In this document: positions 1-35,846 of the stretch, piece after piece
Layout of the letters: each line of letters opens with the position of its first letter
Numbering within the stretch: position 1 is the first letter of the stretch
Assembly (NCBI GenBank): GCA_947177485.1
Contig: CAMWUR010000021.1
Location: 1 to 35,846 of the forward strand
Source of the DNA: an uncultured Helicobacter sp.
GTDB lineage: Bacteria; Campylobacterota; Campylobacteria; Campylobacterales; Helicobacteraceae
Direction: 5' to 3'
Length of the DNA stretch: 35,846 bases
Notes under the pieces: model-generated
The model's input: only the letters and a program-made list of their open reading frames with translations
Databases searched by the model: none
What the model was told of the DNA's origin: nothing
Position numbers and translations under genes: made by a program

Positions 1-337
1 CTCTTAATTTAATCTCTTGTAAGATTGAATTATTTTTAGAAATTTGCAATATATTATTTCTGAAAATATTATATTCATACGCACCATTTTTAAAGCTATA
101 TACCTTAAAATTTTGTTTGCTATCAAGCAGTGTTTTTCCTTTCAAAATAATATAGTTTCCACTATTTTTATTGACGTTTACATACACTATCTTATTGCAA
201 CCCAAATCACCCTCTGGACAAAGATATAAAACCTTAATCCAAAAATTCTCACTTTCATAACTGCATTGCTCTTGCGGAGTAAAATCATTTGCAAAAAGTG
301 GGGTTATAAAAATGCTCAAAAATATTATTTTAACCAT
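1..337 (-). CDS. Secreted protein of unknown function, 3' end outside window
   Basis: The minus strand is open from an ATG at 337 to the window edge, giving 112 codons without a stop, so the gene is cut by the boundary. The N-terminus is a clear signal peptide: MVKIIFLSIFITPLFA followed by NDFTP, with a likely cleavage after FA. The mature part has three cysteines (in EQC, YLC and LGC contexts) and is rich in Asn and Lys. I do not recognise the family. It starts 31 bases after the stop of the 369-1085 gene and belongs to the same AT-rich run of overlapping unknown genes. The Shine-Dalgarno sequence is weak; a TTG nine bases upstream in frame is an alternative start. Export to the periplasm or outside is an inference from the signal peptide only. 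Confidence 0.6.
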   Translation of the reverse strand, partial: MVKIIFLSIFITPLFANDFTPQEQCSYESENFWIKVLYLCPEGDLGCNKIVYVNVNKNSGNYIILKGKTLLDSKQNFKVYSFKNGAYEYNIFRNNILQISKNNSILQEIKLR

Positions 338-368
338 AGCTGCCAACTTGTATATATTTTCATATTCC

Positions 369-1085
369 TTACCTTAGTTTATCACTCTTAATCCATAGCT
401 TAATAAATTCGCCGTTTTGTCTCCTATAAATAACAAAACTAAATTCTCCTTTATTTTGCAAGAGTTTTAGTTTATCTTTTGGAATTAAAAACAAATCATC
501 AATCTTGCAATTTTTATGGGGAGCAGAATAAAAATACGCTCTCTCTTTTGCGTGTGTGCCAATGATTTCATTTTGCATTAAAATATTTTCATCTTTAAAT
601 TGACTTTGCAAGGCTAAAGTTTGAGAAAAATTACAATATCTCAAGCAATCATTGAATTGATTTGCTAGATTTATATCGACAATTAATTCTTTTTCTTGCA
701 CATTATCTTTAAGTGTTTTTGTATTTATATCATATTCAAGCCAAGTAATAGTGCCTGTGCCTTGAAATTCTCTGCTGTTTTTATCTACCCAATCAAAAAA
801 TAGCTTTACTAGAATCTTATCATTATCCCAAGTATCAAATTCAAACGAGATATGTTCTTTGACCCATTGCGTATCTCTGTCCCCTCTATAAGATTCAAGT
901 TGGAGGGTATTAACGATACTATTTTGAGGCAACACTTCAAAACCCATATTTAAGGAAGAGGCTGCATTAGAAGCATTTCCAAATGCCTCTTTTGCTTCCC
1001 TAGTCATTTCTTGCATTTCTATCAAGCTCTGATTGATGGTGTTTTCTAATGTTTCTGTAATGTTTTGTTCATTGTTGGCAGGCAT
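369..1085 (-). CDS. Unknown soluble protein in the AT-rich left-end cluster
   Basis: This encodes a 238-residue protein with no signal peptide and no membrane segment; I do not recognise the family. The N-terminal 60 residues are rich in Glu, Asn and Ala and look helical or coiled; the rest has a mixed strand-like pattern ending in a basic tail (KSDKLR). I chose the ATG at 1085 because AAGGA lies seven bases upstream; a TTG one codon earlier is possible. It overlaps the 3' end of the upstream gene by 17 bases, which suggests translational coupling. Composition is clearly more AT-rich than the ftsH-like to aroB genes to the right, so horizontal acquisition is likely. No function can be assigned. 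Confidence 0.65.
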   Translation of the reverse strand: MPANNEQNITETLENTINQSLIEMQEMTREAKEAFGNASNAASSLNMGFEVLPQNSIVNTLQLESYRGDRDTQWVKEHISFEFDTWDNDKILVKLFFDWVDKNSREFQGTGTITWLEYDINTKTLKDNVQEKELIVDINLANQFNDCLRYCNFSQTLALQSQFKDENILMQNEIIGTHAKERAYFYSAPHKNCKIDDLFLIPKDKLKLLQNKGEFSFVIYRRQNGEFIKLWIKSDKLR

Positions 1086-1893
1086 CAATCATTCCTTTTG
1101 CGGTTAGAATATATTCTATATAGACTATACTACTTGTTAGTGATGCTATAAACTCTTCATAAGAATTTTGATTAATATACCTTAAAACATCTTCATTGGG
1201 CTTTAAATTTTTTAAAATATTATAACTTTCTAGCGTTCTTGACAAGAGTGTTTCTATATACTTATAGGGAATGGAACAAGTGTGGTCAAAGTAAGTACTA
1301 CTCGCAATAACAGCGGAATTAGTAATGTACCTATTCTTATTAGCTTGTTGAATATAAACTAAGTCAGTTGTGTTATTAGAAATATATTGATAAAAATCCT
1401 CATAAGCTTGTGCAAATTGGAATTGTTCCTCAGATATGGCTTCTTTTATTTCTTGTGAATTTTTTAGGATTTCTTGGAATTGTTGCATTTGGGATTGATT
1501 GAGTCTCTTCATTTCAGGGTATGAAAAAAATGTTCTTTTTATTTTTGATAAATATATAAATTTCTTAACCGAATTGCTGATTACATCAATATAAAATTCC
1601 CCCATTCCAATTATTTCCATTAAAATAAAATCTTGTTTGGCGGTTTGTATTTGTTTATTTAATGCTTGAAAATCTTTTAGTCTCGGTTGGAATGTAGTGA
1701 AATTATCAAGAAAGACAGAAGGGTCATCAATGAGGGTGTCATATTTTGCTAATATCCTTTCTTCCTTTGGATATTCTACAGCAACCCAATAAATAAGCTT
1801 TATAGGTTTATAAAGCAAAGCACTAGCAATGATGATTGAAGGCAAAAATAAAAGTAAAGGCACATAAAACATTTTTCTTTTGTAGAATCTCAT
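1069..1893 (-). CDS. Unknown protein with one N-terminal membrane anchor
   Basis: This encodes a 274-residue protein. Residues 9-33 form one strongly hydrophobic segment after a basic start (MRFYKRK), so it is predicted to be anchored in the inner membrane with a mostly soluble C-terminal domain rich in Gln, Tyr and Ile and largely helical. I chose the ATG at 1893 because GGAG lies eight bases upstream; a longer reading from a TTG at 1944 would add 17 residues, overlap the upstream gene and has no ribosome binding site. It overlaps the next gene by 17 bases. I do not recognise the family. With the multi-pass protein upstream and the soluble and secreted proteins downstream it forms a compact cluster, perhaps one envelope-associated unit; that is inference from spacing only. 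Confidence 0.65.
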   Translation of the reverse strand: MRFYKRKMFYVPLLLFLPSIIIASALLYKPIKLIYWVAVEYPKEERILAKYDTLIDDPSVFLDNFTTFQPRLKDFQALNKQIQTAKQDFILMEIIGMGEFYIDVISNSVKKFIYLSKIKRTFFSYPEMKRLNQSQMQQFQEILKNSQEIKEAISEEQFQFAQAYEDFYQYISNNTTDLVYIQQANKNRYITNSAVIASSTYFDHTCSIPYKYIETLLSRTLESYNILKNLKPNEDVLRYINQNSYEEFIASLTSSIVYIEYILTAKGMIDACQQ

Positions 1894-1933
1894 ATTACTT
1901 GCTCCATTATATAAAATATTGCATAGTATTTCA

Positions 1934-2623
1934 TTACTTGCCAAAAGTCCATACCATAATATTCACGAATAGGTAAATGATGCTATACTGAATAAACATG
2001 GACAGGGTAAATATTGCAATACTTATTCTTTTTTGTTTTATAAACACCAAATTTGCAATGGCAACTATAAGGATAAATAAAAATACTATCAATACATAAA
2101 AAGATGAAATTCCAAATAGCAAAAAAAGCAATAAGACTCCACCACCAGCTAAAAAGCCATAAAATATCAAAGAGAAAGTATATCTATTAAATAGAGACAA
2201 AACATATCCTACTAGAAGCATGCAAAAAAGCGAAATTGAAACTTCCATTCTTAAGTTGTAGTATCTCATTATGCAAAATATAACAAAACCACACACAGAG
2301 CCATAAAAGAAACTAGACACGAACCACGCAATCTGTCCACTCGTAATAGAATCTAGTCCTTTAGATTCTAGTTTGGGTTTAAGCTGTGAATAAAGAGGAA
2401 TTTTCAAGTCACGTGCCTTTTGATAGTTTCTAACAACATATTCATTATCAACTGCTTTTCTTGTGCTGATTTTTTCATCAAATTCTCCCAAATTTTTATT
2501 TAAATCTCGATATCTGTCGTTGCGAGGCGAATCCGAAGTAATCAACTGTCTTTGAATGCTCAACGTTTGATTGCCATGCGTTCTTGCGAACGCTCGCAAT
2601 GATAGATAGTTAGCCCCAAGCAT
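1934..2623 (-). CDS. Unknown multi-pass membrane protein with repeat-derived N-terminus
   Basis: This is a 229-residue frame. Residues from about 90 to the end are almost wholly hydrophobic and could form five or six membrane segments. The ATG at 2623 overlaps the stop of the FtsH-like gene as TAATG, a typical coupling arrangement. About residues 7-36 are encoded by a 90-bp interspersed inverted-repeat element (2515-2604), also present at 17763-17852, so this part is not ancestral protein sequence. The genuine start may lie downstream of the repeat, but no in-frame ATG occurs before the first membrane segment; the ATG after GGGAGAATTTG (near 2475) is in another frame and stops after 24 codons. 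The family is not recognised. The gene may be intact with an inserted extension, or have a damaged start. Confidence 0.55.
   Translation of the reverse strand: MLGANYLSLRAFARTHGNQTLSIQRQLITSDSPRNDRYRDLNKNLGEFDEKISTRKAVDNEYVVRNYQKARDLKIPLYSQLKPKLESKGLDSITSGQIAWFVSSFFYGSVCGFVIFCIMRYYNLRMEVSISLFCMLLVGYVLSLFNRYTFSLIFYGFLAGGGVLLLFLLFGISSFYVLIVFLFILIVAIANLVFIKQKRISIAIFTLSMFIQYSIIYLFVNIMVWTFGK
2515..2604. repeat. 90-bp interspersed inverted-repeat element, copy 1
   Basis: The element is bounded by TGTCGTTGCGAG (2515-2526) and CTCGCAATGATA (2593-2604), which are imperfect inverted repeats of each other. A second copy of the same length lies at 17763-17852 in the same orientation. Shared internal blocks are CGAAGTAATC near the left end and GATTGC-ATGC before the right end. 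No transposase is encoded, so this is a MITE- or palindromic-element-like repeat. It sits just after the FtsH-like stop and is read through by the downstream frame, as Rickettsia palindromic elements can be. Confidence 0.7.
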
Positions 2624-4314
2624 TAGCTTTCCACAAACATCACTTCTTGCAAGATGTCGCGAATCTCTTCCTTGCTCAAACGTTCCTGCTCCAAGAGTCG
2701 CTCTTCGATGCTACGCAACGCGGGTTTGGCATTTTCAAAAAACTCGCGCATCTCGTTTTTTGCATCGCTTAGAATCTGCAACGCATCGCTTGTGTCGCCG
2801 ATGAGTTTGCTGCCCATTCCGTAACGTTCCGCCATTTCTTGCGCGAGCGCCTTTGCTTTGCTCAAATCCTCTTCGCAATTGGAATAGCCTTCGCCATAAT
2901 TTATCTCAAGCGCGATGATTCCCGAGAGTAGAATCTTGATTTTATTGAAAAGTTCGCTGCGGCTAAACAATTCTTTGTCAAATTCCTTAATCCCCTCATT
3001 CATCAGCGAGATTTTTTCAAACTCCATTTCCATCCAATACGCCGAAAGCGCCTTTGCGGCTTGATAAGTCGCGAGAATCTTTTTTTCCTCATCGCTAAAG
3101 CTCAATTGTTTGCGCTTGCCGAGCACGACTTTATCTTTTGAAGCGAGAATGTCTTCCATCGTGAGCTGCTTGCTCTTGCGGCGCAATGCGTGTAGCGCCG
3201 CTTCGTTCACGAGCGCTGCGAGCGCCGCGCCGCTGAATCCCACGCTAAGGCGCGAGACTTCCTCGAGGTCGAGCTCGTAGTGCTTGTTGCGCAAATGCAC
3301 CTCTAAGATTTTGATACGCTCATAGAAATCGGGCAGCTCGACATAGATTCGCCTATCAAAGCGTCCGCTGCGCAACAGCGCCTCATCGAGCACATCGATT
3401 TTGTTGGTCGCGCCAATCACGATGACGCCTTTGGAATCCTCGAATCCGTCCATTTCGGTCAGGAGTTGGTTGAGCGTTGTTTCGCGCTCATCGTTGCGCA
3501 GGCTGCCGCGCGCCTTGCCCACCGCGTCAATCTCGTCGATAAAGATGATAGACGGCGCGGCGAGCTTCGCCTTGCGAAAGATGTCTTGGACACGTTTTGC
3601 GCCCATGCCGACATAGATTTGGGCAAAGCTCGAGCCACTTTGGTAGAAAAACGGCACGCCCGCCTCGCCCGCAACGGCTTTGGCAATCAGCGTTTTGCCC
3701 ACGCCGGGGGGTCCCATGAGCAGCACGCCTTTGGGCAATTTTGTGCCAAATTGTTGGTATTTTTTGGGATTTTTGAGAAAATCGATGATTTCTTCGAGCT
3801 CTTCTTTGACTTCTTTAATCCCCGCGACATCATCAAACGTCACATTGCACATCGTGGGCGAAACGCGCATATCGAACATATCGCGGTCATCATAGCTGCG
3901 GCTCATATCGCGTGTGAAGCGTTTGGGCTCGACGATTCGTTCTTTTGGGCGCTCTTGTCGGAAGAATTGGTATGCCCACATTCCGGTGAATAGGATAAAG
4001 AGGACAATCGCGATGTCAAAAAGGAGCGAATAGCCGTCATACTCGCGGCGAATCTCGAGCGGAACTTTCATCGTGAGCTCGCGAATGGGGAGGCTCACTT
4101 GCGGGGCTTTGTAGTAGAGGTTGTTGATTTTGACATAGAGATAGCCGCCCTCCAAATACGCATAGCTCGCCTGATTCACCTCGACAAGGCGCATCATCTC
4201 TTCGGCGCTCACGAGCTTTGCGCGGTCTTTGTATAGCCCATAGCCCAGCAGCCCAAACGCGAACACGAGCGCGATAAGCCCGATGAATAGGTTTCTGTTT
4301 TTCGATTTACGCAT
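2623..4314 (-). CDS. FtsH-like AAA+ ATPase lacking the zinc-protease motif
   Basis: This is a 563-residue protein with FtsH layout at the front: membrane segment at about 8-28, a short periplasmic domain, a second segment at about 96-117, then an AAA+ module. Visible motifs are Walker A GPPGVGKT (201-208), a pore-loop region YVGMGA (234-239), Walker B FIDEID (258-263) and the second region of homology ending SGRFDRR (316-322). The M41 protease motif that should follow (HEAGH) is replaced by YQAAKA (417-422), so both zinc-binding His and the catalytic Glu are missing. It matches the second, shorter FtsH-type protein of H. pylori (HP0286 type), also next to mtaB and an MscS gene. It is probably an ATP-driven unfoldase or a partner of true FtsH. 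I chose the ATG at 4314 for its AAGGAGGGG ribosome binding site and 8-base overlap with mtaB; a 661-residue reading is only mtaB in another frame. Confidence 0.9.
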
Positions 4315-5560
4315 AATTCCCCTCCTTTTTGACTTGATAATTTTCGACAAACACCCAATCGCCGACATTGGCGGGCATGCGCTTGAAATGGATTCTGTTG
4401 AAGAATTGGTCGAGCCCATTCTTGCTATCGTCCTTGCCCTCGACCAACACGCAGAGCGCAACGCCCCGCGCTTGCAATGTTTGGCGAAAGCGGAAGTTGT
4501 TGGAATCAACAAGCCGCTTGACCGTGTGCAGCCGCGCTTTGGCAACATCGCCACTTGTTGTGGGGGCGAGCATGCTCGAGGGCGTGTTGTTACGTGGCGA
4601 GTAGACAAAGGGGTGGAGATGTGTGAGCGGCAAAGAGGCGAGATTTTCTAGCGCCTGCGCGAAGATGGATTCTGTTTCGCCAGGGTGTCCAACGATAAAA
4701 TCGCTGCCAATCGCATAGCCAAGACGCGCGATTGCGTGCAATTGTTCGTAGTCATTCTCGAAGCGATTGCGGCGATTCATGATTTCTAGCATCGTATTGT
4801 GCGTGTGTTGCAGGGCAATATGCAGATGTCTTGCCATAAACGATTCGCCCAAGAGCTCGAAGAGCTCGGAATCGATTTGGCTGGGCTCGAGCGAGCCGAG
4901 CCGAATGCGTCTCACGCCCTTTATTTGCGCAATCTCACGAATGAGGCGCGCGAGCGTTGGCTTATCTTTGTCTTGTTTAGCGCGTCCATAACTACCTGTG
5001 TTTGTGCCTGTGAGCACAAACTCACTAAACCCGCGCGAGGCTAGAAGGCGAATCTGTTCAAGGATTGTGCGGGGTTCAAATGAACGCGCCGCGCCGCGCA
5101 CTTGAGGGATAATGCAATAACTGCAAGCAAAATCGCAACCCTCTTGAATCTTCACAAACGCACGGCTTTTGCCAACAAAATCGCCAACAAGTGTCGAATC
5201 GAGCGCCGTTTCAGGCAAAAGGCGACAAAAGGGCTCGGGGCTTTGCAGGAGCGAATCGATTTGTTCTTTGAGCGCATGCGAAAACACGGCAAAAACGAGA
5301 TTCTGTTCAAAGAGTTCTTTGCCTTGTGTGGTTGCACCACAACCTGTCAGGAAGATTTTTTTGCCAAGCACGCGCGCGCGGCGGATATAATTGCGCACGC
5401 CACTATCTGACGCATTGGTGACGGTGCAGGAATTGACGATGATGATGTCGGCTTCTTCTTCGTTTGAAGCGATTGTGAAATGTTGCAGATTGCTGCGCAT
5501 CACGGCTGTATCGAAGAGGTTTGTGCGGCAACCGAAAGTTTTGAAAAAGACTCGTGGCAT
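4307..5560 (-). CDS. mtaB: tRNA t6A37 methylthiotransferase MtaB
   Basis: MtaB converts N6-threonylcarbamoyladenosine at position 37 of ANN-decoding tRNAs to the 2-methylthio form, using two iron-sulfur clusters and S-adenosylmethionine. The 417-residue protein has the N-terminal methylthiotransferase domain with conserved cysteines 11 (FGCRTN), 45 (NSCTVTN) and 74 (TGCGA), the radical-SAM triad C142-x3-C146-x2-C149, and a short C-terminal TRAM-like segment. Its length is normal. The ATG at 5560 overlaps the stop of the upstream MscS gene (TGATG) and has GGAG seven bases upstream; a GTG at 5563 is the alternative. The 3' end overlaps the FtsH-like gene by 8 bases, so both are probably translated together. 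MiaB and RimO are relatives; the FGCRTN start and adjacent context favour MtaB. Confidence 0.92.
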   Translation of the reverse strand: MPRVFFKTFGCRTNLFDTAVMRSNLQHFTIASNEEEADIIIVNSCTVTNASDSGVRNYIRRARVLGKKIFLTGCGATTQGKELFEQNLVFAVFSHALKEQIDSLLQSPEPFCRLLPETALDSTLVGDFVGKSRAFVKIQEGCDFACSYCIIPQVRGAARSFEPRTILEQIRLLASRGFSEFVLTGTNTGSYGRAKQDKDKPTLARLIREIAQIKGVRRIRLGSLEPSQIDSELFELLGESFMARHLHIALQHTHNTMLEIMNRRNRFENDYEQLHAIARLGYAIGSDFIVGHPGETESIFAQALENLASLPLTHLHPFVYSPRNNTPSSMLAPTTSGDVAKARLHTVKRLVDSNNFRFRQTLQARGVALCVLVEGKDDSKNGLDQFFNRIHFKRMPANVGDWVFVENYQVKKEGNYA

Positions 5561-7188
5561 CACACATCTCCATGTGGCGCATTGAGCTGCGTTGGAGGGA
5601 TTGCGCCATCATTTGGTGGCGCATCTTTGGGTGCGCGCACTGTCGTTGTTGGGTAGGCTATGGTGATGTCGTCTTCATTTTTGATGGCGTCAATGATTTC
5701 ACCACAAATCGTGCTGTGCAGCGGCAATGTGGCATAGGCATTGGTTTGATACCATAGCGAAACCCGAATCCCATTTGCTTCAATCATCGTAAATACGCGT
5801 GGTTCAACATTGGTGTTGCGCAATGAGTAGCGGTCGCGCAAAAGGTTGAGCTGCTTGCGTGTGATGTCGGTATAGCCTTTGGCATAATGTTTGGCAATAT
5901 CGGTGCAGATTTGCACCATTTTTTTATGATTGGAATCGAAGGTAATCGTGATGTCGATTCCGTCCCAAACGGTTTTCATGCTTCCATGTGTGTAGTTGGC
6001 AATCATTGTTGTAAAGATATAATTATTTGGGATAAAGATGATGCGCCCGGCGCGGCGGTTTTCCATGTATGTTAGCAATGTGATGCCTTCGTGGATTGTG
6101 ATTCGCAATAGCGAAATGTCGAGCACGTCGCCGATGTAGATTGCGCCATCTTTCACAACGCGGATTCTGTCGCCCACATGCACACTGCCGCCCACAACAA
6201 TCACGAACCAGCCAAGCACAGACATGAACAAATCTTTCATTGCAATCGCGAGCCCAGCAGACGCGAACCCCAAAAATGCGACAAGATATGTTACATTTTC
6301 GAGATAGGAAAAGAGTACAATCAGGACGATGATGATGATGTTGATATAATTCACAATTTTGCTCATTGTGTAGCTACGTTCGTTGCTTGTGATGTAGCGG
6401 CGGATTCCGAGCTTGAGCATGAACGCAATGAGAATCGAGAGTAGCACAATCAGCCCGACAATGGCTGCCTTGATGACTTGGTCGGTGATTTCGGCGGTGA
6501 TTTGTCCAATCTCGTCTTCGGCTTTGTTTTGGTACAAATCGAGTGTGGTGGCGAATACATGGGACGTCGAGACGAGGTCTTCGAGCATCGCTTGTGTTGT
6601 GTGCAGCTCTTCGGCAATCGTGCGCCCGCCGCCGAGAATATCATCGGTGCTGCCGAGCTCTTGGAGCTCGCGTAGCAGCTTTGCCTTTTCGGTGAGCCGC
6701 TGTTTGAGCGATTCGAGTGCCTTGAAATTGCTTGTGAGCCGTTTGCTCTCGGCGCGGAGTTGCTTGATGTAGCTCACGCCCTGAATGATAAGGATTGGAT
6801 TGCTGACATGGAAATTGCGCTCCTCAATTGTGGTCGAGATGAGTTCCTTATAGGGGCTGTCTTTGAAGTTCGCGAGCAGGTCTTTTTGCTGCTTGAGTGT
6901 CTCAATCTCGCGTTCGAGCATCGAGTGTTGAATCTGACTTTGTGGCGATTTTTTGAGTTTCTCGAGCTCTTGTTCGGCATTTTGGAGCGAACGGACGACA
7001 TCGAGATAGGTTTTGTAGTTGGCATATTGTTTGCTCCACGCATTGCTCGAATCGTTCAAATAGCGGTCAATAGACGCGAGTGAGAGGAGAATATTGTTTT
7101 GCGAAAGCATGAGCGCCGCGTTGTTTTGCTGGTTTGTGTTGGCAAACAACAGCCCGATTCCGAGTAGATAGATGATTACGAATCGCAA
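5560..7188 (-). CDS. MscS-family mechanosensitive channel (HP0284 type)
   Basis: This encodes a 542-residue small-conductance mechanosensitive channel family protein. It starts with a signal-peptide-like segment (MRFVIIYLLGIGLLFA), followed by about 190 mostly helical, charged residues likely to be a periplasmic coiled coil. Several membrane segments follow at about 230-340, including the glycine/alanine-rich pore helix (FLGFASAGLAIAMKDL), then the cytoplasmic beta-domain (VGDRIRV, FIPNNYIF). Such channels release osmolytes on hypo-osmotic shock. The start is a TTG at 7188 preceded by GGAG and lies inside the last codons of aroB (13-base overlap); it is the only start that keeps the signal peptide. 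A second, unrelated-length MscS gene lies at 11174-13009. The ion or solute carried cannot be told from sequence. Confidence 0.88.
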   Translation of the reverse strand: MRFVIIYLLGIGLLFANTNQQNNAALMLSQNNILLSLASIDRYLNDSSNAWSKQYANYKTYLDVVRSLQNAEQELEKLKKSPQSQIQHSMLEREIETLKQQKDLLANFKDSPYKELISTTIEERNFHVSNPILIIQGVSYIKQLRAESKRLTSNFKALESLKQRLTEKAKLLRELQELGSTDDILGGGRTIAEELHTTQAMLEDLVSTSHVFATTLDLYQNKAEDEIGQITAEITDQVIKAAIVGLIVLLSILIAFMLKLGIRRYITSNERSYTMSKIVNYINIIIIVLIVLFSYLENVTYLVAFLGFASAGLAIAMKDLFMSVLGWFVIVVGGSVHVGDRIRVVKDGAIYIGDVLDISLLRITIHEGITLLTYMENRRAGRIIFIPNNYIFTTMIANYTHGSMKTVWDGIDITITFDSNHKKMVQICTDIAKHYAKGYTDITRKQLNLLRDRYSLRNTNVEPRVFTMIEANGIRVSLWYQTNAYATLPLHSTICGEIIDAIKNEDDITIAYPTTTVRAPKDAPPNDGAIPPTQLNAPHGDV

Positions 7189-8228
7189 AATTGCTCCAAT
7201 ACGTTCATAATCTCTTCATAGGTAAATTTATCATAAAAAAGCACATTGCCAATCGAGTCGGGCAGGATAAATTTGATTTTGTTATTGGCAGTTTTTTTGT
7301 CCAAAAAGAGAGAATGATAGAATTGCTGCTTGTTTAAGATTTTATAATGCGTGGGGAGATTGTAGGATTGCAAAAGCGTGCAGATTCTCTCTGCCTCACT
7401 TGTTGTGAGGCAGCCATGTTTGCAGGCAAGTGCATTGACCATCACCATACCCATACTGACAGCTTCACCATGCAGATAGTGTCCATAGCCACTCTCTTTT
7501 TCTATCGCATGTCCAAAGGTATGTCCATAGTTCAGTGCAGCGCGCAAACCTTGTTCTTTTTCGTCTTGACAAACCACACGTTGCTTGATGGAGATTGCGC
7601 CACGTAGCGCGGTGAGCAAGGAATCTTGCGTTTCAAGGCTTAGGTGATGTTCCCAAAGCCACTCAAAAAAGGGTGCATCAAAGGTTACAGCCATTTTGAT
7701 AATCTCGGCAACACCAGCAGCAAACTCGCGCGCAGGCAAGGTGCGTAAAAAGAATGGGTCGATATGCACGCTCGCGGGTTGATGAAACAGCCCAACGAGA
7801 TTCTTGCCAAAGACGTTGTTGATGCCTGTTTTGCCGCCAATGCTTGCATCGACTTGCGCAAGCAACGTGGTTGGAATCTGCACAAAATCAATCCCGCGCA
7901 TAAAAATTCCCGCCGCAAAACCGACAATATCGCCCACAACACCACCGCCAAGCGCTATCATCGTTGATTTTCTATCGAGTCTATGCAAAAAAGCCGTTTC
8001 GAGAATCCGTTGCACGCTTTCAAAGGTTTTGTAGTGTTCACCATCTTCGATGATACAAATACAGATTTCAGGAGCAGAAATTTTGGGCAGTAAAAAGTCG
8101 AGATAAAGCGCCCCAACGCAGCTGTTGCTTACCACCAAAACCTTGCCTTTGAACTGCAGCTTTGGCGTTAACGCACCAAAATGGATAGGGTAGGAACGAT
8201 GCGGGGTTGTGATGTGTATAGAATCCAT
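7176..8228 (-). CDS. aroB: 3-dehydroquinate synthase
   Basis: AroB catalyses the second step of the shikimate pathway, turning DAHP into 3-dehydroquinate with NAD and a divalent metal in the cytoplasm. The 350-residue protein is of normal size. It shows the NAD-binding GGGVVGD, the substrate-binding stretch TTLLAQVDASIGGKTG, the Lys/Asn segment KNLVG, and metal ligands in AEIIK (Glu), YGHTFGHA (His) and HGEAVS (His). The ATG at 8228 has an AAGGA ribosome binding site six bases upstream. It lies nine bases after the TrkA-C-domain gene and overlaps the MscS gene downstream, an order I recall from H. pylori (HP0282-HP0284). No anomalies were seen. Confidence 0.97.
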   Translation of the reverse strand: MDSIHITTPHRSYPIHFGALTPKLQFKGKVLVVSNSCVGALYLDFLLPKISAPEICICIIEDGEHYKTFESVQRILETAFLHRLDRKSTMIALGGGVVGDIVGFAAGIFMRGIDFVQIPTTLLAQVDASIGGKTGINNVFGKNLVGLFHQPASVHIDPFFLRTLPAREFAAGVAEIIKMAVTFDAPFFEWLWEHHLSLETQDSLLTALRGAISIKQRVVCQDEKEQGLRAALNYGHTFGHAIEKESGYGHYLHGEAVSMGMVMVNALACKHGCLTTSEAERICTLLQSYNLPTHYKILNKQQFYHSLFLDKKTANNKIKFILPDSIGNVLFYDKFTYEEIMNVLEQFCDS

Positions 8229-8237
8229 TGTGTGTCC

Positions 8238-9644
8238 TTATACGCTGATAGGCACAAAAAGCTTATGAGAACCGATGAAATCGAGGCTAAGCTTGCCAAG
8301 ATGGGTTGTAAAGGGTCCCAAAAACTGCCGATTTGTCATTTCTTCTGTAAAAGGAAATATACCCAAAATCTCTGAATGGGACATTAACCAAAGAATGGGG
8401 TTTTCCATTCCTGTCTTGATGACATTCAGTCGCGCTTTGAAAATCTTTGCGAGACTATCAAAATGCTCGACTGTTTTGGTGTGGTATTGCAAATTGGGGG
8501 CGAAATCATAGAGAATCACAGGCTGTTTGAGCTGTGCTGCTACATCAAATGCCACAGCAGAAATTTTTTCGCTTTGTTGTCCATCATCGAGCACAACGGC
8601 ACAGCCTTGCATGGATTCAAAATGACTATCTCCTAGTCGCAATACGGGGACATTGAGGCGATAGAGCGTCTTACGCACGTCATGTTTGGTAAAGAGATTC
8701 TGCCGCATGAGCACAAGCCCGCTCGCGAGTTTTGTTTTGTCATCTTGCAGAATCTGGGTCAGCGGCGCTGCAAAATACTGCACAATCACCTCGAGCTTGC
8801 TCGTCTCGAGTGTGCGAATCTTGCGCACGCGCTCGGGAGTGCTTGAATGCAAGATACGGATATAGAGCTTGCGTCCCTTGAAATGTTTGTGGAGAAACAG
8901 CGATTCGCTAATCGCGCTGTCGACATCTTCGGGGCTTTCAACGCTGCAATCGCAATAAAGAACAAGATTCTTGCCAAAAGGAAACGGGAATTGCCCCGAT
9001 TCTTCTTTGATGCTCCGATAGACCTCGAGCAACACTGAAGGTTCGCCCACGAGCAAGAGTGAATCGTTGGGTTGCATTGTGAGGGAATATTTGGCAAGCA
9101 TCATTTTGCCTTCACGATAGAGGGCAACGATTTTCCATTTTTTTTGTGTGATAGAACCGATTGTGCGGTATGCAAAGGAGCTACCAAAGGGAATGGTTAC
9201 CTCCATAATCTCACCTTTGTGAATCCCGATGTCTTTAGAAATAATTGGAATATTTGGGACTTTTTCGATGAAATGCGCTGCCACAAGTGGAATCTCGGTT
9301 ACAAGACTTAGATTTTTATCTTCTTTTGGGGATTTGTCGCCCAAAAGAACAATTGCCATACGTTTGGAATAGCTCCGCAAAATATGATAGACTTCTATGC
9401 CTTCGGTATAGTTTTCCATCACAATCAGAGCATCGAGAATATCTTTAGAGAGGAGATTCAACAATTTGCTAGGCGAGGTTGGGTCGAACACAAAAAATTC
9501 AAAATCCTGCCCTGCATTTGATGTCTTTATCGGTTCTTTAGATATAACCAAATAGCTATTGTAGGGAGTGCTGCGCTCACAGAGGTTGTGCAAAAAATCT
9601 GTTGCAATCGCACCATCAAGAACGAGTAATATCTTTCTAACCAT
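8238..9644 (-). CDS. TrkA-C (RCK_C) domain protein, HP0282/COG3400 type
   Basis: This is a 468-residue cytoplasmic protein with three parts. Residues 1-130 look like a degenerate Rossmann/RCK-N fold (KILLVLDG at the start, later ALIVME and IVLLGD). Residues about 140-225 fit an RCK_C/TrkA-C ligand-binding domain (GEIMEVTIPFGSSF, then NDSLLLVG). The remainder is a second alpha/beta domain beginning NLVLYCDCSVES. RCK_C domains bind nucleotides or small ligands to gate potassium channels or transporters, but no membrane part is encoded here, so it would act on a partner. In H. pylori a similar protein lies beside aroB. The ATG at 9644 has only a weak ribosome binding site. The role, perhaps ion homeostasis with the adjacent MscS channel, is inference. 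Confidence 0.75.
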   Translation of the reverse strand: MVRKILLVLDGAIATDFLHNLCERSTPYNSYLVISKEPIKTSNAGQDFEFFVFDPTSPSKLLNLLSKDILDALIVMENYTEGIEVYHILRSYSKRMAIVLLGDKSPKEDKNLSLVTEIPLVAAHFIEKVPNIPIISKDIGIHKGEIMEVTIPFGSSFAYRTIGSITQKKWKIVALYREGKMMLAKYSLTMQPNDSLLLVGEPSVLLEVYRSIKEESGQFPFPFGKNLVLYCDCSVESPEDVDSAISESLFLHKHFKGRKLYIRILHSSTPERVRKIRTLETSKLEVIVQYFAAPLTQILQDDKTKLASGLVLMRQNLFTKHDVRKTLYRLNVPVLRLGDSHFESMQGCAVVLDDGQQSEKISAVAFDVAAQLKQPVILYDFAPNLQYHTKTVEHFDSLAKIFKARLNVIKTGMENPILWLMSHSEILGIFPFTEEMTNRQFLGPFTTHLGKLSLDFIGSHKLFVPISV

Positions 9645-9698
9645 AGCTACTTTTTACCAAACCCAAAGCATGTGCTGCTTGTTGGAATATTTTGATAG

Positions 9699-10403
9699 CT
9701 AAACTTGAGTTTTTTTCCATTTGATGGTGAGGGGAATAAATTGTTCGATGTAACCATCGCCAATTCCCATAAGGTCAAGATTATTGTAGCCATAGAACGC
9801 GACATTGTTTGCCTGCGCAGCTTCGTAATCACCGCGACTATCACCGATGAATACGGCGTCAGAAGGATTGAGAAAAAACTCTTGGAGTAATGCAGCAATA
9901 TTCTGTGCTTTTGGTGTGGGTGAGCCTACGATTTTGGTGAAAAAAGAAGCGATTCCAAGATATTCGCAAAGCGAGCGCAATTCGGTTTGCTCTGAACCAG
10001 AGGCAATAAATAGCGAGAGGTTTGGAGGCAAATGTTCGATAAACATTATCGTATCTGCAATGAGCAAATCCTGATTGTAGAGTTTATTGCGCACAAAGAG
10101 AGCAAACTCATCAAGCAATTTTTTTTCGGTCTCTTTGTCGAGCTCTTGCTTGAGAATCTGCTCAAAAAAATAGCGAATTTTGATAAATCGCGAGACGCCG
10201 CCATTGGCGAGATGGTATTGGCTGAATTCATCGAGTGCTTTTTTGGGGTGGTCGCGAAAGATATGCAAGAAAGCCTTTGTGCGCACAGAAACAGCATCGA
10301 GAATCACGCCATCAAAATCAAAGATATAAGCCGAAAAAGGCAGCCGCGCCAGCGTGGGCGCGGGCTTTGCAGGCTGCGGCTCGGTTTTTTTACGTCGTAT
10401 CAT
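9699..10403 (-). CDS. HAD-family phosphatase (Gph/beta-phosphoglucomutase-like)
   Basis: This is a 234-residue haloacid-dehalogenase-superfamily hydrolase. It has motif I FDFDGVILD (28-36, nucleophile D29 and acid D31), motif II with S135-G136 in ASGSEQ, Lys165 as motif III and motif IV GDSRGDYEAA (187-196). The helical insert between motifs I and II places it in subclass I, with phosphoglycolate phosphatase and beta-phosphoglucomutase-like enzymes; the substrate cannot be predicted. Residues 1-20 are a basic, proline-rich extension. The ATG at 10403 has GGAGG seven bases upstream. It lies 36 bases after the OmpA-type lipoprotein gene, and 54 bases separate it from the next gene. Confidence 0.85.
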   Translation of the reverse strand: MIRRKKTEPQPAKPAPTLARLPFSAYIFDFDGVILDAVSVRTKAFLHIFRDHPKKALDEFSQYHLANGGVSRFIKIRYFFEQILKQELDKETEKKLLDEFALFVRNKLYNQDLLIADTIMFIEHLPPNLSLFIASGSEQTELRSLCEYLGIASFFTKIVGSPTPKAQNIAALLQEFFLNPSDAVFIGDSRGDYEAAQANNVAFYGYNNLDLMGIGDGYIEQFIPLTIKWKKTQV

Positions 10404-10439
10404 AAATTTCCTCCAAAAGTACCCGAAAACAACGTGTGC

Positions 10440-11123
10440 TTACTTGGTGATGGGGCTTAGTGCAATCTCGACACGTCGATTCTGTGCACGTCCTGCTTCA
10501 GTCGTATTGTCGGCGATAAAGTTGCTTGCACCCATTCCTTCGACTACGAGACGTTCAGCTTGGATTTTACGCGCTTGGAGATATTGAGCAACAGTGTTGG
10601 CACGTCTTTGTGAAAGCGCTTGATTGGTTGCTGCTGAACCTGTGCTGTCGGTATAACCAACAACGGTTACGATTGTTTTGTTGTGTTCCGCGAGGACAGA
10701 TGCGACAGAATCGAGCGTACTAAAGAATTGTGGGCTCAAATCAGCGCTCCCTGTTTTGAAAGTAATATCGCCGGGCATATTGAGGATAATATCATTACCG
10801 CTACGCGTAACGCTCACGCCTGTGCTTGCAAGCTGTTTGCGAAGTTGAGCGTCTTGAACGTCCATATATGCGCCTACTGCGCCGCCAGCAAGTGCGCCAA
10901 TCCCTGCGCCAATTGCCGCACCTTTTGCGCGATTCTTTTTGCTTGCAAGTGCACCAATTCCTGCGCCTGCCACTGCAGCAATACCCGCACCAAGAGCCGT
11001 GCGACTGACTTGACTTTCGCCTGTTGTTGGATTAGTCGTGCAAGCTGCAAGCAACAATGCAGAGCAACCTAATGCCACAGGGGCAACGATTTTTTGACGA
11101 TAGAATAAAGATAAACTAAACAT
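10440..11123 (-). CDS. OmpA-family lipoprotein with glycine zipper
   Basis: This is a 227-residue outer-membrane lipoprotein. The signal peptide ends in the lipobox LLAAC, with lipidated C28. Residues about 44-86 are two glycine-zipper repeats (GAGIAAVAGAGIGAL and a similar one), which may insert in the membrane. Residues about 113-224 are an OmpA peptidoglycan-binding domain with VGYTDSTGS, LSQRRANTV and QNRRVEI. It resembles YiaD-type proteins that tether the outer membrane to peptidoglycan. The ATG at 11123 has AAGGAG at good spacing. A possible -10 box lies at 11156-11161, so the gene may have its own promoter. No irregularity was seen. Confidence 0.92.
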   Translation of the reverse strand: MFSLSLFYRQKIVAPVALGCSALLLAACTTNPTTGESQVSRTALGAGIAAVAGAGIGALASKKNRAKGAAIGAGIGALAGGAVGAYMDVQDAQLRKQLASTGVSVTRSGNDIILNMPGDITFKTGSADLSPQFFSTLDSVASVLAEHNKTIVTVVGYTDSTGSAATNQALSQRRANTVAQYLQARKIQAERLVVEGMGASNFIADNTTEAGRAQNRRVEIALSPITK

Positions 11124-11155
11124 GAAAGACTCCTTGCAACTTTAAAATTCCGCGC

Positions 11156-11161
11156 ATTGTA
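11156..11161 (-). promoter_or_regulatory. Candidate -10 box for the OmpA-type lipoprotein gene
   Basis: On the minus strand the hexamer reads TACAAT, about 33 bases upstream of the ATG at 11123. No convincing -35 element is present, as is common for Helicobacter sigma-80-type promoters. This is prediction only. Confidence 0.3.
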
Positions 11162-11173
11162 CCCAACATAAGC

Positions 11174-13009
11174 TTAAACTTCCTTTTTGTTTGGGCTATC
11201 AAGCAGTAATTGTTGAATATCTTTGGGCAGATTCTCAACATAGACGCTTTGAGATGGAAAGGCAAAACTTAGCCCATTGTCTTGAACAATACGCATAATC
11301 TCAAAGAGTACAGATTGTTTGGTTTCTACCCATGCGGCTTTTGAAATTGCAGTGGTGAAACATGAGATAGAAATATCGATGGTCGAATCGCCAAAATTAT
11401 CGAGATAGACTTCAATTGTGCTCTTATTTCCTTCATAATCATCGATTGAGACAAGCTCTTGTTTAATCGTCATCAAGGTGCTTGCATCTGCATAATCACT
11501 TTTTTTAGCAATTCCTTTGTGATTTTCGAGCATGTGAATGATGTCGTTGATACATTTTTGTAATTTATCTGCTGTTGCATCATAAGTCAGCCCGATTGTC
11601 ATTTTAATACGTCTTCCCACTTTGCGCCGATTCCAGTTACAAATTGCGTCATTGACAAACACAGAATTTGGCACGAATAGAAGTGCATTATCAAACGTTC
11701 GAATCGTTGTGCGACGCAAGCCAATCTCAACAACAGTGCCTTCGATTTTATTGCAAGAAATCCAATCTCCTTGAGAAAATGCGTTATCAAAAAGAATCAT
11801 GACAGATGCGAAGAAATTTGCAAGAATATCTTTTGTTGCAAGTGCCACGGCGAGCCCCCCGATTCCAAGAGAAGCAACGAGTGTTGTGATATTGAAACCC
11901 AGTCGTGCGAGAATAGCTAAAATCGCAATAATGACAACAATAGAATAGAGTACTTTTAGGATAAGATTGACGATTTCAGCGCGCACGTTTTTGTAACGTT
12001 TGCGGCTAAAAGTCGTGAGAAAAATTGTTCCATAATATTCGATAATTGTAACAATGAACCAAGCGGTGCTGATGATGTATAAAATATCAAATATTTTATT
12101 CACCAATTCTGGTGGGTTTTGGGGATAATAGATAATCTCCCAACAAATATCAAATCCATTGAATAAGAGAATATATGATAAAGGGCGCACAAGATTTTTG
12201 ATAATGATTGTTTGTTTATCCATGCTTTCTTGGTAGTGAAAAATATAGCCGATGCTTTTGACGGTTGCCACAGCAAGAATCCGGCGAAAGCACCAAAAAA
12301 GTGCAAGAACGGCAATGCAAACAATGAGCTTGCCAAAATTAAATTTCCAAAATGAAAAAGGAATCAAAGAATCTATTTTGTTGATAAATGCTTCAATACC
12401 TAGCGAATCAAAAAGATAGCTATCGCCCAAAAGAGCGCTGTTTGCGTTGAGGTAGTTGAGAACCTCATGGTAGCTTGCAATTTCGTTGCGTAGGCGATTG
12501 AGCTGCTGTGTCAATGCTGCTTTTTGTGCAGAAGGAATATCGAACAATGCGGCTTCATATTGTTCGATATAGAGCGCATCGAGCGAAGCCAAAACGGATT
12601 GAATCGAGCTGCCAATCTGTTCTTGTGTGTAGGTTTGTTTGCGCAATTTGAGCGTGTGTTTGAGCCAATCGAACATTAAAATTTGCGCGTCAATTTGCGC
12701 ATTTTGAATCTGATAGCGCAAAGTGGCTGCTGGATTGTTTTTTGATTTTTCCAATGCAACCTCTACATTGCTTTTGTCTTTATTGAGTGCGGCTTGAAGA
12801 AGCGCCATCTTGTCGTCTTTGGTGTCTAGGCTATCGGGAAGCTCGGCGAGCAAGGCATTTTTTTGCGCAGCTTGCGAATCCCCATCTTGTTGGTTGAGAT
12901 TTTCAAGCTGACGCAAGAGATTAAAGAATGGCACAAAGTCGTATTCTACTGCTGCATGCAACGGAATCCATGTCATAAGAAAGAAAAAAACTGCAAAGAA
13001 CCATCTCAT
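11174..13009 (-). CDS. Large MscS-family mechanosensitive channel
   Basis: This is a 611-residue protein with a signal peptide (residues 1-20, ending HAA), a helical periplasmic domain of about 180 residues, several membrane segments from about 218 to 400, and the MscS pore helix and beta domain (LGIGGLAVALATKDILANFF, then FVPNSVFVN). The C-terminal alpha/beta domain includes NFGDSTIDISISCF. Such large MscS proteins protect against hypo-osmotic shock. The ATG at 13009 is preceded by AGGAG, whose first bases overlap the selD stop codon, so coupling with selD is likely. It is not a close duplicate of the 5560-7188 channel: lengths and N-terminal domains differ. Confidence 0.88.
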   Translation of the reverse strand: MRWFFAVFFFLMTWIPLHAAVEYDFVPFFNLLRQLENLNQQDGDSQAAQKNALLAELPDSLDTKDDKMALLQAALNKDKSNVEVALEKSKNNPAATLRYQIQNAQIDAQILMFDWLKHTLKLRKQTYTQEQIGSSIQSVLASLDALYIEQYEAALFDIPSAQKAALTQQLNRLRNEIASYHEVLNYLNANSALLGDSYLFDSLGIEAFINKIDSLIPFSFWKFNFGKLIVCIAVLALFWCFRRILAVATVKSIGYIFHYQESMDKQTIIIKNLVRPLSYILLFNGFDICWEIIYYPQNPPELVNKIFDILYIISTAWFIVTIIEYYGTIFLTTFSRKRYKNVRAEIVNLILKVLYSIVVIIAILAILARLGFNITTLVASLGIGGLAVALATKDILANFFASVMILFDNAFSQGDWISCNKIEGTVVEIGLRRTTIRTFDNALLFVPNSVFVNDAICNWNRRKVGRRIKMTIGLTYDATADKLQKCINDIIHMLENHKGIAKKSDYADASTLMTIKQELVSIDDYEGNKSTIEVYLDNFGDSTIDISISCFTTAISKAAWVETKQSVLFEIMRIVQDNGLSFAFPSQSVYVENLPKDIQQLLLDSPNKKEV

Positions 13010-13018
13010 GTTTGTCTC

Positions 13019-14086
13019 CTATCCGAGCGTAATCGCCCAATTTTTTCGTTGTGTCACATCACCAATACAAGCACCCATAATCCCTTCTTTGCACAATGCG
13101 TCCAAGGCTTTGGGCGCTTGTGTGCTTGGGAGTGCAAAAAGAAGCCCTCCGCTTGTTTGTGCGTCAAAGAAAATATCGGCATAGGCATGCGCACCATCGC
13201 TCTGAATGCTCACATATTTGCCGAGCACTTCGCGGTTTGCGCTCGACCCTCCGGGCAAGATTCCGCTTGCCAGCCTCTCCTTGACGCCGCCCATAAGCGG
13301 CACAGCGCTGCAATCGAGATTGAGGGCGAAGATTCCCTCTGCGCCCCCTGCCATTTCAAAGGCATGCCCCACGAGCCCAAAACCGGTAATGTCTGTGCAT
13401 GCATGCACATCAAAGGCGCGCATGACACGTGCTGCATAGAGATTGAGTGTGCTCATCACATGTGTAACCTCGTCTATCTCATTCTTGCTTGCCTTGCCGC
13501 GCTTGAGCGCCGTGCTCAAAATGCCGCTGCCAAGAGGCTTAGTGAGCAAGAGCAAATCGCCAATTTGGGGCGTGTTATTGCGCCAGATTTGCTGTGGATT
13601 CACAAGCCCCATCACGCTTAGCCCATATTTTTGTTCTTTGTCGGCAACGCTGTGTCCGCCCACAAGTGCCGCACCTGCTTCGTTGATTTTGCTAAGTCCC
13701 CCGCGCAAAATTTCTTGGATACAGGCTTTGTCGATATTGCATTTGTCCCACGCAAGCACATTGAGCGCACTCTTTGCCTCGCCACCCATCGCAAACACAT
13801 CGCTTAACGCATTTGCTGCCGCGATTGTGCCAAATGCAAAAGGGTCATCAACAACAGGTGTGATGAAGTCAATCGTGAGTATAGCCGCGAGTGTATCCGT
13901 CAATTGCACCACAGCGGCATCATCACTACCTTCAAAGCCCACAAGTACATCTGCATCGGGGGCTTGGCGCGGACGCAGTTGTGTGAGGTCCTCCGGACCT
14001 ATCTTGCCCGCTCAACCAGCCACAGAGACAAAATGTGTAAGCTGTGGAAAGGTTATTTGCAATGGCGCTTTGCTCGCTTTGTCCAT
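13019..14086 (-). CDS. selD: Selenide, water dikinase SelD, a selenoprotein (UGA = Sec25)
   Basis: SelD makes selenophosphate from selenide and ATP, the selenium donor for selenocysteine and 2-selenouridine. Reading from the ATG at 14086 (AGGAG seven bases upstream) gives one frame broken only by TGA at 14014-14012, exactly where the family has its catalytic Cys or Sec: VAG-U25-AGKIGP, with the partner Lys at 28. Past the UGA the frame continues through GFEGSDDAAVV and the AIR-synthase-like ATP-binding fold (AGGHSVAD, TDITGFGLVGHAFEMA) to a stop at 13019, 355 residues in all, normal for SelD. A SECIS-like hairpin follows the UGA at the right distance. A plain annotation would start falsely at the GTG at 13942. 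selA, selB and selC must lie elsewhere. It is followed nine bases later by an MscS gene. Confidence 0.93.
13986..14000 (-). promoter_or_regulatory. Bacterial SECIS-like hairpin of selD
   Basis: On the minus strand AGGTCC-GGA-GGACCT forms a perfect 6-bp stem with a GGA loop. The stem starts 11 bases after the UGA (14014-14012) and the loop 17 bases after it, within the range known for bacterial SECIS elements, which also need a G at the start of the loop. It should recruit SelB with Sec-tRNA. Confidence 0.8.
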
Positions 14087-14132
14087 TGATTCTCCTTTTT
14101 GGGATTGTAGCGCAGAATATTGAACAGCTTGT

Positions 14133-15038
14133 TTATCGAATCATGAGCCAGATGAGCTCGGGTGGGTTGAAGATTCGAGGGAGCTTCCAATTCAGGCTCA
14201 TACCACGTGAAACGATGAGGTAGAGTGGGGCATGATGGGCAGAATCAGCGATTTTATCACGTTCATAGAGCCCACCGGCATAGGGCGAGAACAAGCCCTG
14301 ATTGGGTGCATAGAGCCCATTAATCAAAAAAGGAATCCGCACTTGCCCGCCATGCGTATGCCCCGATACGATGACATCGAGTGGGAATCGCGCATAGTCT
14401 TCGATAAATTCGGGGCGATGTGTGAGCAGAATCTTGATTGATTTATCATTTGGTTCGGTCGAGATTGCATGAAACCAGCTCGGCAGAGCCTGCTTTTTTG
14501 CCTCGCGCCAGTTATCGTTTGTGAGTGTTGCATGCAAGAGTTCGCGCCAAAATGCAACATCGTTATCAAAACCCTTTGGGTCATCGATTCCAAAAAGCCA
14601 GAGATTGTGCCCCTTGAGCTCGATTGCAACGCTTGGGAGATTCGAATCGAGAATCACAATCTCATTTTCGCGCACAAGCGCCTTGATTGCGTCAATATCT
14701 CCCATAAATTCATGGTTGCCCGTGACATAAAATTTTGGCGTTTGTGCGAAGTCCTTTTTGAGCCCTTCGAGCAAAACGCGCGCGCCCTCGATGGGTTCTT
14801 CGTCATCGATGATGTCGCCCACAAGAAAAATGGCATCGAGCTCGCCTTTTTGTTGAGCGTTTTTGAGCTTTTCAAAGAGGTTTGGGAGATAGAATGTCCC
14901 TGAATGCACGTCGCTCAAAAGCGCGATATGCAGTGGTTTTTGTTGTGTGATGTCGACATCATAGAATCGCTCGGTGAGTGGCGCATAGATTCCTGCTGCA
15001 AGCAAGAGAATGATGATGGCAAAAAGGATTTTTTTCAT
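14133..15038 (-). CDS. Membrane-anchored calcineurin-like metallophosphoesterase
   Basis: This is a 301-residue protein with one N-terminal membrane segment (MKKILFAIIILLLAAGIY) and a metallophosphoesterase domain. Metal-binding motifs are visible in order: SDVH (42-45), GDIID (74-78), GNHE (107-110), LLTHRPE and SGHTHGGQ. It fits the YkuE/YaeI group of membrane-associated phosphoesterases; in some bacteria these act on UDP-diacylglucosamine or other lipids, but the substrate here is unknown. I chose the ATG at 15038; a longer reading from 15089 would put 17 polar residues before the signal anchor. Ribosome-binding spacing is loose (AAGGA about 12 bases upstream). It is the first gene of the minus-strand run; selD follows after 46 bases. 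Confidence 0.88.
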   Translation of the reverse strand: MKKILFAIIILLLAAGIYAPLTERFYDVDITQQKPLHIALLSDVHSGTFYLPNLFEKLKNAQQKGELDAIFLVGDIIDDEEPIEGARVLLEGLKKDFAQTPKFYVTGNHEFMGDIDAIKALVRENEIVILDSNLPSVAIELKGHNLWLFGIDDPKGFDNDVAFWRELLHATLTNDNWREAKKQALPSWFHAISTEPNDKSIKILLTHRPEFIEDYARFPLDVIVSGHTHGGQVRIPFLINGLYAPNQGLFSPYAGGLYERDKIADSAHHAPLYLIVSRGMSLNWKLPRIFNPPELIWLMIR

Positions 15039-15095
15039 CGATAGTGCTGTTCCTTTTGAAAATCTTTGTAACACGCAAAAGTCTTGCAATGCACG

Positions 15096-15101
15096 ATTCT
15101 A
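15096..15101 (-). promoter_or_regulatory. Candidate extended -10 promoter for the metallophosphoesterase-selD run
   Basis: The minus strand reads TGCTAGAAT, an extended -10 (TGn plus TAGAAT), about 57 bases upstream of the ATG at 15038. No clear -35 is seen. The same TGCTAGAAT string occurs upstream of thrS. Confidence 0.4.
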
Positions 15102-15272
15102 GCATGTGTGATTCGATTCTTGGATAACCACGTTATCTCGCCAAAAAAGGAACAAAATTTGCTTGGAGATTTGCAAAGACGCGATACATCATAAAAACAC
15201 GCGTTGCTCGTGTTGCATGATAATGTGGCGGCAGCGCGATTCAATCGTGCTTTATAATCAGAAGGATAGAAT

Positions 15273-16427
15273 ATGACCATTAATCCAACACTCAATATGA
15301 CATCGATGTTGCAATCATATCGGCAGCTCAATGCAGCCAAACAAGAATCCAAAGATGAGGAAATCGCATTCGATTCTGTGGACACAGACAATGCGACACA
15401 ATCGCAGTCTATGGGGCTTCATGCCATGATTGCAGAAATGGAGCAAGCGTGGTTGGAAGATTCAAAATTGAGTTTTACCACTGCTCTTGAATCTCTAAGA
15501 ATGGACGATAGATTGTCAAATTATTTTGGCTATGACAAAGAGTCTTTTCGAGATTCGTATGGAATCCTTAGCGCTGATGAAATCAATGCGAAAAAGGCAA
15601 CATTTTTGCAACAAAATCCTCGCTATGCCGAGGCGATGCATTATCGATTCGATGTCAGCAGCAATGGAGAGAGTGTCGATTCGGGCTTTCAGCTTCCACC
15701 TCAAATAAGCATAATCCCATTTCTCACCGATGAGAATATATCGCCTATCGACAAGGGCTATTCACGTAGCGACTTTAACACAGCAGCACAAACTATCGAG
15801 AAGATGCTGGATAATGTTTTAAAAGAACAATTCGAGCAAGACCCCGATTCTAAAGAAACAAATGTCTTGTTGCTCCTAAAAGCAAAATTGCAAGCAATGC
15901 CCGAGATTATCGAGCAGATTCGCGGCAATGCAGTTGATTATACGCGCAAAGCAATAGAACAGAATAATGAAAAAGCGTTTGCATCGGCAATCTACACAGC
16001 CGATTTGGAAGTTACAAGTGAATTGCAGATTTTCCATGATATTGGCGTGAGACTTAGACAATATCTAAGCCCCGAGCAACAAGAACAATTTGCCGAGCTA
16101 GAAGATGTTATCGTCAATTATTACCAAAACAATTGGAACAAAAGCTTCGCATTTAGGGGTTTTGACCCAATGGCACAATCTGCTCTTTCAGAAGCCGCGA
16201 GGACTTTGGGCGAAAACCTCAAAAAGCTTGCGGTTGAAGATGGTTTGGAAACGCTGCTCGAGCTTGGGGAGGAGAATCAAGCAGCCGAAGCGAAGATTGT
16301 CGACGAGGAAATCTCTCGCGAAACCCTGTTGGCTCGGGCAAAGAAAAAGGCGAGCAGCGATTCGTTGCTACAAAAGCTGCTAAATAGCAAGACGGGTCAA
16401 CAAGCGAGCGCGGAGGCGAGTGCCTAG
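15273..16427 (+). CDS. Unknown acidic cytoplasmic protein
   Basis: This is a 384-residue protein without signal peptide, membrane segment or cysteine, acidic and predicted mostly helical. It opens with MTINPTLNMTSMLQSYRQLN and ends in an Ala/Ser/Gln-rich tail after a basic patch (ARAKKKASS). I do not recognise a domain. The ATG at 15273 has AAGGA six bases upstream. Upstream hexamers GATAAT (15219-15224) and TATAAT (15253-15258) are possible -10 boxes; the second is too close to the start to leave the ribosome binding site in the mRNA. It stands alone, divergent from the phosphoesterase run and convergent with murB (17-base gap). Its position near fliQ and its secretion-like N-terminus without leader could hint at flagellar export, but that is speculation. 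Confidence 0.75.
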   Translation: MTINPTLNMTSMLQSYRQLNAAKQESKDEEIAFDSVDTDNATQSQSMGLHAMIAEMEQAWLEDSKLSFTTALESLRMDDRLSNYFGYDKESFRDSYGILSADEINAKKATFLQQNPRYAEAMHYRFDVSSNGESVDSGFQLPPQISIIPFLTDENISPIDKGYSRSDFNTAAQTIEKMLDNVLKEQFEQDPDSKETNVLLLLKAKLQAMPEIIEQIRGNAVDYTRKAIEQNNEKAFASAIYTADLEVTSELQIFHDIGVRLRQYLSPEQQEQFAELEDVIVNYYQNNWNKSFAFRGFDPMAQSALSEAARTLGENLKKLAVEDGLETLLELGEENQAAEAKIVDEEISRETLLARAKKKASSDSLLQKLLNSKTGQQASAEASA

Positions 16428-16444
16428 AAGCCCCTGTTTCATGC

Positions 16445-17257
16445 TTATGTGAGAATCACAACCTCTTCTTGCAACGTGATTCCGTGCGTATCAAACACGC
16501 GGCGCTTCGCCTCGTCAAGCAGCGCTTTCGCCTCATCAAAGCTCGCACCGCCCGTGTTGATGAGAAAATTCGCATGCTTTTCGCTAAAGCAGACATTCCC
16601 AAAGCGCACGCCTTTGAGCCCAACAGATTCGATGAGCCTGCCAGCAAAATCGCCCGGCGGATTCTTAAACGCGCTTCCAAAGCTCGCGCCTTTGGGCTGT
16701 TTGCGCCGCAATTGTGCAAACTCGGCAAGCAGCATGTGGCGGAATCCGCGCTGCACGTGGAAAAACGCGGCATAGATTGTCTCGTTGATGTTGCTTGTTC
16801 GATAACCGAGTCCAAGTGTGCTTGCGTCTATAAAATCATGGTGTGCTGTGGCGATTCCTGCAAGAATATCGCGGATTTCATACCGTGCAATCGCGCCATT
16901 TGTGGCGAGGCTCATGCCTGCATTCATCTTGACAAGTCCACCAATGCTTCCGGGCAGATGTGCAAGAAATTCAAAACCCCATAAATCATTGTGTTTGGCA
17001 TACGTATAGAGTTTGTAGGCAGGCAGCGCCGCACCGACTCGCAAAAGTCCATTGGGCAACATCGCGAGTGTCGCGAATGTATCGCCCAAAATGGCGAGAT
17101 TGCGCGCTTCTGGGGAAACAAGGAGATTGTAGCCATGCCCTAGAATCTGATACTTCTGCTCGCATGGTGTATGCAACACGGCGACATGCGACACACCGCC
17201 GATTCGCACATGCGTGTAGCGCGACAAATCGAGTGTGATAGACGAAACTGAAGGCAT
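16445..17257 (-). CDS. murB: UDP-N-acetylenolpyruvoylglucosamine reductase
   Basis: MurB reduces UDP-GlcNAc-enolpyruvate to UDP-MurNAc with NADPH and FAD, a cytoplasmic step of peptidoglycan synthesis. The 270-residue protein is the short form typical of Campylobacterota. Visible motifs are the FAD-binding GHGYNLLVS, HLPGSIGGLVKMNAG, the active-site region GASFGSAFKNPPG with the catalytic Ser, and FSEKHANFLIN near the C-terminus. I chose the ATG at 17257, two bases after the fliQ stop; a longer reading from 17329 would overlap fliQ. The fliQ-murB pair is conserved in H. pylori (HP1419-HP1418), so co-transcription is likely. Confidence 0.95.
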   Translation of the reverse strand: MPSVSSITLDLSRYTHVRIGGVSHVAVLHTPCEQKYQILGHGYNLLVSPEARNLAILGDTFATLAMLPNGLLRVGAALPAYKLYTYAKHNDLWGFEFLAHLPGSIGGLVKMNAGMSLATNGAIARYEIRDILAGIATAHHDFIDASTLGLGYRTSNINETIYAAFFHVQRGFRHMLLAEFAQLRRKQPKGASFGSAFKNPPGDFAGRLIESVGLKGVRFGNVCFSEKHANFLINTGGASFDEAKALLDEAKRRVFDTHGITLQEEVVILT

Positions 17258-17259
17258 GG

Positions 17260-17526
17260 CTAGAAAGGGAAATCGGGAATCATATTGATAAGGCGCGTGG
17301 TGAAGTCGATAAGTAGATTGAGCATCCATGGCATAGTGAGAATCACAACGGCGATGACGGCGAGGATTTTGGGCACAAACGCGAGGATTTGCTCATTGAT
17401 TTGCGTTGTTGCCTGAAAAATGCTCACCATAAGACCAATCATCAATCCCGCGAGCAACATGGGCAACGAGAGTGATAGGGTTAGCTTATAGGTCTCGATA
17501 GCAAGTCGCATGAGCTCTGCTTCCAT
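17260..17526 (-). CDS. fliQ: Flagellar export apparatus protein FliQ
   Basis: FliQ is a small inner-membrane subunit of the flagellar type III export gate, assembled with FliP and FliR. The 88-residue protein has the family's two membrane helices (about 16-38 and 50-73) joined by the conserved loop IFQATTQINEQ, and normal length. The start MEAELMRLAIETYK aligns with the family start from memory; AGGAG lies 12 bases upstream of the ATG, longer than usual. A candidate -10 box is at 17559-17564. It is followed directly by murB. Confidence 0.96.
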   Translation of the reverse strand: MEAELMRLAIETYKLTLSLSLPMLLAGLMIGLMVSIFQATTQINEQILAFVPKILAVIAVVILTMPWMLNLLIDFTTRLINMIPDFPF

Positions 17527-17558
17527 AGATGTGTGGCTTCTCCTGAAAAATTCCGCTC

Positions 17559-17564
17559 ATCATA
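17559..17564 (-). promoter_or_regulatory. Candidate -10 box for fliQ-murB
   Basis: The minus strand reads TATGAT about 33 bases upstream of the fliQ ATG, in a TTTATGGTATGATG context. No -35, no sigma-54 (GG/GC) and no sigma-28 pattern were seen nearby. Confidence 0.35.
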
Positions 17565-17762
17565 CCATAAAATCACCAATTATGAGAGATGTTTTGTGTC
17601 AAAGTGGAAACTCGTTGATGCGTGATGTTGCACGCCCCGCTTTCCTGCTTGCAGGGGGACTTTCTCACAATCTTGAAGTTGAATCAAAAGCAAATGTCGC
17701 ATGATTAAGGGAAAAATGATATGATTGCGCCAAAAAAGTCGTATGCCGCTTGCGTTCGTTGA

Positions 17763-17852
17763 TGTTATTGTGAGTGTAAGCGAAGTAATCGAACGTGTTT
17801 AACGTTCGAGGACGGTGGATTGCTATGCCTGCTTTGCGGGCTCGCAATGACA
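17763..17852. repeat. 90-bp interspersed inverted-repeat element, copy 2
   Basis: The ends are TGTTATTGTGAG (17763-17774) and CTCGCAATGACA (17841-17852); the second is the inverted repeat of the first at 10 of 12 positions. Length and internal blocks (CGAAGTAATC; GATTGC-ATGC) match the copy at 2515-2604. The TGTCATTGCGAG-type end is shared by dispersed repeats in several unrelated bacteria, from memory. Confidence 0.7.
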
Positions 17853-17893
17853 GAAACTAGAATCTTGAACGATTCTCAAACAATACTTTCAGT

Positions 17894-17952
17894 TCGGAGG
17901 CACGGCTTCAGTCGCACATATTGAATGCGTGCGGTTGAAATCGCACCTCCGA
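17894..17952. repeat. Long imperfect hairpin with 24-base arms
   Basis: The arms at 17894-17917 (TCGGAGGCACGGCTTCAGTC...) and 17929-17952 (...TTGAAATCGCACCTCCGA) pair over 24 positions with three mismatches and three G-T pairs on the plus strand, around an 11-base loop. No U-run follows, so it is not an ordinary terminator. It resembles dispersed palindromic repeats. Confidence 0.65.
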
Positions 17953-18013
17953 TGAATATGGCAAAATCACAGCAAATGCGTTTCGCGTTTGCGATTCAAA
18001 ATGAGGAGAAAAT

Positions 18014-18235
18014 ATGAAACTGATTGTTAATGGCGAAGATAAAGAGCACAATGCACCTTTGAGTGTGAGCGAATTGCTCAAACGTGAAAATGTTCAAATG
18101 CCCGAAACCGTGAGCGTGCAGCTCAATGAAGAATTTGTGGCGCAAGAGCATTATGCGAGTACGCAACTCAAAGAGGGTGATGTCATCAATTTTCTATACT
18201 TCATGGGCGGTGGTAGCTTTTGCGGCTTTTTCTAG
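18014..18235 (+). CDS. ThiS-like sulfur carrier protein with residues beyond the Gly-Gly end
   Basis: This is a 73-residue ubiquitin-fold protein of the ThiS/MoaD kind: MKLIVNGEDKEH at the start, the SVSELL helix, VSVQLNEEFV, and LKEGDVINFLYFMGGG near the end. In ThiS the C-terminal Gly is adenylated and thiocarboxylated by a ThiF-type enzyme; such an enzyme is encoded two genes downstream (19099-19902). Here seven residues (SFCGFF after GGG, counting one further Ser) follow the glycines, so trimming by a protease would be needed, as known for HcyS and CysO carriers. The ATG has GAGGAG six bases upstream. The 3' end overlaps the lipoprotein gene by 16 bases. It may serve thiamine thiazole or protein-thiocarboxylate-dependent methionine/cysteine synthesis; no thiG is adjacent. 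Confidence 0.8.
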   Translation: MKLIVNGEDKEHNAPLSVSELLKRENVQMPETVSVQLNEEFVAQEHYASTQLKEGDVINFLYFMGGGSFCGFF

Positions 18236-19089
18236 GGGTTGTGTTGGTGTTGTGGCTTGTGGGCTGCCAAAGCGAGCCCGAGCCTCCAGTATGGTATTTT
18301 GAGCCTCCAAAACTCTCGCATAGTCAGCACAATCTCTATGGCTATGGCAGCGCAGAGGACGAGCAGCTCGCCAAAGCGCGCGCGCTCGAAGACATTCGCG
18401 CACAGCTCGTCCTTTCGTTGCAGACACAGATTCAGCGCGGCAGATATGATGATTTTGCCGATTCTAAGCCTGCCGATATTGTGCCGCAAATCGAGCTTGA
18501 CAATGCGAATGTACGTTTTGCCAATGTCGCGCATAAGCAGGGAGTGTATTATATTCGCGCCGAGATTCCTAAGAAAATCATTATCCAATCCCTGCAAAAA
18601 AGCTACCAATGGGCTTTGCGGCACACAAGCTCCGAGCCCTCATGTGCAGCGCCCAAAGGAGCGGGGATAAAAGGGGATTCGCGCGTGATTCAAAGCGCGT
18701 TGCTGCTCCAAGCGCTTGGCGAAACCCCGCCAGAATTGCCCGCAAAAGAATCGCGGGTTGTGTCGATGAGCCTGCAACTTGCTGTGAGTGATATGCGCTA
18801 TGCCGATATGGTGCGCAAATCTCTCGAGAGCGTACTCAAAGAGTTCTATGAGCCATCGGATTCCGCGCCAAACATCATGCGCGCTGATGTGAAAATCGAA
18901 CATGGCACGAAAGGTTCGGTCATGCAGGCGCTTGTTATGGTGCGCGATTGCAAGGGTAGGGTCGTCAAAGAATGGCGACTAAGCTCGGTGCATAGCTCAA
19001 GGGGTCCTTATGAGAATACGCGCTATAATGCGCGCCAAATTGCTAAGGATTTGCGCACAAAGCTGCAAAAATGGGCAGACTCGGAATAA
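18220..19089 (+). CDS. LPP20-like lipoprotein
   Basis: This is a 289-residue lipoprotein: signal peptide MRLFLGVVLVLWLVGC with the lipidated Cys at residue 16. The following domain (YGYGSAEDEQLAKARALEDIRAQL...) resembles the LPP20/FlgP type of Campylobacterota outer-membrane lipoproteins, some of which serve the flagellar apparatus. The C-terminal half contains a repeat-like ARQIAKDLRTKLQKW end and two cysteines. The start is a TTG at 18220 inside the last codons of the thiS-like gene; it has no strong ribosome binding site, so translation probably depends on coupling. No better start retains the Arg before the hydrophobic core. It is followed after nine bases by the ThiF/MoeB gene. Family assignment is moderate. 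Confidence 0.7.
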   Translation: MRLFLGVVLVLWLVGCQSEPEPPVWYFEPPKLSHSQHNLYGYGSAEDEQLAKARALEDIRAQLVLSLQTQIQRGRYDDFADSKPADIVPQIELDNANVRFANVAHKQGVYYIRAEIPKKIIIQSLQKSYQWALRHTSSEPSCAAPKGAGIKGDSRVIQSALLLQALGETPPELPAKESRVVSMSLQLAVSDMRYADMVRKSLESVLKEFYEPSDSAPNIMRADVKIEHGTKGSVMQALVMVRDCKGRVVKEWRLSSVHSSRGPYENTRYNARQIAKDLRTKLQKWADSE

Positions 19090-19098
19090 AGGAACACG

Positions 19099-19902
19099 AT
19101 GGAATGGACAGATGAACGATTAGAACGTTATTCGCGCCATATTATCTTGCAAGATGTGGGCGTGGAAGGGCAAGAGAAAATCGCAAATGCAAAAGTTTTG
19201 ATTATTGGTGCAGGGGGGCTTGGTGCGCCTGTTGCTCTCTATCTAGCCGCTGCTGGTGTGGGGACAATCGGCATTGTTGATGCTGATGTGGTTGATAGGA
19301 GCAATTTGCAGCGGCAAGTGATTCACACAACGCCCGAAATTGGTGTGGCGAAGGTACTCTCTGCTAAGGCAAAAATGCAGGCAATCAACCCCGATGTTAC
19401 GATAAACACCTATCAAGAAATGCTCGTGAGCGCCAATATCCTCGACATTCTTGCACCCTATGATTTTGTTGTCGATGGCACAGACAATTTCGCAGCAAAA
19501 TTTCTGATTAACGATGCGTGCGTGCTTGCCAACAAAACCTATTCGCATGGCGGAATCTTGCGCTTTTCGGGGCAGACGATGAGTATCAAGCCAAAGCAAA
19601 GCGCCTGCTATGCATGCGTGTTTGACCGCCCGCCGCCCGCAAACGCCGTGCCCACATGCTCCACAGCCGGAATATTGGGCGCTGTGGCAGGAATGCTCGG
19701 CACGATTCAAGCCGCAGAAATCCTCAAACTCATCATCGGAATCGGCGAGCCGCTGTTTGACCGACTCTTGAGCTTCGAGGCGAAGAGCATGACATTTCGG
19801 AGTGTGAAGCTAAAGCGGAATCCCAAATGCCGCGTATGCGGTGAAAACGGCATTTCGGCGCTCAAAGACTACGAACAACCCGTTTGTGACGTGAAAAAAT
19901 GA
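19099..19902 (+). CDS. E1-like adenylyltransferase ThiF/MoeB/HesA family
   Basis: This is a 267-residue cytoplasmic enzyme that adenylates the C-terminal Gly of a ThiS- or MoaD-type carrier protein. It shows the nucleotide-binding GAGGLG (37-42), the RSNLQRQ segment (67-73), the magnesium-binding DGTDN (126-130), zinc ligands C170/C173 and C244/C247, and the candidate catalytic Cys 187 in PTCSTAG. No rhodanese domain is present. It lies in one operon with the ThiS-like carrier, which is its likely partner; whether the product feeds thiamine, molybdopterin or methionine synthesis cannot be settled here. The ATG at 19099 has an AAGGA about six bases upstream. It overlaps the next gene by four bases (ATGA). 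Confidence 0.92.
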   Translation: MEWTDERLERYSRHIILQDVGVEGQEKIANAKVLIIGAGGLGAPVALYLAAAGVGTIGIVDADVVDRSNLQRQVIHTTPEIGVAKVLSAKAKMQAINPDVTINTYQEMLVSANILDILAPYDFVVDGTDNFAAKFLINDACVLANKTYSHGGILRFSGQTMSIKPKQSACYACVFDRPPPANAVPTCSTAGILGAVAGMLGTIQAAEILKLIIGIGEPLFDRLLSFEAKSMTFRSVKLKRNPKCRVCGENGISALKDYEQPVCDVKK

Positions 19903-20174
19903 AACCACAAAAAGCCGCTGCACTCGCCTATAACAAAGAAGTCGACCGCGCACCAAAGGTTGTTGCTAAAGGCAAGGGATTTATCGCCGAGAAAATCATT
20001 CAAAAGGCAAAAGAGTTCGATGTGCCTTTATTTCAAAATGAAATGTTGGTGGATTCATTGCTTGCCACAGAGCTGGATACGGAGATTCCACCTGCACTCT
20101 ATCAAGCTGTTTTGGAAGTCTTTGTGTGGCTGTATAAAAGCGAGCAAAAGGCAAAGCTAAGTGGTGAATCCTAA
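19899..20174 (+). CDS. FlhB C-terminal-domain-like protein (FlhX type)
   Basis: This is a 91-residue cytoplasmic protein equivalent to the part of FlhB that follows its NPTH self-cleavage site. It opens like that domain (AAALAYNKEVDRAPKVVAKGKG) and contains PLFQNEMLVDSLL and the IPPALYQAVLEVFVWLYK helix. H. pylori has a similar free-standing domain (HP1575/FlhX), reported to substitute for the FlhB C-terminal part in export-substrate switching. The cleavage motif itself is absent. It overlaps the adenylyltransferase gene as ATGA and ends inside a terminator hairpin, so it is the last gene of the thiS-like operon. Confidence 0.88.
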   Translation: MKPQKAAALAYNKEVDRAPKVVAKGKGFIAEKIIQKAKEFDVPLFQNEMLVDSLLATELDTEIPPALYQAVLEVFVWLYKSEQKAKLSGES

Positions 20175-20189
20175 CGGATTCTTGTTTTT
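20166..20189 (+). terminator. Rho-independent terminator after the thiS-like operon
   Basis: GAATCC-TAAC-GGATTC forms a perfect 6-bp stem with a 4-base loop, followed by TTGTTTTT. It overlaps the stop codon of the FlhB-like gene (TAA at 20172-20174) and separates the operon from thrS. Confidence 0.6.
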
Positions 20190-20203
20190 CAGGTTTTTTG
20201 TGC

Positions 20204-20209
20204 TAGAAT
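20204..20209 (+). promoter_or_regulatory. Candidate extended -10 promoter for thrS
   Basis: TGCTAGAAT (extended -10) lies directly downstream of the terminator and 33 bases before the thrS ATG at 20243. No consensus -35 is seen. The same string stands upstream of the metallophosphoesterase gene on the other strand. Confidence 0.5.
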
Positions 20210-20242
20210 AGAAGAATTTATACGCGAGTTTCAGGACACAGA

Positions 20243-22060
20243 ATGCAGCCTATTGGTATCAAATATCACAATCAAATCTATGACACACAGACGCTAGAAG
20301 AGCAAGGAATCAGCTTGGACAAGGGTGAGCCCATTGCGTTTGATAATTCTCCAGATGCACTCGAGATTATTCGCCATTCATGTGCGCATCTTATGGCACA
20401 GGCTATCAAGGAACTCTATGGTGATGTGCAATTTTTTGTGGGTCCTGTCGTGCAAGAGGGATTCTATTATGACTTCAGAGTGCAACAAAAGATTGGCGAA
20501 GAGGATTTGCCCAAAATCGAAAAAAAGATGAAAGACATCGCTAAGAAGGGTGCAAAGATTCAAAAAATTTCCTTGCCCCGCGCTGATGTTGTTGCGAGGT
20601 TTGGTGGCGATGACCTCAAGCAGGCTGTGCTTTCGCGGTTGCATGATGAGCAATTATCCATTTACCAACAAGGCGATTTTGAAGATTTATGCCGCGGACC
20701 TCATCTGCCTGATGTCTCGCTTTTGCGCGCATTCAAACTGACAAAAATCGCCGGCGCCTACATCGGCGGCGATGAGAACACCGAAATGCTCACGCGAATC
20801 TATGGCATTGCCTTTGCCGACAAAGAATCGCTCGCACAATATCTCCATCAGCTCGAGGAAGCAAAGAAGCGCGACCATCGCAAAGTGGGCGCCGAAATGG
20901 GGCTTTTTGCATTTGATGAAAGCATTGGCGCGGGGTTACCCTTGTGGCTGCCCGCAGGTGCGCGGTTGCGCCGCAAACTCGAGGCACTCATGACAGACGC
21001 ACATATTCGCCGTGAATACGAGCCTGTGCGTGGTCCAGAGATTTTGCGCAGCGATTTGTGGAAAACCAGCGGGCATTATCAAAACTATGGCGAAAATATG
21101 TATTTCACGCACATCGATGAGCTTGAATATGGAATCAAGCCCATGAATTGTGTGGGGCATATCAAAGTCTATGCGCATGATATTCGCAGTTATCGTGATT
21201 TGCCGTTGCGATTCTATGAATATGGCGTGGTGCATCGCCATGAAAAAAGTGGTGTGTTGCATGGGCTCTTGCGCGTGCGCGAATTCACGCAAGATGATGC
21301 GCATATTTTTTGCATGCCCGAACAAATCCAAGATGAGGTGGTGCAGATTGTTGGATTTGCAAAAGACATTATGAGCGCCTTTGGGTTTGAATATGAGTTT
21401 GAGCTTTCGACTCGTCCCGAGAAATCGATTGGTGATGATGCCGTATGGGAAAAGGCGACAAAGGCGCTCCACAATGCGCTTGCGCAAATGGATTTACCCT
21501 ATGGTGTCGATGAGGGCGGTGGTGCATTTTATGGACCAAAGATTGACATCAAAATCACCGATGCGATTGGACGTAAATGGCAATGTGGGACGATTCAGGT
21601 GGATATGAATCTGCCCGAACGTTTTGCGCTTGAATATGTCGCCGAGGACAATACCCACAAACGCCCGGTGATGTTACACCGCGCAATTTTGGGGTCTTTT
21701 GAGCGATTCATCGCGATTCTCACGGAACACTATGGCGGCGAATTTCCGCTTTTCATTGCTCCAACGCAGGCTGTGATTATTCCAATCACAGAATCTCAAC
21801 ATGATTATGCGCGCCAGATTCACAAAGAGCTCACTGCCGTAGGTGCTTATGCGACAATGAATCTCAAGGCAGAAACATTGAACAAAAAAATCCGCACAGC
21901 TGAAAAAGAACGTGTGCCTTTGATACTTGTTTTGGGGGAAAAAGAGGCGCAAAATAACAGCATTGCAGTGCGCGACCGCAGAACTAAAGAACAATATGAT
22001 GCGGACAAAGATGTCTTTATCCAATCCATCAAGGAGAAAATGAATGAGGTTTGCTTTTGA
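20243..22060 (+). CDS. thrS: Threonyl-tRNA synthetase
   Basis: ThrS charges tRNA-Thr with threonine. The 605-residue protein has a reduced N-terminal TGS region, the editing domain with HSCAHL (metal ligands, about residues 45-50) and CRGPHLP, the class II catalytic core with motif 2 ([20 protein letters not shown]), the zinc-binding MNCVGH (Cys) and motif 3 ([11 protein letters not shown]), and a C-terminal anticodon-binding domain. Its length is close to that of H. pylori ThrS. The ATG at 20243 has AGGA six bases upstream. It starts the conserved thrS-infC-rpmI-rplT cluster and overlaps the beginning of infC by four bases. Confidence 0.98.
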
Positions 22061-22578
22061 GTAAAAATAATGAGACACTTTTAAACGAGCAGATTCGTTT
22101 TAAAGAAGTGCGGTGTTTGGGTGATGATGGGCAACAATATGGGCTGATTTCTTCAAGCGAGGCTCTCAAGATTGCTCAAAATGAGGGAATGGATTTGGTG
22201 CTGATTGCACCCAATGCCAATCCACCTGTGTGCAAGGTAATGGATTACAATAAATTCCGCTATCAGCAAGAAAAAAAGCAAAAAGAAGCAAAAAAGAAAC
22301 AACGTCAGATTGAAATCAAAGAAATCAAACTCTCGGTGAAAATTGCTGCAAATGACATTAGCTACAAAGTCAAGCATGCACGCGAGTTTTTACAAGACGA
22401 TAAACATGTGCAATTTCGCGTTTTTCTCAAAGGACGTGAGGTGAGTTCGCCACAGGCGGGTGTCGAGGTTCTTGAACGTGTGTGGGCGCTTGTCGAAGAT
22501 GTTGGTGTGATGAGCAAAGAGCCAAAAGTCGAAGGGCGCTATGTCAATATGACGGTGATTCCAAAACCCAAGAAATAA
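22057..22578 (+). CDS. infC: Translation initiation factor IF-3
   Basis: IF-3 binds the 30S subunit, prevents premature subunit joining and checks the start codon. The 173-residue protein has the N-terminal domain ([19 protein letters not shown]), a lysine-rich linker ([13 protein letters not shown]) and the C-terminal domain ([37 protein letters not shown]). I chose the TTG at 22057, six bases after GAGGT, giving [12 protein letters not shown]; another TTG at 22051 is worse placed. There is no in-frame ATG before the conserved N-terminus. A rare start codon is well known for infC, because IF-3 discriminates against it and so limits its own synthesis. The start overlaps the thrS stop. Confidence 0.95.
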
Positions 22579-22599
22579 ACAGGCAATCAAGGGGAAAAT

Positions 22600-23439
22600 G
22601 TGGAGAGAACGGCGTCCTCTGATGACTTTTCGCATATTCGCCTAAGTTATATCACGCATTTTTATTGCGACCAAAACAATATCGATTCTGTCGTGCTGTT
22701 ATTGCGTAAATATGAAACCTTTGCACCAGATTTGCTCGATTGTGTCGAGTTTGTGATTGTCGATGATGGCTCGCCTATCGTCTATGAGATTCCACATTTC
22801 AATCTCAATTTGCGTTGGATTAAAATTAATGAAAATATCGCATGGAATCAAGCAGGCGCGCGGAATCTCGGCGCTTTATATGCGCATAGCGATTCGATTG
22901 TGCTTGTTGATTTGGATTATGCGCTTTGCGAAGACACAATGCGCTATATGGCTTTTGCACCTCCGTGTGGGCGGTTTTTTTATAAAATTTATCTAAGTGA
23001 TAGCGAGGGCAACCGCCGCCCCGGGCATGTTAATATGTTCTTCTTGAGCCGTGCGCGGTTCATGCGCTTTTTTGGCTATGATGAAAATTTTAGCGGGTAT
23101 TATGGGCGCGAGGATAATCATTTTGTGTTTATCATGCGCCGCCACGGCTGTGCAATGCGTTATTTGCCCGCAAAATATCGCGCGATTGAGCGAAATGTGA
23201 ACCGCGAAAAATCATACCACAACCTCAAACGCGACCGCCAAAGCCCCAACTATGCGCTACTGGAGCGCAAAAAGCAAGAACTCTATGATTATGGCGCAGA
23301 ACATGGCTATTCGCGCAGTTTTTTGAATTTTACTTGGACATTTCTTTCGACACAAAGTCGCGCCACAAAGCCCACACCAAAGCCATGCAAATGGTGGTAT
23401 TATTTATGGTATTGGCGCTTTTTGGTTGGATACGCATAA
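22600..23439 (+). CDS. Glycosyltransferase family 2-like protein
   Basis: This is a 279-residue cytoplasmic protein with a GT-A type fold: EFVIVDDGSP (nucleotide-binding start), INENIAWNQAGARNLG, then VLVDLDYAL, where DLD takes the place of the metal-binding DXD, and YGREDNHF as a likely acceptor-site acidic motif. No membrane segment is seen; the C-terminal part is basic and rich in Trp and Tyr (KWWYYLWYWRF), which could sit at the membrane surface. It probably transfers a sugar to lipooligosaccharide or a glycan; donor and acceptor are unknown. The start is a GTG at 22600 with GGGG five bases upstream. It separates infC from rpmI, which are adjacent in H. pylori. Confidence 0.75.
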   Translation: MERTASSDDFSHIRLSYITHFYCDQNNIDSVVLLLRKYETFAPDLLDCVEFVIVDDGSPIVYEIPHFNLNLRWIKINENIAWNQAGARNLGALYAHSDSIVLVDLDYALCEDTMRYMAFAPPCGRFFYKIYLSDSEGNRRPGHVNMFFLSRARFMRFFGYDENFSGYYGREDNHFVFIMRRHGCAMRYLPAKYRAIERNVNREKSYHNLKRDRQSPNYALLERKKQELYDYGAEHGYSRSFLNFTWTFLSTQSRATKPTPKPCKWWYYLWYWRFLVGYA

Positions 23440-23454
23440 ACACATTTTTTATGC

Positions 23455-23460
23455 TATAAT
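23455..23460 (+). promoter_or_regulatory. Candidate -10 box for rpmI-rplT
   Basis: A perfect TATAAT in ATGCTATAATGCG lies 28 bases before the rpmI ATG. TTGGAT (23426-23431) is too far upstream for a normal -35. The promoter would let the ribosomal genes be expressed independently of thrS and infC. Confidence 0.5.
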
Positions 23461-23487
23461 GCGCCTTTATTTTGTGAAGGAGGAATA

Positions 23488-23682
23488 ATGCCAAAGATGA
23501 AGACCAATCGCGGTGCAGCGAAGCGATTCAAACTCAAAAAGAATCTGATTAAATGCAAATCTGCCTTTAAAAATCATATTCTTACCAAAAAATCGCCCCA
23601 ACGTAAAGCGAATCTAAACGCACCGAAGTATGTGCATGAAACCAATGTTGCACAAGTCAAAAAACTGCTTTGTATGGCATAA
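23488..23682 (+). CDS. rpmI: 50S ribosomal protein L35
   Basis: This is a 64-residue basic ribosomal protein of normal length. It begins [17 protein letters not shown] and contains [14 protein letters not shown], typical of L35. The ATG has a near-perfect AAGGAGG ribosome binding site. It is followed by two tandem hairpins and then rplT, the usual partner gene. Confidence 0.98.
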
Positions 23683-23690
23683 CATCAACC

Positions 23691-23722
23691 CCCTAGCGAT
23701 AGGGAAAGTAGCGATAGGCTAC
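23691..23722 (+). promoter_or_regulatory. Tandem hairpins between rpmI and rplT, possible L20 control site
   Basis: Two perfect 5-bp hairpins lie in tandem: CCCTA-GCGA-TAGGG (23691-23704, a GNRA tetraloop) and GTAGC-GATAG-GCTAC (23708-23722). They share a direct repeat TAGCGATAGG at 23694-23703 and 23709-23718, 15 bases apart. L20 is known to repress its own operon by binding mRNA that mimics its 23S rRNA site. The hairpins are seen; the function is inference. Confidence 0.5.
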
Positions 23723-23752
23723 ACCGACAAACTCTAAGGTAAAGGAAAAACG

Positions 23753-24109
23753 ATGTCTCGAGTCAAAACAGGCGTTGTCAGACGCAGACGACACAAAAAG
23801 ATTCTCAAACTCGCCCGAGGCTTTTATAGCGGGCGCCGCAAACATTTTCGTAAGGCAAAAGAACAGCTTGAACGTAGCCTGTGCTATGCGTTCCGCGACC
23901 GCAAACGTAAAAAACGTGATTTTCGCCGTCTTTGGATTGTGCGAATCAACGCTGCTTGCCGTATCAACAATATCAGCTATTCGCGCTTTATGCATGGGCT
24001 CAAGCTCGCCAAGATTGAGCTTGACCGCAAGATTCTAGCAGATATGGCGATGAACGAGCCCGAAAATTTTGCCAAAGTTGTTGAAGCTGCAAAGCAGGCT
24101 ATCAAATAG
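23753..24109 (+). CDS. rplT: 50S ribosomal protein L20
   Basis: This is a 118-residue basic protein needed for early 50S assembly. The sequence shows the long N-terminal helix ([20 protein letters not shown]), [32 protein letters not shown]-like residues and [20 protein letters not shown], all typical of L20. The ATG has AAAGGA at good spacing. L20 is the usual autoregulator of the rpmI-rplT unit, and tandem hairpins lie just upstream. truB begins 13 bases after the stop. Confidence 0.98.
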
Positions 24110-24122
24110 TGCAAAGATAGAG

Positions 24123-25022
24123 ATGAGCGCCGAGGATAGAATCTTCCTCGCCTACAAGCCGCCATCTGTGTGCTCGAACGCATTTTTGAATCGATTCAAA
24201 CGTGTCTTGCGCTGCACAAAGGCAGGGTTTAGCGGGACGCTCGACCCTTTTGCCAAAGGCGTGCTGCTCATCGCAACAGGGAGCTACACCAAGCTTTTGC
24301 CCCATCTGCCGTTGTCGCAGAAACGATATGTCGCAACATTGTGGCTCGGGCTTCAAAGTGAATCTCTTGACATTGAGAATGTGCGTTCAGTTGCGGTGAT
24401 TCCGCCGCAATCGGGCGCTTTTGTGCGCGAGGTGGTCGAGTCTTTGTGCGGAGTGCATGTCTACACACCGCCGCGCTTTTGTGCAAAGCGAATCGGCGGT
24501 AAACGTGCATACACGTTGGCTCGTTTGGGGCATGATGTCGCTCTCGCGCCATCGAAGATGGAAATTTTCAATAGCACGTTGTTGCACTACAATCACCCGT
24601 TTGTGAACTTCTCTGTAAGCGTGAGCAAGGGCGCTTATGTACGTTCCATTGGCGAAATGATTGCACAGCGGCTTGGTGTTTGTGGTGCATTATGCAGCTT
24701 GGAACGTGTGCGCGAGGGATTTTTTGGATTCGACACATGCAATGCCTTTGCGAAGCAAAACAGCACATTTGCATGCGATTCCAAACAGATTCGCCTTGTG
24801 GAGCTCGATATGCACAAAATGCTTGCATATCCTGTTTTGTGTCTCCCGTCTTTGCGTGAGCATTTCTATCAAGGCAAGAAGCTAAATAAAGATATGATAA
24901 AATTCAAGGGCAATGGTCGTTTTATAGTGAATTTTGAAGATTTTTTCTCTATAATAGAGACAGGAGAAACAGATGTGAAATATCTGGTCAATAGGATAAA
25001 AAATGTTGATTTTGGCGCGTAA
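24123..25022 (+). CDS. truB: tRNA pseudouridine(55) synthase TruB
   Basis: TruB makes pseudouridine 55 in the T-loop of tRNAs. The 299-residue protein has the catalytic loop GFSGTLDPFAKGVLLIATG with the essential Asp, the KRYVATLWLG strand, the PPRFCAKRIGGKRAYTLAR segment and SVSKGAYVRSIGEMIA. I chose the ATG at 24123, at which the family sequence begins (MSAEDRIFLAYKPP); a reading from 24069 would overlap rplT by 41 bases. The 3' end overlaps csrA by 20 bases. The truB-csrA-ispE-smpB order is also found in Campylobacter, from memory. A possible csrA promoter lies inside its last codons. Confidence 0.94.
   Translation: MSAEDRIFLAYKPPSVCSNAFLNRFKRVLRCTKAGFSGTLDPFAKGVLLIATGSYTKLLPHLPLSQKRYVATLWLGLQSESLDIENVRSVAVIPPQSGAFVREVVESLCGVHVYTPPRFCAKRIGGKRAYTLARLGHDVALAPSKMEIFNSTLLHYNHPFVNFSVSVSKGAYVRSIGEMIAQRLGVCGALCSLERVREGFFGFDTCNAFAKQNSTFACDSKQIRLVELDMHKMLAYPVLCLPSLREHFYQGKKLNKDMIKFKGNGRFIVNFEDFFSIIETGETDVKYLVNRIKNVDFGA
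24950..24955 (+). promoter_or_regulatory. Candidate -10 box for csrA inside truB
   Basis: A perfect TATAAT lies in the last part of truB, 47 bases before the csrA ATG. The predicted leader carries AGGA at 24962-24965 and again at 24993-24996 in the csrA ribosome binding site, and a small CAGAT/ATCTG hairpin between them (24970-24986). Confidence 0.35.
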
Positions 25023-25299
25023 AGAAGACGAGAGTATTGTTATAGGTGATGAGATTGTTATCAAGGTTGTTTCTATCGACCGCGGAACGGTGAAGTTGGG
25101 GTTTGAAGCACCTCCACGATATGTCATTTTGCGCGAAGAACTCAAAGAATTAGTCGCAAACAAAAACAAAGAATCCATCGTGAAAGATGTTGAGAAAAAG
25201 GGCTTAGACGCGCTACGTAAGGTATTGCCACACAAAGATGTTGCACCCAATGTATCGATGAAAAGTCTTAGGAATCTTGAGGGCAAAAAGGACACATAA
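25003..25299 (+). CDS. csrA: Carbon storage regulator CsrA
   Basis: CsrA is a dimeric RNA-binding protein that represses translation of mRNAs with exposed GGA motifs; in Campylobacterota it controls flagellin and is held by FliW. The 98-residue protein has the complete core (MLILARKEDESIVIGDEIVIKVV, GTVKLGFEAPP, ILREEL) and a C-terminal tail of about 40 charged residues beyond the core, longer than the 61 residues of E. coli CsrA. The ATG at 25003 lies in the 3' end of truB, with AGGA six bases upstream. Its stop overlaps the ispE start as TAATG. GGA motifs in its own leader suggest autoregulation. Confidence 0.95.
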   Translation: MLILARKEDESIVIGDEIVIKVVSIDRGTVKLGFEAPPRYVILREELKELVANKNKESIVKDVEKKGLDALRKVLPHKDVAPNVSMKSLRNLEGKKDT

Positions 25300-26093
25300 T
25301 GCAGCAAGATTCCTTTGCGAAGGTGAATGTTTTTTTTAAAATAACGGGCAAAAAAGGGGGGTATCACACGCTTTTTTCGCGCTTTTGCAAGGTTTCTTCG
25401 CTGTTTGATACATTGTCTTGGGAGCAACAGCCCCGATCTTCTGGCTTTGCCGTCAAGTTTTGTGCTCCATTTTTGAGCCATGAACAAACTCAAGCCCTAG
25501 CAGAGGATAGCACAATCCACAAAGCCTGTCGTGCACTAATGCCACATTTGAATGATGCACAAAAAAGCCAGCTTGCAAGCACCACAATTGTGGTGGAAAA
25601 AAAAATCCCTCTCGGCAGTGGACTTGGTGGGGGGAGCTCGAATGCCGCGTGTTTTTTGCAGCTTGCGGTGCGTGCGCTGTCTCTGTCGCTTGAACCAAAT
25701 GTGTTGCAAGCCATTGCTGCGTCTGTGGGGAGTGATGTGTCGTTTTTCATGCATGAGGGCATGAGCGCGAATGTCAGTGGAATCGGAGAATGTGTGCAGA
25801 ACTTTGCTGAAGACACCCCCCAATTTGAGGTTTTGACGCCCCCCATTTTCTGCTCCACGCCCGATGTCTATGCGCATTATAGCCGCGAGATTCTGCCCCA
25901 TAACCCCTTTTTGCCCAAATATCTCCAATGGGGCGAGTGCATGAGTGTCGAGATTTTGCATGCGCATAGTCTGCTTGAATGCAACGATTTAGCACAAAGC
26001 GCGTTTGTGCTCTATCCTGCTTTGCGTGAATACGCGCAAGACGGCTGGTTTCTAAGCGGCAGCGGCAGCAGCTTTTTTAGGCTCAAACAATGA
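25299..26093 (+). CDS. ispE: 4-diphosphocytidyl-2-C-methyl-D-erythritol kinase
   Basis: IspE phosphorylates CDP-methylerythritol in the non-mevalonate isoprenoid pathway. The 264-residue GHMP-kinase-fold protein shows [19 protein letters not shown] at the start (substrate binding), the ATP-binding [14 protein letters not shown] and a late GSGSSFFRL motif. Its length is close to the H. pylori enzyme. The ATG overlaps the csrA stop (TAATG) and its stop overlaps the smpB start (ATGA), so the three genes are probably translationally coupled. Confidence 0.95.
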
Positions 26094-26596
26094 AACAAAA
26101 CCCGCTGTATGCGAAAGATACGCCCAAACCAACACCCAAAAAGCGAGGCAAGATTCTTGTTGCGAACAACAAAAAAGCGCATTATGATTTTTTTATTCTC
26201 GAAAAGCTCGAAGTGGGAATCGAGCTTGTGGGTAGCGAGGTCAAGGCATTGCGCGCGGGGCGCGTGAATCTCAAAGACAGCTTCGTGCGCGTGATTAAGG
26301 GCGAGCTTTTTCTGCTTGGCGCTCATATCAGTGCGCTTGCCACAACCAATGCTTATAATAAGCCTGACGAGACCCGTGCGCGCCGCTTGCTCGCCCACAA
26401 GCGGCAGATTCACAAACTGCTTGGCGAGACAAGTACACAAGGGCGCACGATTGTAGCGCTCTCTATCTACTTCAATACCAAAAACCGAGCGAAGCTCGAA
26501 ATCGCCCTCGCGCAGGGCAAGGCAATGCATGATAAGCGCGAAACAATCAAGAAACGTATTGCCGATAGAGAGGCAAAAGCTGCATTAAAATACTAA
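26090..26596 (+). CDS. smpB: SsrA-binding protein SmpB
   Basis: SmpB binds tmRNA and delivers it to stalled ribosomes. The 168-residue protein has an extra basic N-terminal stretch of about 20 residues ([19 protein letters not shown]), then the OB-fold core ([49 protein letters not shown] replaced by ISALATTN) and the basic C-terminal tail ([19 protein letters not shown]) that enters the ribosome. The ATG overlaps the ispE stop. The ssrA gene itself was not seen in the window. Confidence 0.96.
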
Positions 26597-26617
26597 GGGA
26601 AAACTTAAGGAGAGGCT

Positions 26618-26767
26618 ATGGAGGATTTGGATTATTTTGCATTGGTTTTTGCATTGGGTGTAACATTGGGGTTTGTCTTTATGGTTTTGCGCTATGCCAA
26701 GCGCAAGGAAAAGCGCAATAGAGACACGTCAGTCATTTCAAACTTTGCAAGGCGCGATAGGCGATAG
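26618..26767 (+). CDS. 49-residue single-pass membrane microprotein before exbB
   Basis: This short frame lies in the gap between smpB and exbB. It has an excellent AAGGAG ribosome binding site six bases before the ATG and a TAG stop at 26765-26767. The protein has an acidic N-terminus (MEDLDYF), one hydrophobic helix (about residues 7-24: LVFALGVTLGFVFMVL), and a basic tail (RYAKRKEKRNR ... ARRDRR), so the tail is predicted to be in the cytoplasm. I do not recognise the family. Spacing of 13 bases to exbB suggests co-expression; another microprotein of similar build follows exbD. A role in the motor complex is speculation. Confidence 0.75.
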   Translation: MEDLDYFALVFALGVTLGFVFMVLRYAKRKEKRNRDTSVISNFARRDRR

Positions 26768-26780
26768 TAGAAGGTGCATA

Positions 26781-27221
26781 ATGGAAAACTATTTGCGAGA
26801 GATTGTTGACTATGGTGTTTTGGGACTTTTGGGGCTTATGAGCGTTGTGTCGCTTGGAATCGTATTCGAACGTTTATTTTTCTATGCCTCGCTTCGCCCT
26901 GAAGTTTTGCAGCTCTACAAGCACAAGAATCACCTTGAGCTCGAGCTTTCGCGCAATCTCACACTTCTTGCGACAATCGCTTCAAACGCGCCTTATGTCG
27001 GGCTTTTGGGCACGGTGTTTGGAATCATGCTCACGTTTGTCGACATTGGCAGCAAGGGCGGTGCGAGCGATGCTCAAACAATCATGGTCGGTTTAGCGCT
27101 TGCGCTCAAGGCGACGGCATTTGGGCTGCTTGTCGCGATTCCTTCGCTTTTTTGCTACAACCTTTTGTTGCGCAAAGGTGAGGTGATTGTGATTCGCTGG
27201 GAGAATTGCCATGAGGCTTAA
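26781..27221 (+). CDS. exbB: ExbB/TolQ-family motor protein
   Basis: ExbB forms the pentameric proton channel that, with ExbD, powers TonB-dependent uptake across the outer membrane. The 146-residue protein is the short form found in Helicobacter. It has three membrane helices: about 10-33, 65-86 (containing APYVGLLGTVFGIMLTF, the family signature) and 100-128 (GLALALKATAFGLLVAIPSL). I chose the ATG at 26781 with AAGG six bases upstream; a reading from 26673 overlaps the microprotein gene in another frame. It overlaps exbD by 11 bases. No tonB follows. Confidence 0.94.
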   Translation: MENYLREIVDYGVLGLLGLMSVVSLGIVFERLFFYASLRPEVLQLYKHKNHLELELSRNLTLLATIASNAPYVGLLGTVFGIMLTFVDIGSKGGASDAQTIMVGLALALKATAFGLLVAIPSLFCYNLLLRKGEVIVIRWENCHEA

Positions 27222-27591
27222 AAAAATCGAGGGAATCAACATTATTCCGTTCATTGACATTATGTTGGTTTTGCTCGTGATTGTGCTTATGGAGGCAACA
27301 TTTGTGCGCACTGATGCGCTCACTTTGCCGCAATCAAGCGCTGATAATGCAGCACCAAGTGGCACGGCAGCCTTGAGTTTTAGCATCACCAAAGACGGGC
27401 AATTGCTCTTTGAAGGGCAAGCGATTGGGTTTGATGAGGTTGCAAGCAAACTCGCAACAATCGATAAAAATGCGCCGATTCATATTCTTGGCGATTCACA
27501 AAGCAGGTTGCAAGAGTTTGTTACATTGCTTGGCATGTTGCAAAATCTGCAGATGAGCAATTTGAGTATCATCACAGAAACAAAACAATAA
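27211..27591 (+). CDS. exbD: ExbD/TolR-family motor protein
   Basis: This is a 126-residue partner of ExbB. It has a short cytoplasmic N-terminus (MRLKKIEGINIIPFIDIMLVLLVIVLM) with one membrane helix and the conserved proton-carrying Asp in FIDIML (D16), then a periplasmic domain ending VTLLGMLQNLQMSNLSIITE. Order and sizes match H. pylori HP1445-HP1446. The start lies within exbB. No TonB-like gene follows; instead a microprotein gene and a ZorA-like gene lie downstream. Confidence 0.94.
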   Translation: MRLKKIEGINIIPFIDIMLVLLVIVLMEATFVRTDALTLPQSSADNAAPSGTAALSFSITKDGQLLFEGQAIGFDEVASKLATIDKNAPIHILGDSQSRLQEFVTLLGMLQNLQMSNLSIITETKQ

Positions 27592-27601
27592 GGAGTTCCT
27601 C

Positions 27602-27787
27602 ATGGGCTTAGGTTTTAGTGGAAATTATCAACTTGAAACAATCATTTCGGCATTTGTAACATTTGGGGTGATTATGCTCACAATCCGTGTCTATCTCAAA
27701 TACGTTGCGCAAAAACGTCCACAAATTCAGCGCCCCGATTGGCTCAAAGAACGCAAACCACGTACATCTAGTCGGCGCAGACGCTAA
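27602..27787 (+). CDS. 61-residue single-pass membrane microprotein after exbD
   Basis: This small frame follows exbD by 10 bases and has a strong AAGGAG ribosome binding site seven bases before the ATG. The protein has a short N-terminus, one hydrophobic helix (about residues 11-31, TIISAFVTFGVIMLTIRVYL) and a strongly basic C-terminal tail ending SSRRRR. I do not recognise a family. Build (helix then basic tail) resembles the 49-residue protein before exbB, although sequence identity is not obvious. It lies six bases before the ZorA-like gene, so it may belong to either motor pair. Confidence 0.75.
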   Translation: MGLGFSGNYQLETIISAFVTFGVIMLTIRVYLKYVAQKRPQIQRPDWLKERKPRTSSRRRR

Positions 27788-27793
27788 GGAAAA

Positions 27794-30181
27794 ATGATGT
27801 TCCCAACCGAATTTGGCTTGATTTTAAACGTGCTCTTTACGCTCATCATGTTTTTTTTAGCATGGCTTGATTGGCGCAGTTTTGGCTCGCAAAACCACAA
27901 AGATTTCAAGTCGGTGATTATGAGCACAGGTGTGCTGGGGACATTTGTTGGAATTTTTGTCGGATTGTTAGGCTTCGACACGACCAAAGTAACAGATTCG
28001 ATTCCGCTCTTGCTCGATGGGCTCAAGGTGGCGTTCTATACCTCGATTGTCGGAATGGGCATTGCGATTGCGCTCAATATCGCCCAAAAGGGACGCAAAA
28101 AAATGTCTACACCAAAGAGTGGGACAGAATATCTCAACGCGCAGCTCCAAAAGCTTGAAATGCTCGAACATCTCGAGGAGCTCAAGAATGTCTCGAGAAT
28201 GCATAATTTTTTGCAAGAAAGTTTTGCTAGACATGAAAAAGCGCGCGAAAGCGAGCAGCGCGCCGAGAACGAGCGCTTTACTGCTACGCAACATCTCTTG
28301 CAACAAGGCTTTGCAGGGATTGAGACAAGCCTTGCAGCAGCGCTCGAAAAGCTTGCTAAAGGCGCGAGTGAGGGGCTTATCGAGGCTCTTGCTGGTGTGA
28401 TTCGTGATTTTAATAAAAACCTAAACGAGCAGTTTGGGCAAAATTTTGTCGAGCTCAACAACGCTGTGGGTGCAATGGTCGTGTGGCAGCGCGATTATCA
28501 GGGGACGCTCGACAAAACCCAAGAATCATTGCGGCAAATGGAACAAAGCTTTGCCCAAAGCGTCAGCGCGATTGAGCAGGTTGCCGCGCGCAATCGCGAG
28601 GTGATGGAGTTCTATGCCGACCTCAAGGAGTTTTTGTCATCATCTCAAGAGAGTGCCGAGCAATTGCGCACGCACCTTAGTGGCATTGCCGCGCTGGGCG
28701 ATGACGCAAGAGAATCATTGCTCAATGTGCGCACACTCTTTGACGAATCGGCACAAAAAATTGGCAACCTTGCGAGCAGTCTGCAGCAGAGTTTCAAAGA
28801 ATCCGAGGACGACCTCGTCCGCCGAATCAAGCAATTTGGTGACAACTCGACAGCGACAATCCAACATCTCACGCAGAATCTCATCACGCATAGCGAGATT
28901 CTCAAAAACCATATCGCGAGCAATAGCGATGCGCTCAAAGAAAGCTTTGTGATGTTTGGCGACAATGTCAAAAACTTTAGCGCAAATCTCAACAGCGAGA
29001 TTATCGGAATCTACCACAACGCAGCGCAGCAGATTCACCAAGACAGCGAGCAATTTGCGCAAACGATGACACAACAAAGCAACGCGATTCAAGGCAAGCT
29101 CGCAACGCTTGCAAGTACAGGCGAGCAAAGCCTCACGCAGCTCCATAGCAAACTGCAAACAGTCGCGGAGCAAAACAGCGCATTACTCGAAGATTCGCTG
29201 CAAAAAAGTCAAAATGTGATGGAACAGCGCAGCCAAAAAATCGAGCAGTTGCTCGGCATGCATAGCGAGCAGCTGCAAAACAATGTGGCGCGCCTCACGG
29301 GCGATGTGATGGGTGCAATCGAGCAGATGAGCAATGAAGTGCGTACTCTAAGCAGCAAAGTGCGTGAGGATATGACACAAACACTACAAGTAATGCGCGA
29401 AGAGATGCTGAAGATGACAAATCTGACGAAAGAGGGCATGACGGCTGGTGCAAACGCGATGGTCAAGCAGAATCGCGTGTTTTTGGAAGGAATTGGCAAC
29501 CAAACTAAGGAATTTTTCACTCAATCGCTCAATGATTGGCAAAAGGAGCAAAAGCAAGCAATCGGTGCGATTTCGCAAAACTTTCAAGCCCTTGTGGGCA
29601 GTCTTGCAGGCAATCTCAAAACACTCAATGACGGACTCAACAGCGGCATTAGCGAGATTAAGGAGAGTTTGCGCAACCTGCTGGGCGATGTTGTGAGCGA
29701 CCTCAAACACGGCGCGGAGGAATACAATAGCGCGTCTCTTGCCGTGCTCGAATCCAACATCGAGCAGATTTCGAGCAAGATTGTCGTCTTGCAAGAAACC
29801 TCGCACCACTCGCTCGAGCGCATTGCGCAGGAATATTTGACGCAGTTCAAGGCGCTCATGAGCGAGAGTGTGAATATCCCCAAAGACGCGAGCATGCAGA
29901 TTCTAAGTGAGATTGAGAATCTCCAAAAAGGCATTGCGGCAAACCTGATTGCGGCAAATCAAAGTATCTTGAACAACAAAGAAGAAGTGCGCGCGATTAT
30001 CGACAATGTGAATGCGCATTTGGAGAATCAACTGACAGAAACGCAGAAAATCAGCAGCAATCTTTACGATTCCTTGCAAGCGCTCGATGGCTCGATGAGC
30101 AAGCTCACTGAAGGTTTCAAGGGCGATTATGAATGGTTCTTGCGCCGAATCAGCGAGTTCATGGGCTCGCATAGGGGCTAG
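27794..30181 (+). CDS. ZorA-like MotA/TolQ/ExbB-family protein with long coiled-coil tail
   Basis: This is a 795-residue protein with three membrane helices near the N-terminus (about 8-26, 42-61 and 76-97). TM2 carries STGVLGTFVGIFVGL and TM3 carries LLLDGLKVAFYTSIVGMGIAI, the pattern of MotA/TolQ/ExbB channels of the ZorA subgroup. From about residue 110 to the end it is a cytoplasmic, Ala/Gln/Ser/Glu-rich, nearly continuous helical or coiled-coil tail, with methyl-accepting-protein-like regularity. In Zorya antiphage systems ZorA and ZorB form a proton-driven motor with a long internal tail. Only the A/B pair occurs here. ATG at 27794 or 27797 (the latter better spaced after AAGGA). Composition matches the housekeeping genes around it. 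Confidence 0.82.
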   Translation: MMFPTEFGLILNVLFTLIMFFLAWLDWRSFGSQNHKDFKSVIMSTGVLGTFVGIFVGLLGFDTTKVTDSIPLLLDGLKVAFYTSIVGMGIAIALNIAQKGRKKMSTPKSGTEYLNAQLQKLEMLEHLEELKNVSRMHNFLQESFARHEKARESEQRAENERFTATQHLLQQGFAGIETSLAAALEKLAKGASEGLIEALAGVIRDFNKNLNEQFGQNFVELNNAVGAMVVWQRDYQGTLDKTQESLRQMEQSFAQSVSAIEQVAARNREVMEFYADLKEFLSSSQESAEQLRTHLSGIAALGDDARESLLNVRTLFDESAQKIGNLASSLQQSFKESEDDLVRRIKQFGDNSTATIQHLTQNLITHSEILKNHIASNSDALKESFVMFGDNVKNFSANLNSEIIGIYHNAAQQIHQDSEQFAQTMTQQSNAIQGKLATLASTGEQSLTQLHSKLQTVAEQNSALLEDSLQKSQNVMEQRSQKIEQLLGMHSEQLQNNVARLTGDVMGAIEQMSNEVRTLSSKVREDMTQTLQVMREEMLKMTNLTKEGMTAGANAMVKQNRVFLEGIGNQTKEFFTQSLNDWQKEQKQAIGAISQNFQALVGSLAGNLKTLNDGLNSGISEIKESLRNLLGDVVSDLKHGAEEYNSASLAVLESNIEQISSKIVVLQETSHHSLERIAQEYLTQFKALMSESVNIPKDASMQILSEIENLQKGIAANLIAANQSILNNKEEVRAIIDNVNAHLENQLTETQKISSNLYDSLQALDGSMSKLTEGFKGDYEWFLRRISEFMGSHRG

Positions 30182-30183
30182 AC

Positions 30184-30942
30184 ATGCAAAGGGATAGCGA
30201 GTGGATTAGCATTTCGGATATGATGGCGGGGCTCATGATGATTTTCCTGCTCATCACGGTCTCGTATATGCTGATTTCAGAGCACAACCAAGAAGAATTG
30301 CGCAAAAGCAACGAGGAATTGCGCGCCGTGAGCGACAAGATGAGCGCGATTGCCGAGGGGTATTATGACATTGAATTCGCACTTTATCATGACCTCATCA
30401 GAGAATTTGGCGATGATTTGAAGATGTGGAATGCCGAGATTGATTCGGGGAACACGATTCGGTTCAAAGAACCTGATGTGCTGTTTGCCACAGGCGAGGG
30501 CGCGATTCAGCAGCGGTTTAAAAAGGTGCTCGATTCGTTTTTTCCGCGCTATATCGCGATTCTCTCGAGCCCGAAATATCGCGAGAGTATCGAGGAGATT
30601 CGCATCGAAGGGCACACATCGAGTGAATGGAAATCCTCGCACGACCTCGTTGAACGTTATCTCGAAAACGCCTCGCTTTCGCAAGCACGGGCATTTTCTG
30701 TATTGCAATATTGCTTCAACCTGCCCGATGTACGTGAGCGCGATTGGCTGATTTCTGTGCTCCGCGCCAACGGCTTATCGTTTGCCAAGCCGCTCGAAAC
30801 AGACGCACTCTCGCGCCGTGTCGAGTTTCGGACGATTACCAAGAGCCGCCAAAAAATCCAAGAGATTTTCAATATCAAAGAAGAATCCACAATCTCTGCC
30901 GAGGTTGCAAGCGAGCTTGAAAAGGCATTGTTGCACGATTAA
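30184..30942 (+). CDS. ZorB-like OmpA/MotB-family motor protein
   Basis: This is a 252-residue protein with one membrane helix (about 13-32) entered by SISDMMAGLMMIFLL. D12 sits where MotB/ZorB carry the ion-binding Asp. A helical linker (33-60) is followed by a periplasmic OmpA/MotB peptidoglycan-binding domain: VLFATGEGAI (99-108), IEGHTSS (141-147), LSQARAFSV (165-173) and SRRVEFRT (210-217). It begins two bases after the ZorA-like stop. Together they should form a peptidoglycan-anchored stator. No ZorC, ZorD, ZorE or nuclease gene follows; copA does. I infer a motor pair of unknown output, related to Zorya A/B. Confidence 0.85.
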   Translation: MQRDSEWISISDMMAGLMMIFLLITVSYMLISEHNQEELRKSNEELRAVSDKMSAIAEGYYDIEFALYHDLIREFGDDLKMWNAEIDSGNTIRFKEPDVLFATGEGAIQQRFKKVLDSFFPRYIAILSSPKYRESIEEIRIEGHTSSEWKSSHDLVERYLENASLSQARAFSVLQYCFNLPDVRERDWLISVLRANGLSFAKPLETDALSRRVEFRTITKSRQKIQEIFNIKEESTISAEVASELEKALLHD

Positions 30943-30987
30943 CTTTTTTGTGCTAAAAGCAAAAATATTTTGCAGCAAGGAATCGCG

Positions 30988-33117
30988 GTGAAAACGCAGA
31001 AATTTTTTATCGAAGGCATGACGTGCACGGCGTGTTCGGGAGGGATTGAACGTTCGCTTTCGCGCAAGGATTTCGTGCAAGAAATCCATGTCAATCTCCC
31101 TGCCAAAAGCGCCACAATCGTATTTGACGACACCAAGGCAGATATGGAGACCATCTTTGCGCAGATTCGCAAGCTCGGCTACACACCCATTCTCAACCCC
31201 ACCCCCACAAACGTCCCCGCGACATCTCGCCGCACCCTCGCTGTTGTCGCGCTGCTCACGCTCGCGGTGCTGTATCTGTCTATGGGCGCGATGTTGGGCT
31301 TGCCCCAGCCCTTAGGGCTTGTTGCCAACCATACATGCCAGCTTTTTTTGACACTTGTCATCATGTTTCTTGGGCGGCGATTCTACACGCAAGGTTTTGC
31401 CTCGTTGTTTGCGGGCGTTCCAAATATGGAATCCTTGATTGCCCTAAGCACGAGCGCATCATTTCTGTATAGTCTCACTCTTTTTGGTAGCGCACATCTC
31501 TATTTCGAGAGTATCGCCGTGATTTTGTGTCTCGTGTTGGTGGGCAAAAGCATCGAAGAACGTGCCAAAGCAGACGCCCAAAGTGGGCTAAGTGCATTAC
31601 TCTCCGAACAGCCCAAAGAGGCGATTCGTTTGCGAGACGGAATCGAAGAGAAAATCGCCACAGACGCCATTGCTGTGGGCAATCTCTTGCGCATTCTGCC
31701 CGGCTCGCGCATTCCTGTTGACGGAATCGTCTTTGACGGAATCGCCAATGTCGATGAGTCGATGCTCACGGGCGAGGTGCTGCCTGTGGGCAGAACGCAG
31801 GGCGAGAAACTCTATGCAGGCAGCCTCAACACCAACACGAGCTTTATCATGCAAGCAAGCAGCACAAGCGCGCAGAGCAGCCTTCAGGCAATCGTTGCGC
31901 TTATCGAGCAAGCGGCGCTTTCCAAGACCAAGCTCACGCAGATTGCCGACAAAATCGCCGCAATCTTTGTGCCGACCATTATCGTCATTGCTGTTGTTGC
32001 GGGCATTGTGTGGACATTCCTTGCCGATTTTGCAACAGGTTTTGAAATCGCCGTGAGTGTGCTCGTTGTGAGCTGCCCATGCGCGCTCGGGCTCGCCACG
32101 CCGATGTCTGTGCTGATTGGCGGTTCGCTCGCAAGCAGTCGCGCGCTGTTTTTCAAAAGCGCACAAACAATGGAAGACGCACGCACGATTGATTCTGTGT
32201 TGTTCGACAAAACGGGCACGCTCACCAACAAAACACTTGAGATTGTGCAGATTGTCCCAATGGCTTGCAGCGCAGACGAACTTTTGGCGCTCATGGCGAG
32301 TATCGAGCAAACGAGCGAACATCTGATTGCCCAAGCGATTGTGCACACGGCAAAAGAGCGAGGAATCGCGCTTTTTGAGGTGAGCGCAAGCCATAGCGAG
32401 GCGGGGTATGGAATCACGGCAAGCATTGACGCGCAGAGCTATCGGCTCGGTAATGCCGCGTTTGTGGGCGCGACAGAAGAGATGACAAATGATGACGCGG
32501 CAGGGATTGTCGTTTATCTCGCGCGTGAAGGAAAGATTCTCGGAAAGATTGTCTTGTTTGACAATCTCAAAGAGGGTGCGACAGAGCTTGTCGATTGGCT
32601 CAAAGCGCAGGGAATTAACGTGCAGATTCTAAGCGGTGATTCCGAACACAATGTGCGCAAAATCGCCGAGCAGCTCGGCAATGTCGCATATCTCGCGGGA
32701 GCAAAGCCAGAGGACAAGCTCCAAGTCGTGCAAGAGCTCGTTGGGCAGGGCAGACATGTGATGATGGTTGGCGATGGCGTCAATGACGCCGCCGCACTCG
32801 CTGCTAGCACGGCTTCTGTGAGCTTTGTGGGTGCAAGCGATGTGAGCTATCAAAGCGCCGATGTGATTATCTGCAACGATGACATTCGCAACGTGGGCTA
32901 TGCAATTGCGCTTGGCAAGGCGATTGCACGCAACATCAAGCAGAATCTGTTTTGGGCATTTTGCTATAATGCCTTGAGTATCCCGATTGCATGCGGCGTG
33001 TTGCTGCCGTTTGGAATCGCATTTAATCCCATGCTAGCTGCCGCCGCGATGTGCCTAAGCAGTCTTAGCGTGGTGGCGAACGCGCAGCGGTTGCGCCGTT
33101 TTCGATTCAAAATTTAA
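30988..33117 (+). CDS. copA: Copper-exporting P1B-type ATPase CopA
   Basis: CopA pumps Cu(I) out of the cytoplasm. The 709-residue protein has an N-terminal metal-binding domain with GMTCTAC (10-16), the actuator TGE (261-263), the membrane CPC (363-365), phosphorylation site DKTGT (407-411), SEHL (443-446, where most relatives have SEHP), GDGVND (595-600) and late metal-site helices (YNALSIPIA; MCLSSLSV). I chose a GTG at 30988 with AAGGA six bases upstream; a TTG at 30970 lacks a binding site. It starts 45 bases after the ZorB-like gene and is followed by copP, as in H. pylori. The substrate is inferred from CPC and the YN/MxxSS residues. Confidence 0.95.
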   Translation: MKTQKFFIEGMTCTACSGGIERSLSRKDFVQEIHVNLPAKSATIVFDDTKADMETIFAQIRKLGYTPILNPTPTNVPATSRRTLAVVALLTLAVLYLSMGAMLGLPQPLGLVANHTCQLFLTLVIMFLGRRFYTQGFASLFAGVPNMESLIALSTSASFLYSLTLFGSAHLYFESIAVILCLVLVGKSIEERAKADAQSGLSALLSEQPKEAIRLRDGIEEKIATDAIAVGNLLRILPGSRIPVDGIVFDGIANVDESMLTGEVLPVGRTQGEKLYAGSLNTNTSFIMQASSTSAQSSLQAIVALIEQAALSKTKLTQIADKIAAIFVPTIIVIAVVAGIVWTFLADFATGFEIAVSVLVVSCPCALGLATPMSVLIGGSLASSRALFFKSAQTMEDARTIDSVLFDKTGTLTNKTLEIVQIVPMACSADELLALMASIEQTSEHLIAQAIVHTAKERGIALFEVSASHSEAGYGITASIDAQSYRLGNAAFVGATEEMTNDDAAGIVVYLAREGKILGKIVLFDNLKEGATELVDWLKAQGINVQILSGDSEHNVRKIAEQLGNVAYLAGAKPEDKLQVVQELVGQGRHVMMVGDGVNDAAALAASTASVSFVGASDVSYQSADVIICNDDIRNVGYAIALGKAIARNIKQNLFWAFCYNALSIPIACGVLLPFGIAFNPMLAAAAMCLSSLSVVANAQRLRRFRFKI

Positions 33118-33132
33118 TAGAAAGGATTTACC

Positions 33133-33333
33133 ATGCAAACAGAAATCAATGTCGCAGGAATGCACTGCCAAAAATGTGTCGATAAAATCGAACGATTCGT
33201 AGGCGAACTCGAGGGAATCAGCCAGATTGATGTTGATTTGAAAGCGCAAAAGGTGCGCGTTGCCTTTGACGCGCCCGCAAGCGAGCAGGCGATTAAAGAC
33301 GCCATCGCTGACGCGGGGTTTGATGTGCATTAG
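33133..33333 (+). CDS. copP: Copper chaperone CopP/CopZ
   Basis: This is a 66-residue heavy-metal-associated domain protein with the Cu(I)-binding motif GMHCQKC near the N-terminus and a ferredoxin-like strand/helix pattern (VDKIERFVGELEGI, IDVDLKAQKVRVAF, IKDAIADAGFDV). It hands copper to CopA. The ATG has AGAAAGGA at good spacing, 15 bases after copA, so the two are co-transcribed. H. pylori has the same pair. Confidence 0.95.
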   Translation: MQTEINVAGMHCQKCVDKIERFVGELEGISQIDVDLKAQKVRVAFDAPASEQAIKDAIADAGFDVH

Positions 33334-33345
33334 CGCAACATCGCA

Positions 33346-33374
33346 TTGACATTATCCGCAATTTGTGGTAGAAT
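33346..33374 (+). promoter_or_regulatory. Strong sigma-70-type promoter
   Basis: TTGACA (33346-33351) and TAGAAT (33369-33374) are separated by exactly 17 bases, the best -35/-10 pair in the window. Transcription would start near 33381, about 200 bases before the ATPase gene at 33584. Confidence 0.65.
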
Positions 33375-33583
33375 ATGAATCTTTGCGTATTGTCGTAATT
33401 GCTGTGGCTTTGGCGCACAGGCGATTTGCAAGACATCAAGCGAGAGAGCAAGCAAGATAGAACTTGTGCCATTGTTTCTCGCGTTGGGCGGTTGCGCCCC
33501 TAGTTTGCCATGTGATGTTGCGATTGAGAATCGCCGCTTTGCTCATGGCATGTTTGGTTTGTATTTTGCCATTAGGAGCGAGA
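33375..33583 (+). other. Long leader or gene remnant before the ATPase gene
   Basis: About 209 bases lie between the promoter and the ATPase start. They contain a GGGCG-GTTG-CGCCC hairpin (33486-33499) without a U-run, and from an ATG at 33515 a signal-peptide-like reading (MLRLRIAALLMACLVCILPL) that runs in frame into the ATPase but has no ribosome binding site. It could be the 5' stub of a lost secreted-protein gene, or an untranslated leader. Confidence 0.45.
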
Positions 33584-34612
33584 GTGGAGAAGGGCAGTAT
33601 TGTTCTGACACTTGAAAATATAGGAATGCTGAAGAAAGCGCAGGTTGACATCGGCGGCTTGAGCGTCATCGCTGGCGAGAATGACGAGGGCAAGAGCACC
33701 GTTGGCAAGGCGCTGATGGCTTTGATTAAAGCAGAAAATACTTTTGTAGAGAAAACATCTCCTAAACATGCCAAACAATCTTTTAATCGTTTGATTGATT
33801 TGCTTTTTGATAATCAAATGACTGAAAAGGGTTATTTGAATCTTGAAGTCAATAGGGATGAATTTTATAAAGTAACAATTGTAGAAAATGAATGTATTAG
33901 CTTTGATAGAGGATTCAGTAGCAGATTTTCTGATTGTACTTTTGTACCAAGTCCTTTGATTTGGGATTTATATAACTTTTTTTCGTCTGTTGCGGTATTA
34001 GAGGTTGAAAATAGGTTTTATCAAAGCAATCAAAATGAATTTGACTTTAAATATCCTTATATTCTGTGGGATTTATATAGAAAAATATCCATAGAACGTC
34101 CATGTTTGATAAGAGGAAGCATTCAAGAAATCAAAGAGTATGTTCAAGAAATTATGAGTGGTTTTTTTATTAAGAAACAAGGTAAATACGTATTCTACAA
34201 ACCCGAATCAGACTTTCAAGTGTCAATAATGAATACAGCAACAGGAATTAAAAGTTTTGGCATATTACAAATGTTGATTCAAAATGATTATATGACCGAA
34301 AACAGCTTTACTATCTTCGATGAACCCGAAAATCATCTCCACGCCACATGGCAGGTGAAGTTTGCCGAGATTCTTGCGCGACTTGTGCAAAACCACGTTT
34401 GCATTATGGTGAATACGCATAGCCCCTATATGCTCGAAGCGTTGCATAAATATGGAAAAAAGTACGCAATTAATACAAATTTCTATTTGGCAGATAGTGG
34501 CAAAGTTGAGCAAATCGATAATGACAATAGTGCGACTTTGGAAAAGATATATAAAAAACTGAATCAGTCTTTTATCTCTTTGGACGAAATATTAGATGAA
34601 GAAGAGGAATAG
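33584..34612 (+). CDS. AAA/ABC-type ATPase (AAA_15/AAA_21-like), possible defence ATPase
   Basis: This is a 342-residue cytoplasmic ATPase of the SMC/OLD/RecF-like kind. Motifs: an N-terminal strand pair (LTLENIGMLKKAQVDI), Walker A GENDEGKST (31-39), a signature-like TGIKSFGI (220-227), Walker B FTIFDEPEN (242-250) with D246/E247, and the NTHSPYML switch (277-284). Length is short because the coiled-coil or insert part between Walker A and B is only about 200 residues. The GTG at 33584 has AGGAG five bases upstream. Walker A and Walker B/H-loop coding stretches are GC-rich, while the segment between (about 33720-34310) is AT-rich, suggesting a mosaic. It lies five bases before a gene with a PD-(D/E)XK-like motif; OLD- or Septu-type pairing is inference. 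Confidence 0.8.
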   Translation: MEKGSIVLTLENIGMLKKAQVDIGGLSVIAGENDEGKSTVGKALMALIKAENTFVEKTSPKHAKQSFNRLIDLLFDNQMTEKGYLNLEVNRDEFYKVTIVENECISFDRGFSSRFSDCTFVPSPLIWDLYNFFSSVAVLEVENRFYQSNQNEFDFKYPYILWDLYRKISIERPCLIRGSIQEIKEYVQEIMSGFFIKKQGKYVFYKPESDFQVSIMNTATGIKSFGILQMLIQNDYMTENSFTIFDEPENHLHATWQVKFAEILARLVQNHVCIMVNTHSPYMLEALHKYGKKYAINTNFYLADSGKVEQIDNDNSATLEKIYKKLNQSFISLDEILDEEEE

Positions 34613-34617
34613 AAAAC

Positions 34618-35172
34618 ATGGCTGATTTAGGTGTTTTGAAGGGAATTTTTGAACCCTATGAATCGACTTTGCAGGACACAAGCTATGATTTAACAAACAA
34701 AAAATATCTCTGCCAAAGCCAAGAAAGAGTCATTAATTTTGACAAATACACACAAACAAAAGCGCAAAAATCAAAATGTAAAGCCAACAAATCTTTTGAC
34801 ACGCTGTATTTTCACCATGAAACTTCTAGCGTCTATTGTGTCGAGTTTAAGAATCAAAAATATAGCGACATTGATAGCGATGATATTAGGGAAAAATTTA
34901 TATATGGAATTGCTCAATTAAGAGAAATTTTTATCTCTCAAAATATTAATACAGATAATTTTACTTTTAATCTCTTTGTTGTCTTTAAGAATCCACGAGA
35001 AACAAGAGCCTTTCACACAAGGTTTGTAGAAACAGAGACTTTTTTTGGTTTAGATACGAAAAAATTTAAAGAAAGCCTAGCAAAAATTAAATCTCTCAAA
35101 ATAAAAACAGGCTATGGGGCTCAATTTGGGAAAATCTACAAAAAGCTATTCCACAATGAAAGCAATTGCTAA
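34618..35172 (+). CDS. Unknown protein with PD-(D/E)XK-like nuclease motif
   Basis: This is a 184-residue cytoplasmic protein, AT-rich in coding sequence. D61 (KSFDTLYF) and E76-x-K78 (VYCVEFKNQ), 14 residues apart on two predicted strands, fit the D-(x)n-ExK pattern of restriction-endonuclease-like nucleases; a helix with Q100 (GIAQLREIF) and a further strand (FNLFVVF) follow, as in that fold. No signal peptide or membrane segment is present. The ATG has AGAGGA upstream overlapping the ATPase end, five bases after its stop, so the two are one operon. The pairing recalls ATPase-plus-nuclease defence systems. I could not match it to a named family; the nuclease call is by motif only. Confidence 0.65.
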   Translation: MADLGVLKGIFEPYESTLQDTSYDLTNKKYLCQSQERVINFDKYTQTKAQKSKCKANKSFDTLYFHHETSSVYCVEFKNQKYSDIDSDDIREKFIYGIAQLREIFISQNINTDNFTFNLFVVFKNPRETRAFHTRFVETETFFGLDTKKFKESLAKIKSLKIKTGYGAQFGKIYKKLFHNESNC

Positions 35173-35190
35173 AGAAAGATGAGGTAAAAC

Positions 35191-35778
35191 ATGTCCTACA
35201 AAACCTATTGGGAAAACTACTACAAATCCCACGCCGCTCCCCAGCGCGAATCGCGCTTTGCTGCGTTTGTGTGCGAGCAGATTCCGCGTGGAGCAGCACT
35301 TCTTGAGCTCGGTTGTGGCGATGGGCGCGATGCGCTGTTTTTTGCCAAGAACGGCATGCACGTGTGCGCCATCGACCAAGCCAGCAGCGAGATTGCCTAC
35401 CTCAACGCGCATTACGCGCAAAACACGAATCTCCGCTTTGTCGCGGGCGATTTTACAGCGCTTGAAAGCTTCGACTTCGCGCAATCAAGCTTTGATTGTG
35501 TCTATTCACGTTTCACTTTGCATTCAATAGACGCAGAGGCGCAAACCCGCGTCTTTCGCGCCACACTTGCCTTGCTCAAAGACGGTGGAATCTTTGCAAT
35601 CGAAACGCGCGGGACAAAAAATGCGCTCTATGGCAAAGGCGAGCCAGTAGAAGGCGAAGAAGACGCATTTATCCACGATAACCACTATCGCCGCTTTGTA
35701 CATTTTGAACGTGTGGTTGCTGAACTTAGCGCAACCACAATGAGCGGGGGGGGGGGGGTGTTTTGTGTGTTGTTGTGA
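35191..35778 (+). CDS. Class I SAM-dependent methyltransferase, 3' end corrupted
   Basis: This encodes a methyltransferase with motif I ALLELGCGDGRDALFFAKNG, motif post-I (VCAIDQASSE), VAGDFTAL, and motif IV-V region (FDCVYSRFTLHSIDAE, LLKDGGIFAIETRG). The target (small molecule, protein or nucleic acid) cannot be told. The ATG at 35191 has GAGGT five bases upstream; it follows the nuclease-like gene by 18 bases, with composition back to the window's usual level. From the 13-G run at 35746 the reading (SGGGGVFCVLL then stop) is not credible protein, so the real C-terminus, perhaps 15-30 residues more, is missing or garbled. Confidence 0.85.
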   Translation: MSYKTYWENYYKSHAAPQRESRFAAFVCEQIPRGAALLELGCGDGRDALFFAKNGMHVCAIDQASSEIAYLNAHYAQNTNLRFVAGDFTALESFDFAQSSFDCVYSRFTLHSIDAEAQTRVFRATLALLKDGGIFAIETRGTKNALYGKGEPVEGEEDAFIHDNHYRRFVHFERVVAELSATTMSGGGGVFCVLL

Positions 35779-35846
35779 GCGCGACCCCCCCGGGAGCCCC
35801 GGTGTGGGCCCACCCGGCTGTGTGGTTTGCCAGGGGCTGGAGAAAA
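35746..35846. other. 13-G run and probably unreliable sequence at the contig end
   Basis: Thirteen G (35746-35758) are followed by about 88 bases of T/G-rich and then C/G-rich sequence unlike the rest of the window, with several homopolymer runs and no coding sense. It looks like low-quality or chimeric read-end sequence. A genuine phase-variable poly-G tract that broke the assembly is the alternative. Confidence 0.6.

Follow-up and report, generated by a model that had tools for sequence, protein, structure and literature searches.

An uncultured Helicobacter species carries a selD gene with an in-frame UGA that very probably encodes a selenoprotein

On the minus strand of the window, by which we mean the whole 35,846-nucleotide stretch analysed here, the reading frame of selD opens with an ATG at 14086-14084 and ends at 13019, and its sole interruption is a TGA at 14014-14012 (Table 1). 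Translated with this TGA as selenocysteine (Sec), the frame contains the stretch VAG-U-AGKIGP, which holds U25 and K28. The ORF finder yielded a 307-aa ORF from GTG 13942, the start at which the first-pass annotation had expected automatic annotation to begin, and such an ORF is without both the catalytic residue and Lys28. The positions given there for the ATG, the TGA, the GTG and a hairpin behind the TGA all proved exact to the base when the sequence was re-read. A gene for an MscS-type mechanosensitive channel (11174-13009, minus strand) starts 9 bases past the selD stop codon, and a different MscS-type channel gene lies at 5560-7188 on the same strand.

Table 1. Features of the selD locus and the second UGA-containing gene of the genome
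Feature	Position	Strand	Basis
selD, selenide, water dikinase, 355 aa, Sec at residue 25	13019..14086	-	Frame reading, TIGR00476, solved relatives
In-frame TGA, Sec codon at the catalytic position	14012..14014	-	Frame, relatives' loci, alignment with 3u0o and 2yye
Bacterial SECIS-type hairpin, 6 bp, GGA loop, 11 nt past the UGA	13986..14000	-	Pairing conserved in relatives
Shine-Dalgarno-like AAGGAG upstream of ATG 14086	14092..14097	-	Sequence reading
Formate dehydrogenase-like molybdoenzyme (FdhA-like), L066	G000:C44:10255-11595		TGA at V-U-HSP

Elsewhere in the window, two adjoining genes on the plus strand (27794-30942) have PADLOC matches to two components of the type II Zorya anti-phage system, ZorA2 (9.4e-56) and ZorB2 (1.6e-75); the gene after them, at 30970, is by appearance a heavy-metal P-type ATPase, and no third Zorya gene was seen adjoining the pair. 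Also on the plus strand, the stretch 33464-35172 encodes an AAA ATPase similar to defence ATPases of the HEC-02A/NsnB type (3.7e-27), and behind it lies a gene of 184 aa with no match in Pfam or PADLOC. It is possible that these two form a two-gene defence unit.

The 355-aa product scored 347.9 bits against the SelD equivalog model TIGR00476, whose curated cut-off is 125 bits, and its best solved relatives are the SelD structures 3u0o and 2yye. In the alignment with these two, the residue encoded by the TGA falls on the first Cys of GAGCGCKISP (3u0o) and on the Cys of SSGCAAKVGP (2yye), which is the position of the catalytic Cys17 of E. coli-type SelD, and U25-A-G-K28 occupies the C/U-x-x-K loop. 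The E. coli-type enzyme 3u0o is homologous over residues 15-345 and identical in the position of its loop, but that loop carries Cys (GCGCK) where the present protein carries Sec (GUAGK). The loop conforms to the UxxK motif of the Sec-SelD/SPS2 family, in which Sec lies in an N-terminal flexible loop (PMC4561486, PMC13188914), and we found no difference in kind from that family. Selenophosphate synthetase (UxxK) is among the experimentally verified selenoprotein families (PMC13188914).

Taken by itself, the window presents a stop within a conserved enzyme, as would be seen if a nonsense mutation or a sequencing error had made selD a pseudogene. We searched 121 genomes of the same bacterial family and found a match in 84, one of which (G037) was weak and paralogue-like and was set aside, leaving about 83 genomes with SelD. 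Approximately 82 of these 83 have one TGA inside selD, in separate assemblies; in three genomes (G086, G089 and G034) the SelD match is in pieces and the TGA lies in the N-terminal piece. Where loci were read directly, TGA stood at the Sec codon in 29 of 29, window included. A misreading of TGC or TGT, which the first-pass annotation had named as a way for its claim to fail, is ruled out as a one-base error by this retention of the TGA in relatives. Judged from the sequences, a frame that continues through a TGA into a conserved SelD, with the same TGA in relatives, is not a product of chance, and this conservation weighs more than the hairpin by itself. All nearly complete genomes with a TGA-containing selD also encode SelA; a group of genomes within genus g2 encodes SelA but no SelD, the pattern described for the H. 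pylori lineage (PMC4607533).

Among the SelD genes of the family, Cys at this position was seen only in that of G120 (L031, G120:C1:961352-962353), which has TGT at the Sec codon in an otherwise full frame, so that Cys can evidently serve at the Sec site in a relative. This gene also bears on whether a shorter SelD, initiated at GTG 13942 or nearby, could work without the N-terminal loop. The 307-aa ORF would be its product, but that product lacks the residues named above, whereas the frame upstream of the GTG is conserved in relatives at the protein level, begins at a good start with a Shine-Dalgarno-like sequence, and is present at full length in G120 with Cys replacing the TGA. We therefore give a functional short form almost no credence and read the gene from ATG 14086.

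The hairpin behind the TGA is AGGTCC-GGA-GGACCT, as the first-pass annotation had claimed, and its loop begins 17 nt past the UGA. The bSECIS rule of Zhang and Gladyshev 2005 is said to call for a stem of 4-16 bp and a loop about 16-37 nt past the UGA, the loop reportedly being small with a G among its first two bases; the selD hairpin, with its 6 bp, GGA loop and spacing, agrees with this rule. Under loose bSECIS rules, 5.2% of the TGA triplets in the window (65 of 1259) have a comparable hairpin behind them, and when the 20 codons after the selD TGA were recoded synonymously 20,000 times, such a hairpin formed in 1.0% of the recodings. Taken alone, the hairpin is thus modest evidence for Sec, and we rejected it as sole proof: a hairpin of this kind would be expected by chance after roughly 1-5% of TGAs.

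Comparison with relatives adds to this. Across 28 distinct selD hairpin sequences, 98.2% of cells pair, a figure that falls to 23-53% once the partner side is shifted along, although the rows are related rather than independent and the shuffle and Fisher figures accordingly overstate significance. Conservation of the hairpin is also partly shared with conservation of the protein. The top pair of the stem (20-24) is U-A in 20 of the sequences, C-G in 5 and unpaired in 3, and the codons that contribute it are CCG-GAG in the window and CTG-GCA or CTG-GAA in the nearest relatives. Its 5' side changes with a switch between Pro (CCG) and Leu (CTG) and its 3' side is the third position of the next codon, so that the protein alone fails to explain why the two sides match. 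A covariance model built from the hairpins of relatives, with the present sequence included, gave a single strong match in the genome, the selD site. Used to search the genome for further SECIS elements, the model gave only weak, unconvincing matches besides selD and missed the hairpin of the FdhA-like gene described below, indicating that it is specific to SelD.

The first-pass annotation had proposed searching the genome for selA, selB, selC and other UGA-containing selenoprotein genes; the first three and one further UGA-containing gene were found. SelA (G000:C31:449-1540) and SelB (C31:1600-3411) are neighbours on one contig, a tRNA-Sec with a UCA anticodon lies on another (C34), and mnmH, encoding tRNA 2-selenouridine synthase, is also present. 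One of the three molybdopterin oxidoreductases of the genome has an in-frame TGA, within RV-U-HSP, the Sec site of formate dehydrogenase, and this TGA is followed by a 5-bp hairpin, TTGCC-GGTGT-GGCAA. This FdhA-like gene led us to reject the idea that the genome encodes no selenoprotein besides SelD, the situation reported for H. mustelae (PMC4607533). DUF466 (PF04328), considered as a further selenoprotein, gave no match. Since the TGA is conserved, the hairpin shows compensation and the Sec genes are present, selD is neither a pseudogene nor the result of a sequencing error, a reading to which we assign a negligible probability.

Another way to read the UGA would be non-specific suppression, with insertion of, for example, Trp or Cys. 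Cys works at the same position in other SelD proteins and one family member has it there, but a complete selA/selB/selC set, a SECIS-like hairpin with compensation and a second gene whose UGA occupies a known Sec site all speak against suppression, which we regard as exceedingly improbable. The frame, the conservation of TGA and hairpin, SelA, SelB and tRNA-Sec, and the second UGA gene together bear out the claim that SelD is itself a selenoprotein, and it is almost certain that this is a functional selD with Sec inserted at the UGA.

From these observations we infer both the decoding of the UGA as Sec and the activity of the enzyme. Ribosomes would start at ATG 14086, and SelB-GTP, bound to the downstream hairpin and bringing Sec-tRNA(Sec), would place selenocysteine at residue 25. 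In the flexible N-terminal loop, this residue would handle selenium, followed by Lys28 and a predicted ATP-binding AIRS-type fold, and SelD would convert selenide and ATP into selenophosphate, from which SelA would make Sec-tRNA and MnmH the 2-selenouridine of tRNA.

The genome has a single selD; a second, Cys-type selD, which would break the dependence of SelD on itself, was sought in the genome and none was found. Because the only SelD is a Sec-SelD and SelA requires selenophosphate, new SelD would need existing Sec-tRNA and hence existing SelD. The self-dependent loop proposed in the first-pass annotation thus follows logically, but it is not special to this genome: it applies to every organism whose only SelD is a Sec-SelD. 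Presumably each cell satisfies it with SelD and charged tRNA passed on by its mother cell.

Nor is the gene new in kind, as had been implied. A 2015 study reported that in Epsilonproteobacteria, Helicobacter included, SelD belongs to the Sec machinery and is at the same time a selenoprotein, and the Sec form is normal in the group; most such selD genes are truncated in GenBank, and they share a hairpin of 5/6 bp whose loop has an invariant G and which is supported by covariance (PMC4607533). The present gene agrees in its Sec position, short apical hairpin and truncated annotation, and differs only in its host, a further Helicobacter-like species for which the nearest named relatives in this analysis are uncultured MAGs. 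It is an ordinary member of the known Sec-SelD. According to one proposal, Sec-SelD can preserve the Sec trait in organisms that lack FdhA (PMC1794560).

The locus is a clean case of a gene truncated by automatic annotation, and the survey carries the published pattern of Sec-SelD on to some 80 genomes of the family. G120, whose selD hairpin is perfect despite the TGT (AGGTCC-GGG-GGACCT) and whose genome still encodes SelA and tRNA-Sec along with a molybdopterin oxidoreductase containing one TGA, is a natural point of comparison when asking what SelD gains from Sec. It is conceivable, though we consider it unlikely, that SelD, through its Sec, works as a switch responding to selenium status in these bacteria, making the loop regulatory rather than incidental; if so, with one selD and a UGA inside it, the supply of SelD would drop cooperatively as selenium runs out.

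What the first reader, a model, noticed from the sequence alone, without database searches (positions are those of the whole stretch)
27794..30942. ZorA/ZorB-like motor pair without the other Zorya genes, in a housekeeping neighbourhood
The ZorA-like protein (three helices then a tail of nearly 700 coiled residues) and ZorB-like protein (D12 in the helix, OmpA domain) form the stator known from Zorya antiphage systems, but no ZorC, D, E, F or G follows. The pair has the base composition of its neighbours and sits between exbBD and copA, not in a defence island. It may be a vertically inherited ion-driven motor transmitting a signal from peptidoglycan to a cytoplasmic effector encoded elsewhere, or an ancestor-type module of Zorya.
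Basis: partly seen in the sequence, partly recalled or inferred. Interest (0 to 1): 0.8.

Follow-up and report, generated by a model that had tools for sequence, protein, structure and literature searches.

The report
Domesticated Zorya-II motor with split partner
Many Helicobacter relatives carry, as an ordinary inherited gene pair, the ion-driven motor of the Zorya II anti-phage system; its DNA-cutting partner is gone, and a nuclease-less relative of that partner, encoded at another locus, occurs almost only in genomes that have the motor gene.

Summary
A ZorA2-like protein (795 aa, three TM helices, ~690-residue helical tail) and a ZorB2-like protein (252 aa, Asp12, OmpA-type domain) follow exbB-exbD, with no zor partner nearby.

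New here:
1. The pair sits at one ancestral site (smpB-exbB-exbD-[zorAB]-rpmH-rnpA-yidC), empty in Helicobacteraceae genera that lack it. Its ZorB is one clade (100/99), nested among ZorE-bearing Zorya II.
2. A ZorE homologue (hhalign E 2e-15) without HNH catalytic histidines is encoded elsewhere, usually right after gmhA. It is in 56 of 58 genomes with this ZorA and in none of 63 without it, apart from one true ZorE and one marginal hit. In 399 genomes of the order it occurs only in ZorA-bearing genomes. True ZorE is in 3 of 121 family genomes, always next to a divergent ZorAB.
3. Two species lost ZorB and mutated ZorA's pore residues (T50V, S84L), yet keep ZorA's tail tip and the ZorE-like protein.

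Caveat: co-occurrence rests on about 1-3 independent changes. Binding and function are untested. Most likely a domesticated, non-nucleolytic Zorya II acting in envelope signalling.

The parts
27794..30181 (+). ZorA-like subunit, 795 aa
   Evidence: PADLOC ZorA2 E 9e-56; 8VVI chain F E 2e-22
27794..28096 (+). ZorA motor part: three predicted TM helices, residues 1-101
   Evidence: model helices 7-29, 39-59, 66-101, pLDDT mostly 77-91
27941..27943 (+). Thr50 codon of ZorA, pore polar ring
   Evidence: invariant in 22 orphan and 15 ZorE-linked ZorA; Val in both ZorB-less ZorA
28043..28045 (+). Ser84 codon of ZorA, pore polar ring
   Evidence: invariant in 22 orphan and 15 ZorE-linked ZorA; Leu in both ZorB-less ZorA
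28346..28543 (+). proximal tail block of ZorA (residues 185-250), shared with Zorya II ZorA
   Evidence: F206, N217, F218, N222, W231, Q232 conserved across orphan and ZorE-linked ZorA
30056..30178 (+). ZorA C-terminal tip (residues 755-795, ...FxxDYEWFLRRIxxxxG)
   Evidence: found in 58 of 121 family genomes, one strong hit each, E 1e-17 to 1e-21; kept in ZorB-less species
30184..30942 (+). ZorB-like subunit, 252 aa, N-terminal TM helix plus OmpA-like domain
   Evidence: PADLOC ZorB2 E 2e-75; 8VVI E 3e-39; Pfam OmpA above cut-off
30217..30219 (+). Asp12 codon of ZorB, ion-carrying aspartate
   Evidence: invariant in 20 aligned ZorB
30481..30840 (+). OmpA-like peptidoglycan-binding region of ZorB, with H144, S146, R212
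   Evidence: H144, S146 and R212 invariant; peptidoglycan residues tested in Zorya II are in PMC11890865
27602..27787 (+). 61-aa single-TM protein between exbD and zorA; membership uncertain
   Evidence: conserved between exbD and ZorA in genera g1, g3, g4, g8; not seen there in g10 or g13
26781..27221 (+). exbB (TonB-system type 2), upstream neighbour, probably not a part
   Evidence: TIGR02805 above cut-off; at the same site in ZorA-lacking genomes too, so adjacency alone is ancestral gene order
27211..27591 (+). exbD, upstream neighbour, probably not a part
   Evidence: Pfam ExbD E 6e-17; same site in ZorA-lacking genomes

Best explanation
This is the motor half of a domesticated, split Zorya II system. 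ZorA5B2 would be an ion-driven rotary complex held to peptidoglycan by ZorB, with a rod of five ZorA tails reaching into the cytoplasm. The rod's conserved tip docks a small zinc-binding protein descended from ZorE, encoded at another locus (in this genome right after gmhA), that has lost the HNH nuclease. Envelope disturbance would gate ion flow and turn or reshape the rod, recruiting or releasing the ZorE-like protein at the membrane, as ZorAB recruits ZorE in Zorya II, but with a non-nucleolytic output. Shown: homology and architecture, site orthology, vertical inheritance, absence of ZorE, existence and distribution of the nuclease-less homologue, retention of tip and homologue after motor loss. 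Inferred: 5:2 assembly, tip-partner binding, the trigger, and the output.
For: Strong ZorA2/ZorB2 and 8VVI matches. Ion-pathway and peptidoglycan-site residues invariant. Fixed site and empty site. ZorB forms one clade, 100/99. True ZorE in only 3 of 121 family genomes, each beside a divergent ZorAB with 42-47% identical ZorB. Nuclease-less ZorE homologue: hhalign prob 98.5, E 2e-15, and 98.8, E 1e-16 with more rows; single-sequence ZorE2 hits to 2e-7; zinc ligands H75, C79, C126, C129 invariant. It is in 56 of 58 ZorA-tip genomes, including genera where it left the gmhA locus and species that lost ZorB. Order-wide it occurs only in ZorA-bearing genomes, including another family where it again follows gmhA. 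Two genomes with unlinked ZorA and ZorB still keep both. ZorAB directs ZorE to the membrane in Zorya II: PMC11890865.
Against: On a marker tree the ZorA presence pattern needs only about 3 changes, so the co-occurrence has 1-3 independent contrasts and no statistical weight beyond that. G123 keeps ZorA and ZorB but shows no ZorE-like protein. The ZorE-like protein diverges strongly (15-30% identity between genera). No binding, expression or phenotype data. The tail model is low confidence. A signalling role rather than defence is inference.
Confidence: 0.6

Rival explanations
1. It is still an anti-phage system: a split Zorya II whose ZorE-like protein, brought to the site of phage DNA entry, blocks the DNA by binding it or by calling in a host nuclease, without cutting it itself.
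For: ZorAB and ZorE relatives are kept together; Zorya II recruits ZorE to the membrane on infection (PMC11890865).
Against: Fixed housekeeping site, genus-wide presence, normal GC and vertical inheritance are unlike the patchy Zorya II copies in the same family; the catalytic histidines are lost.
Confidence: 0.22
2. ZorAB works without the ZorE-like protein; the shared distribution is a by-product of vertical inheritance of two old genes lost together once or twice.
For: Only about 1-3 independent changes on the tree; the two loci are unlinked; G123 lacks the ZorE-like gene.
Against: The co-occurring gene is not arbitrary: it is a homologue of the known partner of this motor subtype, and in one genome of a related family a nuclease-less form sits right after ZorB.
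Confidence: 0.13
3. ZorAB works with the adjacent ExbB-ExbD and the 61-aa membrane protein as a Ton- or Tol-like energiser.
For: exbB-exbD lies directly upstream in most genera that have the pair; the 61-aa ORF sits between in four.
Against: exbBD is at the same place in genera without ZorAB, and in genus g6 ZorAB is not next to exbBD.
Confidence: 0.05

Closest known systems
Zorya type II (ZorA2-ZorB2-ZorE)
   Same: Motor subunits, pore and peptidoglycan residues, proximal tail block, the FxxDY part of the tail tip, and the ZorE N-terminal zinc domain
   Different: No ZorE HNH nuclease; partner encoded at another locus; ZorA of 603-1228 aa against mostly 331-501 aa in the ZorE-linked loci read here; fixed chromosomal site and vertical inheritance; scores far below NCBIfam ZorA2 and ZorB2 cut-offs (127 of 700, 160 of 400)
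S. kujiense type II ZorAB structure 8VVI (PMC11890865)
   Same: Best sequence match for both subunits and best fold match for ZorB
   Different: 378-aa ZorA with a much shorter tail
MotAB, TolQR, ExbBD
   Same: 5:2 ion-motor superfamily; MotB-like TM Asp and OmpA-like domain
   Different: Pfam MotA_ExbB hit is below its cut-off (15.2 of 22.9); no MotB, TolR or ExbD equivalog call

Membership tests
Zorya type II | ZorA: MotA/ExbB-like core plus long cytoplasmic tail | tested here: met
Zorya type II | ZorB: TM aspartate and peptidoglycan-binding OmpA-like domain | tested here: met
   (binding itself not tested)
Zorya type II | zorE encoded next to zorAB | tested here: not met
   No ZorE in this genome by the PADLOC model; in 121 family genomes true ZorE is only beside divergent ZorAB copies
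Zorya type II | HNH nuclease effector with catalytic histidines | tested here: not met
   The ZorE homologue elsewhere lacks the HNH region or keeps only its cysteines
Zorya type II | Curated NCBIfam ZorA2 and ZorB2 equivalog thresholds | tested here: not met
   127 against 700 bits; 160 against 400 bits
Zorya type II | Patchy, mobile or defence-island distribution | tested here: not met
   Genus-wide presence at one ancestral site
Zorya type II | Anti-phage activity | not testable with these tools
   Needs an assay
MotAB / TolQR / ExbBD | Best match to one of these families | tested here: not met
   Zorya ZorAB ranks first in the profile, sequence and fold searches
5:2 rotary ion motor | A5B2 assembly and ion flow | not testable with these tools
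   Inferred from homology to 8VVI and conserved pore residues

The most novel reading that the evidence does not exclude
Probability: 0.45. Interest if true: 0.88.

Novelty: new variant of a known kind. Interest (0 to 1): 0.77.

Why it matters
Defence genes are often supposed to be recruited for cell functions, but vertically inherited cases with the lost effector, the retained partner and the empty site all visible are few. This one isolates what the ZorAB motor and the ZorE N-domain do apart from DNA nicking, offers natural motor-dead ZorA variants, and points to the ZorA tail tip and the ZorE zinc domain as the likely docking pair in Zorya II itself. The open question of what the ZorA tail transmits becomes testable in culturable species.

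Tried and rejected
Ancestor-type module: disfavoured by tree position. Functional link to exbBD by adjacency: weakened by the empty site and by genus g6. Decaying remnant: rejected, since frames are open and key residues and the tip conserved across 58 genomes. Plasmid copies: none found. Phylogeny-corrected test of co-occurrence: too few independent changes to be informative. Microbulbifer ZorAB followed by a 341-363 aa protein: only a weak, inconclusive ZorE resemblance. Literature: no held paper describes Zorya in Helicobacter or orphan ZorAB; subscription papers are not held, and the Nature paper on Zorya (10.1038/s41586-024-08493-8) was not available. Two region requests failed on length limits and were repeated.

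Full report
OBSERVATION. The two ORFs are real and lie at the stated coordinates. ZorA-like: 795 aa, PADLOC ZorA2 E 9e-56. ZorB-like: 252 aa, ZorB2 E 2e-75. As a control, the ZorA2 models give the neighbouring ExbB only E 0.007. The closest solved structure for both subunits is the type II ZorAB complex of Sulfuricurvum kujiense, 8VVI; a model of ZorB (mean pLDDT 83) also finds 8VVI first by fold. NCBIfam equivalog cut-offs for ZorA2 and ZorB2 are missed by a wide margin. GC matches the flanking housekeeping genes.

DISTRIBUTION. In 121 genomes of the family, a 38-residue profile of the ZorA C-terminal tip hits 58 genomes with one strong match each (plus one weak extra match in G114): all adequately complete members of genera g1, g3, g4, g6, g8, g10 and g13, and none of g2, g5, g7, g9, g11 and g12. 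ZorB follows the same pattern except in two g3 genomes (G006, G018), where a ZorB profile finds nothing at E 0.1.

SITE. In g4, g8 and most others the order is csrA-ispE-smpB-exbB-exbD-zorA-zorB, and in g10 and g13 it continues with rpmH-rnpA-yidD-yidC (gene names of the last group partly by eye). In ZorA-lacking g2, g7, g9 and g12, exbD is followed by rnpA-yidD-yidC with no room for the pair (rpmH was read in the occupied loci). That is an empty site. In two genomes ZorA and ZorB have been separated onto different contigs and both are kept (G141, G030).

TREE. ZorB from the orphan loci forms one branch, 100/99, distinct from ZorE-linked ZorB; with the type I-like sequence L058 as outgroup it is nested among ZorE-linked Zorya II and next to short-tailed ZorAB of family f23. 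The root is not inferred by the method. True ZorE occurs in 3 of 121 family genomes (G029, G114, G131), each adjacent to a divergent ZorAB; G029 and G114 also carry the orphan pair. So the two kinds coexist and are separable.

THE MISSING PARTNER. Two weak ZorE hits in orphan genomes were both small ORFs right after gmhA. Reading gmhA loci showed such an ORF in most ZorA-bearing genomes read and in none of the ZorA-lacking ones. A profile of 16 members is homologous to ZorE by hhalign, prob 98.5, E 1.8e-15, and 98.8, E 1e-16 with 22 members; one row of the 22 was hand-trimmed and not exact at its start. Members scanned singly hit PADLOC ZorE2 models down to E 2e-7. The ligand pattern H-x3-C...C-x2-C of the ZorE N-domain is invariant. 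The HNH part is absent (144-165 aa forms) or reduced to cysteine pairs without the histidines (209-217 aa forms). In this genome the gene is at G000:C2:2599-3228 (minus), just after gmhA.

CO-OCCURRENCE. The profile hits 58 of 121 family genomes: 56 of the 58 tip genomes; exceptions are G097 (67% complete) and G123 (whose only gmhA hit lies in another sugar cluster). The two hits outside are the true ZorE of G131 and a marginal 31-residue frame in G012, E 0.0097. Across 399 genomes of the order, 26 hit and all bear ZorA; they include G036 of another family, where the gene again follows hldE-gmhA while ZorAB is on another contig, and f23 genomes with 173-176 aa forms, as well as a few true ZorE. 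In g6 and part of g4 the gene has moved away from gmhA yet is kept. The raw Fisher p of 2e-29 must not be read as independent evidence: on a five-marker tree, ZorA presence needs about 3 changes, and only 1-3 independent contrasts exist (G002, G123 and G036 are poorly placed there). The link leans on homology to the known partner of this motor subtype as much as on distribution.

NATURAL SEPARATION OF FUNCTION. In the two ZorB-less species, ZorA residues T50 and S84, invariant in 22 orphan and 15 ZorE-linked ZorA, are Val and Leu; tip residues F775, Y779, W781, F782, L783 and G791 are kept, and the ZorE-like gene is kept after gmhA. This suggests that the rod tip and the ZorE-like protein share a role that can outlast ion-driven motion.

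MECHANISM. In Zorya II, ZorAB forms a 5:2 motor with a cytoplasmic rod, peptidoglycan binding and ion flow are required, and ZorE, a nickase, moves to the membrane on infection in a ZorAB-dependent way (PMC11890865). By homology, the present system would sense the envelope and recruit or release the ZorE-like protein, with an output other than nicking. Its frequent place beside hldE-gmhA could hint at lipopolysaccharide heptose metabolism, but relocation in g6 and part of g4 argues against reading much into that.

LIMITS. Nothing here shows binding, motion, expression or phenotype. The effector's output is unknown. The genome searches used one genome per species and a sample of the order.

Noticed in passing
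window 33464-35172: Two adjacent genes of low GC (36.6% and 31.2%, against ~49% around): an AAA_15/AAA_21 ATPase hitting PADLOC HEC-02A (E 4e-27) and a 184-aa ORF without family hits; looks like a recent foreign, possibly defence-related, insertion.
   Followed up: partly
window 27602-27787 and relatives (L029, L030, L031, L033, L035, L126, L181, L182): A 53-62 aa single-TM protein with a conserved K/RPDW motif between exbD and zorA, not seen at the empty site; possible extra subunit.
   Followed up: partly
L059-L062 (Microbulbifer): ZorAB followed by a 341-363 aa protein with two cysteine pairs, no PADLOC hit in the one scanned, and only weakly ZorE-like; preceded by two other conserved genes. 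Possible undescribed Zorya subtype.
   Followed up: partly
L039, L042, L128, L129, L143, L146-L148, L150 (genus g6): ZorA of 1165-1228 aa; tail length is near constant within a genus and very different between genera (603-1228 aa).
   Followed up: no
L181, L182 (G006, G018): ZorA without any ZorB found in the genome, pore residues degenerated but tip kept.
   Followed up: yes
L058 (Bacteroidales MAG): ZorAB with ZorC-like and ZorD neighbours whose ZorA and ZorB are of type II-like length.
   Followed up: no
L273, L274 (G007, G111): In part of genus g4 the ZorE-like gene lies after two small ORFs that look (by eye) like flagellar-chaperone-type proteins, not after gmhA.
   Followed up: no

Follow-up and report, generated by a model that had tools for sequence, protein, structure and literature searches.

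A conserved pair of an ATPase gene and a predicted nuclease gene in Campylobacterota, probably of the 'OLD-ABC ATPase + novel REase' class

Introduction

WonAB, encoded by the WASA-1 prophage of Vibrio cholerae, is a tested member of the class of operons named 'OLD-ABC ATPase + novel REase'. Protection is reported to need both the ATPase and its PD-(D/E)xK partner, and the K71A and Walker mutants were inactive (PMC12137116). The system is reported to act by abortive infection, in which translation is inhibited and genomic DNA is not degraded. WonB was toxic only together with active WonA, which its authors count against simple sequestration, and they describe the WonAB-like class as a larger family, still uncharacterised, in which nucleases are paired with ATPase sensors (PMC12137116).

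Here, we describe a two-gene unit near the end of a 35,846-nucleotide stretch of DNA (the window; contig C21 within a genome of 2.04 Mb and 97 contigs). As in WonAB (PMC12137116), an OLD-type ABC ATPase gene is followed in a two-gene operon by a gene for a small PD-(D/E)xK protein. A preliminary description of this DNA had proposed an antiphage ATPase-nuclease pair whose small partner matched no known kind. The latter point does not stand, as WonAB is a close published analogue (PMC12137116). The antiphage reading is supported by the co-occurrence of the two genes and by the predicted fold of the partner, antiphage activity itself being what we infer from them. With a probability of roughly 0.75, and by analogy, we take the pair to be one operon that would work like WonAB as an antiphage system of the abortive-infection type.

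Results

The gene pair and its site in the window

The gene order at the end of the window was copA, copP, the ATPase gene, the partner gene and a methyltransferase gene. The ATPase gene (33584..34612, on the forward strand like all features given below; 342 aa; the putative sensor/regulator) and the partner gene (34618..35172; 184 aa; ATG start at 34618; the putative effector) are separated by five bases between the ATPase stop and the partner ATG, as the preliminary description had it. Each gene is preceded by a plausible ribosome-binding site, which for the ATPase gene is likely the AGGAG at 33574..33578, five bases before a GTG codon. This GTG at 33584 is a likely rather than a proven start, because the reading frame stays open farther upstream, with a TTG at 33464. 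A candidate sigma-70 promoter with an extended -10 was found upstream of the pair in a consensus scan (33346..33374; TTGACA-17-TAGAAT with TG before the -10). It had been called strong, and its sequence is good (11/12 of the consensus, with TG), but the region contained five promoter-like sites compared with 5.9 in shuffled sequences, a count not above chance, so that the promoter is plausible only.

The pair was AT-rich, with a GC content of 0.336 against 0.458 for the window; this earlier claim holds except for the first ∼150 bases of the ATPase gene, which are host-like (0.50). Just 15 of 343 segments of the same size had a GC content as low as that of the pair; two of the 15 lie on the pair, the others at the opposite end of the window. 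Within the ATPase gene (33584-34612) the GC content was mosaic: 0.50 at the 5' end, ∼0.29 in the middle and up to 0.46 around the Walker B and H-loop codons. Exchange of ATPase segments within the genome was rejected as the source of this mosaic, as no other DNA match above noise was found in the window's own genome.

The interval between copP and the methyltransferase gene had been suggested as an insertion site. Two of the four other genomes in the genus, both sister genomes, have a copA orthologue, and in neither was the pair present beside copA/copP. The methyltransferase gene is not beside them there either, so that no clean empty site was seen. The methyltransferase gene of the window (35191-35846) is cut by the contig end, where the sequence turns G-rich from about 35746, probably as an artefact; a longer homologue (frame of 242 aa) was found at another location in genome G116. 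Directly before copA (27794-30942), PADLOC recognised genes for a ZorA-like (795 aa; ZorA2, 9.4e-56) and a ZorB-like protein (252 aa; ZorB2, 1.6e-75). No ZorC/D/E-like gene was recognised beside them, and the copA regions of the two sister genomes were without ZorA/ZorB-like genes. The window's own genome contains two more ATPase genes (L033, 1458-3105 on contig C10; L039, 1357-3101 on contig C18), each adjoining a frame of 206-234 aa that looked Toprim/RloB-like by eye; these may be PARIS-like or related pairs.

Motifs and profile matches of the ATPase

All motifs reported for the ATPase were present at the residues given for them: Walker A (GENDEGKS, 33674..33697; residues 31-38 with K37), a signature-like motif (NTATGIKS, 34232..34255; residues 217-224), Walker B (FDEPENHLH, 34316..34342; residues 245-253 with E247) and the H-loop (NTHSP, 34412..34426; residues 277-281 with H279). 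They were conserved in an alignment of five sequences. The variable middle of the protein (33734..34207; residues 51-208; GC 0.29), which we propose as the sensor region, had the lowest identity and the most variable length among relatives. In Pfam the ATPase matched AAA_15 (2.8e-13) and AAA_21 (1.4e-12), both above the cut-offs. The best PADLOC models were HEC-02A (2.7e-27, residues 8-311), PD-T4-4_A and NsnB, and all five ATPases of that first alignment matched alike. The ATPase was also matched by PDLC04146, a PADLOC model of 344 positions labelled HEC-02B. The other HEC-02B models encountered have 171-184 positions and match small nucleases, and the label of PDLC04146 was taken as inconsistent within the PADLOC library.

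Predicted active site and fold of the partner

The residues D61, E76 and K78 described for the 184-residue partner were confirmed, with the codon of D61, the predicted active-site aspartate, at 34798..34800 and those of the ExK motif E76-F77-K78 at 34843..34851. In an alignment of 28 partners (17 close and 11 distant) the only invariant positions (28/28) were these three and K93 (34894..34896), located in the helix that follows the ExK strand. F77 was shared by 27/28, D42 by 26/28, S22 and F41 by 25/28 each and Cys32 by 22/28. The 17 close rows leave out the fragments L016 (a short piece), L019 and L020, which scored under 80, and the 28-row alignment leaves out the distant partners L067-L069, L071 and L072. 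All 17 close partners end in a cysteine or have one close to the end (C184 in the window), and nearly all have another at position 32.

The window partner had no match in Pfam, PADLOC or NCBIfam at E up to 1, and none among PDB sequences. Partners of its relatives gave weak Pfam matches to NERD (L005 and L035), the arenavirus L-protein N-terminus (L003) and HSDR_N (the partner from a phage) with E of 0.0003-0.06, below the cut-offs and amid unrelated weak matches; these, too, point to the PD-(D/E)xK superfamily. The structure model of the window partner was of moderate quality (pLDDT 65), its C-terminal third being under 50 and unreliable, and that of the relative L004 was better (pLDDT 77.5, pTM 0.76). 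Both models had a strand at 62-66 after D61, a strand at 71-78 ending in ExK, a helix at 87-107 and a strand at 116-123. This is the order of the PD-(D/E)xK core, with D...(D/E)xK on strand-strand-helix-strand. The best Foldseek match of the window model had a non-significant E of 0.034 and that of the L004 model an E of 0.2, no match to PDB or viral structures falling below 0.001. In a second structural comparison with the L004 model, the first 13 of 50 rows were restriction-enzyme-fold proteins, judged in part by title (BsmI, Nt.BspD6I, McrC, FokI, Can2, R.BspD6I2, Upx and YdjA-YdiS; Z 4.9-6.4), with Z below 8 for every structural match of the partner and 6.4 for the best. Upx and YdjA-YdiS are presumably proteins of this fold. 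The predicted fold is thus of the nuclease type that had been expected, at weak scores, and the models support, but do not prove, a PD-(D/E)xK nuclease.

Many PD-(D/E)xK defence effectors cut DNA, and the nearest structural matches of the partner (BsmI, McrC, FokI) are DNA nucleases. The same pair could therefore act through a partner that degrades DNA, of the phage or of the host chromosome, instead of RNA. Against this stands the inhibition of translation without degradation of genomic DNA by WonAB, whose partner is a presumed relative (PMC12137116). We regard DNA as the less probable target, though a serious contender.

Co-occurrence of ATPase and partner

A pattern scan of named genomes gave four relatives of the partner, in Sulfurimonas, Advenella, Sulfurovum and another Epsilonproteobacterium. 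The partner profile found 16 of 397 Campylobacterota genomes, the window's own included, and within the window's own family (121 genomes) this was the only one. In all 19 distinct loci the ATPase gene was directly upstream of the partner gene, L006 and L021 having been dropped as duplicates of L005 and L016. When the same 397 genomes were searched with the ATPase profile, 17 had a match with E below 1e-90. Sixteen of these were the same genomes that the partner profile had found, and the seventeenth (G132) carried directly downstream a 76-aa remnant that matched the partner profile with an E of 5.3e-9. The co-occurrence on which the proposed pairing depended was nearly complete among the 397 genomes, a partner or its remnant being directly downstream of 17/17 close ATPases.

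Thirteen of these 17 partners were full-length, one was cut by a contig end (G181), one was interrupted by a stop codon (G264) and two were core-deleted (G344 and G132), an internal deletion having removed the catalytic core while the frame and both protein ends were kept. The core-deleted partners lie around 5165-5437 in L107 and at 2777-3004 in L055, beside full-length ATPase frames. A disabled partner next to a full-length ATPase frame thus occurred in three copies (G344, G132 and G264), as expected of a costly effector, and the in-frame partners that lack the catalytic core may be kept as disarmed forms. Loss or breakage of the partner while the ATPase frame stays could also be read as the mark of a toxin-antitoxin or selfish maintenance pair, in which the ATPase would restrain a toxic nuclease and the unit would persist without a defence benefit. 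The tight two-gene unit would suit such a pair, as would the RelE/ParE pairs found near by on one Acinetobacter plasmid and one Klebsiella plasmid. A pure antitoxin, however, should decay once its toxin is gone, yet the three full-length ATPase frames remain, and WonB is toxic only with active WonA (PMC12137116). We consider a maintenance pair unlikely.

Of 15 more distant ATPase matches, the 13 with loci were examined (E 1.6e-79 to 3.2e-27), and in each case the next frame downstream encodes a protein of 136-212 residues. E-x-K was present in 11 of these 13 partners. By motif the class is not uniformly catalytic, because the remaining two, L071 and L072, have E-x-S. Other Campylobacterota pairs had a PD-T4-4_B-like (L037, 5.4e-9) or a HEC-02B-like partner (L035), and related pairs were found on a Klebsiella plasmid, an Acinetobacter plasmid and a phage contig. 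In one profile comparison the plasmid and phage partners matched the Campylobacterota partners with a probability of 98.1% (E 1.1e-13), the Klebsiella partner alone reaching just 32%. Judged by sequence, these varied partners indicate that one ATPase class combines with several related nucleases. Searches with the partner in viral contigs, plasmids and phages and with the ATPase in viral contigs gave no match. Among 369 genomes of the class to which Advenella belongs, the ATPase profile matched 5 at 1e-20, and only the Advenella match was strong.

Occupation of the purE-glyQ junction

The neighbours of 12 loci were mostly housekeeping genes and not defence genes. A defence-island setting, as raised in the preliminary description, was therefore rejected for the family. 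Exceptions outside these 12, judged by eye from ORFs only, were the Advenella locus L003, which adjoins a pair of an ATPase and an HNH-like gene, and L002, where an IS21-type ATPase gene and a PemK-like gene occur. In six loci (contexts of the 12 loci plus L004 and L005) the pair was located between purE and glyQ. Of 78 genomes of one Campylobacterota genus, 66 gave a match to purE, and the purE-glyQ junction was classed for 64 of the 66 purE matches, without G806 and G829 (loci L138-L197, L096-L098 and L107). The junction was empty in 48 of the 64, the two genes being 12-176 bases apart, and it held the pair of this family in 12, one of them core-deleted. The remaining four each held something else: L141 an ATPase and an E-x-K protein of another subtype, L144 a close ATPase with a frameshift beside a partner of a different subtype, L148 an ATPase after which the contig ends, and L157 unrelated genes. 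The occupied gaps were ∼1.1-1.9 kb, the same length as the pair, and so leave no room for an integrase. In this genus, ATPase-nuclease pairs insert at the purE-glyQ junction without leaving a scar.

These distributions bear on whether the two genes might serve cellular DNA repair, as a RecF/SbcC-like ATPase and nuclease, and play no part in defence. Repair systems also include OLD/SMC-like ATPases, and the neighbours are housekeeping genes, but the pair is present in just 1/121 genomes of the family and 16/397 of the phylum and is absent at 48/64 purE-glyQ sites, and its hypervariable middle and AT-rich make-up are unlike a repair gene. A repair function is very improbable.

The pair was AT-rich compared with its flanks. 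Between the purE-glyQ sites of genomes G276 and G307 the flanking proteins were 97 and 98% identical, whereas identity was 49% for the partners and 63% for the C parts of the ATPases, whose middles measure 273 and 118 residues. In 15 comparisons among six purE-site loci, the ATPase N parts were 72-93% and the C parts 57-81% identical, against 35-69% for the partners (the deleted one of G344 included) and 23-60% for the ATPase middles. The region between Walker A and the signature is the most variable part of the ATPase. In a tree of the conserved ATPase parts, in which 12 of 25 inner branches were weak and L008 was set as 'other' without its context, purE-site and other-site members were mixed. 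The tree required at least six site changes, at least three of them forced by well-supported branches. The window ATPase joined L017 by two long branches, and this placement is unsure. The pair is conserved and horizontally exchanged. Repeated gain, loss and exchange of pairs at one site is the simplest reading of the purE-glyQ junction; vertical descent with extreme divergence is possible for some pairs.

Discussion

Because its architecture is the same as that of WonAB, the same scheme is proposed for the pair described here. The ATPase would dimerise around ATP, and its middle (residues 51-208) would sense a product or a state of phage infection. It would then license the partner, which would cut nucleic acid through D61, E76 and K78. 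By analogy with WonAB the target would most likely be RNA (tRNA or rRNA) that the host requires for translation, with DNA as the alternative, and the infected cell would stop before phage particles form.

The antiphage reading is favoured by the defence-like evolution of the pair, namely its patchy occurrence, its AT-richness relative to the flanks and the divergent pairs between near-identical flanks. A hypervariable ATPase middle would fit a sensor in an arms race, and disabled effectors would fit a costly effector. We count against it the housekeeping neighbours, the partner without a HEC-02B or PD-T4-4_B match, the non-significant Foldseek results and the E-x-S partners.

A literature search for the pair or the purE-glyQ site yielded no paper, and one on HEC-02 and NsnB nothing relevant, among the matches listed; with no description found among these, the distribution pattern at purE-glyQ is new here. 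As a tentative idea, which we think more doubtful than not, ATPase-nuclease pairs could be exchangeable cassettes at fixed housekeeping junctions that act as integrase-free exchange sites. The host flanks would recombine, and the ATPase sensor region and its matched effector would change together, so that lineages would differ in the detector that they carry at a shared site. The copP-methyltransferase interval may be another such junction. One site with many alleles, a variable ATPase middle and disabled effectors point to the part that probably senses, and if this is true, what these ATPases detect becomes testable through the middles of natural alleles.

Among the known systems, Septu (PtuAB), PARIS (AriAB) and Gabija (GajAB) likewise pair an OLD/ABC-type ATPase with an effector, which is an HNH nuclease in Septu, a Toprim protein in PARIS and Toprim plus helicase in Gabija. 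Assignment to Septu was rejected, as the partner has D...ExK and no PtuB or HNH match in Pfam, PADLOC or NCBIfam. The same libraries gave no AriB or Toprim match to the partner, which excluded PARIS. For Gabija, the 342-aa ATPase lacks a Toprim match, and the next genes encode the 184-aa partner and the methyltransferase, not a UvrD-like helicase. PD-T4-4 is alike in combining an ATPase with a PD-(D/E)xK nuclease, and the ATPase matches PD-T4-4_A (7.9e-22, best stretch 179-286), but the window partner had no PD-T4-4_B match at E up to 1. The ATPase matches HEC-02A over residues 8-311 (2.7e-27), whereas the window partner and 4/4 close relatives scanned had no HEC-02B match at E up to 1. By profile, membership in HEC-02 or PD-T4-4 was therefore rejected, the partner matching neither HEC-02B nor PD-T4-4_B.

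The closest likeness is to WonAB, compared here by the values given in PMC12137116. The distance from the Walker B glutamate to the H-loop histidine is 33 residues in WonA, by its numbering, and 32 in the window ATPase, while that from the Walker A lysine to the Walker B glutamate is 266 and 210 residues, respectively. The ExK lysine is at position 71 in WonB and 78 in the window partner; WonB is stated to be 16.1 kDa, and the window partner has 184 residues. WonAB is known from experiment, the window pair as a prediction from sequence. The 'OLD-ABC ATPase + novel REase' operons of Krishnan et al. (2020), as they are described in PMC12137116 and PMC12409358, have the same layout and the same two folds. 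On architecture and fold, and by comparison with the published features of WonA and WonB, the pair probably belongs to this class. If this is true, it adds to the WonAB-like class a Campylobacterota branch missed by the models searched, of which PADLOC knows the ATPase via related models only and the partner not at all.
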